A stretch of DNA of 45,877 nt. It comes from a virus. This document shows, one piece after another, positions 1 to 45,877 of this stretch. Position 1 is the first letter of the stretch; each line of letters begins with the position of its first letter. The DNA lies in IMG/VR virus record IMGVR_UViG_3300042988_000694, positions 1 to 45,877 of that record. One strand, written 5' to 3'. Both the position numbers and the translations under genes were made by a program. The notes below the pieces were generated by a model, which saw only the letters and a program-made list of their open reading frames with translations, did not search any database and had not been told where the DNA came from.

Positions 1-127
1 AAAAAAATAAACCAGAGGGGGATGTTTCAGGAGGGGGAGGCGTGTGCGGGGCGTACGAGCTAGAGAGATCGCTTCCGTTTTTCCCTCCCCCCGGTCGCTC
101 GCAGGCGGATCGGCCGGGCTCAACCCC
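1..127. repeat. Left copy of the 127-bp terminal overlap
   Basis: These bases are identical to 45751-45877. An exact end-to-end repeat of 127 bp is the usual signature of a circular contig from a k-mer assembler run with k of 127, so the true genome is about 45,750 bp and circularly joined or permuted. A genuine 127-bp direct terminal repeat of the virion DNA cannot be excluded from sequence alone, but the length makes an assembly overlap more likely. Confidence 0.95.
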
Positions 128-222
128 TCCCCTCCCCCATCGCCCCTGGGGCAGACCTACAGCCTCGGCAGCTGTCTGTCCTGAGCGCAACCCACTGATT
201 GCATTGCTACACGGGGGACGCG
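1..222. other. Intergenic region across the circle junction
   Basis: No convincing gene lies between the last plus-strand gene (stop at 45738) and the end of the minus-strand gene at 223. On the plus strand it starts with an A-run (45749-45757), continues with G-runs near 15-45 and then C-runs near 94-145, so the G-rich and C-rich arms could pair with each other. It lies between two convergent operons and may hold a terminator, a packaging site or nothing. I see no hairpin followed by a clear T-run. Confidence 0.5.
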
Positions 223-477
223 CTACAATCCACCGAGCGAACCGAAGCGCTTATTCATGGCGCTGGTCTCATCCGCAACCCGCCTGCGAATAGCCTCCAC
301 GGCCTCCGCTGAAATGCTCGGGCGCGCGCTCGCGGGTTGAATGGGCACCTGCTCACCACTTACAACCGCCTCTGGGCTAGCGGGTTCGGCTGCACTCAAG
401 TCTGTACGAGTACCGGCTGTCTTGGTTGTTGGCTGCGTGGTTGCGGGCGCGATTGCCAGGTCTGCGATCTTAGTCAT
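223..477 (-). CDS. Small hypothetical protein downstream of terminase small subunit
   Basis: This 84-residue protein is not recognised. Its first two thirds are rich in Ala, Thr and Pro and look disordered; the last 30 residues (around the EAVEAIRRRVADE stretch) could form one charged helix. Its start overlaps the end of the upstream terminase-like gene by 8 bp, which suggests translational coupling and a shared transcript. It is the last gene of this short minus-strand unit and meets the plus-strand accessory operon head-on across the circle junction. Confidence 0.55.
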   Translation of the reverse strand: MTKIADLAIAPATTQPTTKTAGTRTDLSAAEPASPEAVVSGEQVPIQPASARPSISAEAVEAIRRRVADETSAMNKRFGSLGGL

Positions 478-1105
478 CGTTGACGGTCCCTTCGATTTCG
501 AGCGGGGTTGGGGCGATACCGGGCGGCAATCTCACAACCACACCAGCGGAGAGCGTGGTCTGGTTATTGACTGTCACGTTCACCCGAGCGCCTGCGTCGG
601 ATCCGACGGTATCTCCGAGGAGGGCTTGGGCGGCCTTGAGTTGGACGGTTCGGTCTGCGGCTTTGCCTTCGCCTGGTTCATCGACGAGTTGGACGATACG
701 CTTGATGGCGGCGAGTTTGGCTCCGTCTCGTATGGCTTCGATTTCGGCGTTGTATGCTTTGAGGAAGATTGCCTGTGTAAACAGGTGTCGGGCGTGTTTG
801 ACGCGCATATTGAGGACGCGAGCGGCTTCCTCGATTGTGAGAGGCTCGCCGACGAGGAGCTGGCGCTTTTTGCCGGGTTCATCGATGGTGCTGATGTCGC
901 GGTAGTGGTAGTCGAGGAGGCGTTTCTTGTCGCATCCGTGGACTGTGTATTGGATGAGCAGGCGATGCTTTGGGTCTAGTTCTTTGAGTGGGCCCATGAG
1001 GGCTTTGGGGGCTCTCGCGACTGCCTTGGGTTTGGCGCTCTCTACGGCGCTTCCGGTTGTCGCGCCTTCGATCTCCCCTTTGGGGAGGGAACATGTATCA
1101 TTCAT
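470..1105 (-). CDS. Probable terminase small subunit
   Basis: The 211-residue product looks like a phage small terminase, the DNA-recognition partner of the large terminase. The N-terminal 35 residues are low complexity. Residues about 40-115 are helical and include a helix-turn-helix-like stretch (LTIEEAARVLNMRVKHAR). Residues about 125-170 are an amphipathic helix-rich segment, and the C-terminus carries an Asn/Thr/Val beta tail (VNVTVNNQTT), a pattern common at the end of TerS proteins. It lies about 5 kb from the large terminase across the circle junction, with the whole accessory operon between them, which is unusual. An alternative start is Met37. The HTH-style sequence could also be another DNA-binding protein; the family call rests on pattern, not on a search. 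Confidence 0.55.
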   Translation of the reverse strand: MNDTCSLPKGEIEGATTGSAVESAKPKAVARAPKALMGPLKELDPKHRLLIQYTVHGCDKKRLLDYHYRDISTIDEPGKKRQLLVGEPLTIEEAARVLNMRVKHARHLFTQAIFLKAYNAEIEAIRDGAKLAAIKRIVQLVDEPGEGKAADRTVQLKAAQALLGDTVGSDAGARVNVTVNNQTTLSAGVVVRLPPGIAPTPLEIEGTVNDD

Positions 1106-1232
1106 ATCTTCGTTCGCTAGTCGCTCACTCAGAATGGAGTCGTCGCGCGGGGAAAACTGCGGGTTTTTGTGTTTGGCCGAAACGCACCAATAGCGCTCGT
1201 GGTTATTTGTGCTGTTATTTCAATTGGTTGCC

Positions 1233-1260
1233 TTGCCTGATTTGGGCGCAGATTTATATT
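1233..1260 (+). promoter_or_regulatory. Candidate sigma70-type promoter
   Basis: TTGCCT (1233-1238) and TATATT (1255-1260) are separated by 16 bp and lie 34 bp before the ATG of the helix-turn-helix gene at 1294. The surrounding 1106-1293 stretch has no gene and separates two divergent genes, so it should also hold the promoter of the minus-strand terminase unit, which I could not place. Confidence 0.4.
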
Positions 1261-1293
1261 GACTGCCTCCCCCGATTTGTGCCTAAAAAGCAC

Positions 1294-1623
1294 ATGCGCC
1301 ACGTCATCCACCCTGACATGAAACAGCGTCTATTGGCCGCCATCGCAGCGGGGGACCTGACCCCTTCCGAAGTGGCGACCTATCTCGGCGTGCACCGCAT
1401 GAAGGTCTATCGCTGGCTGGACGAATACGAGATTGATTGGAGCCGGGCGCGGGAAACATATGTGCTCGGTGCGGTCGCGAAGTGGCTCGCCAAGCCCCAG
1501 GTCAGCAAGAAGCAGCTCAGGCTCCGAGCCGAACGGGCCAAGCGTATATTCGACTGGCGCAAGGCTACAGACGAGAAAGCTAAGCCCGTCGACAATTGCG
1601 ACACACAGGACGATCAAACGTAA
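1294..1623 (+). CDS. Small helix-turn-helix DNA-binding protein
   Basis: The 109-residue product has a clear HTH near its N-terminus (about residues 18-45: DLTPSEVATYLGVHRMKVYRWL), of the kind seen in Hin/Fis-like, transposase-like and small phage regulators, followed by a basic, charged tail. The open frame extends upstream to 1057, but residues before the ATG at 1294 look non-coding and overlap the terminase start, so I chose 1294. It is transcribed alone and converges on the next minus-strand gene, with a 44-bp 3' overlap. Its target is unknown; it is next to the terminase gene and to repressor-type operator repeats at 1.9 kb. Confidence 0.6.
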   Translation: MRHVIHPDMKQRLLAAIAAGDLTPSEVATYLGVHRMKVYRWLDEYEIDWSRARETYVLGAVAKWLAKPQVSKKQLRLRAERAKRIFDWRKATDEKAKPVDNCDTQDDQT

Positions 1624-1858
1624 CCTCTTCGATTGTGTAACGCGCCATATTGAGGCCCCCAGTCTCAACCACGCCACACAGGCTTCTCCCGTCCTTCCAC
1701 CAATGAACGACGCCCTTAGGCCCATTGGGGACGAGATACAGATAACCCGAACTCGACGGGCTGAACCCAATCAGCCAGCGATAATCCTCCTTCGTTATCT
1801 CGCCCGCCTCATACTGCCGACGACATTCCGCCAGGTTATGCGAAAGATCGTATTCCAT
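1580..1858 (-). CDS. Small zinc-binding-type protein
   Basis: This 92-residue protein has spaced Cys/His residues typical of phage zinc-ribbon or treble-clef proteins: VVHWW at about 51-55, SLCG at about 59-62 and a terminal PVCRNCRR pair. The N-terminal 30 residues are helical and charged. A good ribosome-binding site (AGGAG) lies 5-6 bp before the ATG at 1858. It reads away from the operator/promoter region at 1.9 kb, divergently from the membrane-protein genes that follow, and overlaps the 3' end of the HTH gene. The function is unknown; metal binding is inferred from the motif only. Confidence 0.65.
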   Translation of the reverse strand: MEYDLSHNLAECRRQYEAGEITKEDYRWLIGFSPSSSGYLYLVPNGPKGVVHWWKDGRSLCGVVETGGLNMARYTIEEVTFDRPVCRNCRRA

Positions 1859-1891
1859 AGCCTCTCCTAACCCATTGCCACATTACGCATT

Positions 1892-1923
1892 TGTAACTTT
1901 CTTCCCTCTCTTGTAATTTTCTT
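1892..1923 (+). promoter_or_regulatory. Operator-like direct repeats (set 1)
   Basis: TGTAACTTTCTT (1892-1903) and TGTAATTTTCTT (1912-1923) are spaced 20 bp apart, about two helical turns, and directly abut the promoter that follows. The first 12-mer occurs again at 6659-6670, and relatives lie at 5940 and 6629, so this looks like a binding site for the phage repressor or its antagonist. Confidence 0.5.
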
Positions 1924-1924
1924 A

Positions 1925-1953
1925 TTGACGCCTACGCCCTTCGCGCATATGTT
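1925..1953 (+). promoter_or_regulatory. Strong sigma70-type promoter candidate
   Basis: TTGACG (1925-1930) and TATGTT (1948-1953) have a 17-bp spacing and lie about 40 bp before the ATG at 1995. The operator-like repeats end two bases before the -35 box, so a bound repressor would compete with RNA polymerase. It would drive the 1995-2546 gene set up to the terminator at 2595-2627. Confidence 0.5.
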
Positions 1954-1994
1954 CCTCCCATGGGTTGCCAGACCCACAACCGAGGAACGTCGCC

Positions 1995-2108
1995 ATGCAC
2001 TTCATCTGCGTCATATTCATCTCAGAACTGCTCGGCCTTTGCGCCGCGTTCCTGATCTACGAAACATGCGCGCAAATCCGCGTCGCGGTCCGCATACGGA
2101 GGCGCTGA
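1995..2108 (+). CDS. 37-residue single-span membrane peptide
   Basis: A short frame encodes a hydrophobic peptide with one likely transmembrane helix (about residues 3-21, FICVIFISELLGLCAAFLI) followed by a strongly basic tail (IRVAVRIRRR), which by the positive-inside rule would stay in the cytoplasm. GAGGAA sits 7-8 bp before the ATG, and the TGA is one base from the ATG of the next gene, so the pair is probably co-translated. Shape and place fit a small phage membrane peptide (holin-like or superinfection-related), but neither role is shown. Confidence 0.5.
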   Translation: MHFICVIFISELLGLCAAFLIYETCAQIRVAVRIRRR

Positions 2109-2109
2109 A

Positions 2110-2331
2110 ATGACCCCGCAAACTCCCCACGATTGGGCAGCGCTCGGTTTCGCCTGCGCCTCCCTGATTGCAGTTCTCGCGCATGTCTACAACCAAGTGG
2201 ACAGAGTGACGTATCGCCTAGCGCGCGAGCGCCAACAAGACGCAAAGCGCAAGATGATTGAGCAACAGCGCGCCGAGTTGCAAGAGCGGATCGAGCGGCT
2301 AAAGAATGACCACCCGGACTGGTGGAAATAG
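2110..2331 (+). CDS. Membrane-anchored coiled-coil protein
   Basis: The 73-residue protein has one transmembrane segment (about residues 9-27, WAALGFACASLIAVLAHVY) followed by a long, charged helix rich in Arg, Gln and Glu to the C-terminus. An N-terminal anchor with a helical tail is the shape of an inner-membrane spanin or of a small phage membrane regulator. No outer-membrane partner is next to it, and it is far from the lysis cassette at 10-11.4 kb, so I do not call it a spanin. It follows the 37-residue membrane peptide by one base. Confidence 0.6.
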   Translation: MTPQTPHDWAALGFACASLIAVLAHVYNQVDRVTYRLARERQQDAKRKMIEQQRAELQERIERLKNDHPDWWK

Positions 2332-2342
2332 GGAGACGGGCG

Positions 2343-2546
2343 ATGGCATTTGAAACAGATTACGACGCGGTCACCTTAGCCGCATGGGAAACTTGGACGA
2401 ACAATGGCCTCAATATGGACGAAGAGGATCGCAAGGAAGCGCTTCAGCAGGTCCGCGACGCCGCAACTAATAGTTGGGTTGATGGAATGAGCGAAATAGA
2501 ATGGCTGCGCGCGACGTTAAATAGGCTTGGCGTCGACCAGGAATAG
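2343..2546 (+). CDS. Small acidic hypothetical protein
   Basis: This 67-residue acidic, helix-rich protein has several Trp residues and no recognisable motif. The open frame starts at 2322, but the ATG at 2343 has a GGGAGA ribosome-binding site 6-7 bp upstream and follows the previous stop closely, so I chose it. It is the last gene before a rho-independent terminator and probably shares the promoter at 1.9 kb. Function unknown. Confidence 0.55.
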   Translation: MAFETDYDAVTLAAWETWTNNGLNMDEEDRKEALQQVRDAATNSWVDGMSEIEWLRATLNRLGVDQE

Positions 2547-2594
2547 CTTCCAACATGCGCGGGTTCCCTTTCCTCCCTACCGCGCATAAACTGG

Positions 2595-2627
2595 CCCGCC
2601 GGCGGATATGTCCCCGGCGGGTTTTTT
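2595..2627 (+). terminator. Rho-independent terminator
   Basis: An 8-bp GC stem, CCCGCCGG (2595-2602) and CCGGCGGG (2614-2621), with an 11-base loop is followed at once by TTTTTT. It closes the plus-strand unit that starts at 1.9 kb and lies just upstream of the secreted-protein gene. Confidence 0.85.
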
Positions 2628-2648
2628 ATGACCAAGGAGACGTTTGAA

Positions 2649-2888
2649 ATGCTGAAAGCTACTATGGTAGCGGCAGCCCTCATTGCCGCATCCCCAGCCC
2701 TCGCGCAGGGCTCGTCCTGGACAACGCAAAGCGGCACGACCTACTACCAAGATCAGCACGGCCTCTCGTCCAGCTACCAGGACCGAGTTGGGCAGACGCA
2801 CGTCCAGACCTATGACGGCCGCACGGGAACGGTTTGGCGCGATGGCGGCGGGATAACCCATTACGACGGCGACGCGTTCGGGCGCTGA
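2649..2888 (+). CDS. Small secreted protein with signal peptide
   Basis: The 79-residue product starts with a typical Sec signal peptide (a basic start, then MVAAALIAASPALAQ with a likely cut after ALA), leaving about 59 residues rich in Gly, Ser, Thr, Gln and Tyr (GTTYYQDQHG, TYDGRTGTVWRDGGG) that look like a small beta-rich periplasmic or surface protein. AAGGAG lies 9 bp before the ATG at 2649; the in-frame ATG at 2628 overlaps the terminator T-run and is less likely. It stands alone between two hairpins, as a lysogenic-conversion (moron) gene would, though that role is inferred. Confidence 0.65.
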   Translation: MLKATMVAAALIAASPALAQGSSWTTQSGTTYYQDQHGLSSSYQDRVGQTHVQTYDGRTGTVWRDGGGITHYDGDAFGR

Positions 2889-2896
2889 AAACGGAA

Positions 2897-2924
2897 GAGG
2901 GCGGCCCTGCCAGGGACCGCCCTC
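2897..2924. terminator. Strong hairpin between convergent genes
   Basis: GAGGGCGG (2897-2904) pairs with CCGCCCTC (2917-2924), and the inner CCCTG/CAGGG extends the stem. No T-run follows on the plus strand; on the minus strand the hairpin is followed by a moderately T-rich stretch. It separates the secreted-protein gene from the end of the leftward early operon and may act as a two-way terminator. Confidence 0.55.
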
Positions 2925-2977
2925 GGCGCACGCCCTACCGAGGAGGAGGACGGCGCAATCTGGCTAAGGGAATGACG

Positions 2978-3421
2978 TTACGCTTCGGCCGATCTTTTAC
3001 CGCGCGCCGTCACTTCCTGCAATCTGGCTTTCGCCTTCGCCGACTTGGCGAGCCCACCCTTGCGAGCCAATGCGCGGCGCTGCTCAGCGGTTGTTTTGCG
3101 AGCCCACGCGCGACCGCCCTTTTTACCCCGCGCACTCAAAACTTTTTTCAGATTCTTCTCGGATGCGATTGATATATCGTCGCTTCCGCCGTGCTGACTA
3201 GTGCTCGGCACAAGAACCAAATGGCATTTGAGAGCGCCCAGGAGAGCCGGGAGGCTCATATCGCCGGGCCGTTTAATCCCTACCATAAGTTTCCCGGTAT
3301 AGCCACCCTGTAATCCCGCGATGTCGTCGATCGCCAGGTTATTCAACCCGAGATCCGCCTTGCGCTTCCGAAGCGCGACCCTCAGCTCGTCGAATGTGCG
3401 AATGGCTATGATCGCGTCCAT
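2978..3421 (-). CDS. HTH protein with basic KGG-type tail
   Basis: The 147-residue protein has an N-terminal half reminiscent of Cro/C1-type HTH proteins (about 10-65: ELRVALRKRKADLGLNN, then DDIAGLQGGYTGKLMVG), a linker, and a very basic C-terminal tail with repeated KKGG/RKGG motifs (KKGGRAWARK, LARKGGLAKS). The tail is likely to bind DNA or to mimic a nucleoid protein. The longer open frame runs through the next gene, so the ATG at 3421, one base beyond the upstream TGA, is the natural start. It is the last gene of the leftward early operon. It could regulate transcription or package DNA; the partner is unknown. Confidence 0.6.
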   Translation of the reverse strand: MDAIIAIRTFDELRVALRKRKADLGLNNLAIDDIAGLQGGYTGKLMVGIKRPGDMSLPALLGALKCHLVLVPSTSQHGGSDDISIASEKNLKKVLSARGKKGGRAWARKTTAEQRRALARKGGLAKSAKAKARLQEVTARGKRSAEA

Positions 3422-3422
3422 A

Positions 3423-3920
3423 TCAGCCCCCTGCCTTCGGCCGCGCCTCTCGCGGCGTGAGATACCCGTATTCGACCAGGCGACCGGCCCCAGGCTGGCC
3501 ATCCGGTATCCGCAGCGGGACGCCATTCGCGTCCTGGCGCATCGTGTAGGGCAGGATGCCGGGCCGGTTGATCTCCGCATCCCAGTCGGCGAGCTGGGCC
3601 GCCGTGTAGGCCAGCGCCTGCGGCTGTGGCAGCCTGGCGAACTGCGGGGCCCTGCCACCGATTGCCGCGAACTGAGCCTGCTTGCGGGCCTCCAACTCGA
3701 CCTTCTCGCAGACGGCGTACATCTCTCCGGCGGTCGGCGGGAACTGCGTCGCTCGCTTGCGGAGAGCGTCACATGCGGCGGAAACTACTTCCGACGAGAA
3801 TCTCGACATGTTCTCGAGATACGACGCCAGCATCCCCGCCATCTGCGTCTTGTCCGATGTAGCCATCGAAGGGAAGCCGAGCAAAAGCTTCACCAGATTT
3901 TTCTGTTTCTCTTCCGTCAT
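3423..3920 (-). CDS. Replication-module protein, possible helicase-loader-like
   Basis: The 165-residue protein is helical in its first 90 residues (LLLGFPSM, then LENMSRFSSEVVSAACDAL, RKRATQFPPTAGEMY) and Pro/Gln-rich afterwards. The middle pattern, a helix that counts residues and then a PPTAGE turn, recalls small phage replication accessory proteins that follow an O-like initiator, as lambda P follows O. That position is the main support. Its start lies 152 bp inside the 3' end of the upstream initiator frame, an unusually long overlap. No catalytic motif is seen. Confidence 0.45.
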   Translation of the reverse strand: MTEEKQKNLVKLLLGFPSMATSDKTQMAGMLASYLENMSRFSSEVVSAACDALRKRATQFPPTAGEMYAVCEKVELEARKQAQFAAIGGRAPQFARLPQPQALAYTAAQLADWDAEINRPGILPYTMRQDANGVPLRIPDGQPGAGRLVEYGYLTPREARPKAGG

Positions 3921-4494
3921 TTGCGAATAACTCTGCTGCGATGGCGCCCAATCCGTTGCGATACTGGCCGGGCTGCGGGCCGGCGCGAGGTTGCTGGAAG
4001 CGGTTGGCGTTCCCGACCCAAGTTCGCCAGGCTGCGCCCCAGTCGGCCATCAGCGAGCCCTTCGCCCGGTGGTGATCTCGGAACCGTGGCCATTCGCGCT
4101 GCATCGTCGCCTTGTCGAACCCAGCACGCTTGGCGGCCTCGACGTCGGCAGGCGTCGGCATCGCATCCGGTGCGATCTGCGATCGAGCCTCAGCCCGTTT
4201 TCGCTTGGCGGGCGCGCCAACAACTGAGCGAAGCGAGGTTGTTGGGATAGGGGGTGTATTTTTTAGGGGGGTATGGGGGGACATTTTTAGGGGGGAAGGT
4301 TGTTCCGCGGATTCCGCGGAATTCCGCGGAATTGATTTGCGAACCCTGTCGGCAGCGCGACGCCTTTCCGCCTGCTCGTCTTTGACGATCACGGGCTCGC
4401 GCTTCGCCAACATGGCGGCGACCCTTCCGCAGATTTCCGCGGAAACACCCTCCCGAACCATATCGGCGATCAGCGTGGCCACGTCGTCAGCCAT
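3769..4494 (-). CDS. O-like replication initiator/organiser
   Basis: The 241-residue product has a helical N-terminal region (1-55), a Pro/Ser/Lys-rich linker (about 60-85), and then a segment around residues 110-165 with the pattern PTPADVEAAKRAG...WPRFRDHHRAKGS..DWGAAWRTWV. That WxxF(R/D)xHxxAKG(S)xxxDWxAAWRTW signature is common in phage replication proteins annotated as O-like or DnaT-like. The linker is encoded by a G-run and iteron tract that looks like an origin, an arrangement known from lambda, where the origin is inside gene O. The last about 50 residues overlap the next gene and look less natural, so the real stop could be altered by a sequence error. Confidence 0.55.
   Translation of the reverse strand: MADDVATLIADMVREGVSAEICGRVAAMLAKREPVIVKDEQAERRRAADRVRKSIPRNSAESAEQPSPLKMSPHTPLKNTPPIPTTSLRSVVGAPAKRKRAEARSQIAPDAMPTPADVEAAKRAGFDKATMQREWPRFRDHHRAKGSLMADWGAAWRTWVGNANRFQQPRAGPQPGQYRNGLGAIAAELFANDGRETEKSGEAFARLPFDGYIGQDADGGDAGVVSREHVEILVGSSFRRM
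4250..4329. other. Probable intragenic replication origin (G-runs and iterons)
   Basis: Plus-strand G-runs lie at 4250-4254, 4266-4271, 4275-4280 and 4290-4295, separated by A/T-rich spacers; four such runs could form a G-quadruplex. Immediately beyond are three palindromic iterons, TTCCGCGG at 4303-4310, 4312-4319 and 4322-4329, with a fourth at 4435-4442. All lie inside the O-like gene, as the lambda origin lies in gene O. This is inferred; the initiator binding is not shown. Confidence 0.5.
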
Positions 4495-4693
4495 TGCGCT
4501 TTACCGCCTTGAGGTCATAGCCGAGGACATCCAGGGCGGACTCGACGTTGTCGATACGGCCCATTCTCCTATTGGCGGCCCAACTCTGAATGGTGTTGTG
4601 ACCGAGCCCGGCGCGCTTTTCCAGGGCGTTTCTGGTGATCCCTTGCATCTTGCGCTCGTCGGCGATCAGTTTTATTAGCGGGTGCAGTTTCAT
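4487..4693 (-). CDS. Small HTH protein (paralogue of the 45.5-kb gene)
   Basis: The 68-residue product is a compact helix-turn-helix protein: HPLIKLIADER, then LEKRAGLGHNTIQSWAANRR as the HTH, then NVESALDVLGYDL. The gene at 45508-45738 shares the same frame of conserved residues (HPxxKLIAxER, TIxxW, NVExxLxxLGY), so the two are paralogues within one genome. The ATG shares its A with the TGA of the DnaA-like gene (TGATG), so it is translationally coupled, and it overlaps the O-like gene by 8 bp. The longer frame upstream is a shadow of the DnaA-like gene. A Cro-like or initiation-control role is plausible. Confidence 0.7.
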   Translation of the reverse strand: MKLHPLIKLIADERKMQGITRNALEKRAGLGHNTIQSWAANRRMGRIDNVESALDVLGYDLKAVKRNG

Positions 4694-5175
4694 CACGCCC
4701 CCCAATAGGCCAGCAGGACGGGCTTCAACCGGCAGAGCTCGGCCAGCCGCTCGACGCGCACCCGGAAGATTGGATCTTTCTCCATCAGCTCCTCGACCTT
4801 GCGGGAGCCATAGATGACGGTGGTGTGGTCGCGGTTGAAGGCTGACCCCAGGCCGAGCAGAGACGCGCCAGTGAGCGCCCTGGACAGCCACATGGCCACT
4901 TGCCGCGGGAGCACGATGTTATCGGTGCGGCGGGGGCCGACGATCTGGTCGGCTGTGACGTTGAAGTCGTTAGCGACGATCAGGATGATCGACCTGATCC
5001 TGACCTTGCGGTACTCGCCAGCCGTCGTTTGGAGAATGGGAGCTTGGTTCTTGTTCGGAAGCCCGCGCCATCTGGATGGAGGCCGGGGCGTGTATATCTG
5101 CCCTTGGGGGATGCCCATGCGTGCGCGGGCCTGGCGCCAGCGTTCGTGAAATTCAGGCGCTGTTTGTGGCTGCAT
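4693..5175 (-). CDS. DnaA domain-IV-like DNA-binding protein lacking the ATPase
   Basis: The 160-residue protein resembles the C-terminal DNA-binding domain of the chromosomal initiator DnaA. Residues about 60-130 carry the pattern RSIILIVANDFNVT...VLPRQVAMWLSRAL...GSAFNRDHTTVIYGSRKV; the DHTTVIYGSRK motif is the DnaA-box-binding signature. There is no Walker motif, so it cannot be a full initiator. Such stand-alone domains may recruit the host replisome or compete for DnaA boxes. GGAG lies 6-7 bp upstream. It overlaps RusA by 23 bp and is coupled to the next HTH gene. It sits next to the probable origin. Confidence 0.75.
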   Translation of the reverse strand: MQPQTAPEFHERWRQARARMGIPQGQIYTPRPPSRWRGLPNKNQAPILQTTAGEYRKVRIRSIILIVANDFNVTADQIVGPRRTDNIVLPRQVAMWLSRALTGASLLGLGSAFNRDHTTVIYGSRKVEELMEKDPIFRVRVERLAELCRLKPVLLAYWGA

Positions 5176-5578
5176 CTTCTTCTCCCAATTGGCTTACCTC
5201 GACGACAAGCGAGGCGATGGGGCCGTATTTTTTTTGGACAGTCAGCTCGGCGACCTGCGAGTCGTCGACGTAGACGATGCGATTGCAGGCGTCCTTGACG
5301 AGCTTGGCGACGTTGTCGGCGTCCGGCTTCGTGACCTTCCAGATGGTCGTGGCCATCTTCTTGGCCGACCAGCTCTGCGGATGGAGATACGTGGCGCGGA
5401 TGGTCATGCGCAGCGGCCCGCGGAAGGCGAGTGCTCCGTTCATGGCGCGCGACGCCTCCAGGGCGACGAGGCTTTCGAATGCTTGTGTGCGGGCCGGCGT
5501 GAATGCGTGGCCGGTAGACCTGACAAAGCGCGGTCGCCCTTTGCCAATTGCCTCGACAGGGACAGAGAAAGCGATCAT
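5153..5578 (-). CDS. rusA: RusA-type Holliday junction resolvase
   Basis: RusA cuts four-way DNA junctions as a dimer, helping to resolve recombination intermediates before packaging. The signature is clear: GKGRPRF near residue 12, then KPDADNVAKLVKDACN (84-99) and VDDSQV (104-109); the Asp residues at about 86, 88 and 105/106 match the catalytic acids of the family. With the ATG at 5578 the length is 141 residues, close to the family's usual 120-140. A longer frame begins at 5647, but the extra residues are not family-like. It follows the Cro-like gene and precedes the DnaA-like gene in the leftward early operon. Confidence 0.88.
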   Translation of the reverse strand: MIAFSVPVEAIGKGRPRFVRSTGHAFTPARTQAFESLVALEASRAMNGALAFRGPLRMTIRATYLHPQSWSAKKMATTIWKVTKPDADNVAKLVKDACNRIVYVDDSQVAELTVQKKYGPIASLVVEVSQLGEEDAATNSA

Positions 5579-5677
5579 GGGCAGACCGTGGAAATGGCGC
5601 CGGGCTATCCCTAGCGGGATGCACAACACGCCACGGCCCGGCGGCATGGCGAGACGCTACGCTTACGCTACGCGACC

Positions 5678-5887
5678 TCAGCCGGCCCGCTCAAAGTCGG
5701 TCTGCCGAACTCGGATCTTCCGCTCCTTGGCGACCTGCATCAGATGCAGTTTGACCCGCGCGGGCAGGCCGTGACGGCGCCAGTAGGTGATGGTGTGGGA
5801 CGACGGCCACTTGGACCGCGGAGCGATCGGCTTCAGGGCCGCAATCGCCGCCTCTTCGCCGCCTAACTTGTTAAAGATTGGGAACAT
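5678..5887 (-). CDS. Cro-like/YdaS-like small regulator
   Basis: This 69-residue protein is the first gene of the leftward early operon and is divergent from the repressor at 5983, the position of Cro in lambdoid phages. The sequence is an alpha-helical DNA-binding type (FNKLGGEEAAIAALKPI, then SSHTITYWRRHGLPARVKLHLM), close to YdaS/Cro-superfamily proteins. No ribosome-binding site is seen before the ATG, and operator-like T/A repeats start about 10 bp upstream, so the transcript may be leaderless or nearly so. A Cro role is inferred from place and fold. Confidence 0.65.
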   Translation of the reverse strand: MFPIFNKLGGEEAAIAALKPIAPRSKWPSSHTITYWRRHGLPARVKLHLMQVAKERKIRVRQTDFERAG

Positions 5888-5896
5888 GTCTACATA

Positions 5897-5952
5897 GTAA
5901 AAAACTTCTGGGGCTTGGCAAGCTCTTTTTTACAGCCCTGTAAGTTTTTTAC
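5897..5952. promoter_or_regulatory. Operator-like repeats between Cro-like and repressor genes (set 2)
   Basis: Three copies of a GTTTTTTAC-type element lie between the divergent regulators: an inverted copy GTAAAAAAC (5897-5905), CTTTTTTAC (5925-5933) and GTTTTTTAC (5944-5952, within GTAAGTTTTTTAC). The last two are 19 bp apart. Three operators in a divergent cro/repressor intergenic region is the classic lambda arrangement. Confidence 0.6.
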
Positions 5953-5982
5953 TGTTTTGAGTGGCGTTCACGGAGGTGTAAA

Positions 5983-6519
5983 ATGCTGAATTCAGGAGCG
6001 ATTCACGGACCACGAACGATGATAAAAAAAGCGAAAGCGGCGCCCAAAAAGATAGTTAAAACAACCGCCCCTCCCCCAGAACCAGAGGCGGTCGCGATCG
6101 GGAAGAGGATTGCCTACTTTCGCGATTTGAAAAAGGACCGCAACAAACAATTCGACGACGCCGCCTTTGGCAAGGCGATCGGGAAAACCAAGTTCACAAT
6201 CCAGAAGCTTATCAATGGGTCGGCATGTCGCGGCTTCTACCGGCTGGCCGAGATCGCGACCGCCCTCGACGTCACCCCGAACGATCTTCTCGGAGTCGAA
6301 AGCCAAGGCGTTCCGCGCTCGCTCCAGGGTGCTATTGCGGCGTCATATTTGGGCTTCGATCTGAGCCCTGAAGATTCAGAAGCCCTCGCTCGAAGTGTAT
6401 TACAAATCTCCCAAGACGCTCCAGCTCTTTCCGCTCGTGGGGATCGGGAGCTCTCTGTTCGCATTCAATCAGAAACATCAACTCGTGCATTTCTTGCAGC
6501 GCTGCGGCGCGCAACTTGA
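5983..6519 (+). CDS. XRE/C1-type phage repressor
   Basis: The 178-residue protein has a basic, Lys/Ala-rich N-terminal extension (1-35), then an XRE-family HTH (about 45-105: IGKRIAYFRDLK, FGKAIGKTKFTIQKLINGSA, LAEIATALDVTPNDLLGV) and a C-terminal helical region (to about 178). It has no recognisable LexA-type peptidase domain, so it would not self-cleave; induction may need an antirepressor. GGAGG lies 6-7 bp before the ATG. It is divergent from the Cro-like gene with operator repeats between them, supporting the role of lysogeny repressor. A 67-codon open frame on the opposite strand overlaps its 3' end; I treat that as a shadow. Confidence 0.75.
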   Translation: MLNSGAIHGPRTMIKKAKAAPKKIVKTTAPPPEPEAVAIGKRIAYFRDLKKDRNKQFDDAAFGKAIGKTKFTIQKLINGSACRGFYRLAEIATALDVTPNDLLGVESQGVPRSLQGAIAASYLGFDLSPEDSEALARSVLQISQDAPALSARGDRELSVRIQSETSTRAFLAALRRAT

Positions 6520-6628
6520 TTAACTTGTCGTGCATTGTCTAGCTCAAGAATAGTGATTTGCATCCGAGGTTTAGTCTGTGGCGAATTTGTGAACTGAGCA
6601 ATAGACAATCAACGCCAAAAATATTTTT

Positions 6629-6670
6629 TGTAAGTTTTTTCCACAATAAGGTTGACGGTGTAACTTTCTT
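6629..6670 (+). promoter_or_regulatory. Operator-like repeats upstream of the recombination genes (set 3)
   Basis: TGTAAGTTTTTT (6629-6640) and TGTAACTTTCTT (6659-6670) are spaced 30 bp apart, about three helical turns. The second is identical to the copy at 1892-1903. A TTGACG at 6652-6657 lies between them and may be a -35 box for the exonuclease operon. The 6520-6678 gap holds no other gene. Confidence 0.5.
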
Positions 6671-6678
6671 CTCGTAGC

Positions 6679-7578
6679 GTGAGAGAAATCATCTCACGCG
6701 GAGCAGAGAGCTTGCAAGGATTTTATACAGACATGGCAGCGGCGGATTATCACGCCGACCCCTGCCCCGAACCATCTCTGTCTTCGTCGATCGCCAAGAT
6801 CCTGGCGTGGAAGACCCCTCGCCATGCGTGGCAAGAGCACCCGCGCCTGAATGACAAGCGTGAGACCAAGAGCGAAAGCAAATTCGACATCGGCTCGGCG
6901 GCTCATGAAGTGCTGCTCGGTCGTGGCGCCGGGATCGACGTCATCAATTTCGACGACTACCGGAAGAAGGAAGCGCAGGAGCTGCGCGACAAGGCGCGGG
7001 CCGCCGGCAGGACGCCGTTGCTAGACAAGGAAATGCGCTTGGTCACAGAGATGTGCTGGCGCGTCGGCGGGCGCCTGCAAGAGGAAGGCATCAGCCTGAC
7101 CATCCCGGAGCGCGCCAACGAGGTTGTCGCCATCTGGCAGGAGCCGGGCCTGTGGCTGCGGGCGATGATGGACTCCTATGCGTTCCCCTACATCGACGAC
7201 CTGAAGACGACGGAAGCTAGCCTCGACCGAGCGTCTCTCGAACGGCAAATTGCCAACCTGAACTACGACCTGTCGGCGGCCTTTTACATCCGCGGCATGG
7301 AGGCGCTGTTCCCGGAGCTGAAAGGCAAGCTCAAGTTTCGCTGGATCTTCGTCGAGGCCAAGCCCCCGCACGAGCTGCGCGTGATGGAAGCCTCCGGCAT
7401 GACGCTGGAGATCGGCGCCCGCAAGGTTCAATTCGCCATCGACAAATGGCGCGCCTGCATGGCCTCCGGGGAATGGCCTGGCTATCCGAAGGGGACGCAG
7501 ACGGCGTTCCTGCCTTCATGGGCCGAGGCCGCGTGGTTGGACCGCGAGAGCGAGGCGAGCAATGTTCGAATTTACTGA
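6679..7578 (+). CDS. RecE/YqaJ-like PD-(D/E)xK exonuclease
   Basis: This 299-residue protein fits the nuclease partner of a phage recombination system. The start region, FYTDMAAADYHADPCPEPSLSSSIAK, is the usual opening of the family. The core motifs are DIGSAAHEVLL (70-80), RAMMDSY with Asp165, IDDLKTTE with Asp174 and Lys176 as the D-x-K pair, and QIANLNYDLSAAFY (190-203). It would degrade one strand of double-stranded ends for annealing. The GTG at 6679 was chosen because the ATG at 6733 would cut into the family motif; no strong ribosome-binding site precedes it. Its stop overlaps the ATPase start by 17 bp. Confidence 0.75.
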   Translation: MREIISRGAESLQGFYTDMAAADYHADPCPEPSLSSSIAKILAWKTPRHAWQEHPRLNDKRETKSESKFDIGSAAHEVLLGRGAGIDVINFDDYRKKEAQELRDKARAAGRTPLLDKEMRLVTEMCWRVGGRLQEEGISLTIPERANEVVAIWQEPGLWLRAMMDSYAFPYIDDLKTTEASLDRASLERQIANLNYDLSAAFYIRGMEALFPELKGKLKFRWIFVEAKPPHELRVMEASGMTLEIGARKVQFAIDKWRACMASGEWPGYPKGTQTAFLPSWAEAAWLDRESEASNVRIY

Positions 7579-8461
7579 AGCCAAGCGCGAGAACGTGTCG
7601 CTGCTAATCGCCCTCGCCGGCCCATCCGGCAGCGGCAAGACCAAGAGCGCACTGCGGTTGGCGGAAGGCATGGCGGATGGCCGGCCGATCGCCTTCATCG
7701 ACACGGAGGCGCGGCGCGGCCTGCATTATGCCGACGCCCATAAATTCCTGCATGTCGACATGCGCCCGCCGTTCAAGCCCGAGCGCTTCATCGAGGCTAT
7801 CCGGGCCGCCGAGAAGTCCGGCGCCGCCGTGGTCATCATCGACAGCTTCTCCCACGAATACGACGGCCAGGGCGGGCTGATTGACTGGGCCGACGAGCTG
7901 GCCGAGCGCGGCGTGAAGTCTCCGGGAAACTGGAAAGAGCCGAAGATGGCGCACAAGCGGCTCATGAACGAGCTGCTACAGTGCCGGGCCTCCATCATCT
8001 TCTGCCTGCGGGCCGACGAGAAGATCGAGATCATCCGCGAGGGCGGCAAGACGCAGGTTCGCCCGCTCGGTTGGACGCCGATCTGCGAGAAGCGGTTCAT
8101 GTATGAGATGACCGCCAGCTTTACACTGACCGCAGACCGGCCGGGCGTACCAAATTTCAGCCTGCCTCACAAGCTCCAGGAGCAGCATCGGTCCTTCTTC
8201 CCGGAATGCCAGTTCATCGACGAGCAGTCTGGGTCCGAGTTGGCGGGATGGGCCAAGGGCGGCGTCGCTCCACCCGCCACACCACCACGCGATCGCGCCG
8301 AGTTGATGCCGATGGGCGACCAGGCTGCCGAGACAAGCCTCATGATGCTGAAGGTGTTCTGGGAGAACCTGACGCCGGCAGAGAAGCAAGTCGTCGGCGG
8401 CGCCGCGCAGCTCAATGCGTGGAAGAAGATCGCAGAAGATTCGGAACAGCCGGGGGAGTGA
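7562..8461 (+). CDS. RecA-fold ATPase, Sak4-like recombination protein
   Basis: The 299-residue protein has a P-loop at residues 20-27 (GPSGSGKT) and a Walker B-like VVIIDSFSHEY at 90-100, typical of phage AAA_24/Sak4 RecA-like ATPases. It probably promotes strand annealing or exchange together with the exonuclease encoded just upstream, with which it overlaps by 17 bp. The C-terminal 80 residues are a low-complexity linker and a short helical tail. An alternative role as another DNA-repair ATPase is possible, but exonuclease plus Sak4-like ATPase is a recurring pair. Confidence 0.75.
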   Translation: MFEFTEAKRENVSLLIALAGPSGSGKTKSALRLAEGMADGRPIAFIDTEARRGLHYADAHKFLHVDMRPPFKPERFIEAIRAAEKSGAAVVIIDSFSHEYDGQGGLIDWADELAERGVKSPGNWKEPKMAHKRLMNELLQCRASIIFCLRADEKIEIIREGGKTQVRPLGWTPICEKRFMYEMTASFTLTADRPGVPNFSLPHKLQEQHRSFFPECQFIDEQSGSELAGWAKGGVAPPATPPRDRAELMPMGDQAAETSLMMLKVFWENLTPAEKQVVGGAAQLNAWKKIAEDSEQPGE

Positions 8462-8463
8462 CC

Positions 8464-8796
8464 GTGATCTATCTCTCCGACCAGCAGATCGCCAAGCGCG
8501 TCGGGCTGCCGCTTTCCAATTGGGAGGCGGCGGCATCCGTTCTGGAGCGGCACGGCTTGCCGAAGCGCGACCCACTGTTCCAAGATCGGCGATGCTGGCC
8601 GGCTGTAGAAAAATTCCTGATCGACCGGGCGCGCCAGAGCCCTAAACCCGAGGAGAATTATCATGGATTTGGACGCCCCAGGGCTGGAGAGAAAGCCAAA
8701 CAAGGACGGGATGCGCCTGTATTGGAGAGCGACCAAGCGCGCCCGCGAACTCGGCTACGCGCCGTCGATGGTTCGGCTGATCGGAGAGACCGATGA
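8464..8796 (+). CDS. Small HTH protein before integrase (excisionase candidate)
   Basis: From the GTG at 8464, three bases after the ATPase stop, a 110-residue protein starts with VIYLSDQQIAKRVGLPLSNWEAAASVLERHGLP. This is a winged-helix/AlpA-like pattern of the kind seen in small proteins next to phage integrases. The last 45 codons lie inside the integrase gene (overlap 8663-8796) and look like a charged, disordered tail. Place and size fit an excisionase or other recombination directionality factor, but the identity is not shown. Coupled translation with integrase is likely. Confidence 0.55.
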   Translation: MIYLSDQQIAKRVGLPLSNWEAAASVLERHGLPKRDPLFQDRRCWPAVEKFLIDRARQSPKPEENYHGFGRPRAGEKAKQGRDAPVLESDQARPRTRLRAVDGSADRRDR

Positions 8797-9856
8797 AGAA
8801 GTCGCGTCCGAATGCCGTATCTTACAAGCCGAGATGCTTGAGTGGGTTTCGCAAAAGGAAGGTGCCGCGGATTACGTGGCTGCAAACCCAACTCTTTCTG
8901 CGCTCTTTAGACAATACCGCCTGCGTCCAGAGAGCCCGTTTGCTCGCGTTAAATGGAACACAGCACAGAAAGATTATTCCTGGCGTCTCGACGCGCTTGA
9001 AGCCGCGGCCGGCGATGTCAGGGTTTCGCAAGTCAATCTGTCTTTCTTGCGTAGGCTCTACGAGGATGCGTCAGATGGCGGCGCCCACATCACGAAAGCG
9101 CACAAGCTCATGGGTATGCTCCGGCGCGTGTTCTCTTTCGGCGTCGCGGCAGAGATCGAGGGTTGCGATCGGGTTGCCGCCATTCTTGCGAACACCACAT
9201 TCGAAGCGCCCGCACGTCGAGCGGTTGCAATGTCGGCGGATCAAGCTCTTTGTTTTGTCGATGTCGCGAAAGGGAATGCCCGTTCGTCGTTGGCACTTGG
9301 CACTGCTCTCCAATTCGAATGCGGAATGAGGCAGAAGGACGTGATCGGGGAGTGGGAGCCGATCCCGGCCGGCGGCCCGACGTCCAATTGGGTCATGAAC
9401 GGCAGGCAATGGGCGAACGGGCTGACGTGGTCGCACATCGACGACAACTGGCGCCTGACCAAGCGCACGACCAAGACGGGCTCGGTCATCTCCCACGATC
9501 TCACGCTCTGCCCCATGGCGTTCGAGCTGCTCGAGGCCGTGCCAGAGAGCCAGCGCGTCGGCCCGATCATCATCGACGAGAAGGCCGGGCGCCCATACGC
9601 CAACAATCGCTATCAGGAAGAATGGCGCGTGGTCGCCAACGCCGCCGGATTGCCGAAGGATCTGCGCAACATGGACGCTCGCGCCGGAGCGGCGACCGAG
9701 GCCGACGAGGCTGGAGCAGCGCTGGACGACATCCGCCCGACGCTGGGGCATTCGGACAGCCGCACGACAGCGCGCTATGTCCGCGGGCAATCTCTTGAGC
9801 AGAGCCGCAGAGTGGCCGAGCTAAGGCTTGCTCATAGGAGGAAGAACGGGGGTTGA
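8663..9856 (+). CDS. int: Tyrosine integrase
   Basis: The 397-residue protein integrates the phage by tyrosine recombination. The N-terminal 180 residues hold the arm- and core-binding domains. The catalytic region shows the box I arginine in FECGMRQKD (Arg223), an NMDARAG segment with Arg340, LGHSDSRTTARYVRG with His363, and the nucleophile Tyr372. The usual H-x-x-R is replaced by a D-x-R-A-G form, seen in a subgroup of phage integrases. GAGGAGA lies about 8 bp before the ATG. The stop is 64 bp from the attP core, as expected for a phage int gene. Confidence 0.9.
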   Translation: MDLDAPGLERKPNKDGMRLYWRATKRARELGYAPSMVRLIGETDEEVASECRILQAEMLEWVSQKEGAADYVAANPTLSALFRQYRLRPESPFARVKWNTAQKDYSWRLDALEAAAGDVRVSQVNLSFLRRLYEDASDGGAHITKAHKLMGMLRRVFSFGVAAEIEGCDRVAAILANTTFEAPARRAVAMSADQALCFVDVAKGNARSSLALGTALQFECGMRQKDVIGEWEPIPAGGPTSNWVMNGRQWANGLTWSHIDDNWRLTKRTTKTGSVISHDLTLCPMAFELLEAVPESQRVGPIIIDEKAGRPYANNRYQEEWRVVANAAGLPKDLRNMDARAGAATEADEAGAALDDIRPTLGHSDSRTTARYVRGQSLEQSRRVAELRLAHRRKNGG

Positions 9857-9864
9857 ACAGTCAG

Positions 9865-9892
9865 CTTCCACCGCGCGTCCACCGCTCCACCG
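9865..9892 (+). promoter_or_regulatory. Candidate integrase arm-type sites (left of core)
   Basis: CTTCCACCG (9865-9873), TCCACCG (9878-9884) and TCCACCG (9886-9892) form a cluster between int and the tRNA-like core. An inverted CGGTGGAAG at 9995-10003 lies on the other side. Repeated short motifs flanking a core on both sides are the hallmark of arm-type sites. Confidence 0.5.
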
Positions 9893-9919
9893 CCTGATCT
9901 AGTAAGTGATTGGTTTAAT

Positions 9920-9970
9920 TGGAGCGGGCGAAGGGGATCGAACCCTCGCATACAGCTTGGGAAGCTGGGC
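9920..9970 (-). other. attP: attP core: 3' part of a tRNA-Gly(CCC) gene
   Basis: Read on the minus strand, this is the 3' part of a glycine tRNA with anticodon CCC: an anticodon loop TTCCCAA in a stem, a variable region, a T-arm GAGGG-TTCGATC-CCCTT, an acceptor 3' strand CGCCCGC and then T-CCA. It follows the E. coli glyU tRNA closely from the anticodon stem to the 3' end. The 5' acceptor strand and D-arm are missing, so it is not a working tRNA gene. It adjoins int, and many phages restore the 3' end of a host tRNA this way on integration. Confidence 0.82.
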
Positions 9971-9994
9971 GAGCGCGCTGTTTTTGCGTGCTAA

Positions 9995-10003
9995 CGGTGG
10001 AAG
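9995..10003 (-). promoter_or_regulatory. Candidate integrase arm-type site (right of core)
   Basis: CGGTGGAAG is the inverse of CTTCCACCG at 9865-9873 and lies on the opposite flank of the tRNA-like core, just before the end of the lysis operon. Confidence 0.4.
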
Positions 10004-10004
10004 G

Positions 10005-10274
10005 CTATGAGTTGAACCAGCCCTTGATTAAGTCCCGCCCGCCCTCGGCGACGAGCCAGTGGAAGCCCGCCCATGCGGCGCCGATGATCGCGAAGATGAT
10101 CGTCACCTTCTTGCCGATCGTCGCATAGGCTGCTTCTGCTCCTCGCGCTTCTGCCTGGCGCTCATCCTCATTGCGGACGAGAGCCGAGACCTTGGCGTCC
10201 AGCTCGCGCACGGACGCCTCAAGCGTTGTCAGGCGGGCAATGATTATCCCGCATTCTTCTGACCCGTCTGGCAT
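10005..10274 (-). CDS. Holin-like coiled-coil membrane protein
   Basis: The 89-residue protein has an N-terminal coiled-coil-like helix (about 12-45, LTTLEASVRELDAKVSALV) and one C-terminal transmembrane segment (about 53-73, VTIIFAIIGAAWAGFHWL). It is the last gene of the late operon and follows the second small membrane protein by one base. Position and architecture fit one of the two membrane proteins of a lysis cassette, possibly a holin or antiholin. A single span is less usual for a holin, so the assignment is tentative. Confidence 0.55.
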   Translation of the reverse strand: MPDGSEECGIIIARLTTLEASVRELDAKVSALVRNEDERQAEARGAEAAYATIGKKVTIIFAIIGAAWAGFHWLVAEGGRDLIKGWFNS

Positions 10275-10275
10275 C

Positions 10276-10551
10276 TCACTGCGCCCGCGTTCCGCCGGTT
10301 ACATTCCAATCCTTCGCGGCGATCAGGCCGATGCCTGCCATTAGGGCAGGCCAGTGCTGGTCGGCAAGGAGCGTCTGGGCCGCTGCGACGATCTGCGATA
10401 GGCTCGTCGCGTCTCCGGCCGCGGTGAGCGCCGTCCCCACAGCGATCAGCACGCCGCCGGCCGCCTTGACCGTGATGGCGATGCCGGGAACGCCCGTCCA
10501 GGGGTTGCCCGCGATCATGTCGGCGAGGGTGCCAAGAAGTTTGATGTTCAT
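10276..10551 (-). CDS. Small membrane protein, putative holin
   Basis: The 91-residue protein has a hydrophobic middle (about 24-44, GIAITVKAAGGVLIAVGTALTAAG) and a second weaker segment (about 70-83, ALMAGIGLIAA), compatible with one or two membrane spans. Its ATG shares a base with the TGA of the endolysin gene (TGATG), so the pair is translationally coupled. It lies between the endolysin and a second membrane protein and fits a holin of the lysis module; it is not matched to a named holin family. Confidence 0.55.
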   Translation of the reverse strand: MNIKLLGTLADMIAGNPWTGVPGIAITVKAAGGVLIAVGTALTAAGDATSLSQIVAAAQTLLADQHWPALMAGIGLIAAKDWNVTGGTRAQ

Positions 10552-11414
10552 CACTTCACCTCGTCGTTGAGGTTGCCGATCTTGTCGAGAAGCGCCCTGA
10601 GCCGGTCCAGCACGTCGTCGGGCTCCTTTGTCACCACGCCGCCGGTCTTCAGCGTTTCAATGTCGGCGCGGATCTTCGGAATGTCGTGCAGGACCTGGAT
10701 GACTGCGGGGAGCAGCTTTTCGAGAATGAGGAGAACGCTCGGGTTCATGTCCTGGCCTTCCGTGGTTGGCTTTGTTTTCCGGCTGTCGAGGAAGAAGATG
10801 CACATGCCCCCGATGATCGCCCACGGCAGCCAGGTCGACCCGACCAGGCCGGGGAGGTGCTTGCCGGAGAAGATCATGAAGGCAATGACGAGGGCCGCCA
10901 GACCGGGCGCGGACGTCCAGCCATCGGTCGCCGGCTTCAGGACGGGCGGGATCTTGATGGGGTCAGCCGGCGCCGGCTGCGTATCGAACAGCGCATAGAC
11001 CTGGCGGGCGTATTTGATTCGGAGATCTGGCTTGCGGCCGGCGGCGCTCGGGCGCTCGTAGATGTCGCAGATGTTGAGCGTCAGATTTTCCAGCGAGCGG
11101 TTGCCGGGGTTGACCAGCATCCGCCAGAGGCCGGGATAGTCCCGCTTGCACTCGTCCTTAAAGTACTGGACTTGGACGGGGAGCGTGTCCCAATCCTTGC
11201 GGCGCTGGAGCTCGTCGAGGCGATCGAGGCGCCATTGCAGCAGGCCGTCCGAGCCGTGATCTTTGGGGCCGGTGGTGATCGGCCGCATCAGGTTCTCTTG
11301 CCAGCCATTGCCGGCGACCGCCGCCGCAGAGACCAGCGGGAGGGGGTCAGCCCCCGACATGCACTCCCGCACGACGAGCCTGGCGTTTGCGAGAATGGCG
11401 TCCTTCGTCGTCAT
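10551..11414 (-). CDS. Endolysin: lysozyme-like domain fused to membrane spans
   Basis: The 287-residue product has an N-terminal lysozyme-like domain (about 5-140). Its pattern VSAAAVAGNGWQENL...GSDGLLQWRLDRLDEL matches the phage tail-lysozyme type, with Glu40 the likely catalytic acid. Residues about 166-210 contain two hydrophobic stretches (APGLAALVIAFMIF; LPWAIIGGMCIFFL), followed by an amphipathic, charged C-terminal part. A membrane-anchored endolysin differs from the usual soluble type and may need membrane depolarisation or a holin for release. An in-frame Met223 could give a separate small product. It overlaps the tail fibre gene by 4 bp. Confidence 0.65.
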   Translation of the reverse strand: MTTKDAILANARLVVRECMSGADPLPLVSAAAVAGNGWQENLMRPITTGPKDHGSDGLLQWRLDRLDELQRRKDWDTLPVQVQYFKDECKRDYPGLWRMLVNPGNRSLENLTLNICDIYERPSAAGRKPDLRIKYARQVYALFDTQPAPADPIKIPPVLKPATDGWTSAPGLAALVIAFMIFSGKHLPGLVGSTWLPWAIIGGMCIFFLDSRKTKPTTEGQDMNPSVLLILEKLLPAVIQVLHDIPKIRADIETLKTGGVVTKEPDDVLDRLRALLDKIGNLNDEVK

Positions 11415-13096
11415 AGCTCGGCCGTCGCAGACCAGTCGAAGGAATAGTAGTAGGCGACCTCCGTCGCGGTCACGACCGCCGAACGATCAGAATTGACCGC
11501 GACTGTCGCCGCCACATTATCAGTCCAGGAGCCGGAATATTTGTAAGACGTCTTCGCCGAAGTCCCGGCGTTGTCGTAAACCGTTACTGTTGGCGCCGAC
11601 CGCATGGTCATAGGGAAGATGATCGGGCTATTCTCCCCGGTGCAGCCGCCGAGGTTGCCGACCGTCACGGCGCCTGACCCGCCGGTGCGGGTGGCGCCGG
11701 GGACTGTCCCCTGGGGATAGCTCTTGGAGAAGAAGCGCTGGCAAAGGGACAGCTCGACCGGCGTCGGACGGCGCTCGGGGGCATAGTCTGCGGTCGCCCA
11801 TGCGCCGGGTCGCAGCTCGACGTCTGTGATGTCGTAATAGTCGTTTGCCCCAGCGGTCCCGCTTGGCGAGAAGGAGAAGCTGACGGCAAGCTGGGTGATG
11901 TCCGCCCCGATCGCCGCCTGTGCGCTGAAGACGGCAAAGTCCGTTCCGAGCGTCACAGTCCCGGTCGAGATTACGGTCTGGTTTGTCCAGGTCGACGCCG
12001 CCAGTGACGCGGCGCTCTGGTTCGTTCCCTTGCCTCCGACTACGGAGTAGCCCAGCGTGCCGCCGGAGAAGTCGGCGCCCTTCCGGGCCCGGAAGAACAG
12101 CGTGACCGTCTTCCCCTGCAAGTCGATGTTGGCGTCCGTCTCAAGCGGCTGCGCTAGGTAGACCGTCGGGGTCGCCGTCGTTGTCGAGACGCGCTTAACC
12201 CGGAGCGCATAGTTCACGCCGCCGGTTTTGACGGACACGCGCTGAGCCGAGAAGCCGCTGGCCGACGTCGAGATATACCCATACCAGCGATCGACCGTGT
12301 AGTTCGTCACGCCAGACGCCGTGGCAAGCGTCGCCGCCGCGCCGGCATTGCGCTGGTCGATCTCCATCCCGCCGTTGAACAGCCGGTTCTGGAAGCCCAT
12401 CGCGAACTGCGTCGGGTCGAGCGCCAGCGTGCCAGTAGTGGTGACGGCGCCACCCTTCAGGCCAAAGCCCGTCGCGACGCTCGTGACCGTGCCGCCGGTC
12501 GCATTGACGCCAGCCGGCCCGCGGAAGTTGATGGCCTGCGACCAGTCGTCCAGCGTGTCGGAGAGCTTCACGAACAGCAGCGGACGCCCCGAGGCGTCGT
12601 CGAGCTGGGCGAAGCGGAACCCCTTCGACTTGTCGCCCCACTGCGCGCGCTCAGATAGCGGGCCGGAGGCGTCGAACCCGAACGGCTGCGCCCGATAGCG
12701 GCCAAGCGTCGTCCAGAACTCACGCAGCGAGGACAGGACATAGCCGACGGTCTGGTTGAATTCGCGGCGGCCGATGCCCGGCGCCGTCGGCATGACGGTC
12801 TGGCGCGGGTGGATCTCGCCGTAGATCTCGACCGTGTCCGCCGAGATGGCGGGGGAGAACGCGACGCGGCCATCCGTGAGGGGCTGGGAGAGCGTGTTGA
12901 GAGGCGCGCCACTGGCCGAGACGAGCGCCCAATAGGCAGTATTCAGGTCGTCGCCATCCACGACCACCCGCAGGTCGCTCTGGTCCCCATAGACGGGGAA
13001 CGGCACATCGACGTAGCTCGTCGACACGCTCGCCAGCGAATATGAGACATAGCGGTCTGCGTCAGCGACAGGCGGGACGGGAGGCGGCGTCGACAT
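11411..13096 (-). CDS. Tail fibre with T7-like N-terminus and carbohydrate-binding-like C-terminus
   Basis: The 561-residue protein starts with a T7 gp17-like anchor region (about 10-150: YVSYSLAS, then DLRVVVDG, EIHPRQTV, GRREFNQTVGYVLSSLREF), which joins fibres to the podovirus tail. A short collagen-like GPAG segment and Gly/Thr-rich beta repeats follow. From about residue 240 (FQNRLFNGGMEIDQRNAG) comes a jelly-roll-like carbohydrate-binding-type domain, common in tail fibres, to the C-terminus. Unlike its neighbours it has no signal peptide, so it is the conventional receptor-binding fibre. It follows a 65-bp gap that contains one of the AGTGCGTCGC repeats. Confidence 0.75.
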   Translation of the reverse strand: MSTPPPVPPVADADRYVSYSLASVSTSYVDVPFPVYGDQSDLRVVVDGDDLNTAYWALVSASGAPLNTLSQPLTDGRVAFSPAISADTVEIYGEIHPRQTVMPTAPGIGRREFNQTVGYVLSSLREFWTTLGRYRAQPFGFDASGPLSERAQWGDKSKGFRFAQLDDASGRPLLFVKLSDTLDDWSQAINFRGPAGVNATGGTVTSVATGFGLKGGAVTTTGTLALDPTQFAMGFQNRLFNGGMEIDQRNAGAAATLATASGVTNYTVDRWYGYISTSASGFSAQRVSVKTGGVNYALRVKRVSTTTATPTVYLAQPLETDANIDLQGKTVTLFFRARKGADFSGGTLGYSVVGGKGTNQSAASLAASTWTNQTVISTGTVTLGTDFAVFSAQAAIGADITQLAVSFSFSPSGTAGANDYYDITDVELRPGAWATADYAPERRPTPVELSLCQRFFSKSYPQGTVPGATRTGGSGAVTVGNLGGCTGENSPIIFPMTMRSAPTVTVYDNAGTSAKTSYKYSGSWTDNVAATVAVNSDRSAVVTATEVAYYYSFDWSATAEL

Positions 13097-13148
13097 GGGC
13101 GGGCTGATCCAGGTTGCGCTTGCACGCTACGAACCAGCCCGCTCCCCA

Positions 13149-13158
13149 GCGACGCACT
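13149..13158 (-). repeat. AGTGCGTCGC leader repeat 1
   Basis: On the minus strand this 10-mer begins two bases after the stop of the 1224-residue protein gene, in the leader of the tail fibre gene. Identical copies are at 21515-21524, 32753-32762 and 36608-36617. Confidence 0.6.
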
Positions 13159-13160
13159 CC

Positions 13161-16100
13161 TTACGGCATTCCGTATTGGTTAACGGGGTAAGGATAGGTG
13201 TAAGGCGTATATGTCAGCGTATGCGTGCCAGCGCCGGAGGGCTTGGATGATGTGATGCTGTAATCAATATCCCCTTGCCCATAACCACCGCCAGAAACGG
13301 TGTGAGGGGTGCTTTTGAAGTAATTGCTGTTGTTGACCAAATTCACGCCCGTCGTATTCGAACACGTCCCGCCCGTCGTCTTACATCCCGCTTCCGGTCC
13401 ATTATGCCAAAGATAAAGCGGGAAGCTTGTCGGCTTGTTCCCAGACGTAATCTGAGAAAACGTCTTGCCGCCATTGCGCCCCATCTGCGTCAGGCATGGC
13501 CAGCCAGGCGCGCTTGCGTCTCCGGCATTGCCGTCCCAGGTTCTTGACCCTTGGCAATTAAGAAGTGGGTCGCCTGTCTGGGAATTGTCGTTGCGCGGGT
13601 CGCCAAACCTGAATGCGTCGACGGGCCAATTCACGATCTGGTTGTTGTAAAACAACCCAGTGCCGCCGCCTTGCAAACGAGATGGCGTCGTATAGCCATT
13701 GTCGGCGAACGTCCACGTAAACGTATTGCCGTAAACCTCTATCCATTGATGATTGATAGAGTTCCCGTTCGTCCAGTGGGCATAGATGTAAGCGTTCGTC
13801 GTCGTGTTATAGCGGAATACAACCCGCGCCCCTGTGTAATCCGTGTCGAGCGTAGCGGTCCCATACCCACTATCTAGACCTTCAAATGAGTTATCCTCGA
13901 CGTATAGGTTCTTTGCTCCACCCGGTTCGTAAGGTAGCCCTAGCGTGCTCGCGCCACCTGAGCGGTCTGCCGTGCATCCGCCAGGGTGCATCCAAGAGAA
14001 GTTATAGTGGCACCAATCCTCGTCCGTCACCATAGATGTAAAAATCTGAGCCTCTTTCAGGTTCACGAATTCGTTGTGGTCTATGAGACCATACAACGGC
14101 CCCCAGACCTTGATATTGCCTTCAGGGGCAGAATTTGGCGTATAGAAACGCATATGGTCAATTCTGAACGCCCCGCGCATTGTCGGAGACGACCAACCGG
14201 TGATTTGTATTCCCGCTGCCGTCGCAGACGTATTCGTTAGGCTTATACCAGAGATGCGGAAAACTGGATTGTTTGCCGCTGTTACCGTCACATCAAAAGC
14301 ATTGTTGTCCGAAAACGTGATGTTCGTCACGCCAAGCCCGGCGCCTTTGATAATCACGTCCGTGTCAGAAAACGACACGCTTGACATGGAGCATGTCCCG
14401 GACCCGATCTTTACCGTGTCTCCATCCGCGCTCGCATCAATGGCGTTCTGAAGATTAGTTGTAATGTTGCCAGAGCAGGCGACAGTCCGAACCGTCCCCC
14501 TGTCTAAATCAGTTCCACCGGACGGCTGGATTGACCAGACGAGTGTTGCCGACCCTGTGCCGGAGGCATTTGTCGCCGTGATCGTGGAGTTAAACGTGCC
14601 TGACGCAGATGGCGTGCCGGTGATCGCCCCCGTCGAGGTGCTTACACTCAACCCGGTAGGCAGGCCGGAAGCCCCGTAGCTCGTCGGTGTGTTCGTCCCG
14701 ACTATCTGATATGTCGTGATTGCAGACCCTTGCGTGCCGCCAGCGCTCAGAGATGACGTGATCGTCGGCTTCGCAGTTATCGTGACAACAAGCGTCTTTG
14801 TTCCTGTGCCGAAGCTGTTCGATGCAGAAAGGCCAGTGTTGAGTGTTCCTGTGCTCGTCGGCGTGCCGGAAATTAAGCCGGTTGTGCCGTTGATCGACAG
14901 GCCCAGAGGAACGCTGCTAGCGGCATAGGTTGTCGGGCTGTTCGTCGCGACAATCTGATAGCTAAATGGCGACCCAACGATACCGCTCGCCGTCCCCGCA
15001 GACACAATCACAGGCTTCCCAGAAAGAACATTCAGCGGTAGGACGGCCGATCCAGTCCCATAGGCGTTTGTTGCGGATATGGAGAGATTATAAGACCCAG
15101 CCGCCGTGTTCGACGCGACAGTGACTAGGCCGGTCCCTTGATTGATCGTAACGCCCGCAGGCAGGCCAGAAGGCAGGCCAGTGACATTGTAGCTGTAGGG
15201 ACTACCAGAAGCCTCCACCTGATACGTCGCAGACACGCCTTGCGTGACCGTCCACGTCGTTGTTGAAGAGGTGATAATCGGCGCGCCTGTGCCAACGGTC
15301 AAAGTCAGCGTCTTGCTTGGAGAAGTCCCCAAGCCATTCGTCGCCGTCATTGCAATGCTGTATGTCCCTACCGTCGTCGGCGTCCCGGAGAGGATGCCGG
15401 TCCCTGTGTCAAAGCTCAAACCTGCAGGGATTGGGGAAGCAGTAAAGCTAGTCGGAGCGTTCGTTGCCGAGATGGAATAGGAAAAGGCAGAGCCTTGGTT
15501 CCCAGAAGCCGTGAGGCTGCTGTTGATGACCGGCGCTGTGACCGTCGCCCCAGGCTTGGCCTTTAGCTCAAGCGTCTTCATCTGGAGCTGACTCCAGGGG
15601 AAGTGGATGAACTGGTTCGGCGTGCGGCAGGTCGATGACCAGAGCGGGTTTGCCCCGGCGCTGTAGCCGGTGACGCTCGCAACGCCGCCAACCCCACAGC
15701 CGTAAATACCGCCGTCTTTGATATACGGGTCAGGAGACCCATAAGGCGGGGTGAAAGTGTTTGAGGTATCGCCGCCGACAGTCCCATTGCCGCCGATGTT
15801 TTGAATGCGGATTGTCACGGCCCCGCCAAGGTCATTGACGATGAAACCGTAGTCTCGCGCCGCCTTCGCGAACATCTTGACAAAGTCCGACATATGAGCG
15901 CCGCCGCCATCCGTCCAGGCGTCAACGTCGAAATTGCTCGGCAGCCGGAAGATCGCCCCCTCCGGGATGCTCCAGGCGCTTGTCGACGCGCCATCGCTGT
16001 AATTCGCAATGGGGCCTGAAAAATAATCCTTCATGACTTCTGGAAGGATAATGGAGACCATATGCGGAATTGTCCCGCTTCTTAGTTCCTCGACAGTTGG

Positions 16101-16835
16101 CGTATAGCCGAGATGAGGGATTTGCGAACCAGTGACGCCAGGAGGAATGTCCTGGCCGCCGTAATATCTTATCCCATAAGTAGTGTATGCCGTGTTATTC
16201 GGCCAAATGCGAACAGGCTTCCAGGTGCCGTCGCTTTTGGACACATTGTCCATATAAGCCATATTGCATTGAGTGAAACGGTTGTTCGTCGCGTCCCAAG
16301 CAGCACCAGAGAATTCGTAAATGCGGTCTCTCGACCGATCCCAAACAACCGATTGATGGTCGCTGCCGTAGTCGATACCCCAGCCCTGCGGAGCATGGAC
16401 AGTCTGAGACTCTCTCTGCCACCACGCAGCAGCATTCACGCCATTGGCCGTAAGCGTGCTGCCGCATTGGGCTGTAATCGGCCATTTCGGGTCGTTCTCG
16501 TCAGCAACCCAAATCGGAACGGCATTCGCCTTCTCAGCGATAATGGCAAAGGGCTTGTCGCCAGAGCCGTAATCATACGTATTCATTAAATCGACGAGAT
16601 GCGAAACGTAGTTTGCCGAATTGGGATCAACCGTGAAGGCTTGCCCCTTTACCGTTCCCCAATCGTCAAGCTTAGTCGTATTCCACGCATCGCAGGCGTA
16701 TAGTTCGCACTTACCCGTTGTCAGCATTCCAGGTGAGCGCGGAATGCGCGGCCCAGTTGTCGGCTCATAGCCGCCCCAGAAAGCCGCTTGAGCAATCGCT
16801 GGGAGAAGAAGCAGGATAATTATAAGCTTTTTCAT
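13161..16835 (-). CDS. Secreted-type multidomain surface protein: Ig-like repeats and beta-helix
   Basis: The 1224-residue protein begins with a signal peptide (MKKLIIILLLLPAIAQA, cut near residue 17). Residues about 20-430 form a Trp/Cys-containing domain shared with the neighbouring 725-residue protein. About 434-770 are four Ig-like repeats of the He_PIG type (FSYSISATN..., GLS...TG.LSGTP...). About 775-1224 are a right-handed beta-helix-like region (GDTVKIGSGTC, NITFSDNNAF, LIDHNEFVNLK, YVEDNSFEGLD, VYGNTFTW) as in pectate-lyase-like depolymerases and tailspikes. AGGAAG lies 6 bp before the ATG. It lies in the receptor-binding part of the late operon; it may bind or cut host glycans. A leader peptide on such a protein is unexpected. 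Confidence 0.7.
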   Translation of the reverse strand: MKKLIIILLLLPAIAQAAFWGGYEPTTGPRIPRSPGMLTTGKCELYACDAWNTTKLDDWGTVKGQAFTVDPNSANYVSHLVDLMNTYDYGSGDKPFAIIAEKANAVPIWVADENDPKWPITAQCGSTLTANGVNAAAWWQRESQTVHAPQGWGIDYGSDHQSVVWDRSRDRIYEFSGAAWDATNNRFTQCNMAYMDNVSKSDGTWKPVRIWPNNTAYTTYGIRYYGGQDIPPGVTGSQIPHLGYTPTVEELRSGTIPHMVSIILPEVMKDYFSGPIANYSDGASTSAWSIPEGAIFRLPSNFDVDAWTDGGGAHMSDFVKMFAKAARDYGFIVNDLGGAVTIRIQNIGGNGTVGGDTSNTFTPPYGSPDPYIKDGGIYGCGVGGVASVTGYSAGANPLWSSTCRTPNQFIHFPWSQLQMKTLELKAKPGATVTAPVINSSLTASGNQGSAFSYSISATNAPTSFTASPIPAGLSFDTGTGILSGTPTTVGTYSIAMTATNGLGTSPSKTLTLTVGTGAPIITSSTTTWTVTQGVSATYQVEASGSPYSYNVTGLPSGLPAGVTINQGTGLVTVASNTAAGSYNLSISATNAYGTGSAVLPLNVLSGKPVIVSAGTASGIVGSPFSYQIVATNSPTTYAASSVPLGLSINGTTGLISGTPTSTGTLNTGLSASNSFGTGTKTLVVTITAKPTITSSLSAGGTQGSAITTYQIVGTNTPTSYGASGLPTGLSVSTSTGAITGTPSASGTFNSTITATNASGTGSATLVWSIQPSGGTDLDRGTVRTVACSGNITTNLQNAIDASADGDTVKIGSGTCSMSSVSFSDTDVIIKGAGLGVTNITFSDNNAFDVTVTAANNPVFRISGISLTNTSATAAGIQITGWSSPTMRGAFRIDHMRFYTPNSAPEGNIKVWGPLYGLIDHNEFVNLKEAQIFTSMVTDEDWCHYNFSWMHPGGCTADRSGGASTLGLPYEPGGAKNLYVEDNSFEGLDSGYGTATLDTDYTGARVVFRYNTTTNAYIYAHWTNGNSINHQWIEVYGNTFTWTFADNGYTTPSRLQGGGTGLFYNNQIVNWPVDAFRFGDPRNDNSQTGDPLLNCQGSRTWDGNAGDASAPGWPCLTQMGRNGGKTFSQITSGNKPTSFPLYLWHNGPEAGCKTTGGTCSNTTGVNLVNNSNYFKSTPHTVSGGGYGQGDIDYSITSSKPSGAGTHTLTYTPYTYPYPVNQYGMP

Positions 16836-16850
16836 GGATGCTTCCTGCCG

Positions 16851-19028
16851 TCAGTTGACCGTGAGGGTCAGCGTCTTCGTTCCTGTGTATCCAAACGAAT
16901 TAGTCGCAGAGAGAGTAATGCTTGATGTCCCTGCCCCGCTCGGTGTGCCAGAGATGACACCAGTCGACGTGTCAATTGAAAGACCGGAAGGAAGGCCAGT
17001 TGCGCCATATGTTGTTGGCGCTGCCGTCGTCATGTAATTGCCAGTTATTGAATAGGTGAAAGATTGCCCAGCCGTTCCTGTTGCGGTCGTAGCCGACGTA
17101 ATAACCGGGTCTGCGTTGTAGCGGTTCGTCGTGTCGCGGCGGTCGTAGCATGTCCCGATATAACTGCTTCCGACTGACCTGTTCGGGTCGCCCAATCCTG
17201 TGTAATCAGCGCAGTTGCAACGCGGCTTCTTGTAGGTATTGTTCATGTCAAGTGAGACAAGCTGTAAGGCCCATATCGGGAATCTGCCAAGCTCACTGCC
17301 ACCACCAGCGCCGGGAGCGCCTCTATGCGTTCCGGTGAAAATCCCCTTCCCATCACGTTGGAAATAAGGGTCTCCCGGCAAAAGGTCAGGGTATTGATTA
17401 TACGATGATATGCTTGAATAAGTGTATTGACCGGTGTAGTTGTCCTTCCTCGCGATGATCTCGTTATAAGCCGGGTTCCCGTTGTAATCTATGACGCCTT
17501 TGAACCCAGGATTTTGCAACCGGATATTCCAGTTTGAACCTGTGTCATTTATTATCAAACCATAGTCGCGAACGGCCTTCATAACCGTTTTGACCCATTT
17601 CGCTGGCGTGCCGTATCCTCCACCCGTCCCATAAGGATGACCAACGTCAATTGTTCCGCCAATATAATTATCAATGACATCATCTGTCCACACATCCGGG
17701 TCGAGACGCATCCGCGAGCCAGTCGGCACGGAGCAATCAGACCATTTCACATTACTTGTTACGTCTAGCTCGGAATGGCCGTGAAAATCCTGTTTCGTTG
17801 CCGGATATGAACGGGCTTGATACCCACTCCCTTGCGGGCCTTCATATATTTCAGGGATAACCAAGCCAATCGCGTGCTGTATACTCCCGGCTTGCAATTC
17901 AGCAACCGACACAGCAGTCGCCATGGCGGGCGTGCCGCCGGCATTCGTTCCGCCAATATCGCCACTCGCCCCAGCGTTTGAAGCGCGCGGGTCAGCAGAA
18001 AAGAACGTCTGCGCGTAAGCGTTAGCAGCTTTATTTACAATCCCATCCCAGGCAGATGCGTTGTCATAAGACGCGCCGTAGTTCTGAGTTGGAGCCGTTT
18101 GGTCAACAACAATCGGATAACCTGATTGGACCCCGGCAGTTGTATCAATTGGGTCTCCACCGGGGGTCGCAGAGATTTCAAACGACGTTTCCGTAAAGCC
18201 CTGCGAACTGATGTAATACTCCGTCCCCTCGACAATGTTTGTCGGGAGATCGGCATTCGGCGTTAGGATTGTGCCGCCTGTAGTCTTGGTTAGGTTCTTC
18301 GCGATGAAGTGGACGACATCCCCAACCTTGAATTTATGTGCGACGGGCGTGTTGTTTACCGGCTCCAGCGTCGTAATCACGCCAGGGTTGGCGCTCGTAA
18401 TAGACGCATTCCAACCCCATTGCTGAAGATGGTAAAACTCAAAATAGCGATCCTGCACCGGATCATACATGGCGGTAATGCCGTCGATGCCAGGGTCTCC
18501 GCCATAGTTTTTACCGCCCCCAGGAACAGGGACATTCACAAATTGCGTTCCCTGCAATGTCACAAGCTTACAGTAAAAGCCATTTGGATCGTTGTTTGCA
18601 GCTTGCCAATCGGCCTGACATTGGGCTGGATACTTATTATAAATAAGCATGTCCCTTGTAGGGTCGCCGCCTTGGGCGATATACAACGCCGTGCCGTTAA
18701 GAATGTATCCGACAAAACTTGGGTTTTTGTTGCCGTTGCTGCCGTAGCGGGACTTGGCCATACTCTCGAAATGAGACGCCCACCCCTTAGTGTTAGGCTC
18801 TATGTGCTGGCAGTTCGAACCCCTGATAACGTTCCCGTCGCTATCCTCGCAATTCGGTAACATCTTGGTCGTGTAGATGGACCCGCGCTTAAATGGATAC
18901 CCGTCTTTGACGATGACGGTTCCCCAGCCGGAGTTCTCTTTTTTCCCCCAAAGCGCGGACGCATCTTTTGCCGCCATAGCGAATGGCAACATCATTACTG
19001 CAAAGAGAGCGATTGTGCCTTTGCGCAT
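16851..19028 (-). CDS. Secreted-type surface protein, paralogue of the 1224-residue protein
   Basis: The 725-residue protein starts with a signal peptide (about 1-26: MRKGTIALFAVMMLPFAMAA). Its large domain matches the next gene's N-terminal domain in motif order: VAELQAGSIQHAIGLVIPE against VEELRSGTIPHMVSIILPE, AVRDYGLIINDTGS against AARDYGFIVNDLGG, and FPIWALQL against FPWSQLQM. About the last 85 residues are one He_PIG Ig-like repeat ending at the C-terminus, without a beta-helix. Several Cys residues suggest disulfides. It begins two bases after the stop of the gene before it. The shared domain resembles a widespread family of secreted bacterial proteins of unknown or glycan-related role; this is inference. 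Confidence 0.65.
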   Translation of the reverse strand: MRKGTIALFAVMMLPFAMAAKDASALWGKKENSGWGTVIVKDGYPFKRGSIYTTKMLPNCEDSDGNVIRGSNCQHIEPNTKGWASHFESMAKSRYGSNGNKNPSFVGYILNGTALYIAQGGDPTRDMLIYNKYPAQCQADWQAANNDPNGFYCKLVTLQGTQFVNVPVPGGGKNYGGDPGIDGITAMYDPVQDRYFEFYHLQQWGWNASITSANPGVITTLEPVNNTPVAHKFKVGDVVHFIAKNLTKTTGGTILTPNADLPTNIVEGTEYYISSQGFTETSFEISATPGGDPIDTTAGVQSGYPIVVDQTAPTQNYGASYDNASAWDGIVNKAANAYAQTFFSADPRASNAGASGDIGGTNAGGTPAMATAVSVAELQAGSIQHAIGLVIPEIYEGPQGSGYQARSYPATKQDFHGHSELDVTSNVKWSDCSVPTGSRMRLDPDVWTDDVIDNYIGGTIDVGHPYGTGGGYGTPAKWVKTVMKAVRDYGLIINDTGSNWNIRLQNPGFKGVIDYNGNPAYNEIIARKDNYTGQYTYSSISSYNQYPDLLPGDPYFQRDGKGIFTGTHRGAPGAGGGSELGRFPIWALQLVSLDMNNTYKKPRCNCADYTGLGDPNRSVGSSYIGTCYDRRDTTNRYNADPVITSATTATGTAGQSFTYSITGNYMTTAAPTTYGATGLPSGLSIDTSTGVISGTPSGAGTSSITLSATNSFGYTGTKTLTLTVN

Positions 19029-19030
19029 CT

Positions 19031-20029
19031 TTAATTCCCTTCGCAGTCGGTGCCGTTTCCAGCATCACGCGCTGCATTGACGAAAGTCGCGTCTTTTAAC
19101 GAGTCATAGACGCAGAAGAGTTGGAGCCATCCTCCGGTATGGAAGGCATAAGTTCCCGGCGCATAGGAGGTTCGCGTGACAGTTCCCGTCGCCTCGTCCT
19201 TCCATTGCTCCATCGTGTAACCAACGCTCATCCAATAGGCGAGCGTCGAGTCAGCGCCTAGAACGTCTGCGTGTCGTGTGTTGGTCGTGTTGCCTGAGTT
19301 GTAGATTGGCGACGTTGGGTATGTCCCGACCTCCTCCTGGAAGTAATCGACTGCCCAGCTATTAGCTGCCGCCGTAACATTGTAGAAGCCGAAGGCCGAA
19401 TTGGTTACACTCTCATAGGTCGCCGGTTGACGATAGCGAACCCAGGAACCCGTCGTGGCAGTAGTTAGCGCCGTAGACCCGTTGTTATTCGTTATCTTTA
19501 GGTTGTTCGCCCCGGATATGCGCTTGGCATAGACCGTCCCAACACGGTTCGCCGCCGCGAGGGTAACCGTCTGCGTGAGCGATCCGTTCGCCGTGGAGCT
19601 TGTGATTGACGACGCAGAGTTGGCAACGCCATCAACTCCGGTCTGGTCCTTGGCTCGCGTGAAGTTCGAGACGCCCCATGTCAGCGTCATGTTTCGATTA
19701 TATTTGGCGTAGTTGATCCGCTCTTCTTCGAGAAGAAGCCCGAGCGCAGTCCCTACGCTTGTGAAGTCGTAATCAAAGCGCGCCGCGCCATTTGAAGCGA
19801 CAAGCTGCACAAGCCCGGAAGAGTCGACATATGTCGCGACTTGGGCGCTGTCAGCACGCGAGAAGGTGAAATGCCCGTCAAGAGAACTTGTGGTGAGGAA
19901 GTCCTGCGAAAACGCCACGGCAGGCGGGGCTGTGTAGCTGTTCGACCCGACGCCAGTTAGAAGCATGGTGGCATAGACGGGGGAGCAGATGCTCCCCCCT
20001 ATCAGTCCAGCGATAGCAAGCCGCTTCAT
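19031..20029 (-). CDS. Secreted-type phage-tail carbohydrate-binding-like protein
   Basis: The 332-residue product begins with a signal peptide (MKRLAIAGLIGGSICSPVYA). The rest follows a well-known phage surface pattern: FTFSRADSAQV, then RFDYDFTSVGTALGLLLEEERINYAKY near residue 90, and WAVDYFQEEVGTYPTSPIYNSG near 225-245, typical of beta-sandwich carbohydrate-binding modules in tail proteins. The ATG at 20029 was chosen because the signal peptide begins there; a GTG at 20041 would add four residues and overlap the upstream stop. It is read in series with its signal-peptide neighbours. Confidence 0.6.
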   Translation of the reverse strand: MKRLAIAGLIGGSICSPVYATMLLTGVGSNSYTAPPAVAFSQDFLTTSSLDGHFTFSRADSAQVATYVDSSGLVQLVASNGAARFDYDFTSVGTALGLLLEEERINYAKYNRNMTLTWGVSNFTRAKDQTGVDGVANSASSITSSTANGSLTQTVTLAAANRVGTVYAKRISGANNLKITNNNGSTALTTATTGSWVRYRQPATYESVTNSAFGFYNVTAAANSWAVDYFQEEVGTYPTSPIYNSGNTTNTRHADVLGADSTLAYWMSVGYTMEQWKDEATGTVTRTSYAPGTYAFHTGGWLQLFCVYDSLKDATFVNAARDAGNGTDCEGN

Positions 20030-20037
20030 GGCAAGCC

Positions 20038-21468
20038 TCACTTATAGGCGGCCGAGAGGAAGACGCCGGTTGCGGCGCTGGTGTTATCGTTGCTCGCAGA
20101 GCCCGCCGTGATGCAGAAGCCGATCCCTGTCGAGAAGGCGATCCCTTGGTTGACAGTGACCGAAAGGCCGTTGCCGGTAGCCGACGCCGGAATCGGATAT
20201 TTCAGTTTAAGGCCAGTTGCAGAGGAGCATGTCGGGCCAGAGGCCGTGTCATAAATCCGCAGATAGTAAAGCGTGCCTGTCGTGTTGACGGCGGTGATAT
20301 TGTAGAGGTTCCCAGCCGACGCCTTCATGCTCGTCGAATTGTTGCTGGCCGCCGAGTCGTATGTGTAGGGCGTCGCGCCGCCTGTCGTGCCTGCAATTGT
20401 CTGGACGGCGTTGGTCGTGCCGGGCGTCGTCTGGTCGATCCCGACCTTGCCCATTATTTCCGTGCCAGCGTCGATGCCGACCGAGCCGATATGGTTCGTT
20501 CCCGCCGGGGCAGGAGCCGAAGCGTTCTGGTTCATCCTCTTGAAGAGGGCGATGAGCGAACATGTCCCCGTATCGGAACCGCAGGCGGCGTCGGCCGACA
20601 AGCCAATGTCGCCAACACTCGCAATGCTAGCCGCAGTCGACCCGACCGCAAGCCCGGACCCGCTCTGCACATTCAGGGTCGTCGTCCCGCTGGCCGTGAT
20701 AGCCGCGATGTAGCCGTTTGAACCAACGGCAAGCTCTACCCATCCGAAATTGGGAGGGACAACTAAATCAGAAGTCGTCGCCTGCACGCTGTTGAGCGTG
20801 CCCATTTTCACATAAGCAGCAACACTTCCTAGGTTCGTAATGATGATATTCGCGCCAGCCGGGATAGCCGCGTTCGTCGTCGTCGTCGTGGCGGAAATGC
20901 CCTGCGAAAGGCCGCTCGGGACGAAGTTCGTCAGCGACGTCGGGCCGCCGCCCGCGACGACCGCGCCACCAGCAACACCAGACGCAAGGCCGGAGCCGCC
21001 CTGAATATTGAGCGTCGTCGTGCCGCCGGTCGAAATGCCCGCGATATAGGTGTTACTCCCTACGGCAAGCTGGACCCAGCCATAGTTCGGTGGAATCGGG
21101 ATGTTGCTCGTCGTCGCCGTAATCGAGTTGCTGGTCCCGAGCGCGACATACGCGACGTTGGATCCGATGTTTGTGATGATGATGTTGGACCCGGTCGGCA
21201 GCGCGACGTTCGACGTCGTGGTTGTGACCGAGAGACCGGCCGAACTCCCGTTCGGGGACCACGCAACAGCCGTCGACCCGCCAGCGGAGATCGTGTTGGC
21301 GTTGACGACATACAGGTCAAATGGACCGGCGCCAGTCCCGCTTTCATCCCAGAAGGCTTGGCTGTGCGTGCCGGACCCGTCTTGGATCGTGCGATAGACG
21401 ATCTGGCCATCGGCAAGAGCGTTGGAAGCCCAGAACAGGGCGAGAAAAATAGAAAGTATCCGGCGCAT
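20038..21468 (-). CDS. Secreted-type repeat protein
   Basis: The 476-residue protein has a signal peptide (MRRILSIFLALFWASNALA) and Gly/Thr/Ser/Asn-rich beta sequence. Two tandem modules of about 90 residues are evident, from about 70 to 255: each contains a TTTTSN or TTTTTN run, then NIIITN(I/L)GS, a SN or SD strand, PP(N)YGW(V)(Q)LAVGSN, and TTTLN(I/V)Q(G/S)GSGLA. The remaining half is unrelated. A strong AGGAGG precedes the ATG by 5 bp. It is the first of the four signal-peptide genes after the internal virion proteins. The function is unknown; repeat architecture fits a fibre or surface protein. Confidence 0.65.
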   Translation of the reverse strand: MRRILSIFLALFWASNALADGQIVYRTIQDGSGTHSQAFWDESGTGAGPFDLYVVNANTISAGGSTAVAWSPNGSSAGLSVTTTTSNVALPTGSNIIITNIGSNVAYVALGTSNSITATTSNIPIPPNYGWVQLAVGSNTYIAGISTGGTTTLNIQGGSGLASGVAGGAVVAGGGPTSLTNFVPSGLSQGISATTTTTNAAIPAGANIIITNLGSVAAYVKMGTLNSVQATTSDLVVPPNFGWVELAVGSNGYIAAITASGTTTLNVQSGSGLAVGSTAASIASVGDIGLSADAACGSDTGTCSLIALFKRMNQNASAPAPAGTNHIGSVGIDAGTEIMGKVGIDQTTPGTTNAVQTIAGTTGGATPYTYDSAASNNSTSMKASAGNLYNITAVNTTGTLYYLRIYDTASGPTCSSATGLKLKYPIPASATGNGLSVTVNQGIAFSTGIGFCITAGSASNDNTSAATGVFLSAAYK

Positions 21469-21514
21469 TCCAGCCTCCTAGCTGCGCGCAAGGTGACTGC
21501 GGCAGCGAGAAGGA

Positions 21515-21524
21515 GCGACGCACT
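21515..21524 (-). repeat. AGTGCGTCGC leader repeat 2
   Basis: On the minus strand this 10-mer directly follows the TAA stop of the 1465-residue internal protein gene and lies 47 bases before the next ATG. Confidence 0.6.
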
Positions 21525-24500
21525 TTAGGGTTCCCAGGTTGGGTTCTGGTTTCGCGTGGCAGGCAAGCCGAGCGTGTTGGCCGTGCCGTGTTCGACCTGG
21601 TCGAGCAGCCGACGGAAAGCCCACAGGTTCTGGCCGGGGAGTATCCGGCGCAGATGATGGAGATCAGCGGCGTTGAATTGTCCCTCGACGGCATGGCTGG
21701 CAGCGCCAAGTCCGCCTTCAAACAGCGAGAAGCTCGGCCCCGCGAGCTCGGCAAGCTTCGAGTTGTTCGACCGGCGCGTCAGCGGACGATCTGCACCGAT
21801 CATTCGGAAGACGTCGGCGCGGCCGCCAGACCATTTCGCCCCGACCTTGTTGATCTCGCCGAACCAGCCCATCAGCGAAGCCCGGTCGATCGCCTCCTTG
21901 GCCCAGTCCTGCGGGCGATCGGACGGCGGCCTGCCGCTGGCAAGCGAATACATGCCGTAGGAGACCGCTCCCATGCCAAGCGCCGTGATGACGCCCTGGA
22001 CGGTTCGCGCGTCACGCTGCTGTAGGTTCGCCATCATGACGCGCTCGTGGGCGCCCATCATGAACGACTTGAACTGGCCGATGACCGAGCCGACCGGACT
22101 AGAGACCCACAGCGCCTTGTCGCCATGGCCCGGCGTCGTAACCAGGATGTCGACCTCCCGGTGCATGGCAGTCTCGAACACGCGGCGCGCCTCGGCATCT
22201 TCCCAAGCCCCGGCGTTGGCGAACCGGACGCCGTCAACATCCTGCCCATGCTTGTCGATCAGGGCGGCGATCTTGCGCGCCATCGGGATCGGGATCGAGG
22301 CGTCGGCCATCTTGGCGATGTCGGCCTTGGTCCCCTTGCCCGCGGCGATGCGCTTCGCCACCCGGCCGAACTCCGCTTGCGCCGGGACGAAGGCCCACGT
22401 CTTCGCCATGTCGGTCCAGGGGCCGAGCCCATTGACCAGGTGGAAACGGTCAGCCCCGTAGGACAGCCCGCGCGAGAAGGCGTTGCCCGGCCGCGCGTTG
22501 GAAACGATGTCCTCGAAACGGTTGCGGGCCAATCCCAGCGCCGTCTCGACGCCGATCCCCGCCTCGCGGGCCTGGCGCTTGGCGACCTTACCGATTTCGG
22601 CCCCGGCCAGCGACTTCACGAACGGCGCCCACTGGTCATGGAAGACGTTCATCAGCCCATGGCGGAAGACGGCTTGCACGCCGAAGTCGGTAAATGAGTT
22701 AATGGCCGCGCCGCCGAGAGAAGCCATCGACGTCACATTGCGCAGATCGCGGGCGATGTTCTGAGCGTTCCGGCCGGACAGATCGCCAGTGAACCCGTAG
22801 ACGTTGCGGATCTTGTCGCGCATCGCGGCGATGTCGGCGATGTCGGCGTCCATAGCGTTGCGCAGCCGGACGCGCTCTTTCTCGCTCGTCGCCGCGGCGA
22901 TCTTGGAATTGTATTCCTCCATGATCTTCTTCATGGAGCTTTCCATATTCACGTCGCCGAAGCGGCGGGTCAGCTCAATGTCCGGGAGCATCGTCCGCAG
23001 ATGCGAGGTGATAACGTGCTCCATGTCGCGCTCGACGAAGTCGCGGACCAGTGCGGTCGGGATCGCGAAGTCGCGGGAGTGGAGAGATCCACGCTCGTCG
23101 CCCTTCACCATTGGCCCCGTCATCGTCGCCTCGTCATAGGCGAAGCGGCCATCGGGCGTCCCCAGGATGCGGTCGATGATCTGCTGCGCGCGGGAGCCAA
23201 GCTCGTCAGGCGTGTAATCCTGCTCGCTTTCAAGCATCCGGCGAACGGCGCGGTCGACTGGCTTGTCGGCAGACCCCATCCGCCCAGGCTCGGCCCGCCG
23301 GCCCATGACTGCATCACGTTCGGCAGCGGCTTGCGCCGTATCGCGGGAAGCGATTGCAGAAATGGCCTCAGCGCTCGACTTGCCCTTCCAGTTCTTAATC
23401 TCGGCCTCTATGTCGCCGCGCACATCGTCGCGCATCTTCTCGGCAAACTGCTTAGCATTAGCTAGCATGTCCTGCATCAGCTCTTGGCGAGCGGCGCGGT
23501 CCTCTAGTAAGCGAATGCGGCCCTTTGTGCGGCTAGCGGCAACGCCAGCCTCTTGGGCGCGCGCACCCTCGCGGGACAAGGCCGCCTCACGGCCGCGGCG
23601 GTTTGCTAGCGCCCGGTCGATCAGATCAGAAACGGCGCTTCTTTCTTCCTGCCTACCCGCGAGCGCCGCTTCCGCGTGCGGCAATTGCCGGGCGGCCTCG
23701 GCCTTTTCCTGTAGCCTTTGCAATATCAGAGGATCGCCGCCGCGAATTCCTTCCGCCGCCTCCCGCAAGTTTTTCGGGCTTATGCCCAGCTCATTGAAGA
23801 GATCTCTGAAGTTTTCGGCGTCTTGCTCAAGACGGAGCCGATCTTCGCCAGCCCACCAGGAGGGCGGATGGCCGGCTTCTGCATCTCTGATAAACGAGAG
23901 AACCTCATCAGGGCTGGGGCGCCCTTCCGGGAACGCTTCCGGGAAATCGTTGGCTAGTTTCTCGCCCCAGTCATCGAGGCCGCGGCCGGTTTTGCCGATA
24001 AGATCGCGTTGGGTGCGAATTAACCCTGGCATCTTCTTGCCGCCAAGGATCGCCTTTAACTCGCCATCCGCGCCAGAAATTCCCCCTTCTCGCGCCAGCC
24101 ATGCCGTGAAAGAAGGAATATCGGGAAGCTTGCGTTTGCCGATGGCAATCTCTGCCGCCTTCCGTGCGGCGCCATAAAAGGCTTCACCTACTTCTTGCTT
24201 CTCAAGGCGCGCCAGTTCCGCCGCCGAAATCGGCTTGGCTTCGCCGCGCAGAGCCCGGACCTCGTTCTGTAGATCGTTCAGGCGCTCAAGACTCTGCGGA
24301 TCTTTTAACTCCCCGCGCATCGCGCCGATGAATTCCTCGACCTCACTAATCGCATCCCGGATGTCGCCAGCCCTTGCCTGGAGAGCCTCTTCGCGCGGGA
24401 CCGCCTGCTTAGCCTCTTGCGCGCGCTCGTCCAGGCGCGTCGCGGTTTCCTGCATCTTCGATTCGATCGTGTCGATGCGGCCTTGTAGCTTCTCTACATG

Positions 24501-25922
24501 GTCGTCGAGATGGGTATGCTTCTCGTTGAGAGCCGCCAAGCGCTCCTTCGCGGCGGCCTTCTTGACCTGCTCGTCGCCGAGCCATTTCGTGATGACGCCC
24601 TTGAAGCGCGGCATGTCGGAGATGATGGCGCTATGGTTCCAGAGGCGCGAGATGAACGAGGCGTCTCCATTCGGCTGGGCGACATCCGGGTCCAGCAGCG
24701 GCGTGCCGTCCTCGCGCTTCGTGTTCTTGGCGCGCTCGGCCAGCGGCTCCAGGATCTCGGAGCGGATCTGGCGTGCCGCGTTCGCGACCTCCGGAACCTG
24801 CGACTGGTCGCCGGAATACATCGCATCGAAGACGGCTTCCTTGAAGTCGTTGAAGTCGAGCTTCCCGGCCGGCGTCGCCCCGCGCCACGAGTCGAACGCC
24901 GCCCGGCCCTTTGCCAGAACTGGAGCGTTCGCGCCCTCGTAATAGTGCTGCTTCCAGGAGTCGGTCAGGATCTCCAGGTTCCGCCACCCGAGCTTCGCCG
25001 ACTCCATATTGTTGACGGTCTCGATCGCCCCGCCATAGAGCGACTTGACCTCGCCGGCCGCCTCGCCTTCCGTGCGGCGAGTGACAGCGACCAGCTCGTT
25101 CAACAGCCGGCGCGCCTCTACGCTCTCGCCGCCCATGACCCGCGCGATCGGGCTGAAGTTCCGCGACAGGCGATCGACCGGGCCGGTGCCGATCTGCTTG
25201 AGCTGGCGTGTATCCGCTTCGGCCGCCGACAGGCTCGCCTCCGGAACGCCATCCAGAACAGGGCGCCGCATCTCGTCGAAGCCCTTCTCCGCGGCAGCGC
25301 GCTCGGCCGGCGTGAGCATCCCCAGAGCGCCCCCCAGCACCCCGGAAAGAACAGCGGCAGACGCCACGCCTTGCAGCGCCTCTTCTGGCGTGCGCGTGAC
25401 CTGGCTCGCGTATAGGGCGCCTTCCGAGACGCCGGCCTGCAATACGCCAAGAGCGGCGGTCGTGGCGGCCGAGCGGATGACGCCCCCACCAAGGCCGACG
25501 AACGGGATGAAGACGGTCGGGTCGACCAGGCCAGCGCCGACAGCGGCGGCAACGCCAGGCCATCCAGCCCCCGCCAAGGTCTGCCGGTCCTTATTCTCCT
25601 GCTCCCCGCGCGCGAGCATGTCACGCGTCGTCGCCTCGTTCGGGCTCGACAGGAACATCTCAGGGTGCTGCTCGGCCCATGTCCCCTTGATCGTCTCAAG
25701 TGGGTTGTGCTCAGGGTCGAACTTATTTTCCGGCCGATCGCCCAATAGGCTCATCGCGCCGTAGATCCAGTTGTTCTGCCGGAACGCCGCCGGAACGGTC
25801 TCGGTCATGAAGTCCGGCTTGAACTCCGGGACCTGCGGACGGTCGACGCCAAGCGGCGCGCGGAAGGGCGACAGCGGCGCGTCCTGCGTCAGCGGATCTT
25901 GGCCTTCTTCGAAAAGCGGCAT
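21525..25922 (-). CDS. Large internal virion (ejection) protein
   Basis: The 1465-residue protein fits the large internal core protein of podoviruses that is ejected into the cell with the DNA. A Gly/Ala-rich hydrophobic segment lies near residues 115-170 (GVAAAVGAGLVDPTVFIPFVGLGGG). A very long charged, helical region (about 440-900) is probably coiled coil. The C-terminal third is helix-rich (for example SSPVGSVIGQFKSFMMGAHERVMMANLQQRD) and recalls the end of N4/T7-type internal proteins. No enzymatic motif is seen. Three bases separate it from the tail-lysozyme-type internal protein, as expected of the two-protein ejection pair of podoviruses. Confidence 0.7.
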   Translation of the reverse strand: MPLFEEGQDPLTQDAPLSPFRAPLGVDRPQVPEFKPDFMTETVPAAFRQNNWIYGAMSLLGDRPENKFDPEHNPLETIKGTWAEQHPEMFLSSPNEATTRDMLARGEQENKDRQTLAGAGWPGVAAAVGAGLVDPTVFIPFVGLGGGVIRSAATTAALGVLQAGVSEGALYASQVTRTPEEALQGVASAAVLSGVLGGALGMLTPAERAAAEKGFDEMRRPVLDGVPEASLSAAEADTRQLKQIGTGPVDRLSRNFSPIARVMGGESVEARRLLNELVAVTRRTEGEAAGEVKSLYGGAIETVNNMESAKLGWRNLEILTDSWKQHYYEGANAPVLAKGRAAFDSWRGATPAGKLDFNDFKEAVFDAMYSGDQSQVPEVANAARQIRSEILEPLAERAKNTKREDGTPLLDPDVAQPNGDASFISRLWNHSAIISDMPRFKGVITKWLGDEQVKKAAAKERLAALNEKHTHLDDHVEKLQGRIDTIESKMQETATRLDERAQEAKQAVPREEALQARAGDIRDAISEVEEFIGAMRGELKDPQSLERLNDLQNEVRALRGEAKPISAAELARLEKQEVGEAFYGAARKAAEIAIGKRKLPDIPSFTAWLAREGGISGADGELKAILGGKKMPGLIRTQRDLIGKTGRGLDDWGEKLANDFPEAFPEGRPSPDEVLSFIRDAEAGHPPSWWAGEDRLRLEQDAENFRDLFNELGISPKNLREAAEGIRGGDPLILQRLQEKAEAARQLPHAEAALAGRQEERSAVSDLIDRALANRRGREAALSREGARAQEAGVAASRTKGRIRLLEDRAARQELMQDMLANAKQFAEKMRDDVRGDIEAEIKNWKGKSSAEAISAIASRDTAQAAAERDAVMGRRAEPGRMGSADKPVDRAVRRMLESEQDYTPDELGSRAQQIIDRILGTPDGRFAYDEATMTGPMVKGDERGSLHSRDFAIPTALVRDFVERDMEHVITSHLRTMLPDIELTRRFGDVNMESSMKKIMEEYNSKIAAATSEKERVRLRNAMDADIADIAAMRDKIRNVYGFTGDLSGRNAQNIARDLRNVTSMASLGGAAINSFTDFGVQAVFRHGLMNVFHDQWAPFVKSLAGAEIGKVAKRQAREAGIGVETALGLARNRFEDIVSNARPGNAFSRGLSYGADRFHLVNGLGPWTDMAKTWAFVPAQAEFGRVAKRIAAGKGTKADIAKMADASIPIPMARKIAALIDKHGQDVDGVRFANAGAWEDAEARRVFETAMHREVDILVTTPGHGDKALWVSSPVGSVIGQFKSFMMGAHERVMMANLQQRDARTVQGVITALGMGAVSYGMYSLASGRPPSDRPQDWAKEAIDRASLMGWFGEINKVGAKWSGGRADVFRMIGADRPLTRRSNNSKLAELAGPSFSLFEGGLGAASHAVEGQFNAADLHHLRRILPGQNLWAFRRLLDQVEHGTANTLGLPATRNQNPTWEP

Positions 25923-25925
25923 TCC

Positions 25926-28900
25926 TTACCTCATCGCAGACTGGCGGCGCTCGATCATCATCCGCTCGGTTTGCGCGTCGATGTGCGCTTTCGGATCGGC
26001 GCGGAAGCGGAGCGGCTTGCCGGGGGCGCTCTCCAACGGGAGCCAGCGCCCGGCGTCGTCCTGGATGATAACGCGATAGCTCGGCGGCAGACGGTTCGCG
26101 ATGTCTTGCTGCGTCATGGGATCTGCGACCAGCGCGCGCGGCGCGCCCCGAAGTTTTACCGGGTCGACCCCGGCCCCCTGGTATTTGACCGCCGCCTCGC
26201 CGATGGCGTCCGTGAGCTGGTTCGCCACGTAGGTGTGCTTGCCGTAAATGTCGACCGGATAGTAGCGCTCTGGCGGATAGGCCATCACAGCGCCGCCGTT
26301 GATGTCAGACTTGCCCCACTTCTGCTGGACGCGCTCAACCGCGCGCTTCTCGGCAATCGTCGCATCGCCACCCTCGGCAAAGAGATCGCGATAGGCCGAG
26401 CGGTAGTCGTCGAGCATGGCGACGCTGGACATCGCGGCATCGCTCGTCGGAGCGGCGGCCGGGGTCTGCATCCACGCGCCAAACGCCTTATAGCGCACAT
26501 CGGCCGGCGTCAGATCCTTGATGTTCTTGTCGGCCTGGTCGCGCAGCGCATCCATCGCGCGCTGGGTGCTTGGATCATTCGCGCGCTGCAATTCCTTGGC
26601 CGCTTGCTCAGGTCCCATGAAGGAGATCTTGTCCTGCCAGACGGCGAGCTTCGTCGCCATGTCGCCGCCGAATTCCTTCTTGAACGCCTCCGGGTTCTGG
26701 CGCCATTGCTTGTCGAGGAACCCATACGCCGCGCCAACCTTGCCGGGATCGCCCGAGCGCGCCAGGCCGCCGACCGCGTTGGCAAATTCCTTGTTTCCCG
26801 CCAGCGCCGCCATCTCTTCCGGCTGGAGGTTCTTGTCCAGGCCGCCCAGGATCATGGCCGCGCCATTGCCGTCGACACGCTGGAGCATGTTCGACAGCGA
26901 CTTGACGTCGTTCTGCGTGAACATCGCCTCGGCCGGCGGGACGCCCATGCGCCCCCCGATCTGGAAGCCTGCCTCACGACGATCGGCGATTGCGGTCTGG
27001 AGCGCGCCGGCCGGATTATCAGCGCCAACCGATTGCGGGGCGGCCATGGCCTCGAACGGTGCGGGCTTCTTCTTCAGCCAGCCGACATCGGGGCGCGCGC
27101 CGTATGCGTGCGGGTCGTCCTGCAACTCCTTCGCCCGGCCGTGGATCTGAGACTGGAGCGCCTCGGCCAGCGAGAGGTGATAGAGATCCGGGGACTGCGC
27201 GGCGAGTTGCCGAGCACCCTCGATGTAAGCCGCACCACCATCAGGCATCCCCGCCGCCTGCGCAGCGATTGGAGCCGCGGCGACCTTGGCCTGCATCTTC
27301 GTGACCGACTCTTGCAGCTCGGGATGCTGCTCGGCCATCTGGATAACGGTCGCCACGCGCTCTGGCGGCGGCGCGATCCCCATATCGACCGACTTGCCGA
27401 TCAGCTCGATCTGGTCCTTGGCATATGCCGTCTGCCGGCCATTGTCGGCTGTGAGCTGCGCGACCGCGGCGCTCGCCAGCCAGGGGTTGCGCTGGAGCTC
27501 TTCGGCAGAGAACGGGATGGGGCTGTTGCGGCCCACGACGCCTGGATCAGATGAAGCAAGGGCCTCCCCCGATAGGCCCGCGAAGCGGCGGATCGTGTTG
27601 AGCCGGCCCGTGTAATTATGCCCAGTCTGCGGGCTCCCCGGCTGGTAGCCCTGCGGAGCCTCAAACGCCATCTGCGCGTTAGCGAGATCTTCCGCAGTTC
27701 GTGCGGAATTGACAGCGCCATGCTCGGGTCGGCTGCGCAACTCTTGCAGCGCGTAGTCGGCTTGCTGTTGCCAGTTTGGCATGAAGGACCGCGACTGCGC
27801 GCGCATCGCGTCAAGCCGGCCGCCATTGTGGCCCCAGAGCCCATAGCCAATCCCGCCGTCATGCTTCACGCCGGGGTTGAGCCCGCTTTCCGAAGCCGCG
27901 GCGCTCGTGAGAAGCAGCGCCTCGTTGCTCGACGCGCCCTTGGCTTTGAAATATCCGAACAGCGCATTCGGCGACGGGTGGCCGGGAGCCGCGCTATCAA
28001 GCGGCCCCTTATAGGAGATGTTGATCGCGCCGAGCCCACGGCCCTGACTGGAGCCGGACCCAGCAGCCAACATCGGGGAGCCCGGCGCCGGCTGGCCTTG
28101 GATAGCCCCCAGCGCTGCTTGCGGCGGCAGCCCCGCAACGGGCTTCACGATGCGATGATATGCCTCGCGCGCGGCCTGCAATTGCGCCACGCCTTCGACG
28201 TCAAACGCCTTGCGGGCGGCAGTGACTGCGCCCTGAAACTGCTCATCAGACGGCGGTGTCCCTTTGTGATAGAGCTCGTTGAACGCTCGGACGGTCGCCT
28301 GCGATGCGGCAGCCTGCGCCTTCTGCTCTTGGGTTAGCGTGCCGATCTGGGCAACGGCGGAATGGTAAGCCGCCTCGCGCTGGTTCATGGGAAGCGACGA
28401 AGTAGATCCGATGGTCGCCTTCTCGGCCCACTTCACTGCGGCGTCGATGCCGTCTTTATCGCGGACGCGCTTGGCGTTGCCCACGACCCATTCGTTCATC
28501 GCCTGCTCTTTGAAATTTGCAAGCTCGCTGTCGACGCGCTCCTTCGTCCAGACGCCATTAGGCGCCATCTTCGCCAATTCCGGGTTGGTCAAGAATGACG
28601 CGTATTGCTCTTTGATCTGGTTGTAGAGCGGCGTCTTCTCGATGAAGTCCGGGTTATCGCCAGGCGTGTTGCGCGCCAGACCGATCAGCTCGTTCTTCTT
28701 GTCGGTGAGCGACGTCGCGATATTCGTGTAGCTGGTCTGGATGTCGGACTTTCGCTTGTCCTCCATCAGGCTAATCGTGTGCTGCGACCCAACCTGCACA
28801 GCATGATTGAACATCGCATTGCCGAGCGCGCCGGGGTATTTGTCCCTGATCGTATCGGCGTATTTCCCTACAGCGATGCGGAAGCCAGGCGGGTCATTCT

Positions 28901-29264
28901 CATGCTGGTTGCGAAGATCCTGGATTTGCTCGTTGACGCTGGTCTGGCCAGCCGCGAGCGTCCCCGCCAGGAAGGCGTGTTGATAGGCCCGGCCGGCGTT
29001 GCCCATGATGAAATGGCTGGCGCCGCCCGCTCCAGCGACAGGCTCTAGCGACCCATCGGCGTTGCGCTGAAAGGCGTTAGCGGCGTCTTCCTCGCCAGCC
29101 GCCTTGCCCGCCGTCGTGGCGATGGCGTCGACGCCTTCCGCGAGCGCCTGTAGCCCGCTGGCGATGCCGACCTGGTTCTGCCGGCGGATGATGCCGGGGT
29201 CGATGCGGCCGGTCGGCTCCTCGGCGAGGACAGGGTTGACGTCGGGGATCGGGAGAGCGGCCAT
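25926..29264 (-). CDS. Internal virion protein with tail-lysozyme domain
   Basis: The 1112-residue protein has a helical N-terminal half, then at about 431-560 a phage tail-lysozyme-like domain: ALFGYFKAKGASSNEALLLTSAAASESGLNPG, GIGYGLWGHNGGRLDAM, then a W-x-Q-x-x-YALQEL stretch. Glu459 in ASESGLNP is the likely catalytic residue. It would locally open peptidoglycan as the DNA enters. The remaining C-terminal part is helix-rich. Its order (nozzle, small internal protein, lysozyme internal protein, large internal protein) parallels T7 genes 12, 14, 15/16. Confidence 0.75.
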   Translation of the reverse strand: MAALPIPDVNPVLAEEPTGRIDPGIIRRQNQVGIASGLQALAEGVDAIATTAGKAAGEEDAANAFQRNADGSLEPVAGAGGASHFIMGNAGRAYQHAFLAGTLAAGQTSVNEQIQDLRNQHENDPPGFRIAVGKYADTIRDKYPGALGNAMFNHAVQVGSQHTISLMEDKRKSDIQTSYTNIATSLTDKKNELIGLARNTPGDNPDFIEKTPLYNQIKEQYASFLTNPELAKMAPNGVWTKERVDSELANFKEQAMNEWVVGNAKRVRDKDGIDAAVKWAEKATIGSTSSLPMNQREAAYHSAVAQIGTLTQEQKAQAAASQATVRAFNELYHKGTPPSDEQFQGAVTAARKAFDVEGVAQLQAAREAYHRIVKPVAGLPPQAALGAIQGQPAPGSPMLAAGSGSSQGRGLGAINISYKGPLDSAAPGHPSPNALFGYFKAKGASSNEALLLTSAAASESGLNPGVKHDGGIGYGLWGHNGGRLDAMRAQSRSFMPNWQQQADYALQELRSRPEHGAVNSARTAEDLANAQMAFEAPQGYQPGSPQTGHNYTGRLNTIRRFAGLSGEALASSDPGVVGRNSPIPFSAEELQRNPWLASAAVAQLTADNGRQTAYAKDQIELIGKSVDMGIAPPPERVATVIQMAEQHPELQESVTKMQAKVAAAPIAAQAAGMPDGGAAYIEGARQLAAQSPDLYHLSLAEALQSQIHGRAKELQDDPHAYGARPDVGWLKKKPAPFEAMAAPQSVGADNPAGALQTAIADRREAGFQIGGRMGVPPAEAMFTQNDVKSLSNMLQRVDGNGAAMILGGLDKNLQPEEMAALAGNKEFANAVGGLARSGDPGKVGAAYGFLDKQWRQNPEAFKKEFGGDMATKLAVWQDKISFMGPEQAAKELQRANDPSTQRAMDALRDQADKNIKDLTPADVRYKAFGAWMQTPAAAPTSDAAMSSVAMLDDYRSAYRDLFAEGGDATIAEKRAVERVQQKWGKSDINGGAVMAYPPERYYPVDIYGKHTYVANQLTDAIGEAAVKYQGAGVDPVKLRGAPRALVADPMTQQDIANRLPPSYRVIIQDDAGRWLPLESAPGKPLRFRADPKAHIDAQTERMMIERRQSAMR

Positions 29265-29267
29265 ATA

Positions 29268-29783
29268 TCAGGACCCAAAGTTCATGCCGGAGAAGCCCTT
29301 GAGCACCCCGCCGATTGCACCGAGCATTCCATTCGTTTCGTAATCGCGGGCGTTCGACTCGGCGTCCCGGACCGCCATCTCGCCAGACATCCGGTAGAGA
29401 GCGGCGGCGTTGCGCTTGCTGAGCGCATCCATCTTCGCATTCCACTGCATCTGCCCGCGGGCTTCCTCGGCCTGGTTCTGATAGCGATTGCGAACAGCCC
29501 AAGTCGACGGCGAATTGTCGGTCGCGCCGCTAAGAGCGGACACAGCGTCGATGTTCGCCTCCACGCCGTTCATCTGCCGCGTCATGAAGTCCGCCGTCTG
29601 CGTCGCCTTCAACTCGCCCATCTGCGCGGAGATCTCAAGCTGCCCGGCCTGATAATACGCCTCGAACCATTTCTCGTTGCCCTGGCGACGCGCGTTCGCA
29701 GCGTTCGTCTTCCCCTGGGAGATGGACGACATCGCCGACAGGCCAGTCGATGCGAGGGAGAGAGCTCCGGCGGCCATGCCCAT
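29268..29783 (-). CDS. Small internal virion protein, gp14-like
   Basis: The 171-residue protein (from the ATG at 29783) starts with a hydrophobic stretch, MGMAAGALSLASTGLSAMSSI, then coiled-coil Ala/Gln/Glu-rich helices to the end (NEKWFEAYYQAGQLEISAQM). This is the shape of T7 gp14-type proteins, which help to form the ejection channel. The ATG shares the A of the upstream TAA (TAATG), so it is coupled to the nozzle gene; the 10-codon longer frame from 29813 is less likely. It is directly before the lysozyme-type internal protein. Confidence 0.65.
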   Translation of the reverse strand: MGMAAGALSLASTGLSAMSSISQGKTNAANARRQGNEKWFEAYYQAGQLEISAQMGELKATQTADFMTRQMNGVEANIDAVSALSGATDNSPSTWAVRNRYQNQAEEARGQMQWNAKMDALSKRNAAALYRMSGEMAVRDAESNARDYETNGMLGAIGGVLKGFSGMNFGS

Positions 29784-31981
29784 TAGTTCGACACTCCCGT
29801 CGTAAGCTCGCACAGTTCAAACGGGCCCGGCCGATGTTTGATGATCGAGATAGTCGGGTCGTAGGAGCGGCCAAGGAAGCGCGCGCGATAGCTGCCATCA
29901 AGCAGGACCGGCTGCGCCATCGCGTCTGTCCCAAATCGAGACACGCTGAAGATGCGGTTGCCCAGGATGAAGTCCGTCGAGGCGCGCACGTTTGCGATCA
30001 CTCGCCCGATGTTTCCGCGCTTCTGCCGGTCGATCTTGTCGCCATAGATGAAGGGCTCCATCACGGCTGGCGTGAAGATGCCCGCAACGATGGTCGGCGA
30101 CGAGAGATCCTCACCCGGCTGCGGGATGATGTTGCCGATGACGTCGACGCTGCGGTCGCCCATGTCGATGTTGCCGTCCATCAGCGTCACGACCTGGCCG
30201 GCGAGCTGCCAGAAGAGGCCCTTGCCATTCGGCGGCGCCATGCTGGCGGGGACGGCGTTGATCTGGATGCAGAAGTCCATAAAGACCCCTACATCCTCGG
30301 CCTCTACCAGATACGATCCGGCTTGATACTGCGTCGTGTAGAAGACGTTGGGGCCAGCCGCAGTGACCCACGTCACATCTCCCGCCGAGACCCAGGGCTG
30401 CCATCCGACAAACATCTGCGCCTGCCCGGCTGCCGTCAGCACGCGGCCGACGACGACGGTCCCATCGCCATTGGCGATGTAGATGTAGCGCTCCGGGAAT
30501 TTGCCGTCTCCGGTCGCAACCGAGATCTGGATCGGCGACTTGAACAACTCCGTGTGCGCGTCGCTGATGTCCTCGACGACCATCGGGCGCGAATAGGAGC
30601 CGGTCGCCCGAACCGCGCAGACGCGCGTCAGGCCCGCATTGATGAAGACGATGGCGTCCTGGATCGTGACCGGCCGGATCTGCGCGACGCCGTCATCGCT
30701 GATCTTGTCGAACGAGGCCGACCCTGGAATGAGCGGGTTACTGTTCGAGATCGGCACGAAGTAGGTTCCGCGATCCGTAAAGACGAACTGCCCTTGTTGC
30801 CAGCCGACGACATAGCGGACATGCGGCGAGCCGGTGATAAGATCGAGGATCGCCGCGTTGGCGTTGGCGCCAGCCGCCGGCTGCGTTCCAGCCGCGACGC
30901 TGTCGATCCAAAAGGTCTGCATCGCCGAAATGGCGCTCCACAGGATCGCGTTCGCCGCCTGCGGGAAGTCACAGAAGATGAGCCGCCCACGGTCGTAATT
31001 GACCGACGCCGGCCACCCGACGCGGGCGTTCATCAGTTCTTCCTGCCATTGGATCGTCGACAGGTTTGTGTTCCCAGCGGCCGGTGCGGCGGCGAACAGG
31101 GAGGCCCCGAGCGGAGAGACGAGCGTATCTGTCCCGTCGAACTGCCCGACCTGGAAGGTGAGCTGGGAGAGCAAGATGCCGTGAACCCACTTCCCGACCG
31201 TGTCGATGTAGGCGACCTCGAATTTGATGTTCTGCGTCGTCGCCGAAACGATCTGCCCGACCTGGAAAATGTTCGTGTCGACAACCTGGACTTTGATCGT
31301 GTCCGGCAGCCGATAGGCGGGCGTCGCGGTCGCGTGGGTCGCGTCCGTTACAGCAGTGATCGTGACTTGCTGGCCGACGATCGAGATCGTCTCGCCAATC
31401 ATGCCTGGCTTGAAGAAGTCCGCCGTGCAGGTGAGATCGACCGACCCGGTCGACGCCGAATAGGCCATGCGCGCGCCGAGCGCCGACGAGCGATAATAGG
31501 GCTGATATTTGACGCCGTTGGACTCGTCGAAGGTGAACGGAAGGAACGACCATTGCCGCGTCCCCCGGTCCCAGAGAACGATGACCGGCTGCATCCCGCC
31601 ATAGGCGACGAACAGGCTGTCCTGGGATTGCGCCCAGCTAATGCGCTTGGCTGTGTCCGTCGTCCAGGGATAGGCCGCCAGCAAGCTCGACGCCACGACG
31701 GCGCCAGTCGCGTCGACGATCTGGATCTGGTTCGGCGGGAAGCGGACCTGGAATTCCTCTCCGGTCGAGACGCGGAAATAGTCGCCGCGTGACGCGCCGC
31801 TCGGATACAGCGCGCGGCGGCCCGGCCGGTATTTTGCCTGCCCGGTCGTGGTCGGCCGGAAGTTGCGCATCGTGCGCGCCCCCGTCCGCACGAGCGGGAT
31901 GTCAGACCGGCGCCGCGCCGCGAGGTTGACCTGGCCACCGGAGAAGTCGACCTGGATGTCGGGTTCCTGCTGAGGCATCAC
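29783..31981 (-). CDS. Tail nozzle/tubular protein B, gp12-like
   Basis: The 732-residue protein starts with the family signature of podovirus nozzle proteins: DIQVDFSGGQVNLAARRRSDI...GARTMRNFRPTTTGQAKYRPGRR, and it continues as a long beta-rich polypeptide (for example YVVGWQQGQFVFTDRGTYFV; GDGTVVVGRVLTAAGQ). Such proteins form the tail tip at the end of the podovirus tail tube, like T7 gp12. The length is close to the usual 700-800. The start overlaps the end of the tail-adaptor gene by 4 bp. Confidence 0.8.
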   Translation of the reverse strand: MMPQQEPDIQVDFSGGQVNLAARRRSDIPLVRTGARTMRNFRPTTTGQAKYRPGRRALYPSGASRGDYFRVSTGEEFQVRFPPNQIQIVDATGAVVASSLLAAYPWTTDTAKRISWAQSQDSLFVAYGGMQPVIVLWDRGTRQWSFLPFTFDESNGVKYQPYYRSSALGARMAYSASTGSVDLTCTADFFKPGMIGETISIVGQQVTITAVTDATHATATPAYRLPDTIKVQVVDTNIFQVGQIVSATTQNIKFEVAYIDTVGKWVHGILLSQLTFQVGQFDGTDTLVSPLGASLFAAAPAAGNTNLSTIQWQEELMNARVGWPASVNYDRGRLIFCDFPQAANAILWSAISAMQTFWIDSVAAGTQPAAGANANAAILDLITGSPHVRYVVGWQQGQFVFTDRGTYFVPISNSNPLIPGSASFDKISDDGVAQIRPVTIQDAIVFINAGLTRVCAVRATGSYSRPMVVEDISDAHTELFKSPIQISVATGDGKFPERYIYIANGDGTVVVGRVLTAAGQAQMFVGWQPWVSAGDVTWVTAAGPNVFYTTQYQAGSYLVEAEDVGVFMDFCIQINAVPASMAPPNGKGLFWQLAGQVVTLMDGNIDMGDRSVDVIGNIIPQPGEDLSSPTIVAGIFTPAVMEPFIYGDKIDRQKRGNIGRVIANVRASTDFILGNRIFSVSRFGTDAMAQPVLLDGSYRARFLGRSYDPTISIIKHRPGPFELCELTTGVSN

Positions 31982-32721
31982 CAGCCTCCACGGCGGAACC
32001 GGCGGGCCTCACGTAGGCGACTTCGAAACATCGTCTTGCGGGGCTCTTCCTGATCGTTGCGTGCGGCCGCTTCGGCCAGCGCCTTCTCAGCTTCAACTAG
32101 GCGGTTATTCGCCTCGCCGTAGTCCTCATTGAGAGCGCGCAGCAAGAACGCCTCCAGCTTCCGTGTCAGGACCTCTGTGAACCCGACCGACCACGGCTGC
32201 GCCCCAACCGGGAACGGCGTATAGAGCGCGACAGCCCCCTCTGGGGCGACGCAATGGATGCGGTCGCCGATGATTTTGTAATCGAAGTCTGGCGCGCGAT
32301 TGCTGTCTCGAAAGCCCCAATAGCTCTGCGGCGCCGTGACCAGCGCGGCGATGTCGGGACGATAGCAGTCAATGAAGAACAGGCAGTCCTGCGGCTTCGC
32401 AAAGACGTCCTGATAGCCGGGCCAGGTGCTGTCGCCAACGCGGTTGAGACGCTGGAGCCGCGTGGCGAACTGCCAATTCCGGCGCCACAGCAACTCGCTG
32501 ACGATGCGGTCAAACCCGGACGACGCCGCCGTCCATTCGTCGGAGGTCTCGTCATCGGCGCTAATCGGCGTGTTGCCAGTCGCCGTGAGCGCTCGGTTGA
32601 TGATCGTCAGCTTGTCGGAGACGTCGATCGACCGACGCTGTCCCGTCTCAAGAGACAAGCCGACCGGGCCTTCACCAGCGGTTTCTTCCGTGACGAGCAC
32701 GGTCGGGAGATCGTCTGCCAT
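31978..32721 (-). CDS. Tail tubular protein A / head-tail adaptor, gp11-like
   Basis: The 247-residue protein matches the adaptor that joins portal and nozzle in podoviruses. Its core reads DKLTIINRALTATGNTPIS (34-52), then WRRNWQFATRLQRL, a beta domain near IALVTAPQSY, and finally a helix LTRKLEAFLLRALNEDYGEAN, which is the classic profile of T7 gp11-type proteins; the usual length is near 200-250. An AGG lies 8 bp before the ATG. It overlaps the nozzle gene by 4 bp. A 40-bp leader contains one of the AGTGCGTCGC repeats. Confidence 0.8.
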   Translation of the reverse strand: MADDLPTVLVTEETAGEGPVGLSLETGQRRSIDVSDKLTIINRALTATGNTPISADDETSDEWTAASSGFDRIVSELLWRRNWQFATRLQRLNRVGDSTWPGYQDVFAKPQDCLFFIDCYRPDIAALVTAPQSYWGFRDSNRAPDFDYKIIGDRIHCVAPEGAVALYTPFPVGAQPWSVGFTEVLTRKLEAFLLRALNEDYGEANNRLVEAEKALAEAAARNDQEEPRKTMFRSRLREARRFRRGGW

Positions 32722-32752
32722 GGCGGCAACCTGCGCCGGGAGGCAGACGCCC

Positions 32753-32762
32753 GCGACGCACT
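32753..32762 (-). repeat. AGTGCGTCGC leader repeat 3
   Basis: On the minus strand this 10-mer starts inside the TAG stop of the 425-residue surface protein gene and lies about 32 bases before the tail-adaptor ATG. Confidence 0.6.
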
Positions 32763-34038
32763 ATTTACCCATCACCGTCCAATTCGAGCCGTTGCAGTTG
32801 ATCGTGTAATAGGTCGACCCCCCGCCGGCGATGTTCGCGCCCCAGGCGATCGCGCCGGCGCCATCCGTGACCGCCCAGATGCGGCCCTTGTCCGAGCACG
32901 ATGACGATCCCCCTAGGCCTGTCGCAAAGGTTGTCGGAGTGACCTTGGCAAAGGTTGCCGACGTTATCGAGCTGCCGGAAGTTATTGGGCCAGTATCCGT
33001 TGCGAACCCACCAGACCCATTGGCGAGAACCTGCCCAGTTCCTTTTGGGTTTAGGTTCAAATTGATGTTAGTGCTTGTCCCTTCGACGCCGACGATCGGG
33101 TTAGATGTCGCCGCATTGAGATACAAATAATCGTTCGCAGCGCTACTGGAGACATTAAGGCCAGAGTTTATCGAGCGAAGCTGTAAAGTTTGAGCGTTCC
33201 CAGAGCCATCTCTATAATTCAAATTTACAAATTGCGACCCAACATTTGATCCAGCCGTCGCAAATGCCCCAACATTGAGTGCATTCACCACCGCGCCATC
33301 ATCGGTGATGAACCCATAATTCCAGTATGCCGTTGATCCCGCCGCGCGAGAAAGCTGCACGCCGTTGGCGTTTGCCTGCGTCCCGGCCCCCTGGATGATG
33401 AACGCCGCGCCTTCGATTGTTGAGGAGCCATTTACTTCAAAGTCGGCTTCATACCCGATGCACTTGCGGCCAGATAGCGTCGCTGCGCCATTGGTCGTAT
33501 TATCATCGCAGGCTGTATTGAGCCCCCACGTCGCCGCGTTGTTAACGGCGTTCACGCCGACAACGTAAAGACCAACGGCATTCTTCTGGTTCGGGGCGGT
33601 TCCTTGCGCGACGTTGTTATACGTATAGGCGTCATAAGCCGCGCCGCCTTGGACTGTCGAGCCGACGCCGATGTCAAGCACGCTGCGCGTAACGCCATAG
33701 AAGTAATAACCAGCGGGAATTATCGGGCTGTAGATCTGCGCTGCCGTCTTCGATGTCCGCTGGGCCAGCATGACCGATCCATCGCCAGTTAGGGACGATG
33801 ACAGACCAGGCAGAAGCGCGAACGTACCGATGTTCGACGACCCCAAGAGCGCGACGTTGCCGCTCAGATTGACCACATTCAGGAGTGACGCTTTCTTAGT
33901 CGCGCCCGATTGCACAACGGGGATGAATTCTGCCCCCGTCAGGGTCGTCGCCCGCGGCAGGTTGGAGATCGTTGTCGTCAACGATTGAGCGGAGGCAGGA
34001 ACGGTCAGCGCCAAAAGCGCCACGGCAATCTTCTTCAT
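32761..34038 (-). CDS. Secreted-type fibre-like protein in the capsid/tail region
   Basis: From the ATG at 34038, the 425-residue product starts with a signal peptide (MKKIAVALLALTVPASAQS). After it comes SNLPRATTLTGAEFIPVVQSGATKKASL, a common tail-fibre/appendage opening, then Gly/Ala/Asn/Thr-rich beta sequence and a C-terminal WAVTDGAGAIAWGANIAGGGSTYYTINCNGSNWTVMG, all typical of phage fibre proteins. The longer frame upstream (to 34140) is terminator and small-gene sequence, so I rejected it. It lies between the terminator after the capsid cassette and the tail adaptor. It is one of the five signal-peptide fibre-like proteins of this phage. Confidence 0.65.
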   Translation of the reverse strand: MKKIAVALLALTVPASAQSLTTTISNLPRATTLTGAEFIPVVQSGATKKASLLNVVNLSGNVALLGSSNIGTFALLPGLSSSLTGDGSVMLAQRTSKTAAQIYSPIIPAGYYFYGVTRSVLDIGVGSTVQGGAAYDAYTYNNVAQGTAPNQKNAVGLYVVGVNAVNNAATWGLNTACDDNTTNGAATLSGRKCIGYEADFEVNGSSTIEGAAFIIQGAGTQANANGVQLSRAAGSTAYWNYGFITDDGAVVNALNVGAFATAGSNVGSQFVNLNYRDGSGNAQTLQLRSINSGLNVSSSAANDYLYLNAATSNPIVGVEGTSTNINLNLNPKGTGQVLANGSGGFATDTGPITSGSSITSATFAKVTPTTFATGLGGSSSCSDKGRIWAVTDGAGAIAWGANIAGGGSTYYTINCNGSNWTVMGK

Positions 34039-34058
34039 GGTGACCCCGAAAATGAAAA

Positions 34059-34080
34059 GGGCCGGGGAATTCCCCGGCCC
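34059..34080 (-). terminator. Rho-independent terminator after the capsid cassette
   Basis: A perfect 22-bp palindrome forms an 11-bp GC-rich stem with almost no loop and, on the minus strand, is followed by TTTTCATTTT. It lies 5 bp after the stop of the small gene at 34086. It probably lowers read-through from the highly expressed capsid genes into the tail genes, matching the usual stoichiometry. Confidence 0.85.
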
Positions 34081-34085
34081 AGTGA

Positions 34086-34250
34086 TTAGCCCTCGGCCTT
34101 CGGCTTCGGAGGTTCCTTCTTGCCTGGTTCGTCCGGCCACGGCTCAAAAGCGTAGTCGTCCGGGAAGCGGTCGACCGCGTCCTGCGCGTCGATCTCAGGA
34201 AGTTCGAATTCCTGCTTCAGCGGCTTGTAGTAGACCTTCTTGTCAGCCAT
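34086..34250 (-). CDS. Small acidic protein after the cement gene
   Basis: This 54-residue frame, too short for usual gene callers, reads MADKKVYYKPLKQEFELPEI, then DRFPDDYAFEPWPDE and a Lys/Pro tail. It looks like a real coding sequence, with acidic, Pro-rich composition and a clean start 10 bases after the stop of the cement-like gene. It ends just before the terminator, so it belongs to the capsid cassette. The role is unknown; small head-associated proteins occur at this place in related phages. Confidence 0.6.
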   Translation of the reverse strand: MADKKVYYKPLKQEFELPEIDAQDAVDRFPDDYAFEPWPDEPGKKEPPKPKAEG

Positions 34251-34261
34251 CGACGCCTCCG

Positions 34262-34768
34262 TCAGGACATGTCAGGAAGGACCGCAACGAACGCCGTGAA
34301 GGTGATCGAGTGCGAGGTGCTGCCGAGATGGTCGACGTAGAGGTAGACATACCGATAGGTGATGTCTTTCTGCTCGTTTGTGAAGAAGATTTCACGGCGG
34401 CCAGCGACCGTCGTCGAACCCGCTTCAGTTGCTTCCGAGCCGGCCGTGCCGTTCGGGAGCAGGTTGCCCAACCCGAGCTGCTGGCCGCCAAGCACGACCG
34501 GCTTGGAGCCGTCCGCATTGTTCGATCCGAGCACCCAGATATTGACCTGGCCGTCCGTCGCAGTCGTGATGGCCGAAACGTCGAGAACGACAACCGCGTC
34601 GAGACGCGCCATCGAGCCAACGAGGCCGATGTCCGTACGGGGCTTGGCCCCGCCAAGATCAAGGATTTTGCTCGCACTCGCGACCTGGGCGATGCCGTCG
34701 GCCGTGACAGCAGCCGCGCCATCGGCGAGCTGCATAAATGCGTCGTAGGAATAAGTCCGCATGCCCAT
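34262..34768 (-). CDS. Capsid cement/decoration-like protein, Bbp16-like
   Basis: The 168-residue protein is beta-rich, with Gly/Ala/Thr/Val strands: AAAVTADGIAQVASASKILDLGG, then DAVVVLDVSAITTAT...NIWVLGSNNADGSK, and YRYVYLYVDHLGSTSHSITFTAFV. Size, opening pattern and the position right after the major capsid gene match the BPP-1 Bbp16-type cement proteins, which cap capsomers. AGGAGG lies 7 bp before the ATG. The alternative is any small beta-sandwich head protein. I have not run a search. Confidence 0.55.
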   Translation of the reverse strand: MGMRTYSYDAFMQLADGAAAVTADGIAQVASASKILDLGGAKPRTDIGLVGSMARLDAVVVLDVSAITTATDGQVNIWVLGSNNADGSKPVVLGGQQLGLGNLLPNGTAGSEATEAGSTTVAGRREIFFTNEQKDITYRYVYLYVDHLGSTSHSITFTAFVAVLPDMS

Positions 34769-34795
34769 CGTCGGGCCTCCTGTATTGGCGACCGC

Positions 34796-35755
34796 TTACG
34801 CGACGATCGCGGCGTCCGTGATGCCCGAAAGGCGGGTGAAGCAGAACGGATGTTCGTCCACCAGACCGACGTCCCAGGAGACGTGGGTGCTGTAGGTGAT
34901 GCCGTCCTGCAGGAGGCCGAAGTCGCGGATCTCCATCGGCTTGATCTGGATGCCGCGCAGGCCCGCTTCCCCGAAGGAACAGACGTAGAGCGACGTCGTC
35001 ACCGCGGAGCCGCCGCCGGTCGCCACTTCCGTAAACGGAAGGATCGCTGGGTGCAGGTCCTTCTCGTAGCCGAACAGAAGCGGCAGGCCGGCATAGGACA
35101 TCTTCGGCTTGCCGGTCTCGTCCCACGACTGCATCACGAAGCCGGTCAGGCTGGTGTTGCGGGCCGCGGCGATGAAGCGGTAGCGCATCGCCCAGGGGCA
35201 GATGATATGCGTCGGCTTGCGGGTGTTCTGGATCGCCCAGTCGAGCTTGCCAAGAGACAGGGCCGCGCCGCCAGACGTGCCGGCCGCGTTGTCGATGTTG
35301 CGGCCCCAGTTCGCCGAGCGCTTCTGGAGACCGTTGAATACCTTGTTGTCGGTCGTGTTGTCGCCCTTCAGGAAGGTCGAGATCCAAAGCTCGCCGAGAC
35401 GGGCCATGGCGTTCTGCTCTTCCCAGGCGCGGCGGCGCTCGCCACCACGATCGACAATCGCGCGATCGACCGGGATGTCGTGGTCGATGAGATAGGTCGC
35501 TTCCTGGAAGGGCGTCACAGTGCCCGCGCCAGAGGTGGACGACCCGTTGATGGCGCGGAAGGCCATCGATGCCGGAAGACCGGACTGGCGATAGCCGACA
35601 TAAACGGCGCCAGTGATGCCTTCGAACGGAAGGGCTTCCATCACATCGGATGAACGCGCGAACATCTCAACCAGCGGGCGCGAGCCCTGGTCGACTTCCT
35701 GACCCTTGAGATATTCCGGCAGGGTCATTACCGGAGTGAGAAGCGGAGACGCCAT
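34796..35755 (-). CDS. Major capsid protein
   Basis: The 319-residue protein is the HK97-fold coat protein by context: it follows the scaffold gene and precedes the cement-like gene. Its sequence, VDQGSRPLVEMFARSSDVMEALPFEGI, LIDHDIPVDRAIVDRGGERRRAWEEQ, FLKGDNTTDNKVFNGL and PTHIICPWAMRYRFIAAARNTSL, resembles the GP7-type major capsid proteins of epsilon15 and BPP-1 phages, which have about 330 residues. The molar amount would explain the strong terminator two genes later. Confidence 0.75.
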   Translation of the reverse strand: MASPLLTPVMTLPEYLKGQEVDQGSRPLVEMFARSSDVMEALPFEGITGAVYVGYRQSGLPASMAFRAINGSSTSGAGTVTPFQEATYLIDHDIPVDRAIVDRGGERRRAWEEQNAMARLGELWISTFLKGDNTTDNKVFNGLQKRSANWGRNIDNAAGTSGGAALSLGKLDWAIQNTRKPTHIICPWAMRYRFIAAARNTSLTGFVMQSWDETGKPKMSYAGLPLLFGYEKDLHPAILPFTEVATGGGSAVTTSLYVCSFGEAGLRGIQIKPMEIRDFGLLQDGITYSTHVSWDVGLVDEHPFCFTRLSGITDAAIVA

Positions 35756-35770
35756 TTTCTAAACCCCCAA

Positions 35771-36544
35771 TTATCGACCCGCCCCGCGGGCTTGCTGTAG
35801 CTGCCACGTCCGCTGGTCGAGCGGCGACATGCTTTCCCACCCGTCCGGTTTCCCGTCCGTGCGGCCCGAGTCACGCCCAGCGCCGTTAAACGCTGTGACG
35901 CCCTGAGAAGTGAAAACTTTCTGGATGCTCTCGAACGCCTTCACGATGTCGGGCGTAAACAGAGAGTGCTGGAGCTGCTGGCCGACCTGGTCGCCAAACT
36001 GCGCAACCATCCAATTGCGAACGGCGTCAACGCGCGATGCGCCACTGTCGCCAAGCTGCTTGAATAGTTCGGTCTGTGCATCCTTGATGCGGGCGGCGTT
36101 AGCCTGCTCAGCGGCGGCCATCGAATTCACGAAGGCGGCGGCCGTCTGCGCATATTCCGCTTTGGTCAGGCCGCGCGCGAGGGCGGTTTCCTGTAGCGTC
36201 TTCCAGAGCGGAGAATTCTCGTCGACCTGAAAATCTTCAGGCATCTTGTAATCTTCGGGGAAGGCGATGCCGTAGTCCTCGGCCTTCTCCGGTGTATTGG
36301 CTTTACGCTCTGCGGAAAGTCGCTCGACTTCAGCGAGCTTTTCGTTCGCCTCTTTCCACTTGGCGCCCAGCTCGTCGAGCTTGACGCCCTTCGCGGGGTC
36401 GAACAGCGTGTCGTCCGTCAGCCACTCAGGACGGGCAGGCGCATCACTCGCGGTCGGGGACGCGGCGCTGGAGGCCGGGTCGACGGACGTCGGCTGCGCT
36501 GCGTCGTCTTGCAAGTTCTGCTGGGTCTGCGCTTCGAGCGTCAT
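35771..36544 (-). CDS. Capsid scaffolding protein
   Basis: The 257-residue protein is acidic in its N-terminal and Gln/Ala-rich in its helical middle, as scaffolds usually are. An N-terminal disordered region (about 1-45) is followed by long helices (KLDELGAKWKEANEKLAEVERLSAE; KTLQETALARGLTKAEYAQTAAAFV) and a Gly-rich C-terminus (RTWQLQQARGAGR). It lies immediately before the major capsid gene and after the portal cassette. It would be removed or cut during maturation; no protease gene was seen, so release without cleavage is possible. The start lies inside the 3' end of the small upstream gene (100-bp overlap). Confidence 0.75.
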   Translation of the reverse strand: MTLEAQTQQNLQDDAAQPTSVDPASSAASPTASDAPARPEWLTDDTLFDPAKGVKLDELGAKWKEANEKLAEVERLSAERKANTPEKAEDYGIAFPEDYKMPEDFQVDENSPLWKTLQETALARGLTKAEYAQTAAAFVNSMAAAEQANAARIKDAQTELFKQLGDSGASRVDAVRNWMVAQFGDQVGQQLQHSLFTPDIVKAFESIQKVFTSQGVTAFNGAGRDSGRTDGKPDGWESMSPLDQRTWQLQQARGAGR

Positions 36545-36743
36545 GCGTTGAAAGGTCCATCGCTGTTATAAGTTCCGCCGCGAAAATGCGACGGCCCTCA
36601 TGCCTCTGCGACGCACTCAAGTCGGAAGGGCTTGGCGACAGGCTTTGGAGAACGACGACGAGATACTGCGCGAGATACTTTGCTTCGTCCGAGCGGCCGA
36701 TGCGCTTGAGCGCTTCCGCAACTTGATCGTCCGGGTAAATCAA
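36444..36743 (-). CDS. Small conserved-type protein between portal and scaffold
   Basis: The 99-residue protein begins MIYPDDQVAEALKRIGRSDEAKYLAQYLVVVLQ. Its first two thirds, including a later stretch RHEGRRIFAAELITAMDL, fit small helical proteins found after the portal gene in several podoviruses. The start overlaps the portal stop by 4 bp. The last 33 codons overlap the scaffold gene in another frame and look shadow-like, so the true end could be earlier or the long overlap real. One AGTGCGTCGC copy lies within the coding sequence, 64 bases before the scaffold start. Confidence 0.55.
   Translation of the reverse strand: MIYPDDQVAEALKRIGRSDEAKYLAQYLVVVLQSLSPSPSDLSASQRHEGRRIFAAELITAMDLSTHDARSADPAELARRRSAADVRRPGLQRRVPDRE
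36608..36617 (-). repeat. AGTGCGTCGC repeat 4
   Basis: This copy is in the coding sequence of the small portal-scaffold linker gene, about 64 bases before the scaffold ATG. The other three copies are intergenic. Confidence 0.5.
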
Positions 36744-38401
36744 AGGCCCTGCCCCTGTAGAGCGAATGTCGGCTGGTTGGCGGCCGGGCCAGCGAGATCA
36801 GCCGGCGGCGCCGCGCCATTCGGGAGAGCGGGGGCGCCAGAAGGCGTGCCGCCGGACAGCTTCGCGATATTGTCGATCGCGCCCTGGATGGCCTGCGGGT
36901 CGCGGCGCTTCCAGAGCTCGGTCACGCCCATCTTCGCGGCGATGGCCTCGATCGTCGCAACGCCGTCCGTCCCCATCTTGAATTCTTCCGGGAACGCCGC
37001 CGCGGCCACCTGGACGAAGCGCGTAAACAGCGCGACGTCTTCCTGCTCCGCGGAGCGTTGGGCCGGGTTGTAGGGCATCATCGCAACGGCCTGCTTCGTG
37101 CCGCCGACTTCGAGTTTGACGGGCTCGACGATGCCGGCCTTCTCGGCCAGATAGAGGAACCGCATATAGGAGCCGCCGCAAAACTCGGCCCAGAACACGC
37201 GGCCCGGCGTGCCGATGCGGCGCTGGGCCAGCGTCATCTCGTCGAGCCATTGGGTCGCGGTCGGCGGCGTCTTGCCGTCTTGCTGGGGCCAGTCCAGGAA
37301 GAAGAGGCGCTTCAGTCGCGTTTCAAGTTCCTGCGTGGCGTAGATCGCGACATCCGGTGGCGGGGGATCATAAATGTTTTTGATCGCGTCGTGCTCGCCG
37401 GGCCGGATCGCGTAAGCCATGCCAGCTTCGATGCCGTCTTGGATGTTCGTGAATGAGCCATCGGGGAAGGAGATCGGTGGTTCGAGGTTAAGGTCGACGT
37501 TCTTGATCTTCTTCGCCGCCAGCTCGTCCATCATGCGGAGATCCGGCAGCGCCTTGATGGCCGGGCCAGGAGCCCAAGCCCACTCGCTCGTTGCGCCGAA
37601 ACGGCCGACGATAAGCGGACAGGAGCCGCGGCCGGTGAGTTTCGCGCTATCAATCAGATGACCGTCGACGGAAAGCGTGTGCTGCCACTTCTCGTCGCCT
37701 GTGTCGTCGTAGATCGGCCAGAAGCCCCAGACGACCTGGCAGCGGGCGCTTGCGTCGCGCGCGCGCTTCTCGACCAGCTTCGGGGGAAGCCGGCCCGTCT
37801 TGCCGGGGATGATCTTCTCCAGGTCGCGCATCTTGGCATAGCGGACCATGAAGCGGTCGGCGATACGGCCGTCGGGCCCGACATTGATCTCCAGCTCCCG
37901 GATCGGGACAGCCTGGCAGACCGGCGGCTCGTGCGGTTTCGGATGGTCGATGTAGATCGCCGAGACGCCGATCGCGAGATCCGGGTCGGCGCCCTTGCCG
38001 AATTCCTCGTAAAAATTGGAGGCGTGGATCAGCTTGAAGACGTCCTCGTCGGCCTGGCGGGCCATCTCCTCGGCCTTCTCGCGCATCCCCCGCGGGACGG
38101 TCGGGCCGGCGCGGCGGACAACCCAGCGCTGGGTTTCCGGCATGAAGGTGTTGATGATGACGGTCGGGAAGTCGCCGGAGAGCTCAAACCCGAAGGATGT
38201 CGAGAGCAATTCCGCGTCGCGCGTGCGAGATGATGTGGCGCTCGTCGTCGAGCTGACCGTTCGCATCCGGTGCGGCGCCATGAAGAAATAGCACTCGCGC
38301 ATGTCGACTTCGAACTGAGCTTTTTGCCGGCGCGCGTCCTGGAGGCGCGTCTTGGCTTCCGACTCAAGCGCGTTGTCGGGCGCTGGTTTCTTGTCCGCCA
38401 T
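36740..38401 (-). CDS. Portal (head-tail connector) protein
   Basis: The 553-residue protein matches the podovirus portal family: an N-terminal helical region (ALESEAKTRLQDARRQKAQFEVDMRECYFFMAPHR), then STSFGFELSGDFPTVIINTFMPETQRWVVRRA, a middle with GRGSCPLIVGRFG and FAPGPAIKALPDLRMMDELAAKKIKN-like helices, and a Pro/Gly-rich end. The dodecameric portal would bind TerL and the tail. The ATG at 38401 shares a base with the upstream TGA (TGATG). The length is within the family's usual 500-560. Confidence 0.85.
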   Translation of the reverse strand: MADKKPAPDNALESEAKTRLQDARRQKAQFEVDMRECYFFMAPHRMRTVSSTTSATSSRTRDAELLSTSFGFELSGDFPTVIINTFMPETQRWVVRRAGPTVPRGMREKAEEMARQADEDVFKLIHASNFYEEFGKGADPDLAIGVSAIYIDHPKPHEPPVCQAVPIRELEINVGPDGRIADRFMVRYAKMRDLEKIIPGKTGRLPPKLVEKRARDASARCQVVWGFWPIYDDTGDEKWQHTLSVDGHLIDSAKLTGRGSCPLIVGRFGATSEWAWAPGPAIKALPDLRMMDELAAKKIKNVDLNLEPPISFPDGSFTNIQDGIEAGMAYAIRPGEHDAIKNIYDPPPPDVAIYATQELETRLKRLFFLDWPQQDGKTPPTATQWLDEMTLAQRRIGTPGRVFWAEFCGGSYMRFLYLAEKAGIVEPVKLEVGGTKQAVAMMPYNPAQRSAEQEDVALFTRFVQVAAAAFPEEFKMGTDGVATIEAIAAKMGVTELWKRRDPQAIQGAIDNIAKLSGGTPSGAPALPNGAAPPADLAGPAANQPTFALQGQGL

Positions 38402-38733
38402 CAACGCGCCCCGGTAAGGGCGCCGAAGCCCGGAATTTGAAGCCCGCCGAAGAAGGATGCGCCTCCCGAAGCGCCCGCCGCAGGAGCTGGGGCCGTCGTA
38501 GCCGGAACTGCGGATGTCTGGTTGCCGAGAGCGCCGCGCGCGCCGAACTGGCGCAGGACGTCCCAGGTGTCGTTGGCGACGCTGTTCTGGAGAGTGGCCG
38601 CCTGCTTCTGGGCGGCGATCTGCTGCTGGCGAGCAATAGCGACCTGCATGGCTTGCTGCTGCTGGATGGCTTGCAGCGCCATGAAGGTCTGAAGGCTATT
38701 GTCGCTCCCGCCGCCTTTGCCGCCTAAGCCCAT
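38401..38733 (-). CDS. Gln/Ala-rich small virion-associated protein
   Basis: The 110-residue protein has a Gly-rich start (MGLGGKGGGSDNSLQTF), a Gln/Ala-rich helix (LQAIQQQQAMQVAIARQQQIAAQKQAATLQ), and a Pro/Ala-rich end. Such composition is common for small internal or portal-associated proteins. GGAAGG lies just before the ATG at 38733; the longer frame from 38784 overlaps the preceding gene and was rejected. It is translationally coupled to the portal gene. No enzymatic motif is present. Confidence 0.6.
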   Translation of the reverse strand: MGLGGKGGGSDNSLQTFMALQAIQQQQAMQVAIARQQQIAAQKQAATLQNSVANDTWDVLRQFGARGALGNQTSAVPATTAPAPAAGASGGASFFGGLQIPGFGALTGAR

Positions 38734-39142
38734 CGCCTTCCACCACCTGCGCACCCTGCTTGATGAGCGCACGGTAGAGGCCATCTGGCCTCAAAGCCGA
38801 CGCACTCTTGGCCCCGACCATATGTTTGGCGAACGAGACGCAGGTCAGCGGGCCGCGGAAAATGACGGGCGCGCCGGCCTCGCGGACGACCCTTAGCTTG
38901 TCGGCGCCGTAGACAAGATCGTCGAGAACGTCGAGGCCCTTCTTATTGTTCGGGATCACGACGGTGCGGGCGTGCGAGAAGATGACCTCCTGGAAGATCC
39001 AGGCGTCGACCCCCTTCACGTAGGCGAAGATCGCTACATGCTTGAACTGTCCGGGGACCAGGCGCCCATACCAGACCGGAGAGTCGGGATAGAAGCAGAC
39101 GATCCAGTCAATGATTTCCGAGGCGCTTCGTTCTATCAACAT
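38696..39142 (-). CDS. Possible NlpC/P60-like or transglutaminase-fold protein
   Basis: The 148-residue protein has alternating strands (DWIVCFYPDSPVWYG, GQFKHVAIFAYVKGVDAWIFQEVIF) and a GPLTCVSFAKHMVG segment with a Cys. The combination of an early His in KHVAIFAY and a later TCVxxxK(H/R)xxG motif recalls permuted papain-fold proteins that sit after the terminase in many podoviruses. A catalytic role is inferred only. It overlaps the upstream gene by 35 bp and the downstream gene by 38 bp. It could instead be a head-completion protein. Confidence 0.5.
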   Translation of the reverse strand: MLIERSASEIIDWIVCFYPDSPVWYGRLVPGQFKHVAIFAYVKGVDAWIFQEVIFSHARTVVIPNNKKGLDVLDDLVYGADKLRVVREAGAPVIFRGPLTCVSFAKHMVGAKSASALRPDGLYRALIKQGAQVVEGDGLRRQRRRERQ

Positions 39143-39308
39143 CGTCCCATCCCCGTGGGTGCTCGGCCTCGAACCGGAGAATATGCTTTCTCACCTGGTC
39201 GACGGTCGCTTCGCCATGCTTGATCGCGTCCTCGATCTTGGCGATGTCCCAGTCGTGGCAGGCCCGGTTAATGATCTGGCGCAGCTCGTCGCCGAGAATG
39301 TCCGTCAT
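39108..39308 (-). CDS. Small hypothetical protein after terminase
   Basis: The 66-residue protein (MTDILGDELRQIINRACHDWD...) is helical and charged, with no known motif. Its ATG overlaps the terminase stop by 4 bp, a standard translational coupling. The longer frame from 39581 is an antisense-like shadow of terminase and is rejected. It may be a small terminase accessory factor or unrelated. Confidence 0.6.
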   Translation of the reverse strand: MTDILGDELRQIINRACHDWDIAKIEDAIKHGEATVDQVRKHILRFEAEHPRGWDDVDRTKRLGNH

Positions 39309-40825
39309 GCGCGCACCCTTCGCAGCGACCGTTGCTCTTTCCGCACGCTCATCACGCGCGGGCCGGAATTCGCGTTGCCGCCGGTCAGCACATTGCCGTT
39401 CCCCAGGAACAGGACGATGTATTGCAGGCAGTCGCAGATGTCGGAATATTTGGCGAAGGCCCCGCGCTTGACCGGCGTCGGGTCGCCATCTGTCATCGTC
39501 AGGCAGTATTTCCCCGACATGCCGGCAACCAGCGTCGGGCAGCGCGTCGGGTCGATCTGGATGCGCGGCGCGCCCATCCACATATCATTCAGGATCGCCT
39601 CAACCGCCGTCACGCGGGTCTCGATATGGTTGTTCTTAACGGGGGCGGGCGTGACCTTCATGCCGTTTGCGGCGAAGACGTCGTAGGCCGTGTTCTCGTC
39701 GGTCTGGCCCTTGTCCCGGCCCTTCGGGTCGCCCGTAAACTGGCAGAGCGCGCCGGGATAATTCTGGTCGATGAACCGCTTCAGCGCTGGAGCAAAAGTC
39801 GCAGCCCCAACACCATACATGCGAAACTCAGAAAGAATATAAAGCCGATTGCCGATCTCTTGGCAGAGAAGAGCCGATGGCCGGCGTCCAAAATCAAGGC
39901 CAATAGTAAGAGGATACCCATTATTGTAAGCCAGAGAGCCTGCGCTGACATGGGTCTCCCTCCGAAACATCGGCCAGACAGGGTCGCCTTCGACGACGAA
40001 GGTGATGCGGTTCATCAGCCGCGAGTCGATCCACTGCTTCGACTTGCCGCGGCGCTTGTCCTGATAGAAGCCTTCACGCAGCCATTTCCGGTTCTCTGCG
40101 TTTGGGTTATCAAGATAATCCACAACGGTCTTGCCATCTGCCCCGAAGACTTCTAGCAGCGCGGGAGGCTGGACAAAGTAGCTCCAGTTGGCCGGCCAAT
40201 AGTGGCGCTCGTCCTCTGGGATCTCGTCTGGATACGGCACTTCTCCCGTCATCATGACGAGCCAATGGTCCTCGTTCGGGGCGTTCATGTCGGCGATCAC
40301 GCCGCACCATGTCGGGCCGCCGTCCTTGACCGCCGGATAGCGGCCGGTGCGGCTTTCGCCCTCGTCAAAGACGGCCTTCGGAATGTATTCGACCTCGTTA
40401 TACCAGACGCCCGTCAGCTCTAGCGAGCGCAGCTTGCGGACGTCGTTCTCGTCGTCGAGCGCCAGGAAGATCATCTGCAATTCTACGTCGGCCCAACGCA
40501 GGACATGCTCCATCGGGCGCCCCCAATTGAAGCGCCCATAGAGCTCCTCCGGGAACCAGTCGAGCCACGTCTTGACGGTCGTGTTCTTCAGATCCGGGTA
40601 TGAGTTGCGGACGACTGCCCATCGGGACCGCCGAATGCCGTCAATCCCAGGCGTTTGCTCGGCCGCCAGCATCGCGATCTTGTAGCAGGACGCCGACGAT
40701 GTACCGGAGCCGATCGGGCCGCGGATGATGCTGACCGGCTTGCGATCGACGAGATACTCGGCCAGCACCCGGCCATCGGGCTCATAGATCCGCCGCCCGG
40801 CTTCGTCGAGATCAATCCGCGCCAC
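39305..40825 (-). CDS. terL: Terminase large subunit
   Basis: The 506-residue packaging motor has a P-loop GPIGSGTSS (36-44), a Walker B-like segment ELTGVWYNEVEY (136-147, with acidic Glu144), and a nuclease half with TIGLDFGRRPSALL near 325-340 and a TGDPKGRDKGQ acidic cluster, which should cut concatemers. The length is close to the usual. It lies early in the late operon, four bases overlapping the small gene after it and 14 bp overlapping the one before it. The gene for the probable small subunit is far away across the circle junction. Confidence 0.88.
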   Translation of the reverse strand: MARIDLDEAGRRIYEPDGRVLAEYLVDRKPVSIIRGPIGSGTSSASCYKIAMLAAEQTPGIDGIRRSRWAVVRNSYPDLKNTTVKTWLDWFPEELYGRFNWGRPMEHVLRWADVELQMIFLALDDENDVRKLRSLELTGVWYNEVEYIPKAVFDEGESRTGRYPAVKDGGPTWCGVIADMNAPNEDHWLVMMTGEVPYPDEIPEDERHYWPANWSYFVQPPALLEVFGADGKTVVDYLDNPNAENRKWLREGFYQDKRRGKSKQWIDSRLMNRITFVVEGDPVWPMFRRETHVSAGSLAYNNGYPLTIGLDFGRRPSALLCQEIGNRLYILSEFRMYGVGAATFAPALKRFIDQNYPGALCQFTGDPKGRDKGQTDENTAYDVFAANGMKVTPAPVKNNHIETRVTAVEAILNDMWMGAPRIQIDPTRCPTLVAGMSGKYCLTMTDGDPTPVKRGAFAKYSDICDCLQYIVLFLGNGNVLTGGNANSGPRVMSVRKEQRSLRRVRA

Positions 40826-41045
40826 TCACTACCTCCAGTTTCATGGCGCGGTTGAACGCATCTACGGCGCGGCGGACGCGGTCGGACTGGTCGATATTCA
40901 GGACGATGGTGATGTCGCCGTCCTTGAACGAGCCGTCCGCCGTGTCGTGGATATAGATGCGGACGCGCCCGGCTTCGGCGAACGAAGCGGAAGTGATCTC
41001 CATTTCGCCGGAGACGCGGAAGATCGCGAGGCTGCCGTTCTGCAT
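40812..41045 (-). CDS. Hypothetical protein upstream of terminase
   Basis: The 77-residue protein reads as a beta-rich first part (LAIFRVSGEMEITSASFAEAGRVRIYIHDTA, DGDITIVLNIDQ) and a C-terminal helix (DRVRRAVDAFNRAMKLEV). It overlaps the terminase start by 14 bp and follows the coiled-coil gene by one base. No known family was recognised. Its neighbours suggest a packaging or early late-operon role. Confidence 0.55.
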   Translation of the reverse strand: MQNGSLAIFRVSGEMEITSASFAEAGRVRIYIHDTADGSFKDGDITIVLNIDQSDRVRRAVDAFNRAMKLEVVSGAD

Positions 41046-41046
41046 G

Positions 41047-41247
41047 TCAGACCTGGATGTTCATCAGTTTCTCGGTCGACTCGTGGACTTGGATGATCTC
41101 GGTCTGGAGATCCTGCACCATGGTCTCTACCTCAGACCGGCGCGACCTTAGCTTTTCAATCGCCGGCTTGCAGATGGCTTCCACCTGGTCGAGGCGATCG
41201 AGCGCGGAATAATAATTTGGTTCGTTGGAGCCAGTCTCGTCGGTCAT
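41047..41247 (-). CDS. Small coiled-coil protein
   Basis: From the ATG at 41247, the 66-residue protein has a short polar start and then two helices of coiled-coil type: YSALDRLDQVEAICKPAIEKL and RRSEVETMVQDLQTEIIQVHE. It lies between the membrane peptide and the terminase-proximal gene in the promoter-proximal part of the late operon. The longer frame upstream crosses the previous gene and is rejected. Function unknown. Confidence 0.6.
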   Translation of the reverse strand: MTDETGSNEPNYYSALDRLDQVEAICKPAIEKLRSRRSEVETMVQDLQTEIIQVHESTEKLMNIQV

Positions 41248-41254
41248 GTCAGCC

Positions 41255-41380
41255 TCACGGTAGAACGATGGAATTGGACAGGTCGATCGCCGCCAGCAGG
41301 CATAGCCCCAGGAAGCGAGCGACAAAGAAGACGACCCCCGCCAGCGCGATCATCCGAACAAAGCCGAAGGGGTCGATCAT
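41255..41380 (-). CDS. 41-residue membrane peptide
   Basis: A short frame encodes MIDPFGFVRMIALAGVVFFV and continues ARFLGLCLLAAIDLSN, that is, one or two hydrophobic stretches (about residues 9-33). The start is a few bases after the TGA of the upstream gene, so it is likely coupled. No clear ribosome-binding site of its own is seen. It belongs to the leading group of small late genes and is not similar to a named family. Confidence 0.45.
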   Translation of the reverse strand: MIDPFGFVRMIALAGVVFFVARFLGLCLLAAIDLSNSIVLP

Positions 41381-41384
41381 GGCG

Positions 41385-41690
41385 TCACATCGGCAGGTTG
41401 GCGGCGCCGTTGCCGGCTGGCATCTCGGAAAAATCGACGGTCGGCGGCATCGTCTTCCGAACGCGCTTCTTGACACCGGACTTCAGGCGGGCGCGGGCGA
41501 TGCGCGAGCCGATGGCCTCCAGCGCGTCGGCAAGTTCTGGATAACCACCATCAAGAGCTTGCTTCACGATTTCCGGGGTCAGGCCCTTGAAGATCTGAAA
41601 CGTGGTCAGGCTGTCGTGGGCGAGGGCCTCTTCCTTCGTGTCGAAAAGCTTGCCGTCGCTCGTGGCGTATTTGGTGACTGCGGAAACCAT
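41385..41690 (-). CDS. First gene of the late operon, hypothetical
   Basis: From the ATG at 41690, the 101-residue protein reads MVSAVTKYATSDGKLFDTKE, then a helical part (SLTTFQIFKGLTPEIVKQAL, EALEAIGSRIARARLKSGVKKRVRKTMPP) with a basic segment that may contact nucleic acid. GGAG lies 5 bp before the ATG. The longer frame from 41774 would run through the promoter region, so I rejected it. It is divergent from the accessory operon at 41864, with three operator-like repeats between. Some phages encode an antisense- or double-stranded-binding regulator here, but that is not shown. Confidence 0.55.
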   Translation of the reverse strand: MVSAVTKYATSDGKLFDTKEEALAHDSLTTFQIFKGLTPEIVKQALDGGYPELADALEAIGSRIARARLKSGVKKRVRKTMPPTVDFSEMPAGNGAANLPM

Positions 41691-41786
41691 AAAAACTCCA
41701 ATGTGTTGACGGCGCTGGCATCGGCGAACCCCAAGGCGGTTGCAATACCAGCGCCGTCGGTCCAGGGAGGACATCGCGAATATATA

Positions 41787-41851
41787 GGATTTTTACTCTA
41801 GCGCAAGAAGATTTTTACAGTTATGGTCACAATCCTCAGTAGGATTTTTAT
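41787..41851. promoter_or_regulatory. Divergent control region with three operator-like repeats (set 4)
   Basis: GGATTTTTAC (41787-41796), AGATTTTTAC (41809-41818) and GGATTTTTAT (41842-41851) are spaced 22 and 33 bp apart, that is two and three helical turns, so all face one side of the DNA. The region lies between the divergent late and accessory operons. On the minus strand the first repeat falls between TTGCGC and TATATT, a candidate late promoter with 16-bp spacing. The sequence is related to, but not the same as, the repeats at 5.9 kb. Confidence 0.55.
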
Positions 41852-41863
41852 ATGGAGGACGTG

Positions 41864-41962
41864 ATGATCTATCTCGCAATCGCACTCGCAGGGTTTGGCG
41901 CCGCGGCTTCTGTTTGCGTGTTGGCGGCCTGCTCGGCGGCGAAGAAAGAGCCGCGCCCCTGA
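41864..41962 (+). CDS. 32-residue membrane/lipoprotein-like peptide
   Basis: The ATG at 41864 has GGAGG 5 bp upstream; the frame gives a hydrophobic helix (MIYLAIALAGFGAAASVCVLAAC) and a short basic tail (SAAKKEPRP). The LAAC stretch fits a lipobox, so it may be a tiny lipoprotein or simply a membrane peptide. It is the first gene of the plus-strand accessory operon. The in-frame ATG at 41852 would put the ribosome-binding site inside the gene. Confidence 0.5.
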   Translation: MIYLAIALAGFGAAASVCVLAACSAAKKEPRP

Positions 41963-41988
41963 GCTACGCCCGCCCATAGGAGAGAGAC

Positions 41989-42252
41989 ATGACCGACATA
42001 CTATCCCCATCGCCATGGACAGCCGTCCAGGAGACGCGCGAGGAGAGGCTGCACGCGAGAATTGCGGGGCTTGAGGAGGCGCTGCGACCATATGTTCAAT
42101 TTGCGGACAGGGTTGAAGAAAAATACAGGAAACATGGCGGCAACCCTGACACTTTCCCAGATACTCACCCTTTTGCTGATATTCGCGCCAATGAAATCCC
42201 GACGGGAGTTTGGAGAAACGCCCGCGCCGCACTCGCAAAGGGGAAGCCATGA
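41989..42252 (+). CDS. Hypothetical accessory protein
   Basis: The 87-residue protein has a charged, helical middle (EERLHARIAGLEEALRPYVQFADRVEEKYRKH) and a C-terminal part ending in NARAALAKGKP. AGGAGAG lies about 6 bp before the ATG. Its TGA overlaps the ATG of the next gene (ATGA). A coiled-coil-like N-terminus and small size are shared with several other genes of this operon. Function unknown. Confidence 0.6.
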   Translation: MTDILSPSPWTAVQETREERLHARIAGLEEALRPYVQFADRVEEKYRKHGGNPDTFPDTHPFADIRANEIPTGVWRNARAALAKGKP

Positions 42253-42533
42253 CTGCTGAAAGATTGATGGGAGATGTAGAGGCGGCGATTGTAGACGCTT
42301 ATCAGAACAATCCACACATTTGGGTTGATACCGCAGCACGCGCCGCCGTCGCGCTCGTCATAGAGTCGTTAGCTGGAAAAATCTTCCTTCACCTAAACGA
42401 CCATCTCGTCGATATGCGTCCGAACGAGGACGATTCAATATCCGGTTTTAACGACGCATGGGGCATTGTTTCTAAGATAATCGACGAAGCCCGCTCCCTC
42501 TCTCCTGAGCATTGCGGAAAGGATGCGCCATGA
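42249..42533 (+). CDS. Hypothetical accessory protein
   Basis: From the ATG at 42249, the 94-residue protein reads MTAERLMGDVEAAIVDAYQN, with helices through AARAAVALVIESLAGKIFLHL and an acidic C-terminal part (RPNEDDSISGFNDAWGIVSKII). The start overlaps the upstream stop by 4 bp and the stop overlaps the next start by 4 bp, so the operon is tightly coupled. No motif recognised. Confidence 0.6.
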   Translation: MTAERLMGDVEAAIVDAYQNNPHIWVDTAARAAVALVIESLAGKIFLHLNDHLVDMRPNEDDSISGFNDAWGIVSKIIDEARSLSPEHCGKDAP

Positions 42534-42727
42534 AGTGTGAGACGTGCGTATTCTGGCTTGGATACGGCATAGATGGAACGTGCCGCCGATGGCCTCCAAC
42601 TGTAATTTACGCGATGACGAAAGAAAAGACCGTTTGGCCTCGGACAGCCAATTACGATTATTGTGGTGAACATAAACCAACACCTGCTCCGGCACAGGCG
42701 AGACGAAAGGACGAGAGATGCCAGTAG
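42530..42727 (+). CDS. Small Cys-rich, probable zinc-binding protein
   Basis: The 65-residue protein starts MKCETCVFWLGYGIDGTCRR and has a CGEH near residue 51, so it has two CxxC-like elements spaced as in small zinc ribbons or rubredoxin-like knuckles. It is preceded and followed by 4-10 bp overlaps. The first 50 residues hold the metal-binding pattern and the rest is a short polar tail. Function unknown; zinc binding is inferred. Confidence 0.65.
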   Translation: MKCETCVFWLGYGIDGTCRRWPPTVIYAMTKEKTVWPRTANYDYCGEHKPTPAPAQARRKDERCQ

Positions 42728-43092
42728 ATAACGGATTTGGAATTGGGCCTATGTTACCAGTCCGCGCAGCGACAGCGGAAGAAGAGGCCGTCGGTTTTCA
42801 AAAATCATGGCACGCAGAAATGCAAGAGAACGCCACCCTCCGCGCGGAAAACGAGCGGCGTCTGTCTGAGATAGAGTCGCACAAAACAACGCGCCGCATG
42901 TGGCAGGAACGAGCGGAGAGCACCATTGCAGAAAACGAGCGTCTGAAAACGGCGCTGCGGAAAAACAGGGTCGCTTTCAATGCGCTCGGCTGCGCGCTGC
43001 ACAATGACGGCTTCGTAGCGGCGAACGATTGCTGGCGCGCTATTGACGCCATAGACGCCGCCCTCAACGAGACACAGGAGGACGAGAGATGA
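42718..43092 (+). CDS. Coiled-coil accessory protein A
   Basis: The 124-residue protein has a long coiled-coil heart (about 27-82: QKSWHAEMQENATLRAENERR, then TIAENERLKTALRKNRVAF) and a C-terminal end ACWRAIDAIDAALNETQEDER-like tail. The nucleotide stretch coding for the end (43056-43080) is repeated exactly in the next gene. The start overlaps the upstream gene by 10 bp. It may work with the other coiled-coil proteins of the operon. Confidence 0.6.
   Translation: MPVDNGFGIGPMLPVRAATAEEEAVGFQKSWHAEMQENATLRAENERRLSEIESHKTTRRMWQERAESTIAENERLKTALRKNRVAFNALGCALHNDGFVAANDCWRAIDAIDAALNETQEDER
43056..43080 (+). repeat. 25-bp repeat, copy 1
   Basis: Identical to 43265-43289, offset 209 bp, each at the 3' end of a coiled-coil gene. 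It suggests duplication or recombination at gene ends. Confidence 0.75.
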
Positions 43093-43298
43093 GTGACATA
43101 GATTACGAGGTTGCGTTCGGGATAGCCGCTGGAGACTTGTCGAAGTGCGAAGCTAAACTTTCCGCCCTCCGCGCAGAAAACGAGAAGCTGAAAGCGGCGC
43201 TTCGGGAGTTGGATGACAAGCTAACACGGTCGACATCCGCTCAAGTCATGCGCAACATCATCCGCGCCGCCCTCAACGAGACACAGGAGCAGGGATGA
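43089..43298 (+). CDS. Coiled-coil accessory protein B
   Basis: The 69-residue protein has a coiled coil (about 18-45: KCEAKLSALRAENEKLKAALREL) and ends NIIRAALNETQEQG. Its coding sequence repeats parts of protein A: the RAENE(R/K) segments and the last 25 bp before the stop. The start overlaps the upstream stop by 4 bp. It is likely to be a truncated duplicate that kept the coiled coil and the tail. Confidence 0.6.
   Translation: MSDIDYEVAFGIAAGDLSKCEAKLSALRAENEKLKAALRELDDKLTRSTSAQVMRNIIRAALNETQEQG
43265..43289 (+). repeat. 25-bp repeat, copy 2
   Basis: Identical to 43056-43080. It directly precedes the shared junction GAGCAGGGATGATG, which also occurs at the next gene boundary near 43572-43585. 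Confidence 0.75.
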
Positions 43299-43585
43299 TG
43301 AGCGATGTCACAAAGGCGCTTATAAAAGCGAGGAAAGATGCGAACTGGGAAGTCGGAAGCCACCCTATGTCGGCGATGTCCGGGTTCAACCACCATGCTT
43401 ACTGGGAAGCCTTCCTCGCCTCTCTCCGCGCCTCCGGGTGGCGAGTTGTGCCGGAGGAAGCGACGGGGAAGATGTTGAGCGCGGGAGAGCACGCATGGAT
43501 GCACAGGAACCTACGGGACCCGGATAGCGCCCCAATCCGCGACTGTTATAGAGCCATGCTCGCCACATCAGAGGAGCAGGGATGA
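43295..43585 (+). CDS. Hypothetical accessory protein C
   Basis: The 96-residue protein reads MMSDVTKALIKARKDANWEVG and includes AYWEAFLASLRASGWRVVPEE and a C-terminal MLATSEEQG end. It has no coiled-coil run like its neighbours. A double ATG overlaps the upstream stop; the same GGATGATG junction recurs at the next gene. Proteins with a short W-x-x-F-x-x-x-L motif and a small size of this type occur in many phages, but I do not recognise a family. Confidence 0.6.
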   Translation: MMSDVTKALIKARKDANWEVGSHPMSAMSGFNHHAYWEAFLASLRASGWRVVPEEATGKMLSAGEHAWMHRNLRDPDSAPIRDCYRAMLATSEEQG

Positions 43586-44112
43586 TGGGACAGCATGACG
43601 AACTGATAAAGGACCTTAAGCGGTTAGCAGGGGCGCAGCATGACGACCTAGAGATAGCCGGAGATGCCGCCGCCGCCATCGAGCAACTCCAAGCCCAGCT
43701 AGCCGAGACTCGCGAGCATCTGCGCATAGAGGAGGATGAATGCGCCCGGCAATGCGCAAGAAATGAAACCCTCCAAGCCCAGCTAGCCGAAGCGCAGAAG
43801 GACGCACATCATTACAAGGTCTGTTACGAGGCTTCGACGAGAGCGTTTGGCAATCTTACCGACCGCGCCGAGGCCGCCGTGCGCTCCCGAGATGAGATTG
43901 TAGAGGCGTTCAAGTCTTTGCTTGAAGCGTGCGATAAAGGGCGAATGGTTCCGAGGCCGGGGTGTGGAGCAGGAGGGCAAACAATAGAAGCCAATATAAA
44001 AGCCTCTGTCCTCAATGGCGTTCCTGCATGGCCCGTGGAAGAGGCTCGTGACGCCCTCCGCTCTCTCATAGAGGCGGTCGCGCCCGCGAAGCAGGAAGGG
44101 GACCCGCAATGA
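43582..44112 (+). CDS. Coiled-coil accessory protein D
   Basis: The 176-residue protein has a long coiled coil (about 28-85), with a repeated QLQAQLAETREHLRI and TLQAQLAEAQKDAHH segment, and a helical C-terminal half. The two QAQLAE segments are coded by an exact 20-bp repeat (43687-43706 and 43771-43790), 84 bp (28 codons, four heptads) apart. This is the largest protein of the operon before the membrane genes. Structural or scaffolding roles are plausible but unproved. Confidence 0.6.
   Translation: MMGQHDELIKDLKRLAGAQHDDLEIAGDAAAAIEQLQAQLAETREHLRIEEDECARQCARNETLQAQLAEAQKDAHHYKVCYEASTRAFGNLTDRAEAAVRSRDEIVEAFKSLLEACDKGRMVPRPGCGAGGQTIEANIKASVLNGVPAWPVEEARDALRSLIEAVAPAKQEGDPQ
43687..43706 (+). 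repeat. 20-bp heptad repeat, copy 1
   Basis: Identical to 43771-43790 and in the same reading frame, 84 bp apart, which equals exactly four heptads of the coiled coil. Confidence 0.7.
43771..43790 (+). repeat. 20-bp heptad repeat, copy 2
   Basis: Second copy of the in-frame repeat at 43687-43706. Confidence 0.7.
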
Positions 44113-44291
44113 AATTCCATGCCGCCACTGCAATGATACTTTTCTATATATTTGTTGCGTCCTCGTTGTTTACGACAACGGACAGCGCGAAGAATGGCCT
44201 ATTCATCATCTCGCAGGTATGGCTTGCTGCGTTCTGGGTAATTCGAGCGATAGACAATAAAGATCAAGAGAAAAAAGAGGACAAGCCATGA
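44109..44291 (+). CDS. Small two-span membrane protein
   Basis: The 60-residue protein has two hydrophobic stretches (about 8-22, AMILFYIFVASSLF; about 31-46, LFIISQVWLAAFWVI) and a charged Lys/Asp/Glu tail. It overlaps the gene before it by 4 bp and the next one likewise. Holin-like size and shape; however, the operon is on the accessory side, so a superinfection or membrane-modification role is equally possible. Confidence 0.55.
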   Translation: MKFHAATAMILFYIFVASSLFTTTDSAKNGLFIISQVWLAAFWVIRAIDNKDQEKKEDKP

Positions 44292-44431
44292 TGGAATTCG
44301 TGTTTGGATACATAACGGGATTCGCGGTCTGTATGCTGCTGGATTTATTTTTATCGACGTCGCCAGAGAAGGCTAATGACAATATGAAAGCGTGGCGGGA
44401 CTTTCGGGCCATGACGCGGGGCGAGAAATGA
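44288..44431 (+). CDS. 47-residue membrane peptide
   Basis: The frame encodes MMEFVFGYITGFAVCMLLDL and then a polar, Lys/Arg/Met-rich half, so one membrane span with a cytoplasmic tail is likely. It overlaps its neighbours by 4 bp on each side. No family is recognised. Confidence 0.5.
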   Translation: MMEFVFGYITGFAVCMLLDLFLSTSPEKANDNMKAWRDFRAMTRGEK

Positions 44432-44556
44432 AGGAGGACATGAGCGACATTATCTTCATCGTAGGGGCGACGGCGCTCGTGTGCTCGTTTGTGCCGCCAG
44501 TCGTCATCAGCGGCGCATGTGGGTTGTATTTCATCGTGAGGGAATTGAGGAAATGA
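44428..44556 (+). CDS. 42-residue membrane peptide
   Basis: The frame encodes MKEDMSDIIFIVGATALVCS and then FVPPVVISGACGLYFIVREL, probably two short or one long hydrophobic segment(s). The start overlaps the upstream stop by 4 bp. A second ATG at 44440 follows an AAGGAGG that is only 2 bp away, so the first is more likely. No family is recognised. Confidence 0.5.
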   Translation: MKEDMSDIIFIVGATALVCSFVPPVVISGACGLYFIVRELRK

Positions 44557-44569
44557 GAAAGGACACGCC

Positions 44570-44893
44570 ATGCGAAGATTGATTATCGTGCTCGGGGTCG
44601 TGGTCGCTGGGCAGGCGATGGCGGGAGAGCCGCTCGGAATTCCGGTTTATCCGCAGCCAACCCTACCAAAGGGAACCCAGTGGATTGGGGAGTCCACGCC
44701 GTCAGCGTCGAACTGTATCGACCCGACCATGGACCCAAATCACGGATGCGTCGTGAAACTACCTGAATTCAAGACGAACTGGAAACTTCTTATCAGGATG
44801 AAGAATGGCGATGTAAGCCTAATCAAAGACCTGACGAAGAGTGAATGCGAACGCGCCAAATTCCGAATCGAATCCGCCGAATGCTTCGAATAA
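44570..44893 (+). CDS. Secreted protein with signal peptide
   Basis: The 107-residue protein has a signal peptide (about 1-18, MRRLIIVLGVVVAGQAMAG) and a mature part of about 89 residues with four Cys residues (NCIDPTMDPNHGC; SECERAKFRIESAEC) that could form disulfides. It is the last gene before the composition of the sequence changes at about 44.9 kb. AAAGGA lies about 8 bp upstream. Like the 2649-2888 gene, it could be a lysogenic-conversion protein. Confidence 0.6.
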   Translation: MRRLIIVLGVVVAGQAMAGEPLGIPVYPQPTLPKGTQWIGESTPSASNCIDPTMDPNHGCVVKLPEFKTNWKLLIRMKNGDVSLIKDLTKSECERAKFRIESAECFE

Positions 44894-44930
44894 CAAAAAG
44901 CCCCGCACAACCGTGAGCAGGAAAACGACA

Positions 44931-45470
44931 ATGGCCGTCCATCAACACATGTGGACCCCAGACGAAGAACAACTCGTCGCAGAATGTTACGCAACCGTCG
45001 GCGCCACCGCCCTGGCAAGCCGGCTCGACCGATCCCCCCTCTCCATCCGCCGAAAAGCCGAAGCCCTCAAAATCAAATACGACCAGGCAAACCGCCTCAA
45101 AACAACATCCGGCATCCAATGGACACCCGACATGGACGCCACTCTCATCGCCCTCTGGGACTATTGGAAGCCATACCAGATCCGCGCCAAAATGGGATGC
45201 CACAGAATTCTTGCCGGAGACATCATCGCCCGCGCCATGGAAATCGGTCTGGCGCCCCGGCCCAACACCAAACCCGGCCCCAAAGGACCGCCCCCATCAT
45301 GCCGGAACAAACTCACGAAGAAGATCATGCCGAACGGGATGATCCAAATCGCCCCAGGACATGTCACCGATGCCAACAGCTACGAGCTGATAATGCGCGC
45401 GATCGGGCAGCATACGACGCAGACCGAACCCAATGGTTCCGAATTCTGCTCAGCAAGCAGCTCGCTCTGA
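44931..45470 (+). CDS. Two-repeat Myb/SANT-like or GcrA-like DNA-binding protein
   Basis: From the ATG at 44931, the 179-residue protein shows two repeats: WTPDEEQLVAECYATVGATALASRLDRSPLSIRRKAEALKI (8-48) and WTPDMDATLIALWDYWKPYQIRAKM...DIIARAMEIGL (about 63-103), each a Trp-led helical DNA-binding unit similar to Myb/SANT domains or, less closely, to GcrA. The rest is a basic, Pro-rich tail, and the final 20 residues overlap the next gene and may not be functional. Its base composition differs from the operon before it. A transcription-control role is likely; the target is unknown. Confidence 0.6.
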   Translation: MAVHQHMWTPDEEQLVAECYATVGATALASRLDRSPLSIRRKAEALKIKYDQANRLKTTSGIQWTPDMDATLIALWDYWKPYQIRAKMGCHRILAGDIIARAMEIGLAPRPNTKPGPKGPPPSCRNKLTKKIMPNGMIQIAPGHVTDANSYELIMRAIGQHTTQTEPNGSEFCSASSSL

Positions 45471-45505
45471 TGAAGGCGCTCAACGAATTGGAGAGACGCA
45501 AATAA
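45299..45505 (+). CDS. Small CxxC protein overlapping the Myb-like gene
   Basis: In another frame from the ATG at 45299, a 68-residue protein reads MPEQTHEEDHAERDDPNRPR, then TCHRCQQLRADNARDR, and a helical end LALMKALNELERRK. It looks more coding than the end of the upstream frame that it overlaps by about 170 bp: CxxC pair, Arg/Asp/Ala-rich helices, and a stop two bases before the ATG of the next gene. Probably a small DNA- or zinc-binding protein. The overlap is unusual. Confidence 0.5.
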   Translation: MPEQTHEEDHAERDDPNRPRTCHRCQQLRADNARDRAAYDADRTQWFRILLSKQLALMKALNELERRK

Positions 45506-45507
45506 CC

Positions 45508-45738
45508 ATGCACCCGTTCGTAAAACTCATCGCCACAGAACGCCAAGCCCTAAACCGATCATTCGAATCCATCGCATTCGAATCCGGCGTCAACCGATCA
45601 ACAATCGCCGGATGGACATCCGGGCGCTTCCCCATCGGATCCGTCGCAAACGTCGAAGCCGTCCTCAATGCCCTCGGGTATGAGCTCGTCGCACGCAAAC
45701 GCGAAGACAGCCAACAATCCAACAACCCAGCCAAATAA
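45508..45738 (+). CDS. Small HTH protein, paralogue of the 4.5-kb gene
   Basis: From the ATG at 45508, the 76-residue protein reads HPFVKLIATER, then FESGVNRSTIAGWTSGRF as the helix-turn-helix, NVEAVLNALGYEL, and a short polar tail. It aligns with the product of 4487-4693 across the whole domain. Here it is the final gene of the plus-strand accessory operon, whereas the other is in the replication operon, so the phage has two related regulators in two control units. GGAGAG lies 12 bp upstream. The longer frame from 45433 overlaps the previous gene and is rejected. Confidence 0.7.
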   Translation: MHPFVKLIATERQALNRSFESIAFESGVNRSTIAGWTSGRFPIGSVANVEAVLNALGYELVARKREDSQQSNNPAK

Positions 45739-45750
45739 CCAGCGGGCCAA

Positions 45751-45877
45751 AAAAAAATAAACCAGAGGGGGATGTTTCAGGAGGGGGAGGCGTGTGCGGG
45801 GCGTACGAGCTAGAGAGATCGCTTCCGTTTTTCCCTCCCCCCGGTCGCTCGCAGGCGGATCGGCCGGGCTCAACCCC
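45751..45877. repeat. Right copy of the 127-bp terminal overlap
   Basis: Exact copy of 1-127; it closes the circle and should be removed when the genome is linearised. Confidence 0.95.

Follow-up and report, generated by a model that had tools for sequence, protein, structure and literature searches.

Leader-bearing genes in a phage late operon

The window analysed here is a whole 45.9-kb IMG/VR virus record from a temperate, soil-type phage of the podovirus type. Its plus strand carries an integrase, a RecE-like exonuclease and a repressor, and its minus strand a late operon encoding the portal, major capsid protein, T7-type tail tube proteins, internal virion proteins, ejection protein, T7-type tail fibre and tail lysozyme. 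Four consecutive genes of this operon had been predicted to encode fibre-like proteins with Sec signal peptides (SPs) and to occupy the interval between ejection protein and tail fibre. All four open reading frames were found at exactly the predicted coordinates and in that interval, on the minus strand and packed almost gap-free. The features discussed below are as follows.

11411-13096, minus strand: T7-type tail fibre without SP (PHROG 4492); N-domain homologous to SP-carrying fibres of relatives
13161-16835, minus strand: SP-bearing protein, 1224 aa; four He_PIG Ig-like domains; 14 Cys
16851-19028, minus strand: SP-bearing protein, 725 aa; one C-terminal He_PIG Ig-like domain; 8 Cys
19031-20029, minus strand: protein with borderline SP, 332 aa from the ATG (336 aa if from the GTG at 20041); 2 Cys in the mature part
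20038-21468, minus strand: SP-bearing protein, 476 aa, first gene past the ejection protein; two repeats, then a jelly-roll-like C-terminal domain that carries a cysteine pair; mature part with 4 Cys
21525-25922, minus strand: ejection (internal virion) protein, 1465 aa (PHROG 342/16310); no SP, 0 Cys; anchor for locating relatives
32761-34038, minus strand: fifth SP-bearing protein, 425 aa with 4 Cys (PHROG 32740, tail fiber); its gene lies between those of tail tube A and the major capsid protein

Signal peptides were called with a home-made scorer that combines a cleavage-site matrix, the hydrophobic core and the charge of the n-region; the matrix is approximate, and the scorer recovers 26 of 26 known E. 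coli SPs. The original prediction gave a clear signal peptide to all four cluster genes. Three indeed have a strong Sec SP (MKKLIIILLLLPAIAQA↓AFW, MRKGTIALFAVMMLPFAMA↓AKD and MRRILSIFLALFWASNALA↓DGQ, with the arrow at the predicted cut), and the gene starting at 20029 has only a borderline one (MKRLAIAGLIGGSICSPVYA↓TML). A fifth SP, again strong (MKKIAVALLALTVPASAQS), was found in the gene at 34038-32761. The basic n-region, hydrophobic h-region and A-x-A-type cut are clear in the three and in the fifth protein and borderline in the one, and this architecture is all that the leaders share, their sequences being unlike. None of the core head, portal, tail, tail-tube and internal virion/ejection genes of the window passes the scorer. 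Outside the late operon, the plus-strand cluster at the right end of the window (44570-44893) holds a small exported-looking protein of 107 aa with 4 Cys (MRRLIIVLGVVVAGQAMA↓GEPLG).

Hydrophobic N-termini may be merely SP-like, by chance or through an artefact of the start codon, and a borderline call in one of four genes, along with the 7 of 234 non-gene ORFs that pass a loose cut-off, fits such a reading. Against it, Shine-Dalgarno-like sequences lie upstream of the ATG at 20029 and of the starts from which the 476-, 725- and 1224-aa proteins are read with their SPs. In six reference phages (T7, BPP-1, lambda, P22, Mwe-JY08 and S2B), whose ORFs of 150 aa or more number 175, the same scorer flags a single SP protein, lambda lom, which is truly exported. 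The SP clusters of many relatives, the cysteine correlations and the purifying selection on the fibre SP, all presented below, speak against it as well, and we regard it as very improbable.

The Ig-like domains of the original prediction were borne out by Pfam, with four He_PIG copies in the 1224-aa protein and one in the 725-aa protein. The predicted beta-helix and carbohydrate-binding domains received no confirmation from Pfam, although the C-terminal part of the 1224-aa protein reads like a beta-helix. The 725-aa and 1224-aa proteins have an N-terminal region in common, for which no relatives in Alphaproteobacteria were found outside the Ig domain, and the 332-aa protein is homologous to an SP-bearing 'tail protein' (PHROG 5939) of the related loci L053/L054 and to Synechococcus phage tail proteins. 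No Pfam or PHROG match to a Lom-type outer-membrane beta-barrel domain was obtained in any of the four proteins. The T7-type N-terminal tail-docking domain is likewise missing from the four genes, its profile matching only 11411-13096 within the window, and no internal promoter above chance was found in the gene-packed late structural operon.

Cysteine content and the case for export

Periplasmic proteins fold with disulfides and their cysteine numbers tend to be even. Among plus-strand ORFs with any cysteine in the viral-contig loci, even counts were found in 47 of 49 SP-bearing but only 231 of 501 SP-less ORFs (p=5e-13, an optimistic value since related proteins are not fully independent, though the families are diverse); a first count had given 51/55 versus 348/721. 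In the window, the five SP-bearing proteins have 14, 8, 2, 4 and 4 cysteines after the leader, in the order listed above, and the three internal virion proteins have none in 2,758 residues.

The cysteine pair in the C-terminal domain of the 476-aa protein gave a second correlation, being present in 14 of 14 SP-bearing homologues and in 0 of 14 SP-less ones (p=5e-8), where nine of the 14 SP calls pass a stricter cut-off, five pass only with a relaxed cut-off or a moved start codon, and all 14 SP-less homologues fail even the relaxed cut-off. With the nine strict calls only, p = 1e-6. The nearest cultured homologue of this domain in the phage collection, from Caulobacter phage S2B, lacks both the SP and the cysteine pair and thus fits the rule. 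A model of the domain looks like a jelly roll of the nucleoplasmin type, but no structural match was significant, and for this reason we assign it no function.

Judged from sequence, export and oxidative folding of the SP-bearing proteins is the best reading of these data, and very probably the correct one. The original prediction had pointed to the paradox of virion-type proteins with Sec leaders and had named export among its solutions; cysteine parity and pairs strongly support the export and back the paradox along with it. It had also proposed that the leaders have another use, as hydrophobic N-terminal peptides for anchoring in the particle, and to this trimer assembly may be added; Sec export would then play no part and the cysteines would oxidise outside the cell. 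Disulfides could indeed arise in virions, which are extracellular, and fibres generally dock via N-terminal segments. However, the leaders vary in sequence yet keep the n-region, h-region and A-x-A-type cut, and they accompany disulfide-type cysteine patterns, whereas SP-less homologues in the same virion position have neither an even-cysteine bias nor the cysteine pair. Because SP-less fibres are equally extracellular once released, late oxidation alone does not explain the cysteine difference, and these fibres manage without any such peptide. An anchoring role is therefore improbable in our view; it and the chance reading were both rejected on the cysteine and homologue evidence.

Relatives and their tail fibres

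Relatives were collected as 52 viral loci through the C-terminal domain of the 476-aa protein and 61 through the ejection protein. Many of those that are GC-rich hold SP genes within the structural operon, with eight at L023, seven at L030, four at L002, directly after the capsid gene, and five or more at L046. No larger cluster was encountered than the eight genes of L023, which lie within 20 kb of phage sequence, and the same match came from two metagenomes (L023/L027). In L002 the four SP genes occupy the slot that holds the fifth SP-bearing protein in the window, between capsid and tail tube A; L007/L008 have two or three there. A related phage with the same gene order, which the original prediction had suggested looking for, was found in L046, where the ejection protein is followed by consecutive SP-bearing genes, one of which encodes a homologue of the 476-aa protein and another a T7-type fibre with SP that ends in a Peptidase_S74 chaperone. 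No match was obtained with the 725-aa protein in viral and genome contigs, in one search with the ejection protein alone as query, or among isolated phages with the SP-bearing fibre and the 725-aa and 476-aa proteins.

We then compared the tail fibres themselves, by means of a profile for the N-domain of T7-type fibres that included the fibre of the window. About 16 SP-less fibres start at the domain or within about 16 residues of it. In 20 non-identical SP-bearing fibres, including those of Bradyrhizobium prophages, the signal peptide ends within a few residues of the N-domain start (junction ...GLAPAFA↓QAPPPVPALPDTERR), and within a few residues of the point where the SP-less homologues begin. 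A signal peptide, which would not be expected on a T7-type fibre, is thus absent from about 16 of the relatives and present in about 20. The SP-bearing fibres cluster on the tree, with two label changes versus 12 expected by shuffling, and purifying selection acts on their SP region (median dN/dS 0.40, compared with 0.30 for the N-domain). Several occur in named Bradyrhizobium genomes, 12 of 266 genomes of the genus giving a match, and four whole Bradyrhizobium genomes have one fibre of T7 type each, only the SP-bearing one.

An AlphaFold model of the SP-bearing N-domain (mean pLDDT 75) was searched against the PDB with Foldseek. N-domains of T7-type fibres, from structures of virion tail complexes, fill the first 18 ranks (LME-1, E 1e-4; HRP29, T7 gp17, Kp9, Kp7, PhiM1 and others), of which only LME-1 falls below E 0.001, with a consistent ranking. 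The first domain of the SP-bearing fibres is thus predicted to fold like the virion-bound part of T7 gp17. Their C-terminal ends are ordinary fibre or tailspike modules, such as the S74 chaperone at L046 and tailspike PHROGs at L108; another SP-bearing relative, L129, has a weak pectin-lyase match. In the SP-bearing fibre of one Bradyrhizobium prophage (L145), the docking domain stops after about 25 residues and other sequence follows instead.

Virion membership and a possible assembly route

The docking domain in the relatives, the position in the operon and the lack of a second fibre suggest that the exported proteins are virion parts. Since the window's four proteins have no tail-docking domain, the case for their membership is drawn from their place in the operon, from domains that tail proteins also have and from analogy with the relatives, and it is weaker than for the relatives themselves; the window's own SP-less T7-type fibre counts against it. 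On balance we consider it fairly probable that the four genes and the fifth (32761-34038) encode exported, periplasm-folded appendages of the tail-fibre or adhesin type, which would join the tails at lysis.

Alternatively, and as the main rival reading, the SP-bearing proteins may be exported and never enter the virion, working as adhesins or glycan-degrading enzymes in the periplasm, or outside after lysis or via a host outer-membrane secretion system, just as Lom acts in the host envelope. The cysteine parity and pairs support real export here too, lambda Lom is an exported protein amid tail-fibre genes (PMC12309495), a normal SP-less fibre is kept in the window, and the pectin-lyase match of L129 would suit a secreted enzyme. 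Against it stand a signal peptide on the tail-docking T7-type fibre of about 20 relatives, the sole such fibre found in four whole host genomes, genes packed into a late structural operon that has no internal promoter above chance, and domains of the tail-fibre type (S74, tailspike PHROGs), and we think it unlikely. The leader on the relatives' fibre suggests that an exported virion fibre is likelier than the secreted non-virion factor that the original prediction had put forward.

For exported virion appendages, we infer from the sequences a course in which the proteins would be synthesised with cleavable Sec signal peptides and translocated into the periplasm in the late phase, where signal peptidase would process them and folding with disulfide bonds would follow. 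Heads and tails would meanwhile be assembled in the cytoplasm. Membrane breakage by holin and endolysin would then bring the finished fibres into contact with the tails, to which they would attach, leaving disulfide-stabilised receptor-binding, glycan-binding parts on the particle. Joining at lysis would be the simplest route. Classical work showed that T4 and P22 accept fibres or spikes in extracts; we know of no precedent for a fibre folded outside the compartment in which the tail forms. We are evenly divided on whether this constitutes a second assembly route in tailed phages, in which receptor-binding fibres routed through Sec would fold and be oxidised in the periplasm and would meet the tails made in the cytoplasm only once lysis mixes the two compartments.

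T7-type tail fibres have the same gene slot after the ejection protein, an N-domain homologous in the window's SP-less fibre and the relatives' SP-bearing ones, and a predicted fold that matches T7 gp17, LME-1, Kp9 and other virion-bound fibres. Known T7-type fibres, however, lack two traits of the SP-bearing ones, namely a Sec leader of the cleavable type at the start and a high, even number of cysteines. Free tailspikes, the released capsule depolymerases, are leaderless and freed by lysis in the known cases; the beta-helix or glycan-active tailspike modules (PHROG tailspike matches at L108) resemble them, whereas the proteins here bear export signals. Lom, an exported outer-membrane protein encoded among the lambda tail-fibre genes (PMC12309495), is similar in its signal peptide and its place in the tail-fibre region of the late operon, but is a single host-membrane beta-barrel, whereas several fibre-like proteins stand in a row here and in relatives the fibre itself is SP-bearing. 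Exported phage endolysins that use the host Sec system, such as fOg44 Lys44 and the SAR endolysins of P1 and phage 21 (PMC6116005), take the same route but are lysis enzymes, neither structural nor receptor-binding, and SAR signals are uncleaved. Lom and the exported endolysins are the nearest precedents, neither of them a fibre, and the literature searched, in which few subscription papers were covered, held no report of Sec-exported tail fibres, an absence that is not proof.

In textbook tailed phages every part of the particle is built in the cytoplasm. What is seen in the present phage and in its relatives, some of them prophages of Bradyrhizobium, a symbiont of legumes, suggests that some particle parts pass through the cell envelope. 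If true, tailed-phage assembly would be split between two compartments, with lysis as an assembly step, and receptor-binding proteins would have access to disulfides and to the folding helpers of the periplasm; this would also account for a class of 'secreted' phage genes. In annotation pipelines, late-operon genes with a signal peptide should then not automatically be taken for morons or lysis genes. The proposal is testable in Bradyrhizobium lysogens, which are cultivable and non-pathogenic. One SP-bearing Bradyrhizobium-like prophage (L133) lies on a contig binned to an actinobacterial (Salinibacterium) MAG, probably a binning error. At L131, directly after the SP-bearing fibre and on the opposite strand, lies the gene of a 765-aa membrane protein (12162-14459, minus strand), perhaps a lysogenic surface-modification gene.
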